64,000 nucleotides of DNA from Comamonas sp. GB3 AK4-5 (GTDB lineage: Bacteria; Pseudomonadota; Gammaproteobacteria; Burkholderiales; Burkholderiaceae_C): assembly GCF_041320665.1 (NCBI RefSeq), contig NZ_CP166730.1:1054001-1118000 (forward strand), given 5' to 3'. Under the pieces are notes generated by a model, which searched no databases, was not told the origin of the DNA, and worked only from the letters and a program-made list of their open reading frames with translations. This document shows, in pieces, positions 1 to 64,000 of this stretch. The first letter of the stretch is position 1; every line of letters starts with the position of its first letter. The position numbers and the translations under genes are program-made.

Positions 1-94
1 GCAGCTGCCGGAAAGCGAAGCCGCAGCCCAGGTGCAGCGGCTGAATGACCAGGGCCAAGGCAAGCTCGGCTGGATAGAACACTGGAAAGACTGA
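1..94 (+). CDS. 3' end of an unidentified protein (partial)
   Basis: Only the last 30 codons lie in the window, in frame 2, ending with TGA at 92-94. The visible C-terminus ends in WIEHWKD and is polar and Gln-rich, with no diagnostic motif, so I cannot name the protein. That it is coding is inferred from its position directly upstream of a strong hairpin terminator and convergent with the heme operon. It could also be a chance open frame. Confidence 0.45.
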   Translation, partial: QLPESEAAAQVQRLNDQGQGKLGWIEHWKD

Positions 95-100
95 CGAAAT

Positions 101-131
101 AAAAACAGGGCCGCAATGCGGCCCTGTTTTT
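101..131. terminator. Bidirectional intrinsic terminator between convergent genes
   Basis: A perfect 15-bp inverted repeat (101-115 and 117-131) has a GC core and is flanked by A5 on one side and T5 on the other. It therefore gives a hairpin plus U-tract on both strands. It separates the partial plus-strand gene from hemY, and its right arm overlaps the hemY stop codon (TAA, 130-132 on the minus strand). Confidence 0.85.
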
Positions 132-1410
132 ATTTCGCGTGCAAGGCAGCTTGTTTCCAAGCCGCGGCGGCTTCGTCCGGGGCCTCGTGGTGCTCGGCCA
201 GAATGGCCAGGGCCTTCCAGGCGCTGTGCAGCAGGGCGTCGTCCTTGAGCTGGGCCGTGGATTGGCGCAGCAGCTGCTGTGCCTTGCCCCACAGCTGGCG
301 TTGCAGGCAGGCCATGCCCGCCAGGTACTGCAGATGAGGCTGGTGGGGGGCGCTGCGCAGTGCGGTTTCGATGCGGGCCAGCCAGGCGCCATCCACGTCT
401 TCCAGGCATTCCTGCAGGGCTTGGAACAGCAGCACGCTTTGCGAGCGGTTCAATGCCTGGGGGTTGCGCAATTGCGCGTCCCAGACGGGCAGCAACCAGT
501 CGCGGGCCGTGGCGCTGCTGCCGCCCAGGGCCACCAGCCGGCGCGCGGCGGGAATGGCCAGCTCGGGCATCTGGCGCTCATGGGCTTCCAGCTGTGCCCA
601 GGCTGCTTGCAACTGGGCGGGGTCATAGGCCTGGTGCAACTGCTCCAGCAGCAGGCTGCGCAGCAGGCTGCCGGCCGCTTCGGGTGAGAAGGCCTTGTGC
701 TTGGCCAGCAGGCGGGCGGTTTCCAGGGCCGGGCCGGTTTGCTGGGCCAGGCGTGAGGCCTTGAGCTTGATGCGCAGCGCCACCGTGCGGCGTGCGGCGC
801 CATGGGGCAGCTGGGCCAGGCGCTCCAGCGCGGCGGCAGCGTCGCGGTCATCCAATGCCCAGCGGGCCGAGCGCATTTGCGCACCTTCGCGCAGCTCCTG
901 CTGCTGGGCTGTTCCGTTGAGGGGGGCCAGCTCCAGCGCGGCTTCCAGGTGTTTGTCGCGTGTTGTGCGGTCCTGCAGCGCGTGGGAGCTGTCGGCCGCC
1001 GCCATATGGGCGATGGTGCGCAGCTGGCGCCGGTAGCTGACCGTGGCCTTGTCCAGTGACAGACCTTCTTCCAGCTGCAGCGATTGCAGCGCCGCCTTGC
1101 GGGCACGCAGAAAACGTCCGGCATGTAAATGGGTCAGCGACTCCTGCAAGGCCTGGTGCATATTGCGTTCGCGCTGCTGCAAGCGCCAGCGCTTGGCCTG
1201 CAGCGGCAGCGACACCAGCACGGCAAAGCCGCGCAGGGCGCCGTAGAGGATGGCAAAGGCCGACAGCAGCAAGGCCATCACCATGTTCAGCGACAGGTCC
1301 AACCGGTAGGGGGGCCAGAACAGCGTGACCGATCCCTGGTTGGTGCCCGCGAACAGGGCGCCCGCCACGGCCAGGCAGAACAGACCAGCAAACCACAGTG
1401 CAGCACGCAT
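130..1410 (-). CDS. hemY: HemY, membrane TPR protein linked to heme biosynthesis
   Basis: This 426-residue protein has two hydrophobic helices at the N-terminus (about residues 5-24 and 40-65), the hallmark of the HemY N-terminal domain. An Ala/Leu-rich, all-helical TPR-like region fills the rest. HemY of proteobacteria is an inner-membrane protein of uncertain biochemical role, encoded at the end of hemCDX operons; it is unrelated to the Gram-positive oxidase also called HemY. It is the last gene of the minus-strand hemC-hemD-hemX-hemY unit, 17 bases after hemX. Its stop codon lies inside the terminator hairpin. Length is normal for the family. Confidence 0.88.
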   Translation of the reverse strand: MRAALWFAGLFCLAVAGALFAGTNQGSVTLFWPPYRLDLSLNMVMALLLSAFAILYGALRGFAVLVSLPLQAKRWRLQQRERNMHQALQESLTHLHAGRFLRARKAALQSLQLEEGLSLDKATVSYRRQLRTIAHMAAADSSHALQDRTTRDKHLEAALELAPLNGTAQQQELREGAQMRSARWALDDRDAAAALERLAQLPHGAARRTVALRIKLKASRLAQQTGPALETARLLAKHKAFSPEAAGSLLRSLLLEQLHQAYDPAQLQAAWAQLEAHERQMPELAIPAARRLVALGGSSATARDWLLPVWDAQLRNPQALNRSQSVLLFQALQECLEDVDGAWLARIETALRSAPHQPHLQYLAGMACLQRQLWGKAQQLLRQSTAQLKDDALLHSAWKALAILAEHHEAPDEAAAAWKQAALHAK

Positions 1411-1427
1411 ATCGCCCTCCTAGCGGG

Positions 1428-2519
1428 TCAGCGGCTGGACGCGGCAGTGGCCAGCGCGCTCAGCGTGTCGTTGAGGGTGGGCTGCTCGGTCTGGCGCAAA
1501 TGCGTCTGGATCTGCAGCAGCAGGGATTGGGCGCTTTGTGTGCGGCGCGACTGGCCGTCAAAGTATTTGGCGACTGCGGTGCTAGAGGCACCCAGGTCGG
1601 AGCGGGCCGCGTCGTACTGGCGCGCCAGCAGGCCCAGGCGGGCATTGAGCAGCTTGAGCTTGAGGTTCTCACGCAGGAAAAAAGCCTGGTCCGGTGCGAG
1701 CAGCATGGCATCGGGATGGTCGATGCGGCGTATGCGCACCAGGTCACGGGCTTCATTGGCCGAAGCCGTCCAGATGCGGCTGCCCCAGTGCTGCCACCAG
1801 GCCCACTGGGTGGGGGAAACCGCCGCATCCAGCGCGGGTGGCAGCGGTACGCCGGTGGAGGACATGTGGGCGCCCGTGGGCGGGGCCATGGTCACGTTGC
1901 TGAGCAGGGGCATGTCATCCACCATGCGCACCAGCTCGTCCAGACGGCCCAGCAGGCCGGCGGTGTCCATCACATTGGCGCGACCCAGGCGTTCCAGGTC
2001 TTGTTCCATGGCGCGCTGCACCGGCGCCAACCGGGGTTGGGCCGCACGCTCTATGCGCTGGGCCGAGGATTTGAGTGTGACGGTCAGCGGCTCCAGGCTG
2101 CCGGAGAACTGGGCCTGCTGCAGCGCGATGCGCAGTGCCGACTCCACATCCACCAGCAGGGTTTCGTCGCGTGAGCGCGAGACGCTGTGGATCAAATCTT
2201 CCAATTGGGTGCGTTGCAGCGTGGCTTCCTGCACCCGGGCCTCGACCACGGCCAGGCGGCCCGCAGCTTCGCGCACCAGGTCCTGGGACTCGCGTGCCAG
2301 CGCCCGGGCCTCGGTGGCCTGGGTGCCGGACTCAGCGGTCTGGCGGGCCAACTGCTCCTGCATGCCGCCCACTTTTTGCCAGAGCAGCCCGCTGCTGCCC
2401 AGCCCCGCAAGGGCCAACACCATGGCCACCCAGGCCAGCGGAGAAGGCCCAGAGGAAGGGCTTGGGCTGGCCGTTGGAGGCGAGGTGAAAGAGGGTGGGG
2501 GTGCGCCGTCGGTGCTCAT
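1428..2519 (-). CDS. hemX: HemX family membrane protein
   Basis: This 363-residue protein has a Ser/Pro-rich N-terminus, one transmembrane helix (about residues 25-48) and a long coiled-coil segment rich in Glu, Arg and Gln, then a conserved helical domain. That is the layout of HemX, often mis-annotated as uroporphyrinogen-III methyltransferase although it has no methyltransferase domain. I chose the ATG at 2519 because it overlaps the hemD stop as ATGA, implying translational coupling; a GTG two codons upstream is possible. Its role in tetrapyrrole synthesis is not established. Identification rests on architecture and operon position. Confidence 0.85.
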   Translation of the reverse strand: MSTDGAPPPSFTSPPTASPSPSSGPSPLAWVAMVLALAGLGSSGLLWQKVGGMQEQLARQTAESGTQATEARALARESQDLVREAAGRLAVVEARVQEATLQRTQLEDLIHSVSRSRDETLLVDVESALRIALQQAQFSGSLEPLTVTLKSSAQRIERAAQPRLAPVQRAMEQDLERLGRANVMDTAGLLGRLDELVRMVDDMPLLSNVTMAPPTGAHMSSTGVPLPPALDAAVSPTQWAWWQHWGSRIWTASANEARDLVRIRRIDHPDAMLLAPDQAFFLRENLKLKLLNARLGLLARQYDAARSDLGASSTAVAKYFDGQSRRTQSAQSLLLQIQTHLRQTEQPTLNDTLSALATAASSR

Positions 2520-3331
2520 GACCACGATTCTATCGACGCAGACACATGCTCTACATCGGGCTTACATTCCCGCACCAGACCAAAGCCTGCAGCCCGTGCC
2601 GTGGCGGCAATACGCGGGTGGGTGGCCAGGGCGCGCTGTGTTTTCCAGTCCTGTGCTGGGCAGAGCTGTTGCAGGTGGACAACAGCTTCGGAGCTGCTGA
2701 ACAGCCACAGATTGTGGGTATTGCAGTGGCTGGCAATGGCATCCAGCAGCGCAGGCGTGGCGGCCGGGCATTGACGGGCATAGACGCCCACCAGCTCCAC
2801 CTGCGCGCCCTGCTGGCGCAGCTGACGGGCCAGCCATTCGCGGCCGGAGCCCTGGACGTCGGCCTGGCTGTGGGCGCTGGCGCCGCGCACGATCAGCACC
2901 TGGTCATGGGCCTGGATCTGCGGGCCCACCACGGCCCACAGGGATTCGGAGTCGAATTGGGCCGCATCGGCCGCAGGGCTGTCGATGGCGGTTTCAGGCA
3001 GGCCTTGCTGCACCAGCGTCTGGCGCGTGCCTGGGCCTGGCGCCCACAGTCGCAGCTGGCCCGCAGCCACGGCCTGCTGCAGGGCCTGGGCCATGCCCGG
3101 GGCCGCTAACAGGCCGCGCACGGCATTGGGGCTGACGAACATCAGCGCGCGGTAGCGCTCCAGCTGTTGGGCGACGCCTTGCAGCGCAGCCTGGGTGGCG
3201 GCGTCGGTGGCGGGTGCAATATCGATCAGGGGCAGCACGGCGGCATCCATGCCCTGCGCCTGCAGCAAGCGCTGCCAGTGCTGCGCCTCCGGCAGTGGGC
3301 GGGTCAGGATGACGCTGGGCCGCGCCGCCAT
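2516..3331 (-). CDS. hemD: Uroporphyrinogen-III synthase
   Basis: HemD closes linear hydroxymethylbilane, inverting ring D, to give uroporphyrinogen III in the cytoplasm. The protein (271 residues from the ATG at 3331) begins with the typical strand ILTRP and has the family's SPNAVRGL-type segment near residue 70 and the FSSSEAV segment near residue 215. HemD proteins are poorly conserved, so these weak motifs plus the position between hemC and hemX carry the call. A GTG at 3334 overlaps the hemC stop (GTGA) and could be the real start, adding one residue. The gene ends in an ATGA overlap with hemX. Confidence 0.9.
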   Translation of the reverse strand: MAARPSVILTRPLPEAQHWQRLLQAQGMDAAVLPLIDIAPATDAATQAALQGVAQQLERYRALMFVSPNAVRGLLAAPGMAQALQQAVAAGQLRLWAPGPGTRQTLVQQGLPETAIDSPAADAAQFDSESLWAVVGPQIQAHDQVLIVRGASAHSQADVQGSGREWLARQLRQQGAQVELVGVYARQCPAATPALLDAIASHCNTHNLWLFSSSEAVVHLQQLCPAQDWKTQRALATHPRIAATARAAGFGLVRECKPDVEHVSASIESWS

Positions 3332-4272
3332 CACTCGGCCTTGGGGGCGCAGCGTGCACCCTGAGCCAGCAGTTGTTCGGCCACGGCCGCTCCCAGCGCT
3401 TCGGCCTGTTCCAACGTGGTCACGGCGGCTTGCTGGCGCACGCGTACCAGCGGCAGCACGCCGTCCACATCGCCCCAGGCAGCGTCCAGCGTCAGCATGC
3501 CGTCATCGGCCAGCAGGGCATGGGCGGCCAGTGGCACGGAGCAACTGCCACCCATGCGGCGGCTGACGGCGCGCTCGGCCGCCACACGCAACCAGCTGGG
3601 CATGTGCACAAGGGGCTGCAGTGCGGCGATCAGGTCGGTGCGCTCGCTGCGCACCTCGATACCCAGGGCGCCCTGGCCGGCGGCGGGCAGCATGTCGGCG
3701 GCGGAGAATTCGCAGCGTATGCGTGCCGCCAGCCCCAGGCGCTTGAGGCCTGCGGCGGCCAGCACGATGGCGTCGTATTGGCCCTCATCCAGCTTGCGCA
3801 AACGGGTGTCGAGGTTGCCACGCAAGGGCTCAATCTTCAGGTCGGGGCGCAGGGCCTGCAGCAGCACCTGGCGGCGCAGGCTGGAGGTGCCCACCACGGC
3901 GCCTTGCGGCAGTTGGTCCAGGCTGGCGTAGCGGGGTGAGACAAAGGCGTCGCGCGGGTCTTCGCGCTCCATCACGCAGGCCAGGGTGAAGCCCTCGGGC
4001 AGCTCCATGGGCACGTCCTTGAGCGAGTGCACGGCAATGTGGGCGCGGCCCTCTTCCAGTGCCACTTCCAGCTCTTTCACAAACAGCCCCTTGCCACCGA
4101 CCTTGGACAGGGAACGGTCCAGAATCTGGTCGCCCTTGGTGGTCATGCCCAGCAGCTCCACCTGGTGGCCGCGTGCACGCAGCAAGGCCTGCACATGTTC
4201 GGCCTGCCACAGGGCCAATCGGCTTTCACGGGTGGCGATTACAAGCGAAGAGAAAGAAGAGGTCACAGTCAT
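3331..4272 (-). CDS. hemC: Hydroxymethylbilane synthase (porphobilinogen deaminase)
   Basis: HemC polymerises four porphobilinogen molecules into hydroxymethylbilane, using a covalently bound dipyrromethane cofactor. The 313-residue sequence has the family markers [14 protein letters not shown] at the N-terminus, [27 protein letters not shown] and [11 protein letters not shown]. The cofactor-carrying cysteine is in [11 protein letters not shown] near residue 245. Length is typical. It is the first gene of the minus-strand heme operon and is divergent from ppc across a 74-base gap that must hold both promoters. hemD starts inside its stop codon. Confidence 0.97.
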
Positions 4273-4346
4273 ACGTTGTCAGCCTTCGGGACAACGGGGG
4301 ATGCTAGCATGCGCGCCGACCTCATTTGCTTCCTGGAGTCTTTTGC

Positions 4347-7193
4347 ATGAATGCTGCAGCCCGTCGACGTTCCGAGACCCCTTCTGCCCCTTCCGTTCCG
4401 GTGCGCCGCACGGACAAGGACCAGCCGCTGATAGATGACATCCGCCTGTTGGGCCGCTTGCTGGGCGATGTGATTCGTGAACAGGAAGGTGCCGCGGCCT
4501 ATGAGCTGGTGGAGCAGGTGCGCCAGCTGTCCGTGGCGTTTCGCCGCAACGAGGACCAGGCCGCCGACAAGCAGCTCAAGAAGCTGCTCAAGGGCCTGTC
4601 CGGCGACCAGACCGTGAGTGTGATTCGCGCCTTCACCTATTTCTCCCACCTGGCCAATCTGGCGGAAGACCAGCACCATATCCGCCGCCGCGAGGTGCAT
4701 GAGCGCGCCGGCCACAGCCAGGAAGGCAGCGTGGAAGTGGCCCTGTCGCGCCTGCGCTGGGAAGGCATAGAGAACGATGCCGTGGTGCGGGCCCTGGCCC
4801 AGGCCTATGTGGCGCCGGTGCTCACAGCCCACCCCACCGAGGTGCAGCGCCAGAGCATTTTGGCGGCCGAGCAAAGCATTGCCCGCCTGCTGGGTGAGCG
4901 CGACCTGATCCGCGCCCGCGCCCAGCTCTATGCCAGCAGCAAGGATGCGCTGAGCCCGCGCGAACTGGCCGAGAACGAGGCCCAGCTCAAGGCCCGTGTG
5001 GTGCAGCTGTGGCAAACGCGTTTGCTGCGCCATGCCAAGCTGACGGTGGCCGACGAAATCGAAAACTCGCTGCGCTACTACGAAGCCACTTTTCTGCGCG
5101 AGATTCCCCGCATCTACCAAGAGATGGAGCAGCAGCTGGGTGGCCAGCGCATCCACAGCTTTTTGCGCATGGGCCAATGGATTGGCGGCGACCGCGACGG
5201 CAACCCCAATGTGACGGCAGAGACGCTGACACTGGCCCTGCAGCGCCAGTCCGAGGTGGCGCTGCGCCACTATCTGACCGAGGTGCATTTTCTGGGCACC
5301 GAGCTGTCCATGGCGGAGCGTCTGGCCGAGGTTTCGCCACAGATGCAGGCCCTGGCCGATGCCTCGCCCGACCAGAACCCACACCGTGCCGACGAGCCCT
5401 ATCGCCGTGCCCTGACCGGGGTGTATGCGCGCCTGGCGGCCACGCTGCGCAAGCTCTCGGGCGGTGAGGCCGCACGCCATGCCGTGGCGCCGCAAAACCC
5501 CTATGCCAGTGCGCAGGACTTCTTGCAGGAGTTGCGCACGGTGGAAGACTCGCTGCTGCGCAACCATGGCGAAGCCCTGGTGGCCCAGCGCCTGGCGCCG
5601 CTGATGCGTGCGGTAGAGGTTTTTGGTTTCCATCTGGCCACGGTGGACCTGCGCCAAAGCTCGGACCAGCATGAGTCGGTAGTGGCCGAGCTGCTGGCCG
5701 CTTCCCAACTGGAGGCCGACTACAGCGCCCTGGATGAGCCCGCTCGCCAGGCCCTGCTGCTGCGCCTGTTGCAAGACGCCAGGCCGCTGCGCGTGGTGGG
5801 GGCTGAATACTCGCACCACAGCCAGGCCGAGCTGGCCATTTTTGAAACCGCGCGCCAGGCCCGGGCCGATTACGGCCCCGAGGCCTTGCGCCACTGCATC
5901 ATCAGCCACACCGAGACGGTGAGCGACCTGCTCGAAGTGCTGCTCTTGATGAAGGAAGTCGGCCTGATGCATGGCACGCTGGACAGCAGCAGCGCCGTGG
6001 CCGACATGGTGGTGGTGCCGCTATTTGAGACCATCGAAGACCTGCGCCAGGCCGCCTCCATCATGCAGGCCTATTACGCCCTGCCCGGCATGGCGCAGCT
6101 GTGGAAGCGTTCGGGCGCCGAGCAGGACATCATGCTGGGCTATAGCGACAGCAACAAGGATGGCGGCATCTTCACCAGCAACTGGGAGCTCTACCAGGCC
6201 GAATCGGCTCTGGTGCAGGTGTTCGACCCGCTGGCCGCGCAGTACGGCATTCGACTGCGCATGTTCCACGGCCGTGGCGGCACCGTGGGCCGGGGCGGTG
6301 GCCCCAGCTACCAGGCCATCTTGGCCCAGCCACCCGGCACCGTGCGCGGCCAGATCCGCCTGACCGAGCAGGGCGAGGTGATTGCCTCCAAATACTCCAA
6401 CCCCGAGATCGGCCGGCGCAACCTGGAAACCCTGGTGGCCGCCACGCTGGAGGCCACGCTGCTGCAGCCCACCAAGCCGGCGGGCAAGCCCTTTTTGGTG
6501 GCGGCCGAAGCCCTGTCGCGCGCCAGCATGGCCAGCTACCGCAAGCTGGTGTACGAGACCCCGGGCTTTACCGATTACTTCTTCAGCGCCACGCCCATAC
6601 GCGAGATTGCCGAGCTGAACATCGGCTCGCGCCCGGCCTCGCGCAAGCCCTCGCAAAAAATCGAAGACCTGCGCGCCATTCCCTGGGGCTTTAGCTGGGG
6701 TCAGTGCCGCCTCACGCTGCCGGGCTGGTATGGCTTTGGTACGGCGGTGCATGACTTTGTCCATGCCAAGGGCCAGGACCCGGCCAAGCAGCAGGCGCTG
6801 CTGCGGCGCATGTACAAGCAGTGGCCCTTCTTTCGCACCCTGTTGTCGAATATCGACATGGTGATGGCCAAGAGCGATCTGGCCCTGGCCTCGCGCTACA
6901 GCGAACTGGTGCCCGATGCCAAGCTGCGCCGGCGCATTTTTGCCGCCATCCAGGCCGAGTGGCAGCGCACGGTGGAGGCGCTGGAAATGGTCACCGGCGA
7001 CAAGGACAGACTGGCACACAACAGCGCGCTGGCACGCTCCATACGCCACCGCTTCCCCTATATCGATCCGCTGCACCACCTGCAGGTGGAGCTGGTGCGC
7101 CGCTGGCGCGATGGCGGTGGGGACGAGCGCGTGAAGCTGGGCATTCACATCTCCATCAACGGGATTGCGGCGGCGTTGAGGAATACGGGGTGA
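4347..7193 (+). CDS. ppc: Phosphoenolpyruvate carboxylase
   Basis: This enzyme carboxylates PEP with bicarbonate to oxaloacetate, replenishing the TCA cycle. The protein is 948 residues from the ATG at 4347, which has GGAG 8 bases upstream; an in-frame TTG at 4326 lacks this spacing. Diagnostic motifs are [11 protein letters not shown] (catalytic His near residue 162), [10 protein letters not shown], the [10 protein letters not shown] segment and the glycine-rich loop [14 protein letters not shown] near residue 640. It ends in the conserved C-terminal RNTG used for allosteric control in bacterial enzymes. A copy of a dispersed GC-rich repeat begins at the base after the stop. Confidence 0.98.
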
Positions 7194-7389
7194 CACCCCC
7201 TGAGGCGCTTCGCGTCTTCCCCCTCTCTCTCTCGCTATGCGAGGGAGGGGGACGGCACCAGCGCGGCGGGGCGGCCCTTGCGCGGCAGCCCTGACATGGG
7301 GGTGTTGCGAGCGCTGTGCTCGTTTGATGCGCTGCGTCCCTGGTCTTACTCCCTCGCCCCTCCGGGGAGAGGGTTGGGGTGAGGGGCCT
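7194..7389 (+). repeat. Dispersed GC-rich element R1, copy 1 (3' of ppc)
   Basis: It begins immediately after the ppc stop with CACCCCCTGAGGCGCTTCGCG, followed by a C-rich/G-rich hairpin and the shared core GGCACCAGCGCGGCGGGGCGG. A second palindromic block around 7350-7387 translates on the reverse strand as LTPTLSPEGRG, a peptide I recognise from spurious ORFs in many proteobacterial genomes. Similar copies lie at 15883, 37868 (inverted), 39427 and 52699 (inverted). The 310 bases between ppc and the next gene are mostly this element. Confidence 0.8.
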
Positions 7390-7503
7390 TTCCACAGGCA
7401 TAGCGCATGGCACCGTGCCCAGCGCGTTTCAAGATGCTTTCAGGGCACAAAGCCAACAGGCTGGCCGGGTCATGCTCCCATGCCGATAGCGCTGCGCGCC
7501 ATA

Positions 7504-8112
7504 ATGCGGCGCATGCACCTTCCCACTCCGCTTTCCACGGCGTGCGGTTCTGACCGTGCCGCTTCTTCCTCTGCAGCTGCTGTGCAACCCGCGCGACGCC
7601 TGCTGTTGCTGGCTGCGGCTGCCGTGCTGGCCGGTTGTGCCAGCAGCGGCAAGCGCGGCAGCGGTGGCAGCACGGCGGCCATTCCCAAGGGGCGGGGCGG
7701 TGGTGCGGCGGCCGTGAACCCGCTGGCGCTGAACAGCGATCTGCGCGAGGCCTTGCTGGCCCGCACCATGCTGGTGGTCAACACCCCCTACACCTATGGC
7801 GGCAACAGCCCGGAAGGCGGCTTTGATTGCAGCGGCCTGATTCAATGGGCCGTGGCCGGCATCCATGGCGCCAGATTGCCACGCACCACGGCGCAATGGG
7901 CCCAGGCCAGCACGCCGGTGAGCCGGGGGCTGGAGCGCGGTGACTTTGTGTTCTTCAACACCTTGGGCGGTGCGTATTCCCATATGGGCATTTACGTGGG
8001 CAACGGCCAGTTTGTGCACGCCCCTTCCAGCGGCGGCACGGTGCAGCGCGTGCGCATGGACAACGTCTATTTCGCCAAGCGCTATACCGAGGCGCGCAGT
8101 ATTTTTGCGTGA
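7504..8112 (+). CDS. NlpC/P60-family lipoprotein (cell-wall endopeptidase)
   Basis: The 202-residue protein has a hydrophobic leader ending in the lipobox LAGC near residue 49, so it is probably a periplasmic lipoprotein. A low-complexity Gly/Ser/Ala linker is followed by an NlpC/P60 catalytic domain. The catalytic triad is visible as Cys109 (FDCSG), His160 (SHMGIYVG) and His172 (FVHAP). Such enzymes cut D-Glu-meso-DAP bonds in peptidoglycan stem peptides. Starts at 7504 and 7513 are both plausible. An in-frame extension further upstream runs into the R1 repeat and is rejected. The gene stands alone. Confidence 0.9.
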   Translation: MRRMHLPTPLSTACGSDRAASSSAAAVQPARRLLLLAAAAVLAGCASSGKRGSGGSTAAIPKGRGGGAAAVNPLALNSDLREALLARTMLVVNTPYTYGGNSPEGGFDCSGLIQWAVAGIHGARLPRTTAQWAQASTPVSRGLERGDFVFFNTLGGAYSHMGIYVGNGQFVHAPSSGGTVQRVRMDNVYFAKRYTEARSIFA

Positions 8113-8190
8113 GCTGCTGCACCGCCTTCCGCATCTTTCTTCAGAGGTCGGCCGCCTTTTTAAGGCGATAGGGAAGTCTTCTTTTGATAG

Positions 8191-8221
8191 CTTGCAGCGC
8201 TGATGGCATAAGCGCTACAAG
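8191..8221. repeat. Hairpin repeat between convergent nlpC and eda
   Basis: An imperfect inverted repeat pairs CTTGCAGCGCT (8191-8201) with AGCGCTACAAG (8211-8221), with one internal mismatch and a 9-base loop. It lies in the 195-base gap between two genes that end facing each other, so it may act as a bidirectional terminator. A shorter relative with the same flanks (TAGCTTGC, ACAAGCGTTT, TGAAA) occurs near 59665-59705. Confidence 0.55.
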
Positions 8222-8307
8222 CGTTTTAGCCTGAAATTTTTCAGTGTTCTCCACGGACCGCGCGTGAAGAACGCCTGGCACAGCAGACGCTTTGCCGTCA
8301 GAGTCGC

Positions 8308-8961
8308 TCAGTATGCGGGCGGGCTCTTCACCAGCTTGGTGGTGGCGCTGGCCAGGGCCGTGATGGTGGCCCAGTCGCCATGGGCCAGGGCTGCACGCGG
8401 TGCCAGCCAGGAGCCGCCGACAAGGGTCACATTGGGCAATGCCAGATAGTCCATGGCATTGCCGGCCGTGAGCCCGCCCGTGGGGCAAAAGCGCAGGTCC
8501 GCCAAGGGGGCGGCCAGTGCTTGCAGCAAGGCCAGGCCACCGGCTTGTTCGGCCGGGAACAGCTTGAGCAGGCCAAAGCCATGCTCGCGCGCGGCCAGGG
8601 CTTCGCAGGCGGTCATCACGCCGGGAATAAAGGGCAGAGACCCGGCTGCCGCTGCGGCCAGCAGGTCGGGGCCCGCCCCGGGCGAGAGCGCAAAGCGCGC
8701 CCCGGCATCGCGCACGCGGTGCAAATCCTGGGCATCCAGCACCGTGCCGGCACCCACGCACATTTGCGGCACGGCATGGGCCACGGCGCTGATGGCATCC
8801 ATCGCCACCGGCGTGCGCAGCGTGATCTCCATGGCATCCACGCCACCGGCGAGCAAGGCCTGGGCCAGGGGCACGGCCTGGGCCAGCTTGTCGATGACGA
8901 TGACGGGCAGCACCCGGGTGCTGAATGTGGGCAAGACTGTTGCAGATGTGGGAGTGCTCAT
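8308..8961 (-). CDS. eda: KDPG aldolase (2-dehydro-3-deoxy-6-phosphogluconate aldolase)
   Basis: This aldolase cleaves 2-keto-3-deoxy-6-phosphogluconate to pyruvate and glyceraldehyde-3-phosphate. The 217-residue protein has the class I KDPG/KHG aldolase features: PVIVIDKLAQA at the start, EITLRTP, VGAGTVLDAQD, the PGVMTACEA segment, and the Schiff-base lysine in LLKLFPAE, followed by CPTGGL. The ATG at 8961 overlaps the stop of the upstream kinase gene as ATGA, so the two are coupled. It is the last gene of the minus-strand arm of the catabolic island and acts on the kinase product. Confidence 0.95.
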   Translation of the reverse strand: MSTPTSATVLPTFSTRVLPVIVIDKLAQAVPLAQALLAGGVDAMEITLRTPVAMDAISAVAHAVPQMCVGAGTVLDAQDLHRVRDAGARFALSPGAGPDLLAAAAAGSLPFIPGVMTACEALAAREHGFGLLKLFPAEQAGGLALLQALAAPLADLRFCPTGGLTAGNAMDYLALPNVTLVGGSWLAPRAALAHGDWATITALASATTKLVKSPPAY

Positions 8962-9935
8962 GCCATGGCCTCCTTGACCAGCGTCGCATTCACCTGGGCG
9001 GCATAGGGCAGCGGCGCGACCGCGCCATAGCCTTGCACGGCCAGGGCGGCGGCGGCATTGGCGTAGCGTGCGGCCGTGGTGATGTCGTTGCCCTGGGCCA
9101 GACGGGCCAGTAGATTGCCGTCGAAGCAGTCGCCCGCGCCCGTGGCGTCGGCCAGGGCCACCGGCCGGCCCGCGATACGGGTGCTGGTGTAAAGGCCCTC
9201 GTCCTGTCGGGTGCTGACCATGCAACCCTCGGCCCCCAGCTTGAGCACCACGGTGGCCGCGCCGCGTGTATGGCTCCAGTTCAGAATGTCTTGCGGCGCA
9301 GTCAGTCCGGTGAGTGCTTGCATGTCTTCCAGACTGGGCAGAAAGATGTCGCACAGCGACACCGCATGGGCGATGCAGGCACGGGCCCGCTCCAGCGGCC
9401 AGAGCTTGAGGCGCAGATTGGAGTCGAGCGCCACCTGTGCGCCTGCGGCACGGGCAATGCGCATGGCGGCGAGGGCGGTGTCGCAAGCCGTGGGCGAGAT
9501 GGCCAGGGAGATGCCCGAGACCATGAGCAGGCGGCAGTCTTGCAGCCGCTGCAGCGCTGGCGCCGTCTCTGCCCAGGCGGGCGTCATATGGCTGGCGGCC
9601 GAGCCCGTGCGCAGATAGCTGAACTGGTGGCCGGCCTCGCCATGGGTCACAAAGTAAATCCCCGTGGGCTGGCTGGCATCGCGCTGCACGGCTGCATGGT
9701 CCACGCCTTCGCGTTGCCACAGCGAGAGCAGGGCATCGCCAAAAGCGTCCTGGCCCACGCGGGTCAGATAGGCCGTGCGTGCGCCTGCACGTGCGGCCGC
9801 AATGGCTGCATTGCTGGTGTCGCCGCCAAAGCCTTGCAGGTACTGGGGCTGGTCGGCATGGGTCTGGTTGAACTCGATCAAGGCCTCGCCCAGCGTGACC
9901 AGATCCCAGGTTTTGGAGTGTGTGCCGTGCTGCAT
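8958..9935 (-). CDS. kdgK: 2-keto-3-deoxygluconate kinase (PfkB family)
   Basis: This ATP-dependent kinase probably phosphorylates 2-keto-3-deoxygluconate to KDPG. The 325-residue PfkB/ribokinase-type protein shows the GEALIEF start, the GGDTSNAAIAAARAG substrate-binding region, and the DATGAGDCFDGNLL signature near residue 270, which carries the anion hole and catalytic Asp. PfkB kinases vary in substrate. The specificity is inferred from the KDPG aldolase directly downstream in an ATGA overlap, and from general similarity to KdgK. I start it at the ATG at 9935, 11 bases after ridA. Confidence 0.88.
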   Translation of the reverse strand: MQHGTHSKTWDLVTLGEALIEFNQTHADQPQYLQGFGGDTSNAAIAAARAGARTAYLTRVGQDAFGDALLSLWQREGVDHAAVQRDASQPTGIYFVTHGEAGHQFSYLRTGSAASHMTPAWAETAPALQRLQDCRLLMVSGISLAISPTACDTALAAMRIARAAGAQVALDSNLRLKLWPLERARACIAHAVSLCDIFLPSLEDMQALTGLTAPQDILNWSHTRGAATVVLKLGAEGCMVSTRQDEGLYTSTRIAGRPVALADATGAGDCFDGNLLARLAQGNDITTAARYANAAAALAVQGYGAVAPLPYAAQVNATLVKEAMA

Positions 9936-9946
9936 GGCGGGGCCAC

Positions 9947-10339
9947 TCAGTTGCGGGGCTTGTAGGCCGTGACGTCGATCTCGACCTTGGCGTCGATCAT
10001 CAACAGCGACTGCACCGTGGAGCGCGCGGGGCGGTGATCGCCAAAGCATTCCATATAGACGCGGTTGAAGCTGCCGAAGTCGCGGGCATCGGCCAGCCAG
10101 ACGCTGACCTTGGCCACATCCTGCAGCGTGCAATCGGCCAGGGCCAGGGCGGCCTTGACGCGCTCAAACACCTGGCGTGTCTGGGCTTCGATGCCGCCCG
10201 CGATGACCTCGCCCTGGTCGTTGGTGGGCACCTGGCCCGAGACAAACACAAAGTCCCCGGCGCGCGTGGCCGGAGACAGGGGGCGGGCCTGACGGTCCGA
10301 GGCCAGCGGCGATTGACCCAGCATTTCGACTTTCGACAT
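9947..10339 (-). CDS. RidA-family enamine/imine deaminase
   Basis: RidA proteins hydrolyse reactive enamine/imine intermediates such as 2-aminoacrylate released by PLP enzymes. The 130-residue protein has the trimer-forming YjgF/RidA fold markers: a FVFVSGQVP strand, the V.VWLAD segment, the Arg in HRPARSTVQ that binds substrate carboxylate, and IEIDV-type ending (VEIDVTAY). I prefer the ATG at 10339 because AAGGAG lies 6 bases upstream; the ATG at 10345 directly abuts that site. It leads the minus-strand operon, and an operator-like palindrome sits just upstream of its ribosome site. The divergent operon encodes a PLP deaminase, its likely partner. Confidence 0.92.
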   Translation of the reverse strand: MSKVEMLGQSPLASDRQARPLSPATRAGDFVFVSGQVPTNDQGEVIAGGIEAQTRQVFERVKAALALADCTLQDVAKVSVWLADARDFGSFNRVYMECFGDHRPARSTVQSLLMIDAKVEIDVTAYKPRN

Positions 10340-10352
10340 GCTCATCTCCTTA

Positions 10353-10367
10353 TGTAATGTTATTACT
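10353..10367. promoter_or_regulatory. RpiR/HexR-like operator 1
   Basis: TGTAAT-GTT-ATTACT is a near-perfect palindrome matching the HexR/RpiR-type consensus TGTARTnnnAYTACA as I recall it. It lies immediately upstream of the ridA Shine-Dalgarno sequence. A second copy is exactly 73 bases away, about seven helical turns. Confidence 0.6.
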
Positions 10368-10425
10368 CAAAAAATACAGGAAAACCCTGTTAATTGCGAA
10401 CAGAACTCTGAAATACGATTCGCGA

Positions 10426-10440
10426 TGTAATTTTATTACT
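10426..10440. promoter_or_regulatory. RpiR/HexR-like operator 2
   Basis: TGTAAT-TTT-ATTACT has the same palindromic half-sites as operator 1, differing only in the spacer, and the flanking CTCAAA is shared. It abuts the ribosome site (AGAGGA) of the transporter gene starting at 10454. The two sites frame the divergent promoter region. The RpiR-type regulator at 17404 is the obvious candidate ligand. Confidence 0.6.
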
Positions 10441-10453
10441 CAAAGAGGACGCG

Positions 10454-12043
10454 ATGCAAACGAAAAAACCCCGCCAGCCCCTGCAGCCAGCCCAGGGCTT
10501 TGCCGTGATGCGGCGCGATCTGCTGGGGCTGGCTGCGGCATCGGCAGCCTGGTGGTGTGGCATGGGCGCTGCGCAGGCGCAGCAGCGGGGCGGGGCCGTG
10601 AACCTGGCCATGATTGGCGAGCCCCAGGGGCTGGACCCCATGGTGTCCACGGCCGATCTGGTGGGCACGGTGATGCAGCATGTGTACGAGCCGCTTTACA
10701 CCTTTGATGGGCAATGGGCGATTGCGCCCATGCTGGCCGAGGCCTTGCCCCAGGTGTCCAAGGATGGCCTGCTCTACCAGATCGCCCTGCGCAAGGGCGT
10801 GAAGTTGCACAACGGCCGCGAGCTGAATGCCGAAGATGTGCTGGCCTCGCTGCGCCGCTGGATGGAGGTGTCCCCGCGCGGCAAGGCCGTGGCCAAGGAG
10901 GTGGAGGCCTTGACGGCCAGCGGGCCGCTGGCGATTGAGATCAAGCTCAAGGCACCTTATGCACCGCTGTTGGCCCAGCTGGCCCTGCCCACGGGCATGG
11001 CGGCCATCATGGCCAAGGAAAGCCTGGCCCCCCAGATCAAGGAGTTCATAGGCACGGGGCCTTACAAGCTCAAGGAGCGCCGGCCCGACCAGTTCATCGT
11101 GCTGGTGCGCCATGAAAGCTATAGCGCACGCAAGGAGGCCGCCAGCGGCTATGCCGGCAAGCGCGAGGCACTGATCGACGAGCTGCGCTTTGTGCCCGTG
11201 CCCAATGCCAACACCCGCATCGAGGGTGCCCTGTCCGGCCAGTTTCACTATGCCGATCTGCTGCCGGTGGAAGCCGCAGGCCGTGTGGACAAGGGAGCAC
11301 CGGCCGTGGTGCCCATCGTCACGCCCAATTTTGGTTTCCCCTACATCGTGCTCAACACCCAGGAGGGTGTGCTGGCCAAACCCGCGCTGCGCCAAGCCGT
11401 GCAGACCGCCACGGGCCAGGCCGAGTTGATGGCCGCAGGCTTTGGCAACCCGCGCTTTTTCACGGCCGAGCCCAACTTCTTCCCCAAGGGCACGCCTTTT
11501 TATGCCGATGCCGGGGCCAAGCAATACAACCAGCGCAACCCGCAGTCGGCCAAGGAGCAGGCCGCCAAGGCCGGCTACAACGGCCAGCCGCTGCGCATCA
11601 TGGTCAGCCGGCAATACGAGTTCCACTACAACATCGCCCTGGTGCTGAACGAGCAGCTGAAAAAAGCCGGTTTCAAGACCGAGATGCAGGTGGTGGACTG
11701 GGCCACGCTGGTGCAGCGCCGCAATGACGCCAAGCTCTGGGATCTGTTCATCACCCACTCGGGGGTGTTCCCCGAGCCCATGCTGTCACCACCTCAATTG
11801 GGTGAGGGCGCGCCCGGGGGCTGGGACACACCGGCCAAGAAAGTGGCGCTGACGAGCTTCAACCAGGAGAGCGATCCCGCCAAGCGTGGCGCCCTGTGGG
11901 GCCGTGTGCAGCAGCTGGTGTATGACGAGGTGCCCTTTATCGAGGTGGGCAAGTTCAACAGCCTCTCGGCACGCTCGGCCAAGCTGCAGGGCTATACGCC
12001 CTTGTTCTGGCCCTTCTTCTGGAACACCAGCCTCGCCAAGTAG
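10454..12043 (+). CDS. ABC transporter substrate-binding protein, family 5 (DppA/OppA-like)
   Basis: This 529-residue periplasmic protein captures substrate for the importer encoded next to it. The N-terminus has RRDLLGLAAASAAWW, a Tat-like or Sec signal, with probable cleavage after AQA near residue 44. The mature part shows family 5 signatures: LAMIGEPQGLDPM, HVYEPLYTFDG, LAEALPQVSKDG, KLHNGRELNAEDV and the IGTGPYKLKE segment. Family 5 proteins bind peptides, opines, oligosaccharides or nickel, so the ligand cannot be read from sequence. Context suggests an N-acylated amino acid or amino sugar acid. It is first gene of the plus-strand arm. Confidence 0.9.
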   Translation: MQTKKPRQPLQPAQGFAVMRRDLLGLAAASAAWWCGMGAAQAQQRGGAVNLAMIGEPQGLDPMVSTADLVGTVMQHVYEPLYTFDGQWAIAPMLAEALPQVSKDGLLYQIALRKGVKLHNGRELNAEDVLASLRRWMEVSPRGKAVAKEVEALTASGPLAIEIKLKAPYAPLLAQLALPTGMAAIMAKESLAPQIKEFIGTGPYKLKERRPDQFIVLVRHESYSARKEAASGYAGKREALIDELRFVPVPNANTRIEGALSGQFHYADLLPVEAAGRVDKGAPAVVPIVTPNFGFPYIVLNTQEGVLAKPALRQAVQTATGQAELMAAGFGNPRFFTAEPNFFPKGTPFYADAGAKQYNQRNPQSAKEQAAKAGYNGQPLRIMVSRQYEFHYNIALVLNEQLKKAGFKTEMQVVDWATLVQRRNDAKLWDLFITHSGVFPEPMLSPPQLGEGAPGGWDTPAKKVALTSFNQESDPAKRGALWGRVQQLVYDEVPFIEVGKFNSLSARSAKLQGYTPLFWPFFWNTSLAK

Positions 12044-12066
12044 GCGGTCACCGTCAGGGGAATGTG

Positions 12067-13017
12067 ATGTTGAAATTTCTCATCCACAGGCTGGGCGGGG
12101 CGCTGGTGGTGCTGGCCATTGTGGCGGTGCTGGTGTTTGCGCTGACGCGCCTGGCCTCGGGCGACCCCGTGGCCCTGCTGCTGGGCGACCAGGCCACAGC
12201 CGAAGACATTGCCCAGGCCCGCGTGCAATACGGCCTGGACAAGCCTTTGCCGGTGCAGTTTGCCCTTTGGGTGGGCGAGCTGCTGCAGGGCAATCTGGGC
12301 CAATCCATCTTTTTGCAGCAGCCCGTGGCGCAAACCCTGCTGGAGCGGGCCGAGCCCACGCTGATGCTGGCCCTGCTGGCCGTGGGCATTGCGGCGCTGA
12401 TTGGTGTGCCCTGCGGCATGGCGGCCGCCATCTGGCGCGGCAGCCCCAGCGACCAGCTGCTGTCCAGCGTGGCCATGCTGGGCGCCAGCGTGCCCAGCTT
12501 CTGGTTTGGCTTGATTTTGATCCAGCTGTTTGCTGTCAAGCTGGGCTGGTTCCCGGCCTCGGGCTATGGCAGCCCGGATGCGTCGTTTGCCGAGCGCTTC
12601 ACCCATTTGCTGCTGCCGGCTCTGGTGCTGGGTGTGTTGAATTCGGCCCTCATCATCCGCTTCACCCGGGCCTCCATGCTGGACATTCTGGGCGAGGACT
12701 ATGTGCGTACTGCACGCGCCAAGGGCCTGGGCGAGGCCACGGTCATGACCAAACATGTGCTGCGCAATGCGCTGGTGCCCATCATCACCGTGCTCGGGCT
12801 GACGCTGGCCTTGATGATTGGCGGCACCGTGGTCACCGAGACCGTGTTCAACCTGCCCGGCGTGGGCAATCTGGTGGTGCGTGCCGTGCTGCGGCGTGAC
12901 TACCCCGTCATACAGGGCACGTTGCTGATGATTGCCAGCGTCTATGTGTTCATCAACCTCGCCATCGATTTGGCTTACACCCTGGTCGATCCACGCATAC
13001 GTCTGGAGGGAAAATGA
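12067..13017 (+). CDS. ABC transporter permease (DppB-like)
   Basis: This 316-residue inner-membrane permease has the family layout of a first helix at residues 9-30, a periplasmic loop and five more helices. The binding-protein-dependent transport EAA loop is in EDYVRTARAKGLGEATVMTKHVLRNA (read as two parts: EDYVRTARAKGLGE, then HVLRNALVPII). The ATG at 12067 has a GGGG ribosome site; a GTG one codon earlier is possible. It follows the binding protein by 23 bases and overlaps the next permease gene by four. It forms the channel with the DppC-like protein. Confidence 0.93.
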   Translation: MLKFLIHRLGGALVVLAIVAVLVFALTRLASGDPVALLLGDQATAEDIAQARVQYGLDKPLPVQFALWVGELLQGNLGQSIFLQQPVAQTLLERAEPTLMLALLAVGIAALIGVPCGMAAAIWRGSPSDQLLSSVAMLGASVPSFWFGLILIQLFAVKLGWFPASGYGSPDASFAERFTHLLLPALVLGVLNSALIIRFTRASMLDILGEDYVRTARAKGLGEATVMTKHVLRNALVPIITVLGLTLALMIGGTVVTETVFNLPGVGNLVVRAVLRRDYPVIQGTLLMIASVYVFINLAIDLAYTLVDPRIRLEGK

Positions 13018-13855
13018 TGGGTGATTGGCGCAAATGGGCCGCGCGGCTGTTCGCGCGCAAGGTGGTGCTGATGTCGGCCTTGTTGCTGGCCGGCGTGCTG
13101 CTGGTGGCCCTGATTTTTCCCTGGGTGTCGGATGCCGATCCGAACGCCATCTCGGTCAGCGAGCGTCTGCTCGAGCCTTCGGCCACCCACTGGGGCGGCA
13201 CCGACGAGCTGGGCCGCGACGTGCTGCTGCGCATTGTGCATGGCGCACGCTACTCGCTGCTGATCGGCTTTTTCACGGCCGCGGGCGCCGTGCTGCTGGG
13301 CACGCTTCTGGGCATGTTGGCGGGTTTTTTCCGCCGCCTGGACGCGCCCATCATGCGCTGTGTGGACGCCATGATGTCCTTCCCCGACATCCTGCTGGGC
13401 ATTGCCCTGGTGTCCATTCTGGGCGCCTCGCTGTGGAACGTGATGCTGGCCCTGGTCATCGTCTACACCCCGCGTGTGGCGCGGGTAGTGCGTGCCGCCA
13501 CCATGGTGCTGCGCGAGCTGCTGTTTGTGGACGCGGCGCGCGCCCTGGGTGTGAGCACGGCGCGCATTCTGTGGCGGCACATTCTGCCGAACCTGGTCTC
13601 GCCGGTGCTGGTGCAGATCACCTTCATCTTTGCCTACGCCATCCTGGCCGAGGCCGGCCTGTCTTTTCTGGGTGTGGGCGTGCCGCCCGACATTCCCACC
13701 TGGGGCACCATGATTGCCGGCAGCCTGGAGTCGGCCGACAAGGCGTTCTGGATCATTCTCTACCCCGGCCTGGCCATTGTGTTCACCGCCTTGTCGCTGC
13801 AAATGCTGGGCGATGGCGTGCGCGATCTGCTGGACCCCAAGCTCAAGAAGGCCGC

Positions 13856-13859
<4 letters not shown>
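13014..13859 (+). CDS. ABC transporter permease (DppC-like)
   Basis: This 281-residue second permease has an N-terminal helix (about residues 15-40), the GGTDELGRDVLLRI motif typical of DppC/OppC, and five further helices. The EAA-type cytoplasmic loop is AARALGVSTARILWRHILPN. Its ATG overlaps the preceding stop and its own stop overlaps the start of the first ATPase gene, so the operon is translationally coupled. Overall length matches the family. Its substrate is the same unknown ligand as the binding protein. Confidence 0.93.
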
Positions 13860-15879
<2,020 letters not shown>

Positions 15880-15882
15880 ATG

Positions 15883-16063
15883 CACCCCCTGAGCCGCTTC
15901 GCGTCTTCCCCCTCTCTTGCGCTGTGCGCTGGAGGGGGACGGCACCAGCGCGGCGGGGCGGCCCTTGCGCGGCGCCCTGGCGTGTGCTGCGCCAGTTTTG
16001 TGCGGCACGCCCTGGTCTTGCTCCCTCGCCCCTTGGGGGAGAGGGGGGGGGGAGGGGGAGCCC
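15883..16063 (+). repeat. Dispersed GC-rich element R1, copy 2
   Basis: It starts three bases after the last transporter gene, in the same orientation as that gene. It shares with copy 1 the CACCCCCTGAG start, CGCTTCGCGTCTTCCCCCTC, the GGAGGGGGACGGCACCAGCG core and the terminal G-rich block (here with a run of nine G). It fills nearly the whole gap before the deaminase gene. The C-rich and G-rich arms can form a hairpin. Confidence 0.8.
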
Positions 16064-16104
16064 GCACAGCGCAACGCTATGGATAACGAATACCGATCAA
16101 TACC

Positions 16105-17400
16105 ATGACTTCTGATTTTTCAAACCCTTTGCTGGATGCCGCTTGCAAAGGCTTTCCACTGACGGCCCAGCCCTGCCGGGCCAGCGAGATTTCCGCGCGT
16201 GGCTGGAATCTGTTTGCGGGCGACTTGCCGCTGCCGCTGGCGGTGTTGCGTCGCTCGGCGCTGGAGCACAACCTGGCCTGGATGCAGGATTTTTCGCAGC
16301 GCAAAAACGTGCTGCTGGCGCCGCACGGCAAGACCACCATGTCGCCCGAGTTGTTTGCCCAGCAACTGGCCCAGGGAGCCTGGGGGCTGACCTTTGCCAC
16401 GGCCTACCAGGCCAGCGTGGGTGTGGCGGCCGGGGCGCGGCGCATCATCATTGCCAACCAGGTGGTGTGTGATGCCGATCTGGATGCACTGGATGCCTTG
16501 CTGGCCCGCCATGCCGATTTGCGACTGTGGTTTCTGGTCGACTCGCGCGCCCAATTGGCCTTGATCGCAGATTGGGCGCAGCGCCGGGCCAGCCAGCGCG
16601 TGTTTGATGTGCTGCTGGAAATGGGTGTTCCCGGCCAACGCACGGGCTGCCGCAGCCTGGAGCAGGCCGTGGACCTGGCCCAGGCCGTTGCGGCTTCGAC
16701 GGTGGCGCGGCTGGGTGGCATAGAGTGCTATGAGGGCGGCGTGGCACGCTGCGACAGCGAACATGATGCACGTGAGGTCACGGCCCTGGTGCGCCGCGTG
16801 GTGGAGGCTGCGCAGGCCTGCGACGCCCAAGGTCTGTGGGCAAAAGGGGAAGAGCCCGTCTTGCTCACGGCCGGTGGCTCGGCCGTGTTCGATTTGGTCG
16901 TGCCCCTGTTGCAAACCCAGAATCTGTCTCGCCCCGTGCACGGCGTGCTGCGCTCGGGTTGCTACATCACCCACGACCATGGCAACTACCAGCGCTTTCT
17001 GAAGCTGGTGGAGCAGCGTGAAGGCCTGGATGCCTCGCTGCGCCCCGCGCTCAGCGTGTGGGCCATGGTGCAGTCCGTGCCCGAACCTGGGCTGGCGCTG
17101 CTGACCTGTGGGCGGCGCGACATCTCCTATGACCTGGAAATGCCTGTGCCCGTGGGCCTGGCAAGGCGCGGTGAGCGCCTGGCGCAGCCCGCCCCTCATG
17201 GCTGGAGCATCAGCGCCCTCAATGACCAGCATGCCTATCTGCGTTTTGATGGTCAGAGCCCGCCGCAGGCCTGGCCGCGCGTGGGCGACCTGGTGGAGCT
17301 GGGCATCTCCCACCCCTGCACCACGTTTGATAAATGGCGCTGGATGCCCGTGATCGAAGACGACGGTGCCGTGAGTGGCGCCATTCACACCCGGTTTTGA
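16105..17400 (+). CDS. PLP-dependent amino acid deaminase, D-serine dehydratase-like (fold III)
   Basis: The 431-residue protein has an alanine-racemase-type N-terminal barrel and a D-serine dehydratase-like C-terminal domain. The PLP lysine is Lys76 in LAPHGKTTMSP. The C-terminal HPCTTFDKW (His403, Cys405) matches the zinc-binding pair of eukaryotic-type D-serine dehydratases. Relatives eliminate ammonia from D-serine, D-threonine or D-glucosaminate. The flanking D-aminoacylase, RidA, KDG kinase and KDPG aldolase favour a D-2-aminoaldonate such as D-glucosaminate, giving 2-keto-3-deoxygluconate, but the sequence alone does not fix the substrate. Confidence 0.88.
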   Translation: MTSDFSNPLLDAACKGFPLTAQPCRASEISARGWNLFAGDLPLPLAVLRRSALEHNLAWMQDFSQRKNVLLAPHGKTTMSPELFAQQLAQGAWGLTFATAYQASVGVAAGARRIIIANQVVCDADLDALDALLARHADLRLWFLVDSRAQLALIADWAQRRASQRVFDVLLEMGVPGQRTGCRSLEQAVDLAQAVAASTVARLGGIECYEGGVARCDSEHDAREVTALVRRVVEAAQACDAQGLWAKGEEPVLLTAGGSAVFDLVVPLLQTQNLSRPVHGVLRSGCYITHDHGNYQRFLKLVEQREGLDASLRPALSVWAMVQSVPEPGLALLTCGRRDISYDLEMPVPVGLARRGERLAQPAPHGWSISALNDQHAYLRFDGQSPPQAWPRVGDLVELGISHPCTTFDKWRWMPVIEDDGAVSGAIHTRF

Positions 17401-17403
17401 TGC

Positions 17404-18330
17404 ATGCCTGAATCCATGATTTCTTCTTCCGCGCCAGGCCTGCTGCAGCAGATGCGCGAGCGCCTGGAACAACTGCCCGAGGCCCAGCGCCGCGTGGTGC
17501 AACACGTGCTGCAAGACCCGCGCGAGGCCGTGGCCGCCACGGTGGAGCAACTGGCCCAGCAGGCCGGTGTGTCCATGCCCACCATCGTGCGCACCTGCCG
17601 CAGCTTTGGCCATGATTCGGTGCGCGAATTCATGCTGGCCCTGGCCCAGGATCTGGCCGTGTCCGGCTCCTACATCCACCGCAGTGTGCTGGCCGAGGAT
17701 TCGGCCCAGGACGTGGCCAGCAAGATCGTGCATGCGGCCGTGTCTTCGCTCACCGATCTGGGGCGGCGCATGGATGTGGACATGATCGACCGCGTGGCCA
17801 CGCGCCTGGCCCAGGCCCGGCGCATCGATTGCTACTCGGTGGGGGCCGCCTCGACTTTTATGGCCAACGAGCTGCAAAGCCGCTTGTTCCGCCTGGGGCG
17901 CACGGCGAATGCCATCTTTGATGCCCACCAGCAACTGGTCTCTGCCAGCACGCTGGGACCGGATGGCGTGGCCTTTGTGATCTCCCATGTCGGGCATATG
18001 CCCTACACCATAGAGGCTGCGCGCTTTGCACGCTCCCAGGGTGCCACCGTGGTGGCCCTGACCCAGCCTGGTACGCCGCTGGCCGAGACGGCCGACCTGC
18101 TGCTGGCGGTCTCGGCGCCGCAGGACGCCGTGATGCGTGTGGGCACGGAAGCCTATCTGGCCCATCTGGTGGTCATCGAAATCCTCACCGTGCGCCTGGC
18201 GCAAAAACTGGGTCCCGTGGCCGCACGCGGTCTGCAGCAGTTCAAGCAACTGCTGCACAAGCATGGCTTTGACAGTGCCGAGTACGACGGCATGGTGGAC
18301 AACATACAGGGCCGAGACCTGGAGAGCTGA
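17404..18330 (+). CDS. RpiR/MurR/HexR-family transcriptional regulator
   Basis: The 308-residue regulator has an N-terminal RpiR helix-turn-helix: AQRRVVQHVLQDPREAV, then the recognition region QQAGVSMPTIVRTCRSFG. A linker leads to a SIS sugar-phosphate-binding domain (about residues 125-265) with CYSVGAAST and VISHVGHMP. RpiR-family regulators respond to phosphorylated sugars or sugar acids; HexR responds to KDPG, which is an intermediate of the pathway proposed here. It starts three bases after the deaminase stop and is followed directly by the D-aminoacylase gene. The two palindromes at 10353 and 10426 are its probable targets. Confidence 0.9.
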   Translation: MPESMISSSAPGLLQQMRERLEQLPEAQRRVVQHVLQDPREAVAATVEQLAQQAGVSMPTIVRTCRSFGHDSVREFMLALAQDLAVSGSYIHRSVLAEDSAQDVASKIVHAAVSSLTDLGRRMDVDMIDRVATRLAQARRIDCYSVGAASTFMANELQSRLFRLGRTANAIFDAHQQLVSASTLGPDGVAFVISHVGHMPYTIEAARFARSQGATVVALTQPGTPLAETADLLLAVSAPQDAVMRVGTEAYLAHLVVIEILTVRLAQKLGPVAARGLQQFKQLLHKHGFDSAEYDGMVDNIQGRDLES

Positions 18331-18331
18331 G

Positions 18332-19783
18332 ATGGCTGCAAGCTGGTTGCGCGGGGGACGGATTGTCGATGGCTCGGGGCAGGCTGCCTGGTCCGGTGAG
18401 GTCTTGTTGGACCAAGGCCGTATTGCGGCTGTGGGGCCAGCGCTGGGGGCGCAGCAGCTCGCGCCCTGGCACAGTGCCGGCATAGAGGAGATCGATTGCA
18501 GCGGCCTGGTGGTGGCGCCGGGCTTTATCGATGTGCACACGCACGACGATGCGGTGGCCATAGACGCACCCGACATGCTGCCCAAGCTGTCCCAGGGCGT
18601 GACCACGGTGATCGTGGGCAACTGCGGTATCTCGCTGGCGCCTGTGGTCAGCGAGGCACCACGAGCGCCGCTGTCGCTGCTGGGGCGCCACCAGTTCCGC
18701 CACGCCAGCATGGCGGCCTATGCCCAGGCCGTGGACGCTGCGCGCCCCGCCGTGAACGTGGCCGCGCTCATAGGTCACACGGCACTGCGCATGCGGCATA
18801 TGGCCCAGCTGGACCGTGCGGCCACGCCGGCCGAGCGCCAGGCCATGGCTGAGGAGGTGGCCGCCGCCATGGAAGCTGGTGCCCTGGGCCTGTCTTCTGG
18901 TGTGTTCTACAAGGAGGCCTATGCGGCCGACCTGGACGAGCTGACCGCCCTGGCCACGGCCGCAGCCCGCCATGGCGGTGTCTACGCCACCCATATCCGC
19001 GACGAGCTGGCGCAGATACTGCCGGCCTTGCAGGAGGCGGCCCAGACCGCACGCCAGGCCGGCCTGCCGCTGGTGCTGTCCCACCACAAATGCGCGGGCG
19101 CGGCCAACTGGGGCCGCACGCGCGAAACCCTGGCCCTGGTGGATGCACTGGGCCAGCACCAACCCATCAGCCTGGATGTCTATCCCTATACCGCCGGCTC
19201 CACGGTGCTGCGCAGCGATCTGGTGGATGGCGTGATCGACATCCTGATCACGGGCAGCCAGCCCCACCCTGAAATGGTGGGGCGCTACCTCAAGGACATT
19301 GCGCGGGAATGGGCCGTCAGCGAGCGCGAGGCCAGCGAACGCCTGCAACCCGGCGGTGCCTGTTATTTCCAGATGTGCGAGCAGGATGTGGAGCGCGTCA
19401 TCGCCCATCCCAAGACCATGATTGGCTCGGACGGCCTGCCGCATGACGAGCGCCCCCACCCCCGGCTGTGGGGCGCTTTTCCCCGCGTGCTGGCCTGCTA
19501 CTGGCGTGAAAAAGGTGTGCTGGGCCTGGAGGAGGCAGTGCACAAGATGACGGGGCTGTCGGCCTCACGCTTTCGCCTGGCCGAGCGCGGCCTGCTGCGC
19601 CAGGGCTTTCATGCCGATGTGGTGGTGTTCGACCCCGAGCGCGTGCGTGACATGGCCAGCTATGAAAGCCCGGTGCAGTTCAGCCAGGGCATAGAGCGGG
19701 TCTGGGTGAATGGCCAGCTCAGCTACACCGCCCAGGGCCGCGCCACCGGCGCCCGCGCCGGGCGCTTTGTGCGCCGGGCCTAG
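18332..19783 (+). CDS. N-acyl-D-amino-acid deacylase (D-aminoacylase)
   Basis: This amidohydrolase-superfamily enzyme removes the N-acyl group from N-acyl-D-amino acids. The 483-residue protein has metal-site motifs DVHTHDD (His69, His71), the bridging-type cysteine in VGNCG (near residue 98), HHKCAG and the GSDGLPHDERPHPR loop with the catalytic Asp. Length and motifs match the D-aminoacylase family. The ATG at 18332 lies one base after the regulator stop. In this context the substrate could be an N-acetylated D-2-amino sugar acid; D-amino acids such as N-acyl-D-serine remain an alternative. It ends four bases into the convergent neighbour. Confidence 0.92.
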   Translation: MAASWLRGGRIVDGSGQAAWSGEVLLDQGRIAAVGPALGAQQLAPWHSAGIEEIDCSGLVVAPGFIDVHTHDDAVAIDAPDMLPKLSQGVTTVIVGNCGISLAPVVSEAPRAPLSLLGRHQFRHASMAAYAQAVDAARPAVNVAALIGHTALRMRHMAQLDRAATPAERQAMAEEVAAAMEAGALGLSSGVFYKEAYAADLDELTALATAAARHGGVYATHIRDELAQILPALQEAAQTARQAGLPLVLSHHKCAGAANWGRTRETLALVDALGQHQPISLDVYPYTAGSTVLRSDLVDGVIDILITGSQPHPEMVGRYLKDIAREWAVSEREASERLQPGGACYFQMCEQDVERVIAHPKTMIGSDGLPHDERPHPRLWGAFPRVLACYWREKGVLGLEEAVHKMTGLSASRFRLAERGLLRQGFHADVVVFDPERVRDMASYESPVQFSQGIERVWVNGQLSYTAQGRATGARAGRFVRRA

Positions 19784-20526
19784 GTCGCCGCGCCCTGGGG
19801 GAGCAGCGCCAGCTGCCAGTCCATGGCATGCCAGGGGTGCTGGGGCTCCGTCACCCATTGCGCCACCTCGTCCTCGCTGAACAGCTTGCCCAGCACATCG
19901 GCTCGGCCCTGGGCCAGCCATTGCGCGCGGCCCCGGGCGTAGGCGCTGCCGAAATCCTGCCAGCTGCCAAAGCATTCCTGGGCACGCTGGGCGTTGAGCA
20001 GCAGGATGTGCAGATGGGCCTCGTCCGGCAGCAGATTCAGCATGCGCGCGCTGCGCACAAAAAAGGCCACGCGCGCGCAGGCAAATGCCATGGCGGCACG
20101 CAGATCGTCTTCGCGGTGGGGGCGCTGCAGGTCCAGCATGAACCAGCGCTGGCGCAGCGCGGCGGGCAGTTGTTCCTGGGCCTGCTCGTCGCTGAGGTCG
20201 GTGCGCAAACCCAGGTGGTGCAGCACCTGGGGGCGCAGTTGCAGGGTCAGTTGGTCGTCGGTTCCGGATACCGCACCGGAAAAACCGTCCTGTATGGAGT
20301 GGAAGGCCATGGGGTGGGCCAGGGCCAGCGCCCAGTTCAGCGCGTCGCTGCCGGTGCTGTAGCTGGACATGTCGCCACGCCGCTGGGCCTCTTTGGCTTT
20401 GCGCCAGCTCTTGCGTACCACCCAGCACATGCCCACCAGGGCCAGGCTGCCCAGCAGCCAGTGGATTTGCATCAGCCCGTAGATGGCTGCAAAAGGCAGT
20501 AGCACGATGAAAAGGGATTTGATCAC
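19780..20526 (-). CDS. DUF1266-family membrane-anchored protein
   Basis: The 248-residue protein starts with two short hydrophobic stretches (about residues 4-40), then a basic linker and a cytoplasmic domain. The segment NWALALAHPMAF and the later SWQDFGSAYARGRAQW match my memory of DUF1266, a family of unknown function also seen in E. coli YbeR/YbeU. I use the GTG at 20526 because it overlaps the preceding gene's stop as GTGA. It is the last gene of a three-gene minus-strand operon, and its 3' end overlaps the D-aminoacylase gene by four bases. No catalytic motif is evident. Confidence 0.7.
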   Translation of the reverse strand: MIKSLFIVLLPFAAIYGLMQIHWLLGSLALVGMCWVVRKSWRKAKEAQRRGDMSSYSTGSDALNWALALAHPMAFHSIQDGFSGAVSGTDDQLTLQLRPQVLHHLGLRTDLSDEQAQEQLPAALRQRWFMLDLQRPHREDDLRAAMAFACARVAFFVRSARMLNLLPDEAHLHILLLNAQRAQECFGSWQDFGSAYARGRAQWLAQGRADVLGKLFSEDEVAQWVTEPQHPWHAMDWQLALLPQGAAT

Positions 20527-21704
20527 TGTCTGGCCCTCCCGCGTGCGGCCGGACTGCGGCGCCGGGCCAGCTCCAGCGTGTGCTGCTGGGCCGGGGTTTT
20601 GGGCATGCGCTCCATGCCTTCGGCGCCCACGCTGTCCTTGCGGGCAATGGCCATCCATTGCACCAGTGGAGAGCGCAGCGTGCTCAGGTCCAGCAGATCG
20701 GGGTGCTGTTGCAGCAGCCACAACTGCTCGGCCTCGCTGCGCATGTCGGCGGCGACGCACCAGGGCGTGAGCGTGGCATCGGCAGTCAGCAGCTGGGCCG
20801 GGCGCCGCACAATGCCCATGACCAGGGCGTCATCCGGCACTACCGCGTTCAGTGGCAAGTGGTTGAGCAGGGCCACCACATCGGCGGCATAGCGTGCAAT
20901 CGGCGGGCGGTTTTGTTTGCCCTTGATTTGCTCGATCTGCAGCAGGCCGCCTTCCTTCAGATAGGCATTGACCGTGATGCGCGGCTGGGCCGAGCCCGTG
21001 CGGTAGCTGAACAGCCGCATGCGGCCTTTTTCACAGGCCTCTGCGTAATGCTCGCCATAGCCACCGAAAAACTGCTTGCGATCGGCAAACTGCCCCACGC
21101 AGTGGCCCATCATCTGGCTCTCGTAGGCCATTTCCTGGCGCAGCGTGGGGCTTGCGCCATCGAACTCCACAAACGTGCCGTGCTGGCCGCGCAGCAGGCC
21201 ATGCACGGCGCTGGGACAATGTTCCACCCAGCCGCTGTGCTGCTTTTTCTCGAAGGCCAGGTGTTCCAGCGTCCAGCGCGCGAGCGCCTGGGGTGCATTC
21301 ACGCGCTGCAGCTTGCCTTCCAGTGAGGTGCCCTTGCGGGTGGAGAGAAACTCCACCAGCCGGGTTTCCAGCGCCAGTACCTCGGGTGCATCGGGCTCCA
21401 CCCACCACAGATCGGGCAGGGCAAAGCCTGCGGCCTGCTTGGCCAGGCGCTCCTGCGCCCAGGCGGGTGCGGGTGTGCGGCCCAGCAGTTGCTGCAAGGC
21501 CTGGGCGTCGGCCATGCGCTGCACGGCCGGTGGATCGGCCTGCACATTGCCGATCACATGGCGGCAGAAGTGGTTGGCCAGCCAGGCTGCGATCTCGGGC
21601 GCGTCGCCACGCTCTGCACTGCGGGCCTGTATGCGCGCTTTGATGGCCGGGGCATTGACCACGTCGCGTGCCTTGTAGGCGCTGGCGGTGGTGGGCGCCG
21701 TCAT
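20523..21704 (-). CDS. PcfJ-like domain protein of unknown function
   Basis: The 393-residue soluble protein contains MGHCVGQF (near residue 200) followed about 35 residues later by RLFSYRTG and PRITVNAY. This His-Cys-Val plus basic beta-strand arrangement resembles the PcfJ domain found in plasmid and phage proteins; the identification is tentative. Two Trp-rich regions (DLWWVE, LWLL) may form the core. It lies 8 bases after the large upstream gene and shares a GTGA overlap with the DUF1266 gene, so all three are probably co-expressed. No signal peptide is visible. Confidence 0.6.
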   Translation of the reverse strand: MTAPTTASAYKARDVVNAPAIKARIQARSAERGDAPEIAAWLANHFCRHVIGNVQADPPAVQRMADAQALQQLLGRTPAPAWAQERLAKQAAGFALPDLWWVEPDAPEVLALETRLVEFLSTRKGTSLEGKLQRVNAPQALARWTLEHLAFEKKQHSGWVEHCPSAVHGLLRGQHGTFVEFDGASPTLRQEMAYESQMMGHCVGQFADRKQFFGGYGEHYAEACEKGRMRLFSYRTGSAQPRITVNAYLKEGGLLQIEQIKGKQNRPPIARYAADVVALLNHLPLNAVVPDDALVMGIVRRPAQLLTADATLTPWCVAADMRSEAEQLWLLQQHPDLLDLSTLRSPLVQWMAIARKDSVGAEGMERMPKTPAQQHTLELARRRSPAARGRARQ

Positions 21705-21712
21705 GGCCTGGC

Positions 21713-24028
21713 TCACCAGAATTTCCACCAGGGTTTGCTGCCGGCTGCGGGCTGGTCGCGCTGGGCCAACAGGCGCTGGGCGCGTTCCAGGCCTTCGCGG
21801 GCCATGCGCTGCTCGGCCTCGTTGTCGTTCTTGCCCAGGTTGCCTACGGCCTCCTGGTGCATGGCCACGCATTCCTCCAGCAGCTCGGGATAGGCTTCCA
21901 GCGCGCAGCCCAGGCGGCGCAGGGCATAGCTTTCCTTGAGCGCACGCACCTCCTGTTGGTAGCTGCGCAGCCGGGGCAGCACCTGCTCGGGGCGGAAGAC
22001 CGAGAAGAAGTCCAGCATGGACATCAGCGCGGCCAGGTAGCGGCGGCGCTGGTCGCGTTGCTCGTCCTCGTCCAGCTCCTCGAACCATTGGTCCAGGCGT
22101 TCCAGCCAGATGCTGATTTCATCGCCACGGTCCAGCTTGTACAGCGACATGGCGATGGTGGAGAAGTAGTTGGCCGGGTCATGGCGGCCATAGCCGTGCT
22201 GCTGCACAAAATGCCACAGGCGCTCGGCCTCGGCGACGATGGCCGCGTCATCGTCCTTGCCTATGGCGCACCACAGCAGGCCATCCTGGTGTTCGGCAAA
22301 CGGGCTGCTGGCCAGGCCTTTATGGTGCAGCACGGCCGCTTCGTCATAGCGATCGGCAAAGCGGTATTTGATGGCCAGGTTGTTGCACAGCATGGAGTAG
22401 ACATGCAGGTCTGCGTCCTTGAAGCGGCCCTGGCCCGTGGCCCAGAACTGCTCGAAGCGTTCCAGGCCTTGTTCGTAATAGCGAATCACCAGCGGCAGCA
22501 GCACCTCGTCGGCAGGCACTTTCTTTTTGCCACCCATGAGGGGGGCCAGGTCGTCCGCATCGTCCAGCACCACGCCAGCGCCATAGCACCAGTGGCCGCC
22601 CAGGGCGTTGGGGAAGGGGCGGGCCAGGGCTTCTTCCAGTGGCAGGGCGGCAAAGCGCGCGGCCCAGAGTTTGGGCAGCTTGTCGCTGTCGGCCCATTCG
22701 GGATGGCGGCCGACGGATTGCTCCAGCAGCGGCAAGGCCTGCTGCATCTGGCGCTTGGCAGCAAGGCGCAGGCCCAGGATGAGGGCCAGCAGGTCGTTGT
22801 CCGGCTCGCGGCTGCGCACAAAGTCCAGGTAAAAATCAGAGGACTCGAGGGGCATGGCGCCCGGTTCCCGGGCCAGCATCTGGCGCATGTCTTCATCTTC
22901 CCGGGCGCATGCCAGGATCACCGCCCAGGTGATGGCGTGTTCGCTGTCTGGCGCAAAACGCTCCAGGGCCAGCTGGCAACCGCGCTGGGCCGCGCCGGGG
23001 CGGGCATGCAGCACGCTTTCCAGTGCCAGGGCGGCGGCTTCGTCCATGCGGCCGGCCTGCGCCAGCCAGTCCAGCTGCTGGGCACCGAAACTGTCGCCAT
23101 GGTCGTCGGTCAGGCCGAAGTGGCCCTGCGGAGCCAGCTGCACGGCGGCATCCAGTTGGCCGGCCAGTGCGCAGGCCTGGGCCTGCAGGCGCAGTATGCG
23201 CACCTTGCGGTGGGCGCGAACGGCCTGCGAAGGGGCGGGTTGTTCATCGCGTGCCAGCTGCTTCTCGCAGGCCATCAGCAGCGCGGGCAGGCTGGAGGTG
23301 ACCACGGGCAGCACGCGATCGGCCAGTTCCATCCACTGGTCAAAGTCCACGCCCTGCTCGGGCGGGGCGTCGCGCAGTGTCGTGATGGCGGATTGCACAT
23401 GGCGGGTGGCGCTGGCGGTATCACCGCGGCGCTGGTCCAGCTCGGCCTTGTGCACCAGGGCCATGGTGTCCAGATAGGCCGCGCGGTCCTCGTTGTCCGG
23501 GTCGGCACGTTCCTGGGCACGTTCCAGGTCCACGCCTTGTGCGGCAATCTCCCAGGCCTGGGCCTTGTTGGCCATCCACTGCCAGCCTTGCCAGTAGCCG
23601 CTGGCGTCCACGGTGTCCGGCAAGGCCGCCAGCGACTGTGCGGTGGGCAGCAGCAGGGCCACGGCCGAAGCCGGGTCAAAGTCCAGACGGCTTTGGATGT
23701 CGCTGAGCGCAATGCGCGCCTGGGCATCGGCGGGGTGGCGTTCATCGCCTTGCAGCGCGGCCTCGCGATGGGTTTGCAGAAAAGCGTTGGCGGTCTCGGG
23801 CTGCTCCAGCGTCAGCCAGAAGTCGTGCACCCGCTCCAGCTCTGTCACCGTGGTGGGGGCAAAGCTTTGCTGCGCCATCAGCTCTACCACGGCGGCCACC
23901 CGGTCGCTGTGGGCAATGGTGCTGGAACTGTCGTCGTGGAGCAGCTCGTGGGCCTGTTCCAGAAATGCGTGCAGAGCGTCGCCCTGCAGCGCGGAGGCCG
24001 ATGCCGCCGCGGAGCGTGGTGAATGCAT
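21713..24028 (-). CDS. Large TPR-like helical protein of unknown function
   Basis: The protein is 771 residues from the ATG at 24028; an ATG at 24112 would add 28 residues unlike the rest. It is rich in Ala, Leu, Asp and Glu and consists of repeated helix pairs such as AYLDTMALVHKAELDQRRGD followed by TASATRHVQSAITTL, typical of TPR-type scaffolds. I see no enzyme motif, membrane helix or signal peptide. It ends with the tail KPWWKFW. It is first gene of the operon with the PcfJ-like and DUF1266 genes. A long antisense reading frame over it is a codon-bias shadow. Confidence 0.7.
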   Translation of the reverse strand: MHSPRSAAASASALQGDALHAFLEQAHELLHDDSSSTIAHSDRVAAVVELMAQQSFAPTTVTELERVHDFWLTLEQPETANAFLQTHREAALQGDERHPADAQARIALSDIQSRLDFDPASAVALLLPTAQSLAALPDTVDASGYWQGWQWMANKAQAWEIAAQGVDLERAQERADPDNEDRAAYLDTMALVHKAELDQRRGDTASATRHVQSAITTLRDAPPEQGVDFDQWMELADRVLPVVTSSLPALLMACEKQLARDEQPAPSQAVRAHRKVRILRLQAQACALAGQLDAAVQLAPQGHFGLTDDHGDSFGAQQLDWLAQAGRMDEAAALALESVLHARPGAAQRGCQLALERFAPDSEHAITWAVILACAREDEDMRQMLAREPGAMPLESSDFYLDFVRSREPDNDLLALILGLRLAAKRQMQQALPLLEQSVGRHPEWADSDKLPKLWAARFAALPLEEALARPFPNALGGHWCYGAGVVLDDADDLAPLMGGKKKVPADEVLLPLVIRYYEQGLERFEQFWATGQGRFKDADLHVYSMLCNNLAIKYRFADRYDEAAVLHHKGLASSPFAEHQDGLLWCAIGKDDDAAIVAEAERLWHFVQQHGYGRHDPANYFSTIAMSLYKLDRGDEISIWLERLDQWFEELDEDEQRDQRRRYLAALMSMLDFFSVFRPEQVLPRLRSYQQEVRALKESYALRRLGCALEAYPELLEECVAMHQEAVGNLGKNDNEAEQRMAREGLERAQRLLAQRDQPAAGSKPWWKFW

Positions 24029-24249
24029 GGTGAATGCCGAAAAAATGGGCGTGTCAGCCCCGAAAAAAAGGGCTTGTGGCCCCCAAACAGCCCGCATCCT
24101 AGCGGTCACCATGGTGGGGCGGACGCAGCCTTCGGGGGTTTCACATTCTGTTGCAAATTGTGGTCTGACCCCTTTCCCTCCATAACCTGGAAAGGCTGTG
24201 GCTGGTCGGGGGATGGGGTGATAGCGTGCGCTTGCCTTTGCGGCCGAAC

Positions 24250-25581
24250 TTAATCGCGCACCAGCACTTCACCGCGCAAGGTGTAGGCCTTGGCTTCGGT
24301 GATCTTCACGTCCACGATCTGGCCGAGCAGGCGCTCGTTGCCGGGGAAGTTGACCACGCGGTTGCACTCGGTGCGACCCATGAGCTCGCTGCCGTCGCGC
24401 TTGGAGCGGCCTTCCACCAGCAGGCGCTGTACCGTGCCCACGCGCTCTTCGCTGATGTCCTTGATGTTCTGGTTGATCACGGCCTGCAACTCCTGCAGGC
24501 GACGCAGCTTGACCTCGTGCGGCGTGTCGTCGTGCAGATTGGCGGCCGGCGTGCCGGGGCGGGGGCTGAAGATGAAGCTGAAGCTGTTGTCAAAGCGCAC
24601 GTCGTGGATGAGCTTCATCATCTTCTGGAAGTCCTCCTCGGTCTCACCGGGGAAGCCCACGATGAAGTCGCTGCTCATGGCCATATCCGGGCGAATGGCG
24701 CGCAGCTTGCGGATCGTGCTCTTGTATTCCATAGCCGTGTAGCCGCGCTTCATGGCCATCAAGATCTTGTCGCTGCCATGCTGCACGGGCAGGTGCAAAT
24801 GGCTGACCAGCTTGGGCAGCTTGGCATAGGCCTCGATGAGGCGGGGCGTGAACTCGTTGGGGTGGCTGGTGGTGTAGCGGATGCGCTCGATGCCGGGGAT
24901 CTCGGACACATATTCCAGCAGCAGGGCAAAGTCGGCAATCTCTGTCGTATCACCCATCTTGCCCAGGTAGGCATTGACGTTCTGGCCCAGCAGCGTGACT
25001 TCCTTCACGCCCTGGTCGGCCAGGCCGGCCACTTCCACCAGTACGTCCTCGAACGGGCGGCTGACTTCCTCGCCGCGCGTGTAGGGAACGACGCAGTAGC
25101 TGCAGTATTTGCTGCAGCCTTCCATGATGGAGACAAAGGCCGAAGCGCCTTCCACACGGGCGGGTGGCAGGTGGTCGAATTTTTCGATCTCGGGAAAGCT
25201 GATGTCCACCTGGGGCTTGGCCTTGGCCGCACGCTGGTTCAAGAGCTCGGGCAGGCGGTGCAGGGTCTGGGGGCCAAACACCACGTCCACATAGGGCGCG
25301 CGCTTGATGATTTCCTCGCCCTCCTGGCTGGCCACGCAGCCGCCCACGCCGATGAGCACGCCTTTTTCCTTGAGGTGCTTGAAGCGACCCAGGTCGGAGA
25401 ACACCTTCTCCTGCGCCTTCTCACGCACCGAGCAGGTGTTGAAAAGAATCAGGTCGGCCTGCTCGGGGTCGTCCGTGGATTCGTAGCCCTGGGCGGCGCC
25501 CAGCACATCGGCCATCTTGTCCGAGTCGTACTCGTTCATCTGGCAGCCAAAGGTTTTGATAAAGACTTTTTTGGTGGTCAT
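24250..25581 (-). CDS. miaB: MiaB, tRNA-2-methylthio-N6-dimethylallyladenosine synthase
   Basis: MiaB is a radical-SAM methylthiotransferase that adds a methylthio group to i6A37 of tRNAs reading UNN codons. The 443-residue protein has the N-terminal UPF0004 domain with cysteines in [21 protein letters not shown] and VGGCVASQ, the radical-[11 protein letters not shown] motif near residue 160, and a C-terminal TRAM domain ending in LRGEVLVRD. Length and motifs are typical. It is a stand-alone gene on the minus strand; the 220 bases between it and the preceding operon show nothing I can identify. Confidence 0.97.
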
Positions 25582-25704
25582 GGCAGTGGGGCGACGCTAG
25601 CGCTTGCGCGCAGGTCTTATGGGGTCAATCGCCTTCTGGCGCATAGGGCATGCGCTGGAGGCTGTCAAAAAAAGGAGCGAATCGGGAGCGGAGCGCGCAG
25701 AGGG

Positions 25705-26127
25705 CTAGCGCTGCGAGGGCAGCTTGGCCTGGATTTCTTCGGGCGTGAGTATCCAGGCCTGGTGCAGCCAGCGGGTGCTGGGCTCGATCACATAGTTCAC
25801 CGTGAAGGTTTGGCCCTGCAGGGTGTGGGCAAACACCAGGCGGTTTTTGGCGTCGAGCAGGCGAAAGCCTGGTGTGGTGCGCAGGAGCTTGCCGTTGATG
25901 GTGAGCTCAGGCAGGGGCGCGACCTGCATCACGCCACGTTGGACATTGTCTGGAAAGCTGCGTTGGGCCGCTTCACTTACACCGCGCGTGCCGGCAGGCG
26001 TGGTCTGGGCATGGACAGAGGGGATGGTCTGGGCATGGGCCGCAGACAGTGGAGCGAGCAGGGTCGCCAGCAGGGCAGCGGCGCACAGGCGCAGGCCTGG
26101 TGAGAAAAATATGGGGCAGCGGGGCAT
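25705..26127 (-). CDS. Small secreted protein of unknown function
   Basis: The 140-residue protein has a clear signal peptide: a hydrophobic stretch at residues 12-28 and probable cleavage after AHA near residue 32. The mature part has ELTINGKLLRTTPGFRLLD and FAHTLQGQTFTVNY, which look like beta-strands, and ends in a short helical tail. I recognise no family. It may be a periplasmic beta-rich protein. It sits 77 bases downstream of fdhD on the same strand, so it could be the last gene of the formate dehydrogenase operon or independent. Confidence 0.65.
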   Translation of the reverse strand: MPRCPIFFSPGLRLCAAALLATLLAPLSAAHAQTIPSVHAQTTPAGTRGVSEAAQRSFPDNVQRGVMQVAPLPELTINGKLLRTTPGFRLLDAKNRLVFAHTLQGQTFTVNYVIEPSTRWLHQAWILTPEEIQAKLPSQR

Positions 26128-26204
26128 GGTGTATATCCAGGGGCTGGGGCCGAGATTGTACGAAGCTGCTGCTGTCTGCGTGTTTCAGTGGGGCATGTTC
26201 TGGC

Positions 26205-27098
26205 TCATGCGCCTGCTGCAGCCCCCGGCGCATACAGCACCGCCTGGGGCGGGCGGCACAGGCCCCAGAAGCGCAGGCCGGTGAGCTCGGCCATGCGCAC
26301 GCCCATGGCTGTGGGGGCCGAGATGGTGGCCAGGGCGGCCACGCCCAGCTTGGCACATTTGCGCACCAGCTCATGGCTGCCACGGCTGGAGAGCACCACA
26401 AAGCCGGGCTCGGTGAGCTTGCCGTTGCGCGCCAGGCGGCCCAGCAACTTGTCCAGCGCGTTGTGGCGGCCCACGTCTTCCAGCACATCGTGGAGTTGCC
26501 CATCCAGCGTGGCCCAGCCGGCGGCATGGATGGCGCCGGCCTGCTGGTTCAGCAACTGCAGGGCCGGCAACTGCTCCATGGCGCGCAGCACCGTGGGCAG
26601 ATCGACCTGCGCAATCCAGGGCTGGGGCGGCAGGGCAGGAAAGTCCAGGTCCAGGGCGGCAAAGCTGTCCACGCCGCAGACGCCGCAACCGGTGCGTCCG
26701 CTCATGCTGCGGCGGCGGTCCTTGAGCCGGGCAAAGCAGCGCGCGGCAATGTCCAGCTGTACCTCAACGCCATCCATGCCCTCGGGCAGGCCGGCCACAG
26801 CGGCGGCCACGGTGTTCACCTCGATGCCATAGCAATCGGCGGCGCGGTCGAGAATGCCTTCGCTCAGCGCAAAGCCCAGGGCAAAGTCCTCCAGATCCTG
26901 TGGCGTGCCCATCATCACCGCGTGGGAGATGCCATTGAACACCAGGGCAATCGGTACCTCGTTGGCCAGCACCCGGGTCTGGGCCTGGGGCTGTACGCAG
27001 CCATCGCCCTCCAGGCGCAACTGCTGTGCCGTCACCGGCAGCACGCAGGGGATGGAGTCGGGAGCGGGCGAAGAGGGCAGGGGGCAGGCATCAGTCAT
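26205..27098 (-). CDS. fdhD: FdhD, formate dehydrogenase sulfurtransferase
   Basis: FdhD passes sulfur from a cysteine desulfurase to the molybdenum cofactor, making formate dehydrogenase active. The protein is 297 residues from the ATG at 27098; an ATG nine codons earlier is also possible. It has the essential TGCGVCG (CxxC) motif near residue 133, and the conserved EDVGRHNALDKL and VLSSRGSHELV segments. It lies about 96 bases after fdhE, in the same direction. Its substrate enzyme is encoded just upstream as fdoGHI. Confidence 0.96.
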   Translation of the reverse strand: MTDACPLPSSPAPDSIPCVLPVTAQQLRLEGDGCVQPQAQTRVLANEVPIALVFNGISHAVMMGTPQDLEDFALGFALSEGILDRAADCYGIEVNTVAAAVAGLPEGMDGVEVQLDIAARCFARLKDRRRSMSGRTGCGVCGVDSFAALDLDFPALPPQPWIAQVDLPTVLRAMEQLPALQLLNQQAGAIHAAGWATLDGQLHDVLEDVGRHNALDKLLGRLARNGKLTEPGFVVLSSRGSHELVRKCAKLGVAALATISAPTAMGVRMAELTGLRFWGLCRPPQAVLYAPGAAAGA

Positions 27099-27194
27099 GG
27101 CGATGGCATTATCGAATGCGGGCAAAGCCTGGTGCCAGCGCCGAGTTAACCCCGGCTCCGCGCAGGAAGGCGCGGTAGACGACGCAGAGCGATG

Positions 27195-28160
27195 TCACGC
27201 CAAGGCTGGCAGGAATAGCGGATTGACGCCGCTGCGCACCAACTCCTTGGCTTCCATCTCCGCATCCAGCGCCAGGCTGGCCAGGTCGTCGGCCACCAGC
27301 TCCAGCTGGTGATCGGCCTGCAGATAAAAAGCCTTGAGGTAGCTGTGGCAGTCGCCGCAGGCCTCGGCCTTGATGGGGGCCTTCTCGTCCTCCAGACACC
27401 AGTAATCGAGTGCGCCAGTGCTGTCACAACTGGTGCATTTGGTGCGCACCACATGCCATTGGCTCTCGCACAGGCTGCATTGCAGATAGCGCAGACCGGC
27501 TTGTGCGCCGCTGAGCACCAGGCTGGCCGTGGGTGCATGGTCGCAGACCGGGCATTGGTGGCGCTGCTCGCCGGGCTCGGCCATGCCAGAGGCCGGCAGC
27601 TGGCCGGCCAGCTGGCGCCAATACAGTGACAGCGCGGCCCACAGCAGTTGGCCCACGGCGGCATCGGGCAGCGCCGCTCCTGTGTCCGGCGGCAGTGCAT
27701 CGCCACGCAGCGCGGCCAGCAGGGCGTCGGCCCAGGCGTTGCACTGTGCTGCATCGGCGGCGCGCAGTGTGGCCAGGGCCTGCTGCACGGGCGCACCCTG
27801 CATGCCGGGCCGTGGGGTGAGCTGCTGGAGCAATTGCTCCAGCAGCACCAGCCAGTGGGCGCTGCGCGGCCATTGGCCGCTGTGCAGCGGTGCAGGGGGC
27901 TGGCCCTGCTGCAGCAGCAGCGTCTGGGCCAGTGCGGCCTGTTCTGTCGCGGGCAACGGTGCGGCCTCGGCCACGGCCTGCTGGGCGTCGACCAGGTCGG
28001 CAGCCCACAGCAGGTAGTCGGCCATGGCATGGCCGTGGGCCAGCTTGCGCAGCCGTGCTGCGCGCGGCGCATAGGGCAGGGCCCCGGAGGGCAGCTGCAG
28101 CGCGGGGATGTGGGTCACGCCCGGCGAGCGTTCCGATTCAGGGACGATACGAATGCTCAT
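27195..28160 (-). CDS. fdhE: FdhE, formate dehydrogenase maturation protein
   Basis: FdhE is a rubredoxin-like iron protein needed for assembly of respiratory formate dehydrogenase. The 321-residue protein has an N-terminal helical domain and four CxxC pairs in the C-terminal half: CPVCDH, CSLCESQW, CTSCDS and CGDCHSY, as expected for two iron sites. Its ATG overlaps the fdoI stop by four bases, so its expression is tied to the structural genes. Length is close to that of E. coli FdhE. Confidence 0.95.
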   Translation of the reverse strand: MSIRIVPESERSPGVTHIPALQLPSGALPYAPRAARLRKLAHGHAMADYLLWAADLVDAQQAVAEAAPLPATEQAALAQTLLLQQGQPPAPLHSGQWPRSAHWLVLLEQLLQQLTPRPGMQGAPVQQALATLRAADAAQCNAWADALLAALRGDALPPDTGAALPDAAVGQLLWAALSLYWRQLAGQLPASGMAEPGEQRHQCPVCDHAPTASLVLSGAQAGLRYLQCSLCESQWHVVRTKCTSCDSTGALDYWCLEDEKAPIKAEACGDCHSYLKAFYLQADHQLELVADDLASLALDAEMEAKELVRSGVNPLFLPALA

Positions 28161-28816
28161 CGCGTGCGCCCTGCCTTGGCCTTGGTGGGCTTGCCTTTGG
28201 CCGATATTTCCTCATGCCAACGGTCGTGGTGGGCCTTGGCCCAGGCATGGCTGACATAGCCGGTGACCATGCCGCGGATCGAGCCCTTGACCCAGAAGGC
28301 CAGGTAGATGTGGCCCAGGATCAGCAGCATCAGCCCGATGCCGGCGACCGCATGCAGCAGCAAGGCCACGCGCAGCACGGGAATCGGGAACAGGTGCGCG
28401 AAATAGGCGCGCCAGATCACCAGGCCGGTGATCAGCAGCAGGCTGATCAGGCTCATGATGCCCCAGAACAAAACCTTCTGGCCGGCGTTGTACTTGCCAA
28501 TGCGCAGCGGCTTGCTGTGGTCGCCAGCCAGCACGGATTTGACGTTCTCCGCCCAGATACGGTCCTCTTTGGCAAACAGGTTGTATTTGACAAAGCGCAC
28601 GAACAGATAGACCAGCGCCACAAACACCACCACGCCGAAGAAGGGGTGCAGCAGCCGCGCCATCTGCGGTGTGCCGAACACGTTGTTCAGCCAGTTCAGG
28701 CTGGGGAAGACCCAGGACAGGCCGGACAGGGCCACCAGGAAAAAGCACACCACCATGGCCCAATGGCACAGGCGGTCAGGCAGTGGTGTGCGCAGAATTT
28801 CGCGGTCTTTTTTCAT
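28157..28816 (-). CDS. fdoI: Formate dehydrogenase gamma subunit (cytochrome b556)
   Basis: This inner-membrane diheme cytochrome b passes electrons from the beta subunit to quinone. The 219-residue protein has four hydrophobic helices and histidines suited to heme ligation, for example in DRLCHWAMV near residue 17 and in [12 protein letters not shown] and GHIYLAFW toward the C-terminus. It overlaps both neighbours (fdoH and fdhE) by four bases. The C-terminal tail is basic (KAKAGRTR). Confidence 0.95.
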
Positions 28817-29730
28817 GCCCGGTCTCCTTGCTTGCCCTTTTTGGCGTGGTCGTGGTGGTGGTCCTCGTCTTCATCGATCTCGTTGGGGCCGGTGGCCATG
28901 TAGTGGGCCGCAGCGCCTGCCAGCGTGGCAATGAAGCCCACGGCGGCCAGTGGCTTGAGCAAGCCCTTCCAGCCCTCGACCACGCCGCTGATCTTGGGTT
29001 CCTTGGGCAGCTTGTGGTACAGCTCGGGCTGGTCTGCATGGTGCAGCACATACATCACATGGGTGCCGCCCACGCCTTGCGGGTTGTAGACGCCGGCATG
29101 GTCGAAACCACGGGTCTTCATCTCTGCCACACGGCCTTCAGCCCTGTCCAGCATGTCGTCCTTGGTGCCAAACGAGATGGCGCCGGTGGGGCAGGTCTTG
29201 ACGCAGGCCGGCTCCTGGCCCACGGCCACGCGGTCGGAACACAGCGTGCACTTGTAGGCCTTGTTGTCCTTTTCGCTGATGCGCGGGATGTTGAAGGGGC
29301 AGCCGGCCACGCAGTAGCCACAGCCTATGCAGTGCTCGGACTGGAAGTCCACGATGCCGTTGGCGTACTGCACGATGGCGCCGGGCTGCGGGCAGGCCTT
29401 GAGGCAGCCTGGGTCTTCGCAGTGCATGCAGCCGTCCTTGCGGATCAGCCACTCCAGCTTGCCCTTTTCGTTGATGTGCTCGTCAAAGCGCATCAGCGTC
29501 CAGCTCTCGGGCGAGAGGTCGCGCGGGTTGTCGTAGACGCCAAAGTTCTCGCCCACGTCATCGCGCAGGTCGTTCCATTCGCTGCAGGCGACCTGGCAGG
29601 CCTTGCAGCCAATGCAGATGCTCACATCGATCAGTTTGGCAACTTCCGCTTTGTGATCGCGTGCACGTGCTGCGGGCGTGAGGCCATTGGTGGCCGAGCG
29701 CCGCACAATATCTTGGGATTGCATGCTCAT
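28813..29730 (-). CDS. fdoH: Formate dehydrogenase beta subunit, four-cluster ferredoxin
   Basis: The beta subunit carries electrons from the catalytic subunit through four [4Fe-4S] clusters. The 305-residue protein shows four ferredoxin motifs, including [35 protein letters not shown] and CTLCSDR. A hydrophobic helix at about residues 257-277 anchors it in the membrane. The extreme C-terminus is unusually acidic and His-rich ([10 protein letters not shown]). It starts 11 bases after fdoG and overlaps fdoI. Length matches E. coli FdnH/FdoH. Confidence 0.96.
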
Positions 29731-29741
29731 GGGGCCTCGCC

Positions 29742-32700
29742 TTATGCTTTTTCGATGTTGACCAAAAAGGCCTTGAACTCAGGGGTTTGTGCATTGGCAT
29801 CGCCGATTCCCGGGCTGAGCGTGTTGGCCAGATAGCCCTTGCGCGTCGTGCCTTCGTAGCCCCAGTGGCAGGGAATGCCGATCTGCTCGATCTCTTGCCC
29901 TGCGACCTGCAGCGTCATCACGCGCTTGGTCACCACGGCTTTGCCCTTGATGTGGCCGCGCTGGCTGGAGACGCGGATCATGTCGCCCGCCTTGATGCCT
30001 TTCTTTTCTGCCAGCTTCTCCGACAGCTCGATGAACTGCTCGGGTTGCACGATGGCATTCAGGCGCGCGTGCTTGGTCCAGTGGCGGAACATCTCGGTGA
30101 TCGAGTAGGTTGTGGCCACATAGGGGAACTGCTCGCGCGAGCCCATGCGGGCGGCATCGTCGGCAAAGACGCGCGCCACCGGGCTCTTGCTCACGGCGGG
30201 GTGCAGCGGGTTGGCGGCAATCGGGCTCTCGGTGGGTTCGTAGTGCTCGGGGAAGGGGCCGTCGTTCATGCCCTTGAGCGAGAACAGCCGGCCCAGTCCG
30301 TCGGGCTGCATGATGAAGGGGCTCACGCCGCTGTTGGGTGCAGCCGTCAGCGGGTAGTCGGGCACGTCGGAGCCGCCCCATTGCTTGCCATCCCAGTGCA
30401 GGATCTGGCGCTTGGGGTCCCAGGGCTTGCCGGATGGGTCGGCCGAGGCGCGGTTGTAGAGCAGGCGGCGGTTGGCCGGCCAGGCCCAGGCCCAGCCGGG
30501 GGTGTTGCCCAGGCCGGTGTCGGTGTTGTCGCGGCGGGCCATCTGGTTGCCTGCTTCCGTCCACGAGCCGGCAAAAATCCAGCAGTAGCTTGAGGTCGTA
30601 CCGTCGTCGCGCAGCATGCCGAAGTCCGACAGCAGCTGGCCCTTTTTGGCGATCAGCTTGCCGTTGTCGTCATACAGGTCGGCCAGGGCGTAGCCATTGG
30701 CTTCCTTGGCCACCTCTTCGGGGTGGGGGTCCAGCGGGTCGTGGTAGTCCCAGCGCATGTTCATCAAGGGCTCCATGCCTGCGCCGCCTTCCGTGGCGTA
30801 CAGCTCGCGCAGCTTCATGAAGATGCCGCCCAGAATGCGGCCGTCGTGGCGCGCTTCGTACGGTGGCTCTTGTGCGGCCCAGTGCCACTGCAGCCAGCGG
30901 CCGGAGTTGACGATGGCGCCGTTTTCCTCGGCAAAGCAGGATGAGGGCAGGCGGAATACCGTGGTCTGGATCTGCGCTGGATCCACGTCGTTGAACTCGC
31001 CGTGGTTCTTCCAGAAGGTGGAGGTCTCGGTCTGCAGCGGATCGATGATGACCAGGAACTTGAGCTTGGACAGCGCATCGCGCACCTTGCCCGAGTCGGG
31101 CATGGCCGCCACGGGGTTGAAGCCCTGGGCGATATAGCCGTTGACCTTGCCGCGGTACATCAGGTCGAAGTAGGCCAGCATGTCGTAGCTGCGGTCCCAC
31201 TTGGGCAGCCAGTCGTAGCCCCAGTTGTTTTCGCGCGTGGCATGTTCGCCGTACAGATCCTTCATCAGGCTGACGAAGAACTTGGGCGTGTGCTTCCAGT
31301 AGTTCACCTGGCCGGGCAGATCGGCCTGCGGTGTGGCCTCTTTCAGGTACTGCTCGATGGTTTGCTGCTGGTCTTGCGGCAGGTTCAGGTAGCCGGGCAG
31401 GCGGGTGGAGAGCAAACCCAGGTCGGTATAGCCCTGGATGTTGGAGTGGCCGCGCAGCGCATTCACGCCGCCGCCGGCCATGCCGATGTTGCCCAGCAGC
31501 AGCTGGATCATGGCGGAGCCACGGATGATCTGCGCGCCTGCGGTGTGGTGGGTCCAGCCCAGGGCGTAGAGGAAGGTGGCGGTGCGATCGGGCACGCAGG
31601 TGCTGGCCAGTTGCTCGCAGACATGCAGGAAGTCTTCTGTTTTTGTGCCGGTGATGGTTTCCACCATCTCGGGCGTGTAGCGCTCCACGTGTTTTTTCAG
31701 CAGCTGCAGCACGCTGCGCGGGTGCTGCAGCGTCTCGTCCTTGAGTGCATGGCCTTGCGCGTTGCGCTCATAGGTCCAGCTGGATTTGTCGTAGACCTTT
31801 TTGTCCGCGTCGTAGCCGCTGAACAGGCCTTCGTCAAAGCTGTAATCCTCGCGCACGATCAGGCTGGCATTGGTATAGGCCTTGACGTAGTCGTGTTGGA
31901 TCTTGTCGTGCTGCAGCAGGTAGTTGACGACGCCCATCAAAAAGGCAGCGTCCGAGCCTGCGCGAATGGGGGCGTAGAAGTCCGCCACCGAGGCCGTGCG
32001 GTTGAAGCGCGGGTCCACCACCATCAGGTGGGCGTTGTTGTGGATCTTGGCCTCGATTGCCCACTTGAAGCCCACCGGGTGGGCCTCAGCGGGGTTGCCG
32101 CCCATGACCAAAATCACATTGGCGTTCTTGATGTCCACCCAGTGGTTGGTCATGGCGCCACGGCCAAACGAAGGGGCCAGTGCCGACACCGTGGGGCCGT
32201 GGCACAGGCGGGCCTGGCAGTCAAAGCCGACGATGCCCATGGCACGCGCAAAGCGAAAGTCGAGGATGCCGGTTTCGTTCGACGCGGCCGATGAGGCCAG
32301 CATGCCGGTGCTGAGCCAGCGGTTGACGGTCTGGCCCTTGTCGTTCTTCTCGATGAAGTTGGCGTCGCGGTCGTCCTTGAGCAGGCGGGCAATGCGTGTA
32401 TTGGCCTCTTCCCAGCTGATGCGCTTCCACGCGTTGGTGCCGGCTTCGCGCACCTCGGGGTATTTGAGGCGCTGGTCGGAGTGGATATAGTCCAGCGCAC
32501 CCGCGCCCTTGGGGCACAGCGAGCCACGGCTGACGGGGTGATCCGGGTCGCCCTCGATGTGGAAGATCTTGGACTTGGCGTTTTTGGCGCCATCGCCCAG
32601 GCTGTACATCAGCATGCCGCAGCCGACCGAGCAATAGGTGCAGTTGTTGCGGGTTTCCTTGGCGCGCAGCAATTTGTACTGGCGGGGCAGGGTTGCGTGT

Positions 32701-32792
32701 GCAACCGAAGAGGCAAAGCCCAGAGCGGTAGCGGTGGCGCCAGCAGCACCGGCGCCGCACAGCTTGAAGAAACGTCTTCTGCCGTGATTCAT
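29742..32792 (-). CDS. fdoG: Formate dehydrogenase alpha subunit, cysteine form
   Basis: This catalytic subunit oxidises formate to CO2 at a molybdenum or tungsten bis-MGD centre. The protein is 1016 residues from the ATG at 32792, which begins a twin-arginine signal ([15 protein letters not shown]) for folded export to the periplasm. The [4Fe-4S] ligands are in [10 protein letters not shown]. The active-site position, selenocysteine in E. coli FdnG (RVUHGPTV), is Cys197 here (RLCHGPTV). No UGA recoding is therefore needed. It leads the fdo-fdh operon. A 404-base gap upstream should hold its promoter, though I see no clear box. Confidence 0.97.
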
Positions 32793-33196
32793 CGTGAGTT
32801 TTTTCTTAAACCGCGCTCCCATGACCATGGAGGGCGTTAGGTTTGCAGGCCGCAATGCCTGGTGAGCCGGGGGAACAGCCCGGACTCGGAACCTCGACCT
32901 TGACGATTGCCCGCACATTGCCGGACCTCACGGGCCACGTCGAATGTTGAGGGGGTGCCAATGGCAGGCAATTGAACCGCTTCGGTAGGAGCTGGTTCGC
33001 AAAGCGAGGAATTGGGTGAAGGCCCTCAAGCCTTCATGTCGTCCAGCCCCTGGAATCTGTTGGCGATGCGAACAGACGCTTACAAGTTGCTGGAAGGATC
33101 GGCAATCTAGTCACACCAAACCTTGATGTCCAGCAAAGAAGAGTGTTGCGCTCGGGTATATATGCGCCGGGGCGCAGCAGGCCGCAAAGCGTGCAC
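32793..33196. other. Gene-free region upstream of fdoG
   Basis: These 404 bases between fdoG and the end of modC contain no convincing gene. A short GC inverted repeat (CCGGG...CCCGG, about 32862-32882) and an AT-richer stretch near 33060-33160 are the only structure seen. It presumably holds the fdoG promoter and leader. I looked for a molybdenum-cofactor riboswitch and could not recognise one. Confidence 0.5.
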
Positions 33197-34309
33197 TCAA
33201 TCCAGCAGGGCCACGCCCTTGACCTGGGCGAACACCGGCTGGTGCACCTGCAGCCCCAGCTGTTGCACCGAATGCAGGCTCAGCCGCGCCAGCAGCGTGG
33301 TTTTGCCTGCTTGCAGCTGCAGCATGGCGTGGCCTTGGGCGTCGGGTTGTATGGCGGCAATCACCACCGGCAGCACATTGAGGATGCTGGAGCCCTGCGG
33401 CGCTGTCAGCGCCACGCTCACATCGCGGGCCTGTATGCGCAGGCGCACGGCAGTGCCGGGCGCGCGCTCCTGGCTGCCCACCAGGCGCAGCTGGCCGCCG
33501 TCAAAGCTGGCCGTGGTCAGGTGCTGGACTGCGTCATGGCCTGTGACGGTGGCAGGCACCACGGCGGCCGCGGCATCGCCCTGGGCCAGCGGAAGATCTA
33601 GGCGCGACAGCAGGCTGGCCGTATCGCCCTGGGCCACCACCTGGCCGGCGCGCAGCAGCACCAGCTGGCTGGCCAGGCGGGCCACCTCGTCCAGCGAGTG
33701 GCTGACATAGAGCACGGGAATGTCGAGATGGGCCTGCAGCTTGTCGAAATAGGGCAGCAGCTCGGCCTTGCGCTCGGCATCCAGGGCGGACAGGGGCTCG
33801 TCCATCAGCAGCACGCGCGGGCTGGTGGCCAGGGCGCGGGCGATGGAGACGCGCTGGCGCTCACCACCCGACAGCGTGGAGGGCTTGCGCGGCAGCAACT
33901 GGGCAATGCCGAGCAAATCGATGACTTGCTCCAGGGCCACGCGCTGGCGGGCCTGGGGTGTGCGGCGCAGGCCGTAGCGGATGTTCTCTTCGGCCGTCAG
34001 ATGGGGGAAGAGGCTGGCCTCCTGGAACACATAGCCCAGGGCGCGCTGGTGGGTGGGCAGCCAGTGGCGTGCGGCATCGTCCTGCCAGCGCTCGCCATTG
34101 ACGGTGACGCGGCCACGGGCCCGCTCCAGCCCGGCGATGCTGCGCAAGAGCGTGGTCTTGCCGCAGCCCGAGGGGCCGAACAGTGCGGTCACGCCCTGGC
34201 CGGGCAGTTGCAGATCCACGTCCAGCGCAAAGTCGGCGCGCTGCAGCTGCAGGCGGGCGGTGATGTGGCGCTGGGCCTGGTGGTGGGCATTCATGCTGTG
34301 TGGGTTCAT
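33197..34309 (-). CDS. modC: ModC, molybdate ABC transporter ATPase
   Basis: ModC powers molybdate uptake. The 370-residue protein has Walker [11 protein letters not shown]-loop [11 protein letters not shown], signature LSGGERQRV, Walker [13 protein letters not shown], and the VSHSLDEV H-loop. The C-terminal third is a regulatory Mop/TOBE domain (segments such as [13 protein letters not shown] and [12 protein letters not shown]). The ATG at 34309 overlaps the modB stop as ATGA; an upstream extension reads through modB and is rejected. It is the last gene of modABC. Confidence 0.96.
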
Positions 34310-35004
34310 AGCGGCGAGGCGTTGCGGCTGTCGCGGGGCTGCAGCCAGTTCAGCAGCATCAGCACCACAAAGGCAAAGGCCACCATGCCACCGGCCAGCC
34401 AATGGGCCTGGGCGTATTCCATGGCTTCCACATGGTCGTAGATCTGCACCGAGACCACGCGGGTCACGGCAGGGATGTTGCCGCCCAGCATCAGCACAAT
34501 GCCGAACTCGCCCACGGTGTGGGCAAAGGTCAGCACGGCCGCGGTGATGAAGCCGGGCCGCGCCAGGGGCAGGGCCACGGTGAAGAAACGGTCCAGCCGG
34601 CTGGCGCCGAGCGTGGCGGCCACCTCCAGCGGACGGTTGCCCATGGATTCAAAAGCGCGCTGCAGCGGCTGCACGGCAAAGGGCAGCGAATACACCAGCG
34701 AACCCACGACCAGCCCCGGAAACGTAAAGGGCAGATGGCCCAGCCCCAGCGCCTGGGTGAAATGGCCTATGGGGCCGTTGGGCCCCATGGTGACCAGCAG
34801 GTAAAAGCCGATCACCGTGGGCGGCAGCACCAGGGGCAGGGCCACGACGGCGCCAATCGGCCCACGCCAGCGCGAGCGCGTGTGCGCCAGCCACCAGGCC
34901 AGCGGCGTGGTCAGCACCAGCAGCAGCACGGTGGTGACGCTGGCCAGCTCCAGCGTGAGGCGGATGGCGGCCCAGTCTTCGGGGCTGAGGATGGGAGAGT
35001 TCAC
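34306..35004 (-). CDS. modB: ModB, molybdate ABC transporter permease
   Basis: The 232-residue inner-membrane permease has five or six hydrophobic helices and the EAA-type loop [22 protein letters not shown]. It also has the [11 protein letters not shown] segment typical of ModB/CysT permeases. The start is a GTG at 35004; no better ATG lies nearby. It is separated from modA by 322 bases containing a large palindromic element, unlike its tight ATGA overlap with modC. Confidence 0.95.
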
Positions 35005-35180
35005 TGCGTAAAGCGCAAAGATTGCACTGTGAAAAAAGGAGCTGTATTCGCTGATAGAAAGCCATTTTCAAAACCAAATAGGCTTGAAACTGGCTTTTTA
35101 TAAGCGGCAACTGCTATGAGTTTCTAGATATGCTGGAGTGGGCCTGTGCATTGCAGCCAGGAGTAGGTGCATCCCCACAA

Positions 35181-35285
35181 TGGCCAGACAGCGCTTCAGG
35201 CTAGGCGCTGGCCTGCAGACAGTACTTTGGTACGGCCCAGGGCCAGCAACACCGCATGAAGCGCTGTATGGACACCTCCAAACGA
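35181..35285. repeat. Palindromic element R2, copy 1 (modA-modB intergenic)
   Basis: A perfect 11-bp inverted repeat (ACAGCGCTTCA 35188-35198, TGAAGCGCTGT 35257-35267) encloses a second pair (GCTGGCC / GGCCAGC) and a central conserved GACAGTACTTTGGTACGG with a GTAC-TTTG-GTAC mini-hairpin. It lies between modA and modB on the transcribed strand. A second copy at 39681-39785 keeps the spacing and the centre and shows a compensatory pair change. It occupies most of the only gene-free stretch in the mod operon. Confidence 0.8.
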
Positions 35286-35326
35286 GGCGGCCAGCGAAGC
35301 CCAAGGCTTTGCTATGGCGTGAAAAA

Positions 35327-36109
<783 letters not shown>

Positions 36110-36153
36110 TCGAGTATAGGACAGCACGCCGCAGCAAGCCGGGATGTGCGGGC

Positions 36154-37014
36154 ATGATGGCGGCCATGGCTGATATCCCCGCTTCCTCTGCTGCATCCGT
36201 TTCCCTGCCCGCCCCCGCTCTGCTGGAGGCCCTGGGCCATGGCATGAGCGACAAGCGCCTCATGGTGCTGCGCCAGCTGGCACTCAATGGCTCCATCTCC
36301 CAGGCCGCACGCGACAGCGGCATCAGCTACAAGGCGGCCTGGCAGGCGCTGGACACCCTGACCAATCTGGCCGGCATCACCCTGGTGGAGCGCAGCGTGG
36401 GCGGCGCCGGCGGGGGCGGCGCCACGCTGACGGCGGCCGGCCATGCCCTGCTGCGTGCGGCCGACGCCATGGAGCAGGCCCGCGCCGAAGTGCTGGCCCG
36501 GTTGCAAGGCGCGGGCCTGCCGCCCCCGGTGCTGGCCCGCCTGGCCGTGCGCACCAGCATGCGCAACCAATGGCCTTGCACGGTGGATGCGCTGCAAACC
36601 GAGGGCAGCCGGGTGATGGTGCAGCTGCATTGCGCAGCCACATCGACCGCGAAAAACGCCAAGACTGCCCCCCCTGCGCTGCAGGCCCAGATCACGCATG
36701 AAAGCGCCGAGTTGCTGGCGCTGGCCCCAGGCCGGGAGCTGCTGGCCATGTGCAAGGCCACGGCCGTGCAGGTGCTGTCGCTGGAAGAGGCGGACGCAGC
36801 CCAGGACCGAGGTCTGCAAGCCACCTACTGGCAAGGCACGCTGGCGCGCATGGATGCCGAGGTGGGCGGCTACAGCCATGAGCTGGCCGTGCGCCTGCCC
36901 GGTGGAGTGCACGTGGTGGGCTTCGGGGCGCAAGGGCCCTGGCATGAAGGCATGGCCGTGGCGGTGCATATCCCGGCCGCGGCCGTGGTGCTGGCCCTGG
37001 TGGATGGGGCGTAA
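36154..37014 (+). CDS. modE: ModE-type molybdate-responsive regulator
   Basis: ModE represses molybdate uptake genes when molybdate is bound. The 286-residue protein has an N-terminal winged helix (KRLMVLRQLALNGSISQAARD, read as LRQLALNGSISQAARD, then GISYKAAWQALD) as in LysR-like ModE. The C-terminal half has two Mop/TOBE-like segments (SRVMVQLHCAA; HESAELLALAPGRELLAMCKA in part) for molybdate binding. The ATG at 36154 is followed by others at 36157 and 36166, so the exact start is uncertain. It is divergent from modABC across the operator-like palindrome. Confidence 0.9.
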   Translation: MMAAMADIPASSAASVSLPAPALLEALGHGMSDKRLMVLRQLALNGSISQAARDSGISYKAAWQALDTLTNLAGITLVERSVGGAGGGGATLTAAGHALLRAADAMEQARAEVLARLQGAGLPPPVLARLAVRTSMRNQWPCTVDALQTEGSRVMVQLHCAATSTAKNAKTAPPALQAQITHESAELLALAPGRELLAMCKATAVQVLSLEEADAAQDRGLQATYWQGTLARMDAEVGGYSHELAVRLPGGVHVVGFGAQGPWHEGMAVAVHIPAAAVVLALVDGA

Positions 37015-37207
37015 ACCTGGCGGCTTGATGCAGGTCAATCGGCACTGACCCTGAAAATGGGATAGTGGATCGATTTGCCCCAGTCCTTGGGTGGAATGAC
37101 CATGCGCAAAGGCCAACATGCCCCGAAGACGCGTTGTTTTTGACACAATACGGGCCAGAACCACGCCTTTGCCTGAGGAGGCAGCGCACTACCGCTGAGA
37201 GTTATCT

Positions 37208-37747
37208 GTGAGTATTTTCGACCGACTGAAATCCAATCTGCCTGGCAGCGAAGCTGCCGCTGCTGCACCTGCTGCTGAAAGCAAGGTGGGGGGTGGCCGT
37301 TTCATGGGCAAGGACGAGTCCCAGGCCATGCGCCGCGCCGAACGTGCCGTGCAGGAAAAACCGGTCGAGCAAGGTTTGCAGGCGCCGGGGGAGGTCTGGA
37401 TTTATGTCTGCCCCAATACCCAGCGCGTCATCAAGGTCGAGGCCCTGGGCCAGGCCCAGGGTGAAGTGCTGACGGCGCGCATGATGGCCGATCTGCAGCG
37501 CACAGGCATCTGCGAAGAAGTCTCCTACCATGCGGGCTACGACCAGTACTGGAAGATGCCTTCGCAAGAAGCCATCTTCCGCATGCCCACGCTGCATGGC
37601 GTGGAGGTGCCCCCGCTCAAGCGCCTCAAGCTCAGCACCAAGCTGGTCAAGCCTGGTGAGGCGCGCGGCTTCTGGATGCGCGTGCGCCTGCGCACCGATG
37701 CGGAGCTGCCCCAGGCCGCCTCTGCCGACGACAGCCGCGTGGGCTGA
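37208..37747 (+). CDS. Conserved hypothetical protein, soluble, 179 residues
   Basis: I do not recognise the family. The start is the GTG at 37208 (MSIFDRLKSN), followed by an Ala-rich low-complexity stretch (residues 14-25), then a basic segment and a folded core with VWIYVCPNTQRVIKVEAL, YHAGYDQYW and FWMRVRLRTD. There is no signal peptide, membrane helix or catalytic motif. It stands alone, 193 bases after modE, and its base composition matches its neighbours. Confidence 0.7.
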   Translation: MSIFDRLKSNLPGSEAAAAAPAAESKVGGGRFMGKDESQAMRRAERAVQEKPVEQGLQAPGEVWIYVCPNTQRVIKVEALGQAQGEVLTARMMADLQRTGICEEVSYHAGYDQYWKMPSQEAIFRMPTLHGVEVPPLKRLKLSTKLVKPGEARGFWMRVRLRTDAELPQAASADDSRVG

Positions 37748-37867
37748 GCGCGCTTACTTCTTCCAGCAGGCGCTGCCTAAACAGGGTCGCCTCATAAAGC
37801 ACCATCCTGCTCGCAGTCCCCACAGCGGGACATTCCAGTGATGCATCCGCGTTGCTGATATCCATGG

Positions 37868-37983
37868 CGCATGAAATTGGCGCCGCATAGGTCAGGGCAC
37901 CGCGCAAGGGCCGTCCCGCCGCGCTGGTGCCGTCCCCCTCCGGCGAAGCCAGAGAGGGGGAAGACGCGAAGCGGCTCAGGGTG
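37868..37983 (-). repeat. Dispersed GC-rich element R1, copy 3 (inverted)
   Basis: Read on the minus strand it gives CACCCTGAGCCGCTTCGCGTCTTCCCCC, the GGGGGACGGCACCAGCGCGGCGGG core and CCCTTGCGCGG, as in copies 1 and 2. It is oriented in the same direction as the nuclease gene it follows. The TGA of its CCCTGAGCC start is the stop codon of that gene. It fills half of the 228-base gap downstream of the 37208 gene. Confidence 0.8.
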
Positions 37984-39016
37984 TGTGCACCCCGGCCCGC
38001 ACCGGCAGCCCCGCCAGCAAATGCCAGCCGGTCTGCACCACAAACTCGGCATAGTCCATGGGGCGCTGGATCTGGGCCTGTGCATTGTTGGGCAGCACAT
38101 AGGCCCAGGCGCGCTGGCTGCTGGCGTCATACACCAGCTTGAACAGCTGGCTGGGCACCCAGACCTGGCCGCTGCCCATGCGCGGTGCGGCATCGGTATA
38201 CAGCGGCCCGGTATAGACAAACACATCGCCGGCCGCGCGCTGGGCGTATTTGCGCACATCGGCTTCCAGCTTGGCCCAGACCTTGCGGTTGTGGGTGGGG
38301 TCTTGCGGCACCATGTTGGTCAGCGCAAATGACTGGGCCATGCCGCTGGCAGTGTACTGGTTGGCGGCGGCCGCCATATGGCCGCGGTCATAGCCGCTGC
38401 CCTGGTAGTCGGACAGATCGGCGCGCTGCGATCCGGGCACGCGGGCATCCGCATAGAAGCGATCGGTGCGGGCCAGGCCTGCGGCCTGCTGCAGCCGGTG
38501 GCGGTTCAGGCGCTCGACCACCACCATGGGGGTCTTGGTGCGCCCCGAATACAACACGGCAAAGCCATCCGAGCACAGGGCGCGGGCAGACCACAGCGCA
38601 TCCACGCTGGCAGGCTGCAGGGCGCGGCGCTGCGGAAACTGGTCGCTGCAGGCGGCAAAGGCCGAGCTGTCATCTGCCGTGCTGGCGGCCGGGGCCGGCA
38701 AGGAGATGGTGGCTTCGGGAGCGTTGGCCCATTCCCCTACGCGCTGTTTGAAGAGGCGTGTGGCGTCATCGGTCCAGGCCTGGCCCCAGCCACGCAGCTG
38801 CTGGCGGGCATCGTTCAACACCAGGCGCCAGCGCTCGCTCAACAGGCTTTCGGGGCTGCGGGTCAGCAAGTCCCAGGGCCCCAGGGTCTGCACCAGCACG
38901 GCATTGCCGAACAGGGCGCCCCAGATGAAACAGGCCGTCCGCCCGGTCAGGCGTTGCCGGAGGCGGTGAAACCAGTGCAGGGGAGCGAGGGAGGACTTGC
39001 GCTTGCGGGAGGCCAT
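37976..39016 (-). CDS. DNA/RNA non-specific endonuclease, membrane-anchored
   Basis: This NUC1-type beta-beta-alpha-metal nuclease has the catalytic motif YDRGHMAAAANQ (His general base) near residue 213 and FALTNMVPQ with the metal-binding Asn nearby. The protein is 346 residues from the ATG at 39016. A basic start is followed by a hydrophobic helix (about residues 25-45, FIWGALFGNAVLVQTL), so the nuclease domain probably lies in the periplasm. The C-terminus ends ...VHTP, with the stop codon supplied by an R1 repeat, so the last residues may have been changed by repeat insertion. Confidence 0.9.
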   Translation of the reverse strand: MASRKRKSSLAPLHWFHRLRQRLTGRTACFIWGALFGNAVLVQTLGPWDLLTRSPESLLSERWRLVLNDARQQLRGWGQAWTDDATRLFKQRVGEWANAPEATISLPAPAASTADDSSAFAACSDQFPQRRALQPASVDALWSARALCSDGFAVLYSGRTKTPMVVVERLNRHRLQQAAGLARTDRFYADARVPGSQRADLSDYQGSGYDRGHMAAAANQYTASGMAQSFALTNMVPQDPTHNRKVWAKLEADVRKYAQRAAGDVFVYTGPLYTDAAPRMGSGQVWVPSQLFKLVYDASSQRAWAYVLPNNAQAQIQRPMDYAEFVVQTGWHLLAGLPVRAGVHTP

Positions 39017-39284
39017 GGACACGCAGCTGCGCGCTCCTGCTGCATGCGGGGCATCGCAGGAGACCGTCAGCCAGGCTCGGGGGAAAGATGCACTGCCCCA
39101 GGGGACAGACCATGTCTGCTCTTTTTCAAATAGCAGTACAGTGATGCAGTGTAAGCCTTAGAGAGAATGAGTACTATAGATAACTGTGAAAATAAACAGC
39201 TATCCGATCTGCCTGGAAAAGCAGTTTTTTGAGAGGCAGAAGCGAAAAAATTCGCGTTTTCCCTGAATGGGGGATTTTTCTGCA

Positions 39285-39290
39285 TATAAT
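39285..39290 (+). promoter_or_regulatory. -10 box of the tRNA-Arg promoter
   Basis: A perfect TATAAT lies 10 bases upstream of the mature tRNA 5' end, within an AT-rich stretch (39120-39290) unlike the GC-rich surroundings. The -35 region 17 bases further up (CCTGAA, about 39262-39267) is weak. A small inverted repeat GCGAA-AAAA-TTCGC (39242-39255) lies above it. Confidence 0.65.
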
Positions 39291-39300
39291 CATGGCTTCG

Positions 39301-39377
39301 GCGGCTGTAGCTCAGCTGGATAGAGTACTTGGCTACGAACCAAGGGGTCGTGGGTTCGATTCCTGCCAGCCGCACCA
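39301..39377 (+). tRNA. tRNA-Arg (anticodon ACG)
   Basis: This 77-base tRNA has acceptor arms GCGGCTG and CAGCCGC, discriminator A and encoded CCA (39375-39377). The D-arm has AGCTCAGCTGGATAGAG, the anticodon stem-loop is CTTGGCTACGAACCAAG with anticodon ACG, and the T-arm has GGGTTCGATTCC. ACG (A34 converted to inosine) reads CGU, CGC and CGA arginine codons. It is a single-gene transcript with its own promoter and terminator. Confidence 0.97.
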
Positions 39378-39384
39378 AAACGAC

Positions 39385-39418
39385 AAGCCTCAGAGTGGAA
39401 ACGCTCTGAGGCTTTTTC
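39385..39418 (+). terminator. Intrinsic terminator of tRNA-Arg
   Basis: AAGCCTCAGAG (39385-39395) pairs perfectly with CTCTGAGGCTT (39404-39414) across an 8-base loop and is followed by T-rich TTTCG. It starts 8 bases after the tRNA CCA. Confidence 0.9.
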
Positions 39419-39426
39419 GTTTCCTG

Positions 39427-39534
39427 ACTCCCCCCTGAGCGGCTGCGCCGCTTCCCCCCAGGGGGACGACAGCCTCGCTGCGGGGCGGCCCTTGCTCGCT
39501 GTCTCTGAGTTGGGCTGCGCCGGTTTGTGCGGCA
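39427..39534 (+). repeat. Dispersed GC-rich element R1, copy 4 (variant B)
   Basis: It has CCCCCCTGAGCGGCTGCGCCGCTTCCCCCCAGGGGG-type structure (given here as segments: CCTGAGCGGCTGCGCCGC, then a CCCCCC/GGGGG hairpin), GGGGCGGCCCTTG and GGGCTGCGCCGGTTTGTGCGGC. It follows the tRNA terminator in the same orientation. Variant B differs from variant A in the hairpin but keeps the ends; the other B copy is at 52699. Confidence 0.75.
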
Positions 39535-39680
39535 TGGGCCGAACCAAGTCTTGGTTGCATACAGAACTCCCATGGGCATGTTCTGCTCGTTCCAAGGGGG
39601 ATGGCGCCTTTGCTGTGGGATGAGGCGAGGTCTGCCGGAGCGTGCCTGCGCAGTCCAGTGGGCGTTACCCTTCCACCACA

Positions 39681-39785
39681 ACGGCCAGACAGCGCTTGAG
39701 GCGCGGCGCGTGCCCGCTGACAGTACTTTGGTACGGCAAGGGCGCGCAACAAAGCATCAAGTGCTGTATGGCCGCCTCCAAACGG
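39681..39785. repeat. Palindromic element R2, copy 2 (3' of CHASE2 kinase)
   Basis: ACAGCGCTTGA (39689-39699) pairs with TCAAGTGCTGT (39757-39767) with one G-T pair. The centre GACAGTACTTTGGTACGGC (39718-39736) is identical to copy 1. Relative to copy 1 the fifth-from-inside pair changes from C-G to G-C on both arms, a compensatory change. On the minus strand it directly follows the kinase stop codon. The rest of the 379-base gap after the tRNA terminator holds R1 copy 4 and no gene. Confidence 0.8.
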
Positions 39786-39793
39786 CAGACCAA

Positions 39794-42115
39794 CTAAGCC
39801 GTAAGGTCACTCAGGCGTTTGGTGAATACCAGGCGGAAGCTGCTGCCTTGGCCGAGGGTGCTGTTCAGTTCGATCTGTGCACCATGGCGCTGCATGACGG
39901 TGTGGACAAAAGCCAGCCCCAGCCCCAGGCCCTGCACGGCACTGTTCTCATGCTGGGTCTGTCGTGCAAAAGGGGCAAACAATGTGGCTTGCTGCTCGGG
40001 GCTGATGCCGTCGCCCTCGTCGCGCAGCACCACCACCCAGTGGGCGGGGCGCACCTCCAGGCTGCAGTGCACGCGGCTGCCTTCGGGGCTGTATTTGATG
40101 GCATTGCCCAGCAGGTTGACCAGCACGCGCCGCAGCTGGCTGGGGTCGCCTGTGGTCAGAGCCTCTGCTTGCTGCGGCTGCCATTCCAGGCGGATCTGCT
40201 TGGTCTGGGCCAGGGCCCAGCTGTCGTCCAGGGCCTGGTCCAGCAGCTGCCCCAGTTCCACAGCCTCCTGGCGCGGCGGGTGTTGCTGGGCGCGCGCCAG
40301 GTGCACAAAGTCTTCGGCCAGTTCCAGGGCGCTTCTGGCGTAGCGTTCGATACGGGCCTCGGTATCGCGGGGAGCACGTGCCGCCAGCGCTATCGATGAT
40401 GTGGAGGCGAAGGCCCTGTCCATCTCCAGCAGCGTGAGGATGGCGCCAATGGGGGCACGGATGTCGTGCGAGATGAAGTGCATGGCCTGGTCGCGCTGGG
40501 CCATGGCCTGGCGCATGCGGGTGATGTCCACCAACGTCAGCAGCCAGCCGGTGGTGGGCGGGGCGGCAAAGGGGCGGCCCACCAGCAGCAGGTGGCGGCC
40601 CAGCCGGTCCTGGCCTTCGCGCTGGAATGCGGCCTGCATGCCTTTCAGGGCCATGGGGTCGAACAGCGGGCCCTGGGTGTCGTTGTCCAGCGCACCGGCC
40701 AGCAGGATCTGCACGTCCTGGCGTTCCTGCAGATTCTGGTCCAGCGATTGGGCATAGCGGTGGGCCGCGCTGTTGGCCAGCAAGATATGGCCTTGTGGGT
40801 CGCAGACCAGGGTGGGGGACGGCAGCTGCAGCAGGCTTTCGCTGACGAAATGGTGGAGCTGGCGCAGCTGGCGCGAGGCCTGCTCCACGGCCTGGATGCG
40901 CTGGGCCAGCATGTCCTGGCCCATGCCGGCGGGCTGTAGTGTGGCCAGGGCGCCGCTGCGCGAAAGATCGCGCATCTCATGCTCCAGAAAACGCGCGGCG
41001 GCATTCAGGCGTCGCCAGCTCCACAGCGGATAGGCCAGGGCCAGCACCAGCAAGGCGGCGGCGGGCGCCAGTGTCAGCTGCCACCACAGCGGGGCCAGGG
41101 CGGCCACCAGCAAGGTGGCGCTCCACAGCAGGGCGCAGGCGGCCAGGGCGGCGGAGGGGCCCAGCATGGCCAGGGCCACCAGGGCCAGCAGCAGGGGCAA
41201 GGTGTTGAAGCTGCGATTGACTAGGGGTGAGGCCGGGGCAGCATGGCGCTGCTGCAGTGCGCCGTTGAGGATGTAGCCCACCATGCTGACATTGGGGCTG
41301 TGCCGCATGTCCTGCTGCGCCGGGGTGGCAAAGCCCGGCGCCAGGCCGATGGCGGTCTGGCCGACCAGCACGTATTTGCCCCGGAAGGCGCTGGGGGGGA
41401 TATCGCCGCGCACCACGTCGATATAGGAATAGGTGGTGAAGGGCGGATTGCCGCTGGCAAAACCTATTTGCTGGCGTGGAGGCTGCGGCGGCTGGCATTG
41501 CGCGGCCTGGGGCTGGCCCAGGCACAGCATGGCCAGGCCCAGGTGCAGATGCTGCTGCCCAGCCAGCCCCGTCATGGGGGCAAAGCGACGCACGCCGCCG
41601 TCGGTGTCCACCGGCAGCTGCACATGGCCCAGGGCAGCCGCAGCCCGGGTGAGCGCCGGTAACTGGCCCACGGCGCGGCCCGATGCGTCTTGTGCCACGG
41701 CCAGCACCACGCGGCCGCTGTCGGCAATGGAGCGCGCCAGCAGGGCGTCATCCGTGGGGTGGTCCAGGTCTTCTTCGCTGAACAGAATGTCCAGGCCTAT
41801 GGCCTTGGGCTGCTGTTCCGAAAGATGGCGCACCAGCTGGGCATGGATGGCGCGGCGCCAGGGCCAGCGGCCTATGGCGTCTATGCTGCGCTCGTCGATG
41901 GCCACCAGCACCACCTCGCTGGAGGCGGGGCGCTGCAGCAGCCGGGCCGACAAATCCTGAACCAGCAGATTGCTGCGCTCCAGCTGCTTGGGGCCGGCCA
42001 GCCACCAGACGGCGGCCAGCAGGCAGATGCTGACAATCGCCCATTCCCGGCGCAGGTCCAGCCGTTTTTCGGGCCAGCGGCCCTTGGCGCGCAGCCGACT
42101 CAGCCAGGCACGCAT
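39794..42115 (-). CDS. CHASE2-domain sensor histidine kinase
   Basis: The 773-residue membrane kinase starts with one helix (about residues 28-43), then a large extracytoplasmic CHASE2 domain (LLQRPASSEVVLVAIDE, GRWPWRRAIHAQL, GLDILFSEED), then three helices (about 300-365). A PAS-like region follows. The HisKA phospho-acceptor is in HFISHDIRAPIG, and the ATPase has N box LVNLLGNAIKYSPEG, DEGDGIS and GLGLGLAFVH. The ligand is unknown. It is the last gene of a unit with a LysM-FecR protein and a response regulator, its likely partners. Confidence 0.92.
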   Translation of the reverse strand: MRAWLSRLRAKGRWPEKRLDLRREWAIVSICLLAAVWWLAGPKQLERSNLLVQDLSARLLQRPASSEVVLVAIDERSIDAIGRWPWRRAIHAQLVRHLSEQQPKAIGLDILFSEEDLDHPTDDALLARSIADSGRVVLAVAQDASGRAVGQLPALTRAAAALGHVQLPVDTDGGVRRFAPMTGLAGQQHLHLGLAMLCLGQPQAAQCQPPQPPRQQIGFASGNPPFTTYSYIDVVRGDIPPSAFRGKYVLVGQTAIGLAPGFATPAQQDMRHSPNVSMVGYILNGALQQRHAAPASPLVNRSFNTLPLLLALVALAMLGPSAALAACALLWSATLLVAALAPLWWQLTLAPAAALLVLALAYPLWSWRRLNAAARFLEHEMRDLSRSGALATLQPAGMGQDMLAQRIQAVEQASRQLRQLHHFVSESLLQLPSPTLVCDPQGHILLANSAAHRYAQSLDQNLQERQDVQILLAGALDNDTQGPLFDPMALKGMQAAFQREGQDRLGRHLLLVGRPFAAPPTTGWLLTLVDITRMRQAMAQRDQAMHFISHDIRAPIGAILTLLEMDRAFASTSSIALAARAPRDTEARIERYARSALELAEDFVHLARAQQHPPRQEAVELGQLLDQALDDSWALAQTKQIRLEWQPQQAEALTTGDPSQLRRVLVNLLGNAIKYSPEGSRVHCSLEVRPAHWVVVLRDEGDGISPEQQATLFAPFARQTQHENSAVQGLGLGLAFVHTVMQRHGAQIELNSTLGQGSSFRLVFTKRLSDLTA

Positions 42116-42264
42116 GGCGTATTCCTGCTGCTATGGAATGCGTAGCTGCTATCGCTTGTGGAAAAAGCCTTGCAAAGGTAAACCCGTCCAAAACCGAGAA
42201 GCTGTGCGCACAGCATGCTCTCTTTTCGATGGGGGGCCTGCATGGACAGCGAGTCTTCCCGGGC

Positions 42265-43965
42265 TTACTCGGTGATCACGTCCAGGCCGTTGCCGCTGCG
42301 CAGCGGGCGGCCAAAGCCATCGCGCACCCAGGGCCGCAGCGTGAACTCGCGGGCGGCGGACAGGGCGCTTTCCAGACCCGATGCATCGCGCGCCTGCAGG
42401 CGCAGGTAGTAGCGGCCAGGGCCGAGCTCGGAGGCTTCCCATTGCGGTTGTTCCACCCGGGTGTCCAGCAGCGGTTGCAGGGCCTCGGGCTCGCGCGCCA
42501 CGACGATGCGCCAGCTCTGGCCGGGCTCGCCCTGCCAATGCATGGTGGGCAGGCCGCCTGCCGTGTTCCAGGCCAGGGCGGCGGCATCGGGCACGGGCGG
42601 GCGCTCGGCCGCGCGGAAATCCTGTGCAGCGGCAAACGGGCCCTGGTCGGGCTGGCCGTTGTCCAGCGTGCGTATGCTGGCCGTGCGCCAGCGGTATTCG
42701 CCCCGGGGCAGGGTTTCGGTCTCCAGCGCGCAGGTGTTGAGCACCTCGTCGCGCAGCGGCGCGGCAAAGTCCTGGCCGGTGGCTGCAATCTGGATGCGGT
42801 AGGCCGTGGCGCCATGCACCGGCGTGCAGTGCAGTGCCACCGCGTCGCTGGGCAGCACGGCGGCGGGAGGGGTTTGGTAGAGCGGCGGGACAGGATGGGC
42901 CTTGACCTTTAACAGCCCCTGGGCCGGCAGGCCGGGAATGCCGTGGCCGTCCACGGCCCGTACCTGCAGGAAATAGCTGCCATCGGGCACGGCCGGAAAG
43001 CGCACCGTGTCGCCCGCAAAGCGGCCATTGCGCAGCACCTGGCGCCCGGCTGCATCCTCGCTGACCTGCACCACATAGCCTGCAGCAGTGGGCTGGCTGG
43101 GCAGGGGCAGGTCCAGCCATTGGGCATCTTCGGCCAGCTGGGGCAGCTGGCTGGCGGGCAGCGCGGGCAGCAAGGCCGCTTGCTGCAGCTGGCCGCTGCG
43201 GTCCACCGCGGCGCCCTGGCCCTTGGGCAGGCGGGCGTTGGCGTTTGCCGTCAGCGCCGATTGCACCTGCACCACGCCGCGCTGCACGGTGGTGACGGTG
43301 CTGCCGTCCTCTGCCAGATAGACGCCGAATTCCGTGCCGCGCACGCTGCTGGTGGCAACGTTGGTGCGCACATCCAGCGCCGGTGGCCGGCCCTTGTGCG
43401 GCGGCACGGCCGCATCGAGCGCGCCGCGCTGCAGATCGACCACGGACTGCAGGCTACCGGCGCGGCCCTTGCGGCGCAGTTGCTGCAACAGGATTTCGCT
43501 GTCGGCCTGGACTTGCAGCAGCGTGCCGTCCGCCAGGCGCACGCTGACAAAGGCGTCGGGAGGGACGCGCAAACGGCTGCCTTCGGGCAGGTCCTGGCCG
43601 GGGCGCAGCGGGGTTTCTGCGGCCTGGCTGCTGCGAGAGGGCGGGGGCAGCAAGGTGGCATTGCCTTGCAGGAAACTCACCGAGGCCGAGGCCAGGCGCT
43701 GCAGGTGGTAGGGAATCTCCAGCACGGAGCCGGGCTGCAGCCGGTAGGGGCTGCCCACCTGGTTGTGGCGTTGCAGCGCAGGCCAGAGGGAGCCGTCGCC
43801 CAGATAGTGGCGCGACAGCTGCTCCAGCGTATCGCCGGTCAGGATGCGGTGGCGTGTGGGAGCGCTGGCCGCAGGCGTTTGGGCCTGGGCGGTGAGGGCC
43901 AGTGCCAGCAGGCTGGCGGCCGCAGCTTGTGGCCAGCGGACGTGGGCGATGCGATGAGAAGGCAT
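42265..43965 (-). CDS. Secreted LysM and FecR domain protein
   Basis: The 566-residue protein has a signal peptide (hydrophobic residues 13-27, cleavage after AQA). A LysM-like peptidoglycan-binding segment (RHRILTGDTLEQLSRHYLGD) lies near residues 37-80, and a FecR-type beta domain (DVRTNVATSSVRGTEFGVY) near 200-240. The remaining C-terminal half holds repeated fibronectin-like beta modules with conserved Trp (AYRIQIAATG, QSWRIVVAREP). It is probably a periplasmic wall-associated protein. Its place between a response regulator gene and a CHASE2 kinase suggests it supplies the kinase's periplasmic signal; that is inference. Confidence 0.85.
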   Translation of the reverse strand: MPSHRIAHVRWPQAAAASLLALALTAQAQTPAASAPTRHRILTGDTLEQLSRHYLGDGSLWPALQRHNQVGSPYRLQPGSVLEIPYHLQRLASASVSFLQGNATLLPPPSRSSQAAETPLRPGQDLPEGSRLRVPPDAFVSVRLADGTLLQVQADSEILLQQLRRKGRAGSLQSVVDLQRGALDAAVPPHKGRPPALDVRTNVATSSVRGTEFGVYLAEDGSTVTTVQRGVVQVQSALTANANARLPKGQGAAVDRSGQLQQAALLPALPASQLPQLAEDAQWLDLPLPSQPTAAGYVVQVSEDAAGRQVLRNGRFAGDTVRFPAVPDGSYFLQVRAVDGHGIPGLPAQGLLKVKAHPVPPLYQTPPAAVLPSDAVALHCTPVHGATAYRIQIAATGQDFAAPLRDEVLNTCALETETLPRGEYRWRTASIRTLDNGQPDQGPFAAAQDFRAAERPPVPDAAALAWNTAGGLPTMHWQGEPGQSWRIVVAREPEALQPLLDTRVEQPQWEASELGPGRYYLRLQARDASGLESALSAAREFTLRPWVRDGFGRPLRSGNGLDVITE

Positions 43966-44026
43966 GGGCAGGCGAGTGCAGGTGGCAGGTTGCGGCCTCT
44001 ACGGGTGGGCGAGGCCGCAAGCTGTT

Positions 44027-44746
44027 CTAGGCGGGTCGGTGGGGGGCTTCGGATGGCGCCGTGCTGCCTTGGGCATCCAGGCGGTAGCCCAGGCCGTAGA
44101 CGGCCGAGATGGCGTAAGCCTGCCCGGGTCGCAGCTGCAGCACCTGGCGCAGGCGCGAGACATGGGTGTCCAGCGTGCGCGAGAGCATTTCGGAGTTCTG
44201 GCCCCAGACGGCTTCACGCAGGTGGTCGCGTGACATCAAGCGGCCCTCGTTCTGGAACAGCAGCACCGCCAGCGCGAATTCGCGGTGGGTGAGCACCACG
44301 CTTTGGCCCTGGAACTCGGCCATGAAGCTGGACTGGGTGAAGCGGTAGGGCCCGAACTCCAGCACATCGCCCCTGGATTGGGGGTAGGCGCGGCGCAGCA
44401 GGGCCGCAATGCGTGCCTGCAGCTCGGCCACGCGCACGGGCTTGACGATGAAATCATCCGCGCCGCAGGCCAGGCCTTCGACCAGATCGCTTTCCTCGCT
44501 GCGGTGGGTGATGAACACAATGGGCAGCGTTGCGGGGAGGTTCTCACGCGCCCAGCGCACGATTTCCGGGCCGGACAGGTCGGGCACCTCCCAGTCCACC
44601 AGCAGCAGATCGAAGCTTTCCCGGCGCAAATCCTGCAAAAAGGCCACGCCGCTGCGATGCAGCCGGCACACATGGCCGGCCTGGCTCGCCACCTGCTCAA
44701 TCAGCTCCAGCTGCAGTGGTTCGTCATCTAAAACTGCAATGCGCAT
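44027..44746 (-). CDS. OmpR-family response regulator
   Basis: The 239-residue regulator has a receiver domain with the acidic pair in VLDDEPLQ, the phospho-acceptor Asp near residue 52 (LLVDWEVPDLSG) and the conserved Lys in FIVKPVRVAEL. The C-terminal winged helix has LTHREFALAVLLFQNEG, SRDHLREAVWG and RTLDTHVSRLRQVL. I start it at the ATG at 44746 because the receiver fold begins there; an in-frame extension upstream is low-complexity. It precedes the LysM-FecR and CHASE2 kinase genes, with a gap of 61 bases. Confidence 0.93.
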   Translation of the reverse strand: MRIAVLDDEPLQLELIEQVASQAGHVCRLHRSGVAFLQDLRRESFDLLLVDWEVPDLSGPEIVRWARENLPATLPIVFITHRSEESDLVEGLACGADDFIVKPVRVAELQARIAALLRRAYPQSRGDVLEFGPYRFTQSSFMAEFQGQSVVLTHREFALAVLLFQNEGRLMSRDHLREAVWGQNSEMLSRTLDTHVSRLRQVLQLRPGQAYAISAVYGLGYRLDAQGSTAPSEAPHRPA

Positions 44747-44782
44747 ACTGCCCGCCTCCCTGAATCTTGCTGTGATTGTCGC

Positions 44783-44799
44783 AAAAGCCGCGCTGCGGC
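44783..44799 (-). terminator. Weak hairpin downstream of trpS
   Basis: On the minus strand GCCGC-AGC-GCGGC is followed by TTTT, about 20 bases after the trpS stop codon and before the response regulator gene. The stem is only 5 bp, so termination is likely partial. Confidence 0.4.
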
Positions 44800-44817
44800 C
44801 TATTGCCCGTTGTTTTT

Positions 44818-46122
44818 TCAGTCTTGTGCCGCCGCGTCCTGCAACTGCTGCAAGGCGGCTGCGATCTCGCTTTGTTCCACCTCGGGCAGGGGCTGCAGAT
44901 GGGAGTGCAAATCCGCCAGCGCGGCCTGGCCCTCGCCTTGCAGGCGGGCAATCCATTGGCCTGCCTCGCGGGGCTGGGCAAAGCCCTGGCTTTGCAGCAG
45001 CACCTGGCCACCTGCCGTGGTGAGCTTGAAGTAGAACAGACCGTCTTTCTCGCGGTATTGCTTGAAGGCAGGCAAAGCGGTTTTTTCGGTCTTGGCAGCC
45101 TTGGTCTGGCCCAGCGCGGCCAGATTGCGCAGGCCCACGGCGCTGCGCAGCTGCTGCAGCAGCGGCCGGGTGATGGCACGGGCGCGCGCGGCGCCGGCCT
45201 GGAGTATGGCCTCCACCTCTGCGGGGTGGGCCATCAGGTGCTCGTAGCGGGCGCGCATAGGGGAAATTTCCCGGTCAATGCACTCGTACAGCTTTTGCTT
45301 GGCGTCGCCCCAGGCGATGCCGTCGGCAAAGGCCTGGCGCATGGCGGCGGCTTCGGCCTCGGTGGCAAAGGCCTGGTACATCTGGAACAGAGCCGAGCCC
45401 TCCACGTCCTTGGGCTCCCCTGGAGCGCGGGAGTCGGTGACGATGGAGCCAATCAACTTCTTCAGCTGCGCCGGCGGCGTGAACAAGGCAATGGTGTTGT
45501 TGTAGCTCTTGCTCATCTTGCGGCCGTCCAGGCCGGCAAGCAGGGCCACGTTGTCGTCCACGGCGGCCTCGGGCGGGGTCAGAAACTCGCCGTACAGGTG
45601 GTTGAAGCTGGCTGCCATGTCGCGGGCCATCTCGATGTGCTGGATCTGGTCGCGGCCCACGGGCACCTTGTGGGCGTTGAAGGCCAGGATGTCGGCGCCC
45701 ATCAGCACGGGGTACATGAACAGGCCGGCGCTGACGCCGTCATCGCTGTCGCGGCCGGCTTCCTGGTTTTTGTCCTGGGCGGCCTTGTAGGCATGGGCGC
45801 GGTTGAGCAGGCCCTTGCCGGTGGCACAGGTGAGGAACCAGGTCAGTTCGGGAATCTCGGGGATGTCCGACTGGCGATAGAAGGTCACATGGGCCGGGTC
45901 CAGGCCTGCTGCCAGCCAGCTGGCGGCGATTTCCAGGGTGGAGCGCTGTACGCGCTCGGGGTCCTGGCACTTGATCAGTGCATGGTAGTCGGCCAGGAAA
46001 TAGAAGTTCTCCACTTCCTTAGAGCGGCTGGCGGCAATGGCAGGGCGCATCATGCCGGCGTAGTTGCCCAGGTGGGGCGTGCCGGAGGGGGTGATGCCGG
46101 TGAGGTAGCGGGTAGTCGTCAT
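44818..46122 (-). CDS. trpS: Tryptophanyl-tRNA synthetase with extra C-terminal domain
   Basis: This class I synthetase charges tRNA-Trp. The protein is 434 residues from the ATG at 46122, about 90-100 longer than the common 330-350-residue form. The synthetase part has the HIGH-like TPSGTPHLGNYAG at residue 9 onward and the KMSKSYNN loop near residue 200. The added C-terminus has DGLFYFKLTTAGGQVLL and SQGFAQPREAGQWI, resembling a YegP/DUF1508 beta module. I believe longer TrpS forms occur in betaproteobacteria, but the function of this part is unknown. Confidence 0.95.
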   Translation of the reverse strand: MTTTRYLTGITPSGTPHLGNYAGMMRPAIAASRSKEVENFYFLADYHALIKCQDPERVQRSTLEIAASWLAAGLDPAHVTFYRQSDIPEIPELTWFLTCATGKGLLNRAHAYKAAQDKNQEAGRDSDDGVSAGLFMYPVLMGADILAFNAHKVPVGRDQIQHIEMARDMAASFNHLYGEFLTPPEAAVDDNVALLAGLDGRKMSKSYNNTIALFTPPAQLKKLIGSIVTDSRAPGEPKDVEGSALFQMYQAFATEAEAAAMRQAFADGIAWGDAKQKLYECIDREISPMRARYEHLMAHPAEVEAILQAGAARARAITRPLLQQLRSAVGLRNLAALGQTKAAKTEKTALPAFKQYREKDGLFYFKLTTAGGQVLLQSQGFAQPREAGQWIARLQGEGQAALADLHSHLQPLPEVEQSEIAAALQQLQDAAAQD

Positions 46123-46174
46123 GGATGCAAACAGTCGAAAGCCAGGCCGGCAGGGAGCCGGCACTCTATCAGGG

Positions 46175-46843
46175 TCAGGTCAGTAAACGGGCCAGGGGCG
46201 TGAGTATCCAGTCCAGCGCTTCGTAGCCCCATTGGATCAGGGGCATCAGCCAGAGTTGGCCCACCACGCCCATCAGCACCAGGGCCAGCACGATGAAAAA
46301 GCCAAAGGGCTCCACGCGCGAGAACCAGTAGGCTGCCTTGGGCGGCAGCAGTCCGGCCACAATGCGGCCTCCGTCCAGGGGGGGCAGCGGAAACAGGTTG
46401 AAGGCCCACATCACCAGGTTGGTGAGGACGCCGGCATGTGCCATGGCGATGAAAAATCGCTCTTGCACGCCGGAAACCATGAGGACCATCAGCAAAGCGG
46501 CCCAGACAATGGCCTGGATGAAGTTGGAGGCCGGGCCTGCCAGCGCCACCCACACCATATCGCGCTTGGGGTGGCGCAGGCGGCTGATGTCGACGGGCAC
46601 GGGCTTGGCATAGCCGAACAGAAAGGCCCCCGAGGTGGAGAAATACAGCAGCAAAGGCATCAGCACCGTGCCTATGGGGTCGATGTGCTTGAGCGGGTTC
46701 AAGGTCAGCCGGCCGAGCATGGCGGCCGTGGGATCGCCAAAGTGACGTGCTGCATAGCCATGGGCGGCCTCGTGCACCGTGATTGCAAACAGCACGGGCA
46801 GGGCGTAGATGAGCACGGTTTGGATGAGTTCGGAGGCGTCCAC
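46175..46843 (-). CDS. M50 site-2 protease family membrane metallopeptidase
   Basis: The 222-residue protein has four to six hydrophobic helices, the zinc motif HEAAHG (HExxH type) in TVHEAAHGYAARHFGD near residue 24, and the third-ligand region NLFPLPPLDGGRI near residue 140. These are the two hallmarks of the short, single-domain rhomboid-unrelated S2P family that lacks PDZ domains. Its substrate is unknown. It lies between trpS and a YciO/YrdC-type gene on the same strand, and these could form one operon. Confidence 0.9.
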   Translation of the reverse strand: MDASELIQTVLIYALPVLFAITVHEAAHGYAARHFGDPTAAMLGRLTLNPLKHIDPIGTVLMPLLLYFSTSGAFLFGYAKPVPVDISRLRHPKRDMVWVALAGPASNFIQAIVWAALLMVLMVSGVQERFFIAMAHAGVLTNLVMWAFNLFPLPPLDGGRIVAGLLPPKAAYWFSRVEPFGFFIVLALVLMGVVGQLWLMPLIQWGYEALDWILTPLARLLT

Positions 46844-46873
46844 GTCGTTGCGAAAAAGGGTGAGGGAATAGGT

Positions 46874-47509
46874 TTATAGCCCCAAAGCCTGGAGGTCGCC
46901 CTGGCCTTGGCGCACCAGCAGCGCATCGCCGCCCGTGTACATAGGTGTCAAATCCAGCACCGTGGTGGGTTGCATGGGGCAGGCGCCGGCATCGACGATG
47001 CCATCGAGCAGCTTGTCAAAGCGTTCGCTGATGTCCTCGGGGTCGTTCAGCGGCTCGGTGTCGTCCGGGGCAATCAGCGTGGTGCCCAGCAGGGGGGTGC
47101 CGTGCAGCTCCAGCAACTGCTGCAGACCTTTGTGCTCGGGCACACGCAGGCCTATGGTCTTGCGTGCCGGGTGGCTGACGCGCCGTGGCACTTCCTTGGT
47201 GGCGTCCAGGATGAAAGTATAGGGACCGGGCGTGCCCAGCTTCATCAGGCGGAACTGGCGGTTGTCCACACGGGCGTAATTGGCCAGCTCGGACAGGTCG
47301 CGGCACAGCAGGGTCAGATGGTGTTTGTCATTGATCTGGCGGATGCGGCGCAGGCGGTCCACGCTGTGCTTGTCGTCCAGGTGGCAGACCAGGGCGTAGC
47401 TGGAGTCGGTGGGCACGGCCAGCACGCCGCCGTGCTGCAAGATGTCCACGGCTTGCTGCAGCAAGCGGGGCTGGGGGTTGAGGGGGTGAATCTCGAAATA
47501 CTGGGCCAT
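46874..47509 (-). CDS. YciO/YrdC/Sua5-family protein
   Basis: The 211-residue protein has the YrdC fold markers: GGVLAVPTDSSYALVC near residue 28, then RLRRIRQINDKHHLTLLC, GPYTFILDATKEVP and the RKTIGLRVPEH segment. YrdC proteins make threonylcarbamoyl-AMP for tRNA t6A37. The YciO subgroup, to which SSYALVC and the short length point, has no proven t6A role. I therefore name only the family. It lies 9 bases downstream of the PHP phosphatase gene and 30 upstream of the M50 gene. Confidence 0.88.
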   Translation of the reverse strand: MAQYFEIHPLNPQPRLLQQAVDILQHGGVLAVPTDSSYALVCHLDDKHSVDRLRRIRQINDKHHLTLLCRDLSELANYARVDNRQFRLMKLGTPGPYTFILDATKEVPRRVSHPARKTIGLRVPEHKGLQQLLELHGTPLLGTTLIAPDDTEPLNDPEDISERFDKLLDGIVDAGACPMQPTTVLDLTPMYTGGDALLVRQGQGDLQALGL

Positions 47510-47518
47510 GGCATGTCT

Positions 47519-48400
47519 TTAGGCTGGGTCACGCCCGGGCTGCGGGGCGCGTTGGATGCGAGAAGCCAGCAGGGCCCATACCGGGGGCAGGGCCGAGGGC
47601 AGAGAAGGCAGGGAGCCCAGGTCCACGCGGGACTCGGCCGGGCTGTGAAAGTCGCTGCCGCGTGAACCATGCAGCCCCAGGTCCTGGGCCAGCTGTGCAT
47701 AGCGGGCGGCTTCTGCGGTGGTGTGGCCACCGCAAACCACTTCAACGGCCTGGCCGCCGCAGGCCACGAAATGGCTGCACAGCGCATGCTCCAGCGTGGC
47801 GTCCAGGCCGTAGCGCGCCGGGTGGGCCAGCACGGCCACGCCGCCGCCTGCGGTGATCCAGCCCACAGCCTCGGCCACGCTGGCCCAGCGTTGGGGCACA
47901 AAGCCGGGCTTGCCTTCGGTGAGAAAGCGCTGAAAGACCTCGCCCATGCTGGTGCAGATGCCGCGCTCCACCAGAAAACGGGCGAAATGGGTGCGGGAGA
48001 TCAGCGCGGGATTGCCCACATAGCGCAGCGCACCTTCGTAGGCGCCGGCAATGCCGGCGGCCTCCAGCTGGCGTGCCATCTCTTGCGCGCGCGGCCCACG
48101 GCTGTGGCGCAGAGCGTGCAATCCTTGCTGGAGCACCTCGTGCTGGACGTCAAAGCCCAGCCCCACGATATGGATGGTGTGGCCGGCATAGCTGGCCGAA
48201 ATTTCCACCCCCGTGAGGTAGTCCATGCCCAGGGCATGGGCGGCAGCGCAGGCTGCTGCCTGGCCTGCCAGCTCGTCGTGGTCGGTGAGTGCCCACAGGT
48301 CCACACCGCCACGGCGGGCGCGTTCTGCCAGCTGTGCAGGCGACAGCGTGCCATCCGAGAACGTGGAGTGGCTGTGGAGATCGGCATTCAAGTAGGGCAT
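47519..48400 (-). CDS. PHP-domain phosphatase (nucleoside 3',5'-bisphosphate type)
   Basis: The 293-residue protein has the PHP metal-site motifs DLHSHSTFSDG near residue 6, ALTDHDELAG, the GVEISA segment, and later AHPARYG and GSDFHSP. Proteins of this subfamily (YciV/TrpH/RnmAM) remove the 3'-phosphate from 3',5'-bisphosphates, and E. coli RnmAM also acts as a 5'-3' exonuclease on small RNA fragments. I start it at the ATG at 48400 because the first motif begins three residues later; upstream in-frame sequence is not conserved-looking. It heads the unit with the YciO-type gene. Confidence 0.9.
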   Translation of the reverse strand: MPYLNADLHSHSTFSDGTLSPAQLAERARRGGVDLWALTDHDELAGQAAACAAAHALGMDYLTGVEISASYAGHTIHIVGLGFDVQHEVLQQGLHALRHSRGPRAQEMARQLEAAGIAGAYEGALRYVGNPALISRTHFARFLVERGICTSMGEVFQRFLTEGKPGFVPQRWASVAEAVGWITAGGGVAVLAHPARYGLDATLEHALCSHFVACGGQAVEVVCGGHTTAEAARYAQLAQDLGLHGSRGSDFHSPAESRVDLGSLPSLPSALPPVWALLASRIQRAPQPGRDPA

Positions 48401-48686
48401 GTGCACCGGCAATTGTAGAAGTGCCCGCCAGGGGCCGTTTTCGTGGGGCCGCAATCTGTGCGGTGGCAGCAGGGCAAAGCCTGTGGTGCGGGCGTGCATG
48501 TAGGTAACTTTTTTGCCGACCGTTTGCCCTATCCATGGAAGGCGCAGCAGCAGATTTTTGGGGGCCTGCAAGGGATAACAGGCCCTTACAAATTGCTGCG
48601 CAGGCGTCGGTGCAATGCGCTAGATTTTCTAGATGGGCGGTATCTCCCGCACCGGTTGGCAACTGAGGGCATGGCCCCATGCAGCG

Positions 48687-50414
48687 ATGAAAACCCAGAA
48701 CCTTTCCGTGGCCCTGAAGATCTGGGCGCTGGTGAGCATGGTGGTACTGGCCATGGGCGGCCTGGGCAGTGGCCTGCTCTATGTGATGGCGCAAAGCCAC
48801 ACCGAGATCCGCGAAAAAGTGCAGGACTATGAACAGCGCATCCGCCTGGCCGAGCAATGGCGCGCCATCAACGAACTGGCGGCCAGCAGTGTGACGGTGG
48901 CATCCCTGTCCAACGAGCCTGCGGTCATTCAGGCACTGGCAGAGCGCAGCCGGGAGGCCAATGCCCGCTCGGCTGCGTTGCAGCAGCAGTTGGAGGGGAG
49001 GCTGAATTCGGCCGCCGGCCAGCAGGCCTTGCAACGCATTCGCGCGGCCCACGAGCAGATGCTGTCCATCCACCAGGCGCTGGATCGCCTGCATGTGGCC
49101 GGCTCTGCTGCGCAGGCCAAGCAATTGATGGAAGGCAGCTTTGTGCCGGCCGTGTCCTCCTATGTAGAGGCCTTACGGGCCCTGGTGCAACTGGAGGAAA
49201 AGCTGCGCGATGGCGTTCTGGAGCAAGACCAGGTGCGCAGCTTGCAGCTGCAGTGGATGGCAGGGGGCGCCCTGGCGCTTGTGCTGGTGATCGCCCTGTT
49301 GATTGCGCGGGCCATGATTCGCCAGATCACCTTGCCGCTAGGCCGTGCCGTGGCGGCCACGGCGCAGATTGCGGCGGGTGATTTGACGGTGGATGTGCAG
49401 GACGCGCGCCAGGATGAGCTGGGGGCCTTGCTGCGCAGCCTGTCCGCCATGGCTGCCAAGCTGCGCTCGGTGGTGGCTGAGGTGCGCGCGGGCGTGGAGG
49501 CTGTGTCCTCGGCTGCCGGCCAGATGGCCATTGGCAACCAGGATCTGTCGGCTCGCACCGAGCAGACCGCAGCCAACCTCGAAGAAACCGCTGCCAGCAT
49601 GGAAGAGCTCACCTCCACGGTGACCCAGTCCTCCGAGACGGCGCGCCAGGCCAACCAGCTGGCGGGCACGGCGGCCCAGGCTGCCGAACGTGGCGGCGTC
49701 GTGGTGCAGCAGGTGGTGCAGTCCATGCAGCAAATCACCGACAGCAGCCGCCGTATCAGCGACATCATCGGCGTCATCGATGGCATTGCTTTTCAGACGA
49801 ACATCCTGGCGCTGAATGCGGCGGTGGAAGCGGCCCGTGCGGGTGAGCAAGGCCGTGGTTTTGCCGTGGTGGCCGGCGAGGTGCGCTCCCTGGCCGGTCG
49901 CAGTGCCGAAGCCGCCAAGGAAATCAAGGCCTTGATCACCACCAGCGTGCGCAATGTGGAGTCGGGCTCGCAGCAGGTGGAGCAGGCCGGCCAGAGCATG
50001 CAGGAGATTGTGCAAAGCGTGCGCCATGTGACGGATTTGATTGCCGAGATCACGGCCGCTTCGAACGAGCAGCGCGACGGCATAGGCCAAGTGAACAGTG
50101 CCATCAGCAACCTGGACCAGATGACGCAGCAAAACGCCGCCTTGGTGGAGGAGTCCGCAGCAGCGGCCACGGCCATGCGCGAGCAGGCGCTGCGCCTGGA
50201 AGAGGTGGTGGCGGTGTTCAAGGTGGGGCAGGCGCAGTCCGCACCGCCAACGCAGCAGGTGGCAAGGCCCTCGGCCCTGGCCGCAAAGACCTTGGTGCGT
50301 GCCGCAGCCGTACCTCGCGCCCAGGCGCCGAGGTCGTCGCCGTCGCCGCGCCTGCAGCTGGCGCGCCCCTTGGTGGCTGGGGATACCAGTGCCAAAGGCT
50401 ACAAGGCGTTCTAA
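48687..50414 (+). CDS. Methyl-accepting chemotaxis protein 1
   Basis: The 575-residue receptor has an N-terminal helix (about residues 10-33), a periplasmic four-helix ligand domain with a [18 protein letters not shown] helix, a second membrane helix (about 193-213), a HAMP domain ([12 protein letters not shown] onward) and a long cytoplasmic coiled coil. The signalling tip has [20 protein letters not shown]. The linker-tail is Ala/Pro-rich and ends GYKAF, without a CheR-binding pentapeptide. Start at 48687 gives a normal N-terminus; the 286 bases upstream have an inverted repeat (48562-48585) but no gene. Confidence 0.95.
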
Positions 50415-50612
50415 GGCGGACACATCATGGGTTGCAGGCTGGCCCGCCTTGTGGGATTCCCGCCAATGCTGCAGCGCAATGAAATGACATGAAACAAAGG
50501 AAGTTGTCAATCGGTGCTGGACCAGTACCGTTGATCGGGTCTGCTCCTACAGAATGAGCACGGGTAGCTTTGCCCGCTTGTCTTTCGTTGGTGTTGCGCT
50601 AGGACGATTTTC

Positions 50613-52418
50613 ATGAATTTGCAGAACATTCGTGTCACCCACAAGCTGTGGGCCGTGGTGGTGGGCTCGATGACAGCCATGGTGCTGTTGACTTTTGGTC
50701 TGATGGTGTATTCAGACCGCCTGGACACCCAGGTCGCCAAGCAGATTGAGCTCGCGGAAAAGCGCATCGTGCTGTCCATGAACTGGAAGGGCATGACGGA
50801 GGTGGCAGTCGAGCGTTATGTGGTGGCCGTGATGTCGTCAGAAGCCCACATCGTCGACCAGATGAAGCAGCTGGCCACCGGTGGCACGGCTCGGATCACC
50901 GAAATCCAGAGGCAGGTGGTGGAAGCCGCCGACACCCCGGCGGAAAAGGCCCAGCTGGACAAGGTGGCCAAGGCGCGCACCCAGACCCTGGCCGATATCG
51001 CCAAGGCCCAGGATGTGCGCGGCCAGGGCGATATGCTGGCGGTGAACGAGATTGTGGACAAGCAGCTGCGTCCTTCGGCCATCCAGTACGTCAAGGAACA
51101 AGAGGCGCTCATCGCCATCCAGGAGCAGATGCGTGAGGTGGCCAAGGCCGACGGCCAGCGTAAGCGTGTGGAGGCCTACGGCATTGCCGCAGGTTGCAGC
51201 CTGCTGCTGGTGCTGGTGGGCCTGATGCTGGCGGGCGCCATCGTGCGCTCCATCACCCGTCCGCTGGACCGGGCAGTGCATCTGGCCGACCAGATTGCCG
51301 ATGGCGATCTGACGGTGGATGTGCATGACGACCGCCAGGATGAAATGGGCCATCTGCTGCGCAGCCTGGCCACCATGACCAGCAAGCTGCGCTCCGTGGT
51401 GGGCGAGGTGCGCACGGGTGTGGAGTCGGTGTCCTCGGCCTCCGGCCAGATCGCCACCGGCAACCAGGACCTGTCGGCACGTACCGAGCAGACTGCGGCC
51501 AATCTCGAAGAAACCGCTGCCAGCATGGAAGAGCTCACCTCCACGGTGACCCAGTCCTCCGAGACGGCGCGGCAGGCCAACCAGTTGGCGGGCACGGCGG
51601 CCCAGGCCGCAGAGCGTGGCGGCGCCGTGGTGCAACAGGTGGTGCATTCCATGCAGCAAATCACCGACAGCAGCCGCCGTATCAGCGACATCATCGGCGT
51701 CATCGATGGCATTGCCTTCCAGACCAATATCCTGGCGCTGAATGCGGCGGTGGAAGCCGCCCGTGCGGGCGAGCAAGGTCGTGGCTTTGCCGTGGTGGCC
51801 GGCGAGGTGCGTTCCCTGGCAGGTCGCAGCGCCGAGGCCGCCAAGGAAATCAAGGCCTTGATCACCACCAGCGTGAGCAATGTGGAGTCGGGCTCGCAGC
51901 AGGTGGAGCAGGCCGGCCAGAGCATGCAGGAGATTGTGCAAAGCGTGCGCCGGGTGACGGACTTGATTGCCGAGATCACGGCCGCCTCGAACGAGCAGCG
52001 CGACGGCATAGGCCAGGTCAACAGTGCCATCAGCAACCTGGACCAGATGACGCAGCAAAATGCGGCGCTGGTGGAAGAGTCCACGGCAGCGGCCACGGCC
52101 ATGCGCGAGCAGGCGCTGCGCCTGGAGCAGGTGGTGGCAGTGTTCAAGGTGGGACAGGAAAGCCTGGTGCGCCGTGCGCCCGTGGCCGCCCCCCGCAGCA
52201 TGCCGGCAGCCACCCCATCGGTGGCTGCGCCCCGTAGTCCGCAGGCCTCTGGTCAGCAGGCCGCCAAACCTGCGGCGCTGGCCCCGGCCAAAGCCCCTGT
52301 CGCCGCAGCACGTCCGGCCGCCACACCACCCGCTGCAGCACCGGCATTGCGCAGGCCCGCACCCGCAGGCGCCAGCACCGTTGCCAGTGCGGACGATGAT
52401 GAGTGGGAAACCTTTTGA
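50613..52418 (+). CDS. Methyl-accepting chemotaxis protein 2 with EWETF tail
   Basis: The 601-residue receptor has two membrane helices (about residues 11-34 and 190-210), a periplasmic four-helix domain distinct from receptor 1, HAMP and a signalling domain nearly identical to receptor 1 from the [10 protein letters not shown] segment to the [12 protein letters not shown] segment. A long Ala/Pro linker (about residues 525-590) ends in DDDEWETF, matching the CheR/CheB-tethering pentapeptide NWETF of high-abundance E. coli receptors. The ligand is unknown. It is tandem with receptor 1, 198 bases downstream. Confidence 0.95.
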
Positions 52419-52446
52419 TGTGACCTGCTGCAGCGCTCTGTGAATG

Positions 52447-52464
52447 TGCCGGCCTAGGCCGGCA
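52447..52464. repeat. 18-bp perfect palindrome after the second chemoreceptor
   Basis: TGCCGGCCTAGGCCGGCA is its own reverse complement. It lies 29 bases after the chemoreceptor stop, with no T-tract. It may be a transcript-end hairpin. Confidence 0.5.
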
Positions 52465-52518
52465 ACCTCACCCGCTTCAGTGCGGGGGAGAAATAGCGGG
52501 GGCAGGCCCTTATCCCCG

Positions 52519-52539
52519 CCTTCCCCCAACGGGGGAAGG
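52519..52539. repeat. 9-bp hairpin downstream of the second chemoreceptor
   Basis: CCTTCCCCC (52519-52527) pairs with GGGGGAAGG (52531-52539) across a 3-base loop. No U-tract follows. Together with the 18-bp palindrome and R1 copy 5 it fills the 404-base convergent gap with recJ, in which I see no gene. Confidence 0.5.
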
Positions 52540-52698
52540 AGCAATCCCAAGGTGCTAAGCAAACGTCCCTCTGGCGTATGCAGAACCTCTTTCGCCAGAG
52601 ACACCGCGCAAGGGCCTACGCCGGCCACGCCGCGGAGAATGCATGTGGTCATGGGGATTTCTACGCTGCCCAGTGCTTTTGCTGTGGCCCCTATCACA

Positions 52699-52809
52699 TA
52701 AAACTGGCGCAGCCCAAGTCAGAGACGCCGCGCAAGGGCCGCCCCGCCCCGCCCCGCCGCGCTGGTGTCGTCCCCCTGGGGGGAAGCCGCGCAGCGGCTC
52801 AGGGGGGAT
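52699..52809 (-). repeat. Dispersed GC-rich element R1, copy 5 (variant B, inverted)
   Basis: On the minus strand it reads CCCCCCTGAGCCGCTGCGCGGC, a CCCCCC/GGGGGG hairpin, GACGACACCAGCGCGGCGGG, GGCGGCCCTTGCGCGGCG and TTGGGCTGCGCCAGTTTTATG. It follows recJ in the direction of recJ transcription. The ends match copy 4. Confidence 0.75.
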
Positions 52810-52822
52810 CAGCACTCAGGGG

Positions 52823-54532
52823 TCAACATTCCGCCCCCTCAATGAGAAACTGCACCTTGCGCTCGCCGCGCCATTCGTTGATGTCCAGGCGAAACGCCAT
52901 ATAGACGCGTTCAGGCACGGGCTCGGTGCGGCCAAACCAGATGCCGTCCACCACATCGCCCTGGTGGCGCAGCTGCAGCTTCAAATGCTTTTCGCCCACC
53001 AGGCGCTGGGAGACGACTTCCACCTCCTCGCTGAACGTGGGGTGGGCAAAGCCCTGGCCCCAGACATCCAGGTTCAGCCGCTCCACCATCTCGGCCTGGC
53101 GGAATTCGGCGCGCAGCGGGCCGTCGGTTTCCACGCAGCGGGTCAGCGTGGCCGCGTCCAGCCATTCCTGGGCCACCTGGGAAAAGGCCTGCTCGAACTG
53201 CTCAAAACCCTCTTCGTCGATGGTGCAGCCGGCCGCCATGGCATGGCCGCCAAAGCGCAGCAACAGGCCAGGGTGACGTTTGCCCACCAGGTCCAGCGCG
53301 TCGCGCAGGTGAAAGCCGGGAATGGAGCGGCCCGAGCCTTTGAGCTCATGCTCCTTGCCCGGCGCCTGGCTGGCAGCAAACACAAACGTGGGGCGGTGCA
53401 GCCTGTCCTTGACGCGGGAGGCGACGATGCCCACCACGCCTTCGTGAAAGTCGGGGTCGAACACGCTCACGGCTGGTGGGGCTGTGATGCCATCTTCGAA
53501 CAGCTCATCGGCCAGAGCGAAGGCCTGCAGACGCATGCCGCCTTCGATCTCCTGGCGCTCACGGTTGATGCGGTCCAGGGTGCGGGCCAGCTCCAATGCG
53601 TGTTCGTAGTTGTCGGTGGTCAGGCATTCGATGCCTATGGTCATGTCGGCCAGGCGGCCTGCGGCGTTGATGCGCGGGCCCAGGGCAAAACCGAAGTCAA
53701 AGGTGGCTGCCTGCTGAAAGGAACGGCCCGAGGCCTCGTACAGCGCGCGTATGCCGGCCTGCATATGGCCTTTGCGTATGCGTTGCAGTCCTTGGGCCAC
53801 CAGGCGACGGTTGTTGCTGTCCAGTCGCACCACGTCGGCCACGGTGCCCAGGGCCACCAGGGGCAGCAGCTGGTCCAGCTTGGGTTGGCTGGCCTGGTCC
53901 CAGACACCACGCGCGCGCAGCTCGCTGCGCAGGGCCAGCAGCACATAAAACATCACGCCCACGCCGGCCAGGGCCTTGCTCTCGAAACCGCAGCCCGGCT
54001 GGTTGGGGTTGACCATGGCGTGGGGCAGGGGCAGTTGCTCGCCGGGCAGGTGGTGGTCGGTGACCACCACGGTCAGCCCCAGGGCCATGGCGGCCGCGAC
54101 GCCATCCAGGCTGCCAATACCGTTGTCCACGGTGACCAGCACATCGGCGCCCTTGTCCTTGACGCGGCGGGCAATGGGGGCGGACAGACCATAGCCATCG
54201 ACCACGCGGTCGGGTACCTCGTAGCTGACCTGGTGTGCGCCCAGCATGCGCAGGCCGCGCAGGGCCACGGCGCAGGCGGTGGCGCCGTCGCAGTCGTAGT
54301 CGGCCACGATGCAGATATGTTGTTGGCGGGCGATGGCATCGGCCAGCACGCGGGCCGCCTGCTCCACGCCCAACAGCGTGGAAGGAGGGAGCAGCTTGGC
54401 CAGGGCAGGGTCCAGCTCGTCGGTGGAGCACACGCCGCGCGCCACATACAGGCGGGCCCATAGTGGGTGCACGCCGGCGGTCACCAGCTGTTGCACGGTG
54501 GCTTCAGAAATCTCTTTTGCAATAATTTTCAT
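52823..54532 (-). CDS. recJ: RecJ single-stranded-DNA exonuclease
   Basis: RecJ degrades single-stranded DNA 5' to 3' in recombination, mismatch and base-excision repair. The 569-residue protein has the DHH-phosphoesterase motifs VADYDCDGATA near residue 80, the VTVDNGIG segment and VTDHHLPGE, then the DHHA1 region with GSGRSIPGFHLRDAL and FGGHAMAAGCTI. Length is as in E. coli RecJ. Its ATG overlaps the stop of the upstream gene as ATGA. An R1 repeat follows the stop. Confidence 0.97.
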   Translation of the reverse strand: MKIIAKEISEATVQQLVTAGVHPLWARLYVARGVCSTDELDPALAKLLPPSTLLGVEQAARVLADAIARQQHICIVADYDCDGATACAVALRGLRMLGAHQVSYEVPDRVVDGYGLSAPIARRVKDKGADVLVTVDNGIGSLDGVAAAMALGLTVVVTDHHLPGEQLPLPHAMVNPNQPGCGFESKALAGVGVMFYVLLALRSELRARGVWDQASQPKLDQLLPLVALGTVADVVRLDSNNRRLVAQGLQRIRKGHMQAGIRALYEASGRSFQQAATFDFGFALGPRINAAGRLADMTIGIECLTTDNYEHALELARTLDRINRERQEIEGGMRLQAFALADELFEDGITAPPAVSVFDPDFHEGVVGIVASRVKDRLHRPTFVFAASQAPGKEHELKGSGRSIPGFHLRDALDLVGKRHPGLLLRFGGHAMAAGCTIDEEGFEQFEQAFSQVAQEWLDAATLTRCVETDGPLRAEFRQAEMVERLNLDVWGQGFAHPTFSEEVEVVSQRLVGEKHLKLQLRHQGDVVDGIWFGRTEPVPERVYMAFRLDINEWRGERKVQFLIEGAEC

Positions 54533-55536
54533 AGCGCTTTACGCACGCTGTCAAAGCGCTGGGGAGTCAAAAGGCTGCGAATGCGTTGGCCCAGGCCGCG
54601 TGGGCCCGTGCTGTAGCTGCGGGCGCTGCGCTCGCCGCACAGTGCCAGGCTGGCGCTGCCGCCGGCTTGCACATGCTGCAGCAGTGCGGCCATGGGGCCT
54701 GCGTCCAGCGCGCTCCAGGCCTGCTCCCACAGACGGCTGTGGCCCAGCAGCGCGGGCGCGCGCAGGCTCTCCCACACTTCGGGTTGGGCTGTGGTCACCG
54801 CAGCCTTGGCAGCGGGCAGCTTGCCCACGCCATGCAGCCAAAAAGCATTCACGGGCGGCAGGCCGCGCGCGGCACGGCTTTCGTTGAAGGGGTGGGTGTA
54901 GAGCAGCATCTGCACCTCGCTGTGCAGGCGCTGCAGCGGCAAGGTGGCGGAGGTGGTGGGCGTCCAATGGCGTACATCACGCAGCAGCACCCGGTCCAGC
55001 GAGGCCGATTGCAGCGTCTGCAGCGGCGAGCCCTGTACCAGCCAATGGTCGGGCTGGGCGTAATGCAGCTGCAGGCCGTCTTCCGCAAACCAGGGTGCCA
55101 GCACGGCCAGCAGGGCGCGGGAGTCGGTCTCGTCCAGCTGTAGCTCGGTGGGGTTGTCTAGCCGGACCTGGTCGGTGCCCACGGCCCAGTGGCAGGGTGT
55201 CAGAAAGGCCCAGGCGCCTGCGGCGGTTCCCTGGGCGCTGCAGTCCGGCTGTTGGTTGGCGGCCAGCGCGGCCCAGGGCAGGGATGCTTTGTGTGCGGCC
55301 GCCAGATCAGCCCAGCCGCGCCAGTGTGCTGCCATGCGCTCATGTGGTGGGCACAGGTCTTCTTCCTCGCCATCCAGTGTGTCTGCGCTCACTAGTCGGG
55401 CCAGCAAGGCATCCAGGTGGGGCAGTTGCAGTGCCTGCTCCATACCGGCCACGGCGGCATAGGGAATCAGCACATGGCGGTGACCGCTAGCGGCAGGGGC
55501 GGTGTGGTGGGGGAAGGGCAGCGGCGGGACAGGCAT
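54529..55536 (-). CDS. Conserved protein upstream of recJ, function unknown
   Basis: The 335-residue soluble protein, from the ATG at 55536, has Trp-rich conserved-looking segments such as PCHWAVGTDQVRL, LLRDVRHW, LLYTHPFN and the NAFWLHGVGKL segment. Proteins of this type are often labelled phosphoglycerate mutase-related in betaproteobacteria and commonly precede recJ; I see no catalytic Ser or metal motif that would support a mutase. The four-base ATGA overlap with recJ implies co-expression. There is no signal peptide. Confidence 0.75.
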   Translation of the reverse strand: MPVPPLPFPHHTAPAASGHRHVLIPYAAVAGMEQALQLPHLDALLARLVSADTLDGEEEDLCPPHERMAAHWRGWADLAAAHKASLPWAALAANQQPDCSAQGTAAGAWAFLTPCHWAVGTDQVRLDNPTELQLDETDSRALLAVLAPWFAEDGLQLHYAQPDHWLVQGSPLQTLQSASLDRVLLRDVRHWTPTTSATLPLQRLHSEVQMLLYTHPFNESRAARGLPPVNAFWLHGVGKLPAAKAAVTTAQPEVWESLRAPALLGHSRLWEQAWSALDAGPMAALLQHVQAGGSASLALCGERSARSYSTGPRGLGQRIRSLLTPQRFDSVRKAL

Positions 55537-55686
55537 GGGGACGTATTGTCGGCCATGCACCAAAAAGCGTTTGCGCAGGGATGTTGTTGGTATTAACTAT
55601 CAAGGCTGCAGGGAAGCTGTAATTTCAGTGTTGATTTGAAACAAAGTAACGCCAATAATTGTAAAAATCATCTCAAAGACATACAG

Positions 55687-56100
55687 ATGCCGGCACCTCT
55701 GATTCACTATTCTTTTGAAATGCGAGTTGCCATGCTGATTGAGCACCTGCAGGGGATAGAGCCCTGCACCAGTGCACAAGAAGCCCATGACGCGGTGGCA
55801 GCCTATTGGTGGCAGGTGCACAAGGACTGCGGCAGCAGCGCGGGCCACCTGGACAGGCTCAACAGGCTGCGCCTGAATGCCGAAAATGGCTGGAAAGATC
55901 TGGATAAGGCCGTGTGTTACTGCGACGGTCATGAGGAGCCACCCATGCGCATTTATTTGCACCGGGACGGCAGCATCGTCATTCAAAGCCTGAAACCCAC
56001 CGATTTACGCATTTTGTTCACCCTGCCGGGGCGGCGTCGGCTGGAGCCGGCTGCAAGCCGTGTGGCACGGGTGAGCGTGCCTGCTGCCCCCCTGTACTAA
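55687..56100 (+). CDS. Small hypothetical protein, Cys/His-containing
   Basis: The protein is 137 residues from the ATG at 55687 (MPAPLIHYSF); a TTG at 55636 would add 17 residues encoded by AT-rich sequence. It is a soluble protein with a helical N-terminal half (AHDAVAAYWWQVHKD), VCYCDGHEEPPMRI, and a C-terminal basic tail. I do not recognise it. It stands alone between recJ's partner and the chromate transporter genes. Its leader (55560-55690) is AT-rich, which fits a local promoter. Confidence 0.6.
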   Translation: MPAPLIHYSFEMRVAMLIEHLQGIEPCTSAQEAHDAVAAYWWQVHKDCGSSAGHLDRLNRLRLNAENGWKDLDKAVCYCDGHEEPPMRIYLHRDGSIVIQSLKPTDLRILFTLPGRRRLEPAASRVARVSVPAAPLY

Positions 56101-56133
56101 CATGCGCTTTTTGCACGTTGGCGTGGGAGTTTC

Positions 56134-56721
56134 ATGGTGGAGTATGGGTCTTCGCCTGCCGTAGAGCAGGCGCCTTGCGCTCCGGCTTCTCCGGCAGCAC
56201 TTTTCTGGGCATTTACTTGGCTGGCCTTGCAAGGTTTTGGCGGCGTGATGGCCGTCATCCAGCGTGAGCTGGTGGAGCGCCGCCGCTGGATGACGCAGGA
56301 AGCCTTTTTGCAGGACTGGGCGGCCGCCCAGGTGTTTCCCGGGCCGAATGTGGTCAATCTGTGTGTGATGTTTGGCGAGCGCCACTTTGGCCTGCGCGGC
56401 GCACTGGCCGCCATGGCCGGCATGCTGCTGGCGCCCACGGTGCTGGTGCTGGCACTGGGTAGCTTGTATCTGCAGTGGGCCGACCACCCGGCCGTGGCCG
56501 GCGCCTTGCGCGGCATGGGGGCCGTGGCTGCGGGCCTGGTGCTGGGCACGGGCATCAAGCTGTCGGCCGGGCTCAAGGGCCACCCGCTGCCGCTGTGGCT
56601 GGGCTGGGTGCTGGCAAGCGCCGCTTTCGCCTTGATGGTGTGGCGGCAATGGCCGCTGTGGTGGGTGCTGCCTGTCGTGGGGGGCCTGGGTTGCTGGCTG
56701 ACCTGGCGCAGGCTGTCATGA
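56134..56721 (+). CDS. Chromate transporter, N-terminal-type subunit
   Basis: This 195-residue inner-membrane protein is a short-chain CHR family member, one of two adjacent halves. It has the family signature FGGVMAVIQRELVERRRW near residue 29 and VFPGPNVVNL near residue 69, then four to five hydrophobic helices. CHR proteins export chromate, with paired short forms working together. The start at 56134 (ATG) is 33 bases after the preceding stop. Its stop overlaps the start of the partner gene as ATGA. The actual substrate in this organism is not proven. Confidence 0.9.
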   Translation: MVEYGSSPAVEQAPCAPASPAALFWAFTWLALQGFGGVMAVIQRELVERRRWMTQEAFLQDWAAAQVFPGPNVVNLCVMFGERHFGLRGALAAMAGMLLAPTVLVLALGSLYLQWADHPAVAGALRGMGAVAAGLVLGTGIKLSAGLKGHPLPLWLGWVLASAAFALMVWRQWPLWWVLPVVGGLGCWLTWRRLS

Positions 56722-57326
56722 GCGCGGCCTTGACTCCCCTGGTGCTGGATGCAGCCGGCTGGTTGCAGCTGACGGCCTATTTTCTGTCGCTGTCCCTGCT
56801 GTCCGTGGGCGGGGCCATGGCTACGGCGCCTGATATGTACCGGCATGTGGTGGAGGTCCGGGCCTGGCTGTCCGGCGACCAGTTCTCCACCGCCATCTCC
56901 ATTGCCCAGGCCGCACCGGGGCCCAACATCATGTATGTAGCGCTTTTGGGCTGGAACATCGGCCTGAACGCCGTGGGGCCGGACCGGGGTGCCGTCACCT
57001 GGCTGGTGGCCTTGGCCGGCTGCCTGGCTTGCCTGGTCGGCATGTTGCTGCCCAGCTCCATCCTGGTGTGGAGCAGCACGCGCTGGATGCGCCAGAACCG
57101 CATGCGTCGCTCGGTGCGGGCCTTTCGCTGGGGCATGATGCCGCTGGTGGTGGGCCTGGTGCTGGCCACGGGCTGGATTCTGGCCGCGCGCGAGACCGGC
57201 GCCGCCCAGGCCTGGGTGCCCTGGCTGCTGGCTGGAGTGACCACGCTGCTGGTCTGGAAGACCCGGATGCACCTGCTGTGGATGCTGGGCGCCGGTGCCC
57301 TGCTGGGAGCCATGGGCTGGGTCTGA
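56718..57326 (+). CDS. Chromate transporter, second subunit
   Basis: The 202-residue second half has the CHR pattern LSVGGAMATAPDMYRHVV near residue 27 and AQAAPGPNIMYVALLGW near residue 72, and five hydrophobic helices. The matching motif order in both genes reflects an ancient internal duplication seen as a single long ChrA in other bacteria. The ATG at 56718 overlaps the first gene's stop, so the pair is translationally coupled. This is a normal split form, not a frameshifted gene. Confidence 0.9.
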   Translation: MSAALTPLVLDAAGWLQLTAYFLSLSLLSVGGAMATAPDMYRHVVEVRAWLSGDQFSTAISIAQAAPGPNIMYVALLGWNIGLNAVGPDRGAVTWLVALAGCLACLVGMLLPSSILVWSSTRWMRQNRMRRSVRAFRWGMMPLVVGLVLATGWILAARETGAAQAWVPWLLAGVTTLLVWKTRMHLLWMLGAGALLGAMGWV

Positions 57327-57386
57327 TCTTTGTGCAAAGCCGGCCTGGGTCTGGGCTTGTACCGGCAATGCCACAATGCGGCCACC

Positions 57387-58640
57387 ATGCAATTTCCCTA
57401 CGAACTGGCTTTGGGCTGGCGCTACACGCGCGCCGGCCGCGCCACGCGGCGCAACGGGTTTATCTCGTTTATCTCGGGTGTGTCCATGCTGGGCATTGCC
57501 CTGGGTGTGGCGGCGCTGATCATTGTGCTGAGCGTGATGAATGGCTTTCAAAAAGAGGTGCGCGACCGCATGTTGAGCGTGGTCTCGCACATCGAAATCT
57601 TTGCCCCCGATGGTGCGGCCCTGCCCGATGTGGCCCGCACCATGGCCGAGGCCAAGCGCAATCCCGCCGTGCTGGGTGCTGCTCCTTTTGTAGCGGCACA
57701 AGCATTGCTGGCGCGCGGTGAAGACATGAAAGGCGCCATGGTGCGCGGCATTGACCCGGCGCATGAGGGCGAGGTGACCGATGTGGCCAGCCACAACGCG
57801 CCAGCCCTGGCCACGCTGACGTCAGGCAGCTTCAACGTGGTGCTGGGCAGCGAGCTGGCGTTGGCGCTGGGTGTGCGCGTGGGCGATGTGGTGACCCTGA
57901 TCGCCCCGGGCGGCCAGGTGACGCCGGCCGGTGTGGTGCCGCGCATCAAGCAGATGACGGTGTCGGGCACTTTTGACTCCGGCCACTACGAATACGACTC
58001 GGCCCTGGCCATGCTGTACTACGAAGATGCGCAACGCCTGTTCCGCCTGGAAGGCCCCACCGGTGTGCGCCTGAAACTGCAGGATTTGCATGCGGCGCCC
58101 ACGGTGGCCCAGCAACTGGCCAATACATTGACCGACCGCCTCTACATCCGCGACTGGACGCAGCAGAACAAGACCTGGTTTGCCGCCGTGCAGGTGGAAA
58201 AACGCATGATGTTCATCATCCTGACCCTGATCGTGGCCGTGGCCGCGTTCAATCTGGTGTCCACCCTGGTGATGACGGTGACCGACAAGCGCGCCGACAT
58301 CGCCATCTTGCGCACGCTGGGTGCATCGCCCTCCAGCATCATGGGCGTGTTCATGGTGCAGGGCGCCATGGTGGGCGTGATCGGCACCTTCAGCGGCCTG
58401 GCCCTGGGCCTGCTGGTGGCCTGCAATATCGACGTCATCGTGCCGGCCATTGAGCATGCCGTAGGCGCCAGCTTCTTGCCCAAGGACATCTACCTCATCA
58501 GCAAGATGCCCAGTGAGCCGCAAAGCAGCGACATCGTGCCAATTGGTGTCATCTCCCTCATCCTGGCCTTTGTGGCCACCATTTACCCCAGCTGGCGGGC
58601 CAGCCGCGTGAACCCGGCGGAGGCCCTGCGCTATGAGTAA
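57387..58640 (+). CDS. lolC: Lipoprotein-releasing permease, LolC/LolE family
   Basis: This inner-membrane permease extracts mature lipoproteins and passes them to LolA. The 417-residue protein has LGWRYTRAG at the start, a first helix around residues 27-50 with [13 protein letters not shown], a large periplasmic domain, and three C-terminal helices (about 275-400), including [15 protein letters not shown]. The ATG at 57387 gives the usual N-terminus. It overlaps lolD by 8 bases. Only one permease gene is present here, so it may function as a LolF-type homodimer, or a LolE may lie elsewhere. Confidence 0.93.
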
Positions 58641-59310
58641 GCAAGTCGTTCTGGAAGCCCGTGGATTGGGCAAGCGCTTTACCGAAGGCCGGCTGGACGT
58701 GCATGTGCTGCGCGGCGTGGATTTGCAGGTGCATGCGGGTGAGACGCTGGCCATCGTTGGCGCCTCCGGCTCGGGCAAGAGCACCTTGCTGCATTTGCTG
58801 GGCGGGCTGGATGCACCCAGCACCGGCAGCGTGCAGCTCATGGGCCAGCCCCTGAACCAACTCAGCCCCCACAAGCAGGGCGTGTTGCGCAACCAGCATC
58901 TGGGCTTTATCTACCAGTTCCACCACCTGCTGCCCGAGTTCACCGCCCAGGAAAACGTGGCCATGCCGCTGCGCATACGCCGCGAAGCGCAGACGCTGTG
59001 CATGGAGCGTGCGGCGCAAATGCTGGAGGCTGTGGGCCTGGCGCCACGCCTGGACCACCGGCCTGCCGAGCTCTCGGGCGGCGAGCGCCAGCGCGTGGCC
59101 ATTGCCCGCGCCCTGGTCACCCAGCCCGCCTGCGTGCTGGCCGACGAGCCCACAGGCAATCTGGACCGTGGCACGGCCGACGGCGTGTTCGCCCTGATGC
59201 TGGACCTGGCCCAGCGCCATGGCACGGCCTTTGTGATGGTGACGCACGACGAATCCCTGGCCGGGCGCTGCGACCGCGTGGTGCGGCTGGACCAGGGGCA
59301 GCTGGCGTGA
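58633..59310 (+). CDS. lolD: LolD, lipoprotein-releasing ABC ATPase
   Basis: LolD powers the Lol permease. The 225-residue protein has Walker [13 protein letters not shown]-loop [12 protein letters not shown] (the LolD-specific region), signature LSGGERQRV, Walker [12 protein letters not shown] and H-loop VTHDES. Length matches the family. It overlaps lolC by 8 bases and the thioredoxin-like gene by four, forming a tight operon. Confidence 0.96.
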
Positions 59311-59651
59311 GTGCAGACCCGGCCCACTGGCAACCCATGGCTTCGGAGCAGGCGCTGCAGCAATGGCTGAGCAAGCCCCTGGCCCTGGTGCTGTGGGGTG
59401 GTGCGCACTGCGGCGTATGCCAGGCCCTCAAGCCCAGGCTGGCGCAGATGGTGGCCCAGGATTTTCCGGAAGTTGCCCTGGCCTATGTGGACTGTGAGGC
59501 GTTGCCCGCAGCCTGTGCCCAGCAAGGTGTTTTCACCCTGCCCGTGCTGCGCTTTTTCGCAGCGGGCAAGCTGGTGCTGGAATATGGCCGCTCCTTTGGA
59601 CTGGCCCAGGTGGGCGAGGACATGCGGGCCGCGCTGGAGCGCCTAGGGTAA
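59307..59651 (+). CDS. Small thioredoxin-like protein
   Basis: The 114-residue protein has a thioredoxin fold with the redox motif HCGVC (CxxC) near residue 38 in [17 protein letters not shown], and the cis-Pro region FTLPVLRFF. It has no signal peptide, so it should be cytoplasmic. The GTG start overlaps the lolD stop as GTGA; an ATG ten codons in (59337) is the alternative. Its link with Lol proteins is unknown. A short hairpin repeat follows its stop. Confidence 0.85.
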
Positions 59652-59666
59652 GAAGAAGTTTTGCTA

Positions 59667-59690
59667 GCTTGCTGTGCAGCCAATACAAGC
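59667..59690. repeat. Short hairpin repeat between thioredoxin-like gene and tatD
   Basis: GCTTG (59667-59671) and CAAGC (59686-59690) form a hairpin. The block TAGCTTGC...ACAAGCGTTT...TGAAA matches the flanks of the longer hairpin at 8191-8221 with an internal deletion. It is probably a degraded member of the same small repeat family. Confidence 0.45.
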
Positions 59691-59767
59691 GTTTGCCATT
59701 GAAAAGCATCGGAAACCCAATGCCGGAAAGCACTGTCAGCACCTGTTTGGATAGCAAATCCCCAGCC

Positions 59768-60838
59768 ATGTGGATAGACACCCATTGCCATCTGGATGCC
59801 CCCGAGTTCGATGCCGACCGCGACGCCGTGCGCCAGCAGGCGGCGCAGGCCGGGGTGGGCCATGTGGTCATCCCTGCGGTGGCACGTGCGCATTGGCCGC
59901 AGGTAATCGCACTGGCCGAGCGCCATGGGGACAGCTATGCGCTGGGCATTCACCCCCTGTACACACCAGCTGCGCAAGAGAGCGATATCGCCGCGCTGCA
60001 CGCGATGCTGGCCGAGCACCGCCATGACCCGCGCCTGGTAGCTGTGGGCGAGATCGGCCTGGATTTCTTTGCCGCCGGGCCGCCCCAAGGCAAAGAGCAG
60101 CCCCCTCTGGGGGCAGCGAGCCACACGCAGTGGGCGAGCGTGGGGGGCATGCCTGCCGCCGGGCCGCCCCAAGGCAAAGAGCAGCCCTCTGGGGGGGCAG
60201 CGAGCCACACGCAGTGGGCGAGCGTGGGGGGCATGCCTGCCGCCGGGCCGCCCCAAGGCAAAGAGCAGCCCCCTCGGGGGGCTGCGAGCCACACGCAGCG
60301 GGCGAGCGTGGGGGCCTTGCCTGTGCACGGCCTGGATGCTGCACGCCAGACTTGGTTTTACGAGCAGCAGATTGCGCTGGCACGCGAGTTCGACCTGCCC
60401 GTGATCTTGCATGTACGCAAATCCAGCGACCAGCTGCTCAAGGTGCTGCGGGCCACGCCCGTGGTGGGCGGCATTGCCCATGCCTTCAACGGCAGTGCGC
60501 AGCAGGCCCAGGCCTTTATCGACCTGGGCTTCAAGCTGGGCTTTGGTGGCGCGGTGACCTATGACCGGGCGCTCAAGTTGCGTGCGCTGGCGGCCACGCT
60601 GCCCTTGGACAGCCTGGTGCTGGAAACCGATGCCCCCGACATTCCCCCCCACTGGCTCTACACCACGGCCGAGCAGCGCGCTGCCGGCCAGCCCCAGGGG
60701 CGCAACACCAGCGCCGAGCTGCCGCGCATTGCCGCTGTGGTGGCGCAGCTGCGCGGCATGGCGTTGCAGGACTTGCAGGCCGCCACCACGGCCAATGCCC
60801 GCGCAGCCTTGCGCGGATTGAAGGGCTTTGCCGCCTGA
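59768..60838 (+). CDS. tatD: TatD-family deoxyribonuclease with in-frame repeat insertion
   Basis: This metal-dependent TIM-barrel hydrolase has DTHCHLD (metal His6 and His8), the GEIGLDFF strand near residue 98, LPVILHVRKSS, HAFNGSAQQA and the LETDAPDIPP motif near residue 285. The protein is 356 residues, whereas relatives are about 260-270. The excess is three 84-bp tandem repeats (60071-60322), in frame, after GEIGLDFF, adding 84 residues of Gly/Pro/Ala/Gln-rich sequence. All catalytic motifs remain, so the gene is probably functional with a large surface loop. The start is the ATG at 59768. Confidence 0.93.
   Translation: MWIDTHCHLDAPEFDADRDAVRQQAAQAGVGHVVIPAVARAHWPQVIALAERHGDSYALGIHPLYTPAAQESDIAALHAMLAEHRHDPRLVAVGEIGLDFFAAGPPQGKEQPPLGAASHTQWASVGGMPAAGPPQGKEQPSGGAASHTQWASVGGMPAAGPPQGKEQPPRGAASHTQRASVGALPVHGLDAARQTWFYEQQIALAREFDLPVILHVRKSSDQLLKVLRATPVVGGIAHAFNGSAQQAQAFIDLGFKLGFGGAVTYDRALKLRALAATLPLDSLVLETDAPDIPPHWLYTTAEQRAAGQPQGRNTSAELPRIAAVVAQLRGMALQDLQAATTANARAALRGLKGFAA
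60071..60322 (+). repeat. Three tandem 84-bp GC-rich palindromic repeats inside tatD
   Basis: Units start at 60071, 60155 and 60239. Each begins GCCGCCGGGCCGCCCCAAGG and contains a C5/G5-type hairpin (CCCCCTCTGGGGG in unit 1, CCCCCTCGGGGGG in unit 3), then CAGCGAGCCACACGCAG and GGGCGAGCGTGGGGGC. Units 1 and 2 are nearly identical and unit 3 has diverged at its end. Each is 28 codons with no stop in the tatD frame. Sequences like this normally lie between genes in Comamonadaceae, as I recall. Confidence 0.9.
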
Positions 60839-60987
60839 GCCGTTTCGCGCTGCACGGCAGCAGTGCGTGGTGCACAGAGCAAACAGTGTTTTGCAGTCTC
60901 CAGCAAGCAGGCAGCGCGCAGGTCGCTATGCATTTTCAATACCCGGGCATGGGCGTGCGGCATGCATGTGCCGCACAATCGCGGCCC

Positions 60988-61530
60988 ATGGCGAGTACCT
61001 CCAGCTCTGAAACTGCGCACGCGCAGCGCCTGCACGGCCTGCCTGCGGTGGCTGATGTGCGCACGCGCCTGGTGGTGCTGGGCAGCTTTCCTGGCGTGGC
61101 CTCGCTGCAGGCCCGGCAGTATTACGGCCACCCACGCAACCAGTTGTGGCCCATCTTGCAGCTGCTGTGGCCGCAGCATGCGCTGCCACCACGCGAAGGC
61201 TATGCCGGCCGCTGCGCTTGGCTGCTGGAGCGCGGGCTGGGTCTGTGGGATGTGTATGCCAGCTGCGAGCGCCAGGGCAGCCTGGACAGCGCTATCCGCA
61301 ATCCCCAGCTGAATGATTTTGCGGCACTGAAGCAGCGCTGCCCGCAGCTGGTGGCCGTGGCGCACAACGGCGGCGAAAGCGCCAAACATGCACGCACTCT
61401 GCATGGCCTGGGCCTGCAGGTGCACCAATTGCCTTCCACCAGCCCGGCCAATGCCAGCTGGAGTCTGGAGCGCAAACGCCAGGCCTGGCAGCAGGTGATG
61501 GCGGAATATGGATTGTTGGACCCGGATTGA
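60988..61530 (+). CDS. Uracil-DNA-glycosylase superfamily, deoxyinosine-type
   Basis: The 180-residue protein has LGSFPGVASLQARQYYGHPRN near residue 30 (given as LGSFPG and QYYGHPRNQLWPIL), typical of the small DNA-deoxyinosine glycosylase branch of the UDG superfamily, and LPSTSPANASW near the C-terminus as the second active-site motif. Such enzymes remove deaminated bases such as hypoxanthine. The ATG at 60988 is the best start because upstream in-frame sequence is Cys/His-rich and unlike the family. The next gene starts 17 bases after its stop. Confidence 0.88.
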   Translation: MASTSSSETAHAQRLHGLPAVADVRTRLVVLGSFPGVASLQARQYYGHPRNQLWPILQLLWPQHALPPREGYAGRCAWLLERGLGLWDVYASCERQGSLDSAIRNPQLNDFAALKQRCPQLVAVAHNGGESAKHARTLHGLGLQVHQLPSTSPANASWSLERKRQAWQQVMAEYGLLDPD

Positions 61531-61547
61531 AGAGAGAGATAGAGAAC

Positions 61548-62333
61548 ATGGCTTCACGCAAAAAACCGGCAGCAGATGCTCACGAGCTGCCCGAAGTCAG
61601 CGTCTCGGACGATGGCATTTCCCGTTATCTGCACCTGGGCACGCCCTGGGTGCAGGGTTCGATGAAGCTCAAGGAACCCTTCGAGATCGACCTGGAATAT
61701 GTGCAGCGCATGATGGCCTGGCTGCTGTTTGTGGAGCCTGCCAGCGTGGGCGAACGCCAGGCGCTGCAACTGGGCCTGGGCGCGGCGGCGCTGACCAAGT
61801 TCCACCACAAAAAGCTGCGCATGCCGACCACGGCCATCGAGCTCAACCCCCAGGTGGTGAACATCTGCCGCAGCTGGTTCAAGCTGCCGCCAGACAGCGA
61901 AAGCCTGCGCGTGGTGCTGGGCGATGCGGCGGTGGAAATCCGCCGCCCCGAGTGGCAGGGCAGGGTGGATGCGCTGCAGGTGGATCTGTACGACCACAAT
62001 GCCGCCGCCCCAGTGCTGGACAGCGAAGACTTTTATGCCGACTGCCGCGACAGCCTGACGCCCGAGGGCTGCATGACGGTGAATCTGTTCGGCCGCATGA
62101 GCAGCTACCAGGCCAGCGTGGACAAGATCAGCGCGGCCTTTGGGGCCGAGAATGTCTGGGCGTTTCGCCCCACACGCGAAGGCAATACCGTGGTGCTGGC
62201 CCAGCGCGTGGCCAGTCGGCCTACGCGCGAGCAGTTGCAGGCCCGCGCCGAGGCCGTGCAGGCGCGCTGGGACTTGCCGGCCACCAAGTGGCTCAAAGTC
62301 TTCAAGCCAGTGGTAGCAGACCCGCAGGCCTGA
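61548..62333 (+). CDS. Spermidine synthase-like methyltransferase-fold protein
   Basis: The 261-residue protein has a Rossmann-like fold with ALQLGLGAAALTKFHHKKL (motif I region) near residue 82, TAIELNPQVVNICRSWF with the acidic nucleotide-binding Glu near residue 105, LRVVLGDAAVEI, and ALQVDLYDHNAA near residue 150. This matches polyamine-synthase-like proteins; aminopropyltransferase activity is not certain because the catalytic loop (VDLYDH) differs from the classical D.TDP form. I use the ATG at 61548. A TTG seven codons earlier overlaps the previous stop. Confidence 0.85.
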   Translation: MASRKKPAADAHELPEVSVSDDGISRYLHLGTPWVQGSMKLKEPFEIDLEYVQRMMAWLLFVEPASVGERQALQLGLGAAALTKFHHKKLRMPTTAIELNPQVVNICRSWFKLPPDSESLRVVLGDAAVEIRRPEWQGRVDALQVDLYDHNAAAPVLDSEDFYADCRDSLTPEGCMTVNLFGRMSSYQASVDKISAAFGAENVWAFRPTREGNTVVLAQRVASRPTREQLQARAEAVQARWDLPATKWLKVFKPVVADPQA

Positions 62334-62537
62334 GCGTCACGTCCCGGTCTGCAGGCAAGGGCTGGTGAGGGCAAGCTTTTGTGACGAATGTGAGTAAGCC
62401 CTACCTCTTTCGCAGGCTTGCGCGCGATGGACGGTTGTGTGAATATTCTTCGAGGCAGAACGCAGGGGAGCACAGGGCGGCAGCAACAGGCCTTGTGCAC
62501 GACGGCTGCCTGACCCATTCCTCGAAGAGGTTGCACC

Positions 62538-62909
62538 ATGTCGATTTCCTCCGTCTCCAGTGCATCTTATGGCGCTGCGCCGGCGCGCAGCACGCTCAGT
62601 GCCAGCAGCCAGATTGGCGTGCTGCAAAACAGGCTCAGGGATTTGGCCGAAAAGCTCCAAGACACCAGCGCGTCGGTCGATGAGCAGTCGCAGGCCGAGT
62701 TGCCGGTGCGTGCCCAGGCCGCCAATGTGCTGGCCAAGATCAAGGCGCTTCAAGAGCAGCAGGATTTGCAAAAAACACAACTCGAAGACACGGCGGCCGC
62801 CATTGCTGCGACACCCACCACGGATTGGTCCTCGGAAGAGGTGGCAAACAGCAGCAGCCAGCGCTTCAACGACACGGCCTTGGGGCATAACGTGGATACC
62901 TACGCTTGA
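62538..62909 (+). CDS. Small coiled-coil protein, FlxA-like
   Basis: The 123-residue protein has a Ser-rich N-terminus, then a long helical coiled coil (about residues 25-85, LQNRLRDLAEKLQD, LAKIKALQEQQDLQKTQLED). The layout resembles FlxA-like proteins, but the match is weak. AGAGG lies 10 bases before the ATG at 62538. It has no signal peptide or membrane helix. It stands alone, 200 bases after the methyltransferase-like gene. Confidence 0.65.
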   Translation: MSISSVSSASYGAAPARSTLSASSQIGVLQNRLRDLAEKLQDTSASVDEQSQAELPVRAQAANVLAKIKALQEQQDLQKTQLEDTAAAIAATPTTDWSSEEVANSSSQRFNDTALGHNVDTYA

Positions 62910-63655
62910 GAGCGTAAAAGCATTCTCAGAGCGTGTTCACGATCTCAGTCCAGCCCGCAGGCCAAAGCGTGTTTTGCCTGTGCATTCAGTGCCCAGGCAG
63001 AGCTGGTGTGTGCGGCCACGAAACGGGCGGCAGCGGCCCATGGCTGTGGGCCGCTGGCCTTCGGCATCACCGAGGGCCTGCATGTATTCCTGCGTCTGAG
63101 GCCAAGCTCACCGATGGTGAGAAAAATCCACGGGCCGCCATCGTCGAGATGGCCGCATAGGCTGCACTGACGGCCGCTTGCGGTTTCTTCTGCTCCCTCA
63201 ACGCCCAAGCTCCCCTGGCACTCTCTGCCGGGCGATGGCGCTGGGCGTTCCCGCCTGCCTGTTACACGCCGCGTCGGCTTTGCGCCTGGTGCGGGTGCTG
63301 TACCCGCCGTGCCAAAAAACCGAACCCCAACGCCGCGGCAGACCTGGGCCGCCGCCGTGGCGTCATGCCAATGCCATGGGACGCTCCTGTCCTCGCGCGC
63401 AATGGCTTGCCCAAGTGGCTCTCAAGGACTGGCTTTGCGGCGCATGGGCCATGAATGGCTGCAGCGCTTGCCGATGCATGGCGATGGTGGGCAGGTGAAA
63501 ACCCTTGAGTTGCGATGCCGAGCTCAGGGATAACACTGACATCTGGGGCGTGATGGGTGGAAGTCAAGGGGTTTGGTAGGTGGAATCCACATCAAAACGT
63601 CCATGCTTTGCTTACAGAATCCAACCGTCGTTAATCCGTCACAGGAGACGTTTTC
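62910..63655. other. 746-base gene-free region
   Basis: I see no convincing gene here. The short open frames have atypical composition and no ribosome sites, and none resembles a known protein. The final 80 bases (63575-63655) are AT-richer and should carry the promoter of the TctB-type gene. Some stretches (about 62990-63080) may be decayed coding sequence. Confidence 0.4.
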
Positions 63656-64000
63656 GTGAAAATCAAGAGTCAAAAAGACTTTTTTGCCGGTTTGATGTAT
63701 TTGGCCGTTGGTGGCGCTTTCGCTATCGGCGCAACCGAGTACAGCATCGGTTCTGGGGCCCGCATGGGGCCCGGCTACTTCCCGCTGATTCTGGGGGTGA
63801 TCCTGGCCTTGATCGGTCTGGTCATCACCTTCCAGGCCACGGTCAAAGGTCCCGATGATGGTGACCCGGTTGGCAAGTGGGCCTGGAAGCAGGTGTTCTT
63901 CATCCTGGCCGCCAACTTTGCCTTCGGCATCTTGTTGGTGGGTATCCCGGCTTGGGGCATCCCTGGCCTGGGCCTGATGGTCGCCATCGTCGCCCTGGTG
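63656..64000 (+). CDS. Tripartite tricarboxylate transporter TctB-type subunit (partial)
   Basis: The 115 codons visible remain open at the window end. The start is a GTG at 63656 with AGGAG 8 bases upstream. The sequence has KSQKDFFAGLMYLAVGGAFA, GARMGPGYFPLILGVIL (the GPGYFP motif typical of TctB) and further hydrophobic helices at about residues 78-115. TctB is the small four-helix subunit of TTT carboxylate uptake systems, normally followed by the large TctA. No TctC binding protein precedes it in this window. Confidence 0.88.
   Translation, partial: MKIKSQKDFFAGLMYLAVGGAFAIGATEYSIGSGARMGPGYFPLILGVILALIGLVITFQATVKGPDDGDPVGKWAWKQVFFILAANFAFGILLVGIPAWGIPGLGLMVAIVALV

Follow-up and report, generated by a model that had tools for sequence, protein, structure and literature searches.

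Which compound feeds a locus that joins a family-5 ABC importer, a D-aminoacylase-like deacylase and a PLP-dependent deaminase to a kinase and an aldolase of sugar acid metabolism? This question is raised by Comamonas sp. GB3 AK4-5, in which two operons with 11 genes in total (positions 8308-19783) diverge from a gap of 108 bp. The window, i. e. the whole stretch of DNA that was analysed, comprises 64,000 nucleotides of contig NZ_CP166730.1. The original prediction was a complete route from N-acetyl-D-glucosaminate to pyruvate and glyceraldehyde-3-phosphate. A sugar acid pathway is the best-supported reading of the gene set: With a probability of roughly 0.6, the locus encodes an ong-like scavenging pathway for N-acyl-D-2-amino-2-deoxyhexonates that is fed by the ABC importer.

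Gene content and proposed pathway

Family-model matches placed all 11 genes where they had been predicted. On the minus strand, the gene for a RidA-type protein (9947..10345, PF01042), the counterpart of OngD, is followed by the genes for a PfkB-family 2-keto-3-deoxygluconate kinase-like protein (8958..9935, PF00294) and, as the third gene of the ridA operon, a KDPG aldolase of the Eda type (8308..8961, PF01081, E = 1.1e-64). The plus strand operon encodes the solute-binding protein (10454..12043, PF00496, E = 2.8e-62), the permeases of the DppB/OppB (12064..13017) and DppC/OppC type (13014..13859) and the ATPases of the OppD/DppD (13856..14917) and OppF/DppF type (14914..15879) of the family-5 ABC importer, and then the fold-III PLP deaminase (16105..17400, PF14031; OngC counterpart), a HexR-like RpiR-family regulator (17404..18330, PF01418 and SIS; OngR counterpart) and the deacylase (18332..19783, PF07969). 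We refer to this order, from the divergent ridA through the importer genes, the deaminase and the regulator to the deacylase, as the module.

The aldolase scores above the curated cut-offs of both TIGR01182 (235.6 bits, cut-off 156.05) and PRK05718 (251.9 bits, cut-off 241). For the kinase, KdgK (NF052444) is the best NCBIfam model and the best-scoring among the 22 families listed, at 169.8 bits and thus below the equivalog cut-off of 400; its closest solved structure is a ketodeoxygluconokinase (3lhx). In the proposed pathway, the importer would bring in the N-acyl sugar acid, and the metal-dependent deacylase would remove the acyl group. The deaminase is predicted to eliminate the 3-hydroxyl group and to release ammonia, yielding a 2-keto-3-deoxyhexonate, and RidA may help to clear the enamine/imine. 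Phosphorylation at C6 by the kinase and cleavage by the aldolase would then give pyruvate and glyceraldehyde-3-phosphate.

Relation to the ong cluster

A chitin oxidation pathway of marine bacteria (ong) was described in 2022, and oxidative chitin use by means of the ong cluster was genetically proven in Pseudoalteromonas prydzensis (PMC9537276). In that report, OngR, OngB, OngC, OngD and KdgK are an RpiR repressor, a D-aminoacylase-like deacetylase, a fold-III PLP deaminase, a RidA protein and a KDG kinase. These are the gene types found here, and the idea that the marine route relies on different ones has to be given up. Our locus has the linked RidA, the RpiR regulator and the KDG-type kinase, the latter as judged by its best model, below cut-off; moreover, the ong versions of Vibrio, Klebsiella and Serratia carry a kdgA aldolase, as it does (PMC9537276). 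The two differ in that the ong cluster contains an SSS symporter, a TonB receptor and GH20, whereas this locus has the ABC importer instead. Two other ong-like clusters (L123, L159) share the deaminase, the deacylase and RidA with the module, but they have a GntP permease in place of the ABC importer and their deacylase carries the OngB signature; a KDG kinase is present in L159 and an RpiR gene in L123. L159 and an ABC-type module (L108) share one genome. The family-5 ABC importer, the separate clade of the deacylase and the swap between KDG- and KDGal-type kinases and aldolases set the locus apart from ong, and no paper on this variant in Comamonadaceae is among those listed by searches of the open-access literature.

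The deacylase and the deaminase

The deacylase is 45% identical to PpOngB and 49% identical to the D-aminoacylase of Alcaligenes faecalis. It retains the subtype-V metal and catalytic residues at the positions aligned to PpOngB H68, H70, C97, H222, H252 and D368. In the pocket alignment, however, T292 and L298 stand where OngB has S292 and Q298, and in PpOngB the S292T exchange leaves 1.3% and Q298A/N 7-10% of kcat/Km (PMC12017989). Changes are also seen at the positions of the OngB residues that bind the C3 and C5 hydroxyls, and the residue aligned to E226, the ligand of the C4 hydroxyl, is unchanged. The window-type deacylases form a clade of their own with a fixed pocket signature that lacks the two tested GlcNAc1A determinants, S292 and Q298. 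They fall outside the OngB clade (UFBoot 100), and the clade of the A. faecalis enzyme and its paralogues (20 sequences) excludes them with a UFBoot support of 100 unrooted and 98 with an outgroup. A placement as sister to OngB was dropped because the trees that suggested it were unrooted or midpoint-rooted, and the grouping of OngB with the window type reaches a UFBoot of only 63 once the tree is rooted with six distant plasmid-borne relatives, one of them (L212) a short row of 304 aa. Four further loci (L197, L198, L201 and L203) contribute to no result.

With the D-aminoacylases of A. faecalis (1m7j) and Bordetella (3gip), a separate clade, the deacylase shares the fold family, the subtype-V metal site and T292. 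This likeness brings up the scavenging of N-acyl-D-amino acids, a rather improbable reading in which the importer would take up N-acyl-D-serine, N-acyl-D-threonine or a peptide-like conjugate, the deacylase would free the D-amino acid and the deaminase would produce pyruvate or 2-oxobutyrate, the kinase and the aldolase being neighbours with a job of their own. Both T292 and F193 match the A. faecalis pocket (compared via PMC12017989), and the rooted tree favours OngB over the D-aminoacylases as the nearer kin of the deacylase with a UFBoot of 63 only; yet the hydrophobic residues M254 and M346 of that pocket are replaced by A and Q.

In the deaminase, the Lys76 and the His/Cys pair that had been pointed out at the outset are confirmed: H74-G75-K76 and H403/C405 (SHPC) are invariant in the alignment. 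Its solved relatives are 3gwq and D-threonine aldolases. It is 37-41% identical to the deaminases of five ong-type clusters and forms a separate group. The role of this enzyme need not be specific for sugars, since it stands alone in 26 loci (including L153, where it is broken by stops and was left out of the tree) and since OngC also deaminates D-serine and D-threonine (PMC9537276); both observations suit a D-amino acid substrate. A residue rule that divides the stand-alone from the module-linked deaminases was rejected, as there are three weak column differences only. One of the 26 genomes with a window-type deacylase (G192) gave no deaminase match, and the window-type loci L192 and L193 have no room for the gene; both results count against the proposed pathway.

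Conservation of the module

The module is complete, or complete up to the contig end, in 54 other loci, and a chance juxtaposition of these genes is therefore ruled out. The 80 loci of the neighbourhood set are the best 80 of 363, and close relatives are thus favoured; the table leaves out L127 and L128, which have no deaminase. There is no sign of a shared insertion site: The right flank of the window is common to L032 only, and a PEPC gene lies near the deaminase in L151 alone.

Of the 54 complete modules, 37 have a linked kinase of the KDGK or DgoK type, on either side. KDGK occurs in 20 (17 beyond ridA, three after the deacylase) and DgoK in 19 (18 and one, respectively), with both together in two modules, and no linked kinase was found in the remaining 17. 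The DNA examined around 17 control D-aminoacylases (L175-L191), in some cases cut short by the contig, encodes no deaminase, no KDGK or DgoK and no KDPG aldolase, and a plain D-aminoacylase operon is thereby rejected. Kinases linked repeatedly and on both sides of the module, but at none of the controls, speak against N-acyl-D-amino acids as the substrates; the 17 modules that lack a kinase, and the family-5 ABC importers without a kinase at three of the 17 controls, speak for them. The logic of a deacylase-deaminase-kinase-aldolase route is supported, with a kinase in 37/54 modules as compared to 0/17 controls. The absence of kinase and aldolase from most syntenic loci had been named at the outset as a refutation; it does not apply to the kinase overall, but it does apply to the aldolase, which is linked in 22 of 54 modules and not in 32, and to a more distant set (kinase 3/13, aldolase 0/13). 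Among the deaminase loci of the family without importer and deacylase, 21 of 52 (56 loci minus four of the ong type) have a KDGK or DgoK kinase beside the deaminase. RidA and RpiR carry little weight because both also neighbour other D-aminoacylases: RidA adjoins two of the 17 controls, and RidA or RpiR genes lie next to distant D-aminoacylases of Haloarcula and Deinococcus.

The kinase/aldolase slot is of the KDG type in our locus, whereas Variovorax and other Comamonas have the KDGal type (DgoK/DgoA). If there is a single substrate, it is most likely N-acetyl-D-glucosaminate; as the sole substrate this compound is unsupported, because S292 and Q298 are missing and because orthologous modules pair with KDGal-type genes. 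The pathway might instead take N-acetyl-D-galactosaminate, which is the C4 epimer, or accept the two epimers alike, with KDGal or a KDG/KDGal mixture as the product of the deaminase and a matching kinase and aldolase fitted in each lineage. This possibility is a special case of, and overlaps with, our preferred explanation, and it is unlikely in its own right. It fits the presence of DgoK and of DgoA in 19 of 54 orthologous modules each, the PVGG motif (in one case PVGS) of the DgoA-type genes at the place of PTGG in the window aldolase, a single run that unites KDGK, DgoK and DgoA with an IlvD-type dehydratase at another site of two genomes (L171, L172), the changes at the C3 and C5 hydroxyl ligand positions, and the presence of an ong-type cluster together with the module in one genome (contig match: Curvibacter gracilis). 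On the other hand, the kinase and the aldolase of the window are themselves of the KDG/KDPG type, the residue at E226 is unchanged, a chitin locus (see below) indicates glucosamine derivatives, and genes of the KDGal type may belong to other aldonate routes. In the 12 genomes chosen for a search of unlinked kinases, two PfkB matches are 64% and one is 53% identical to the window kinase, nine are at or below 39%, and seven genomes have a DgoK match. It is tempting, if doubtful, to speculate that OngB and the D-aminoacylases are joined by the window-type deacylases as a third substrate class, and that the module is the first known N-acetyl-D-galactosaminate route or a route blind to the C4 epimer, with the kinase and the aldolase swapped between lineages behind a shared front end.

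Regulation

The divergent gap holds a paired HexR/RccR-like candidate operator, i. e. two 15-bp palindromes of the form TGTA(A/G)T..A(T/C)TAC about 70 bp apart, TGTAATGTTATTACT (10353..10367, plus strand) and TGTAATTTTATTACT (10426..10440, plus strand). RccR and HexR are RpiR-family proteins. The best NCBIfam model of the regulator is HexR (176 bits, cut-off 296). Both palindromes resemble the HexR site TGTAATTAAATTACA (PMC11906056) and the two RccR sites of Pseudomonas, TGTAGTTTTACTACT and TGTAGTAAAACTACA, which form a pair separated by 68 bp and are bound less strongly in the presence of KDPG (PMC5489143). The operator core is present in 34 of 54 module gaps, missing from 20, and occurs nowhere else in the 1.08 Mb of those loci. 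We suggest that the two operons are kept repressed by the RpiR regulator at the paired operator, and that KDPG, the phosphorylated product, would release it. The Pseudomonas system (PMC5489143) has the HexR-like regulator, the paired palindromes and their spacing in common with the module, but the control here would be local to the operons, and the effector is our proposal. The operator and the HexR-like regulator speak against a D-amino acid route.

Chitin and the source of the substrate

Oxidation of chitin by the organism itself is not supported: The genome of Comamonas sp. GB3 AK4-5 has no match to AA10 LPMOs (LPMO_10, PF03067) or to GH20, whereas the ong host has an LPMO (PMC9537276). A chitobiose-binding type was likewise dropped for the solute-binding protein, as no chitin-binding protein is named among the 60 matches listed out of 74. 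In two genomes of one genus (L154, L155), GH20 lies next to ridA and to the genes for the deaminase and a window-type deacylase, and L154 also contains a sugar-type binding protein, a GH19 chitinase, a TonB receptor and a two-component pair. We read L154 as a chitin-use locus, which argues against N-acyl-D-amino acids. Across the family, GH20 occurs in 10 of 200 genomes. Six of these belong to the 26 genomes that carry a window-type deacylase (Fisher p = 4e-4); they represent four genera and are not independent. LPMOs are not associated with the deacylase (1/8, p = 1). Of the 26 genomes sampled that bear the deacylase, 25 lack an LPMO_10 match, which would imply cross-feeding on acids made by others.

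If the proposed sugar acid pathway is correct, the use of oxidised amino sugars, which has been reported mainly from gammaproteobacteria, would extend to many Comamonadaceae. The deacylase clade, with a pocket unlike that of OngB and of the D-aminoacylases, lends itself to a clean test of the evolution of substrate choice, and thanks to the swap of kinase and aldolase, the front-end enzymes can be tested directly for their C4 specificity.

Results and Discussion

The locus at 8308-19783 of the window seems to encode an ABC transporter-fed pathway for N-acyl-D-hexosaminates that would work like the ong chitin-oxidation pathway of Pseudoalteromonas prydzensis, a reading to which we give a probability of roughly 0.6; N-acetyl-D-glucosaminate is the likeliest substrate. 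In this genome (5.05 Mb, single contig), a gap of 108 bp separates two divergent operons. In the leftward operon, ridA is followed after 11 bp by the gene of a PfkB-type kinase, which overlaps by 4 bp with that of a KDPG aldolase. The rightward operon starts with the importer genes, for a family-5 binding protein with two permeases and two ATPases. A 225-bp gap separates these from the genes for a fold-III PLP enzyme (the deaminase), for an RpiR regulator and for a D-aminoacylase-like protein (the deacylase). Lys76 and the His/Cys pair of the deaminase were recognized correctly in the original prediction; the pair is H403/C405, and it and Lys76 are invariant across the deaminase alignment. The closest named matches of the deaminase, among the best 80 of 363, are from Comamonas composti and an Acidovorax MAG (95% identity each). 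The window contains four copies of a GC-rich repeat (7248-7277, 15935-15964, 37908-37937 and 52746-52775; 0 to 3 mismatches; 0 in 100 shuffles), one of them in the 225-bp gap upstream of the deaminase gene.

The original prediction assumed that marine bacteria use different gene types for oxidised chitin. This was wrong: as described in PMC9537276, the ong cluster encodes an RpiR repressor, the D-aminoacylase-like N-acetyl-D-glucosaminate deacetylase OngB, a fold-III PLP enzyme, the RidA protein OngD and a KDG kinase, and the kdgA aldolase gene is found in ong clusters of Vibrio, Klebsiella and Serratia; the one betaproteobacterial case is Achromobacter piechaudii. The window locus shares the RpiR, D-aminoacylase-like, fold-III PLP, RidA and KDG-type kinase types, but it is not an ong-family member by the defining features tested.

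In the deacylase, we compared eight pocket positions (193, 226, 256, 290, 291, 292, 298 and 348 in PpOngB numbering), and the specificity-setting residues of OngB are known from a structure paper (PMC12017989). The signature FEAGSTLQ is present in the window and 60 loci with this deacylase type, L035 (C at 256) being the sole exception, whereas seven OngB-type sequences have A-E-A-(S/G)-(S/A)-S-Q-(G/N/C) and the Alcaligenes faecalis D-aminoacylase has FEMGSTRM. Position 298 relies on an ungapped loop alignment of uncertain register; for A. faecalis it is Arg in our alignment but Leu298 in PMC12017989. The overall identity of the window deacylase to all the others is about equal (45-56%). In trees of 56 sequences, OngB type, window type and D-aminoacylases formed three clades (UFBoot 100 each); since these trees had no outgroup, the closest pair could not be read from them. 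With six outgroup sequences the clades held (UFBoot 100, 99 and 98), and OngB and the window type grouped at UFBoot 63 only. The placement of the window type as sister to OngB was thus dropped, which lowered our confidence in the main reading from 0.62 to 0.58. Since the OngB signature is present in 5/5 usable sequences from outside the family (phylum sample), the window type has been seen only in this family.

To judge the conservation of the module (ridA divergent from importer, deaminase, RpiR and deacylase genes), we inspected 80 named loci with flanks of up to 10 kb (best 80 of 363), 34 stretches around other family deaminases and 6 from other class members. The module was present in 54 loci, 41 of a close and 13 of another set, tolerating a deacylase lost at a contig end. 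The predicted co-occurrence of the kinase held in the close set (KDGK or the KDGal-type DgoK in 34/41) and failed in the other set (3/13); an aldolase accompanied 22/41 close modules (19 DgoA type, 3 Eda type), and 0/13 other modules had a linked DgoA- or Eda-type aldolase. Five close and ten other modules had neither kinase nor aldolase. Of the 54 modules, 20 have KDGK, which lies beyond ridA in 17 (its place in the window) and after the deacylase in 3. DgoK is present in 19 (18 and 1 at these two places), and 2 modules have both. The Eda gene of L086 and L108 is on the opposite strand, adjoined in L108 by an IlvD/Edd-family dehydratase gene. DgoK belongs to PF05035 (one representative checked). 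The DgoA-type aldolases carry PVGG (one PVGS) where the window aldolase has PTGG, a position which we take to separate KDPGal from KDPG aldolases. It is less likely that the C4 epimer, or both epimers, are the substrate. In L171 (7423-11802) and L172 (5232-10767), KDGK, DgoK and DgoA lie in a single run with an IlvD-type sugar-acid dehydratase, and both kinases thus probably serve another aldonate route as well.

The deaminase, present in 53/200 family genomes, is also found elsewhere. At 26 loci it stands without importer, deacylase, RidA, RpiR and kinase (one is a broken gene), and a further 21 loci have it with KDGK and/or DgoK but without importer and deacylase. Moreover, OngC, the ong deaminase, converts D-glucosaminate to KDG and also accepts D-Ser and D-Thr (PMC9537276). 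The stand-alone genes and this promiscuity favour N-acyl-D-amino acids as substrate, an unlikely but live rival; a deaminase with a dual role in sugar-acid and D-amino-acid metabolism fits. Stand-alone deaminases are interspersed among the module-linked ones in the tree, suggesting that the module was gained or lost around a persistent deaminase gene. The neighbouring deaminases of L035 and L042 have common flanking gene families; at L042 the deaminase is the only module gene present, but at L035 the rest of the module flanks it left and right.

The deacylase was found at 55-100% identity in 26/200 family genomes, classed by identity with the signature read at the loci retrieved and paralogues (≤52%) set apart; the deaminase accompanies it in 25/26 (G192 lacks it). 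LPMO_10 and GH20, present in 8/200 and 10/200 family genomes, had no match in the Comamonas genome itself. GH20 and the deacylase co-occur in six genomes of four genera (p = 4e-4, the genomes not being independent); LPMO_10 shared one of the 200 genomes with it (p = 1). In G036 and G160 (one genus), a ridA-deaminase-deacylase trio adjoins GH20, in G036 (L154) together with a sugar-type binding protein, a GH19 chitinase, a two-component pair and a TonB receptor. The module genomes G062, G075, G077 and G182 have related chitin-use loci at other places, and these lack the trio. In one such locus (L170), a seven-bladed beta-propeller lactonase (14147-15436) beside GH20 and importer genes could open an oxidised amino-sugar lactone. 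G194, probably Curvibacter gracilis, has both the ABC module (L108) and a second cluster, deaminase-GntP-deacylase-RidA-KDGK (L159), whose deacylase shows 56% identity yet the OngB signature. That a single cell has two complete front ends suggests that they differ in substrate or in transport niche.

The 108-bp gap contains two candidate operators, TGTAATGTTATTACT and TGTAATTTTATTACT, with starts 73 bp apart; no further operator-like match was found in the window with one mismatch allowed. TGTAATNNNATTAC has three matches in the genome, two being the paired gap palindromes, and 20000 dinucleotide shuffles of the gap gave one core in 10 and two cores in 0. The 13-bp core occurs in the gap of 34/54 modules, and the 1.08 Mb of these loci contain no further copy; it is absent from all 13 modules of the more distant set, and also from those of five Comamonas (odontotermitis, koreensis and relatives) and from both Curvibacter loci. 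The palindromes resemble published HexR and RccR sites (PMC11906056; PMC5489143), and KDPG would release the regulator from the paired operator.

As controls, we used 20 further deacylase stretches. At the 17 D-aminoacylase paralogues, deaminase, KDGK, DgoK and KDPG aldolase were found in 0/17 within the flanking DNA covered, a family-5 importer in 3/17 and RidA in 2/17. Of the three window-type stretches, L194 is a module interrupted by a contig end; L192 and L193 have RpiR and deacylase, no space for the deaminase and no kinase, and L192 also lacks the ATPases. Distant plasmid D-aminoacylases are annotated beside a RidA protein in Haloarcula (L208, 1799-1939) and a MurR/RpiR regulator in Deinococcus (L211, 1855-1939). 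Among 369 class genomes, the deaminase matched in 5 (E 1e-30), 5/5 of which also matched the deacylase (7 of the 369 at E 1e-60), and in the four of these five that are not from the family, no more than about 3 kb separates the two genes. This co-occurrence suggests that outside the family, too, the deaminase is usually accompanied by the deacylase, with the ABC importer as the local part.
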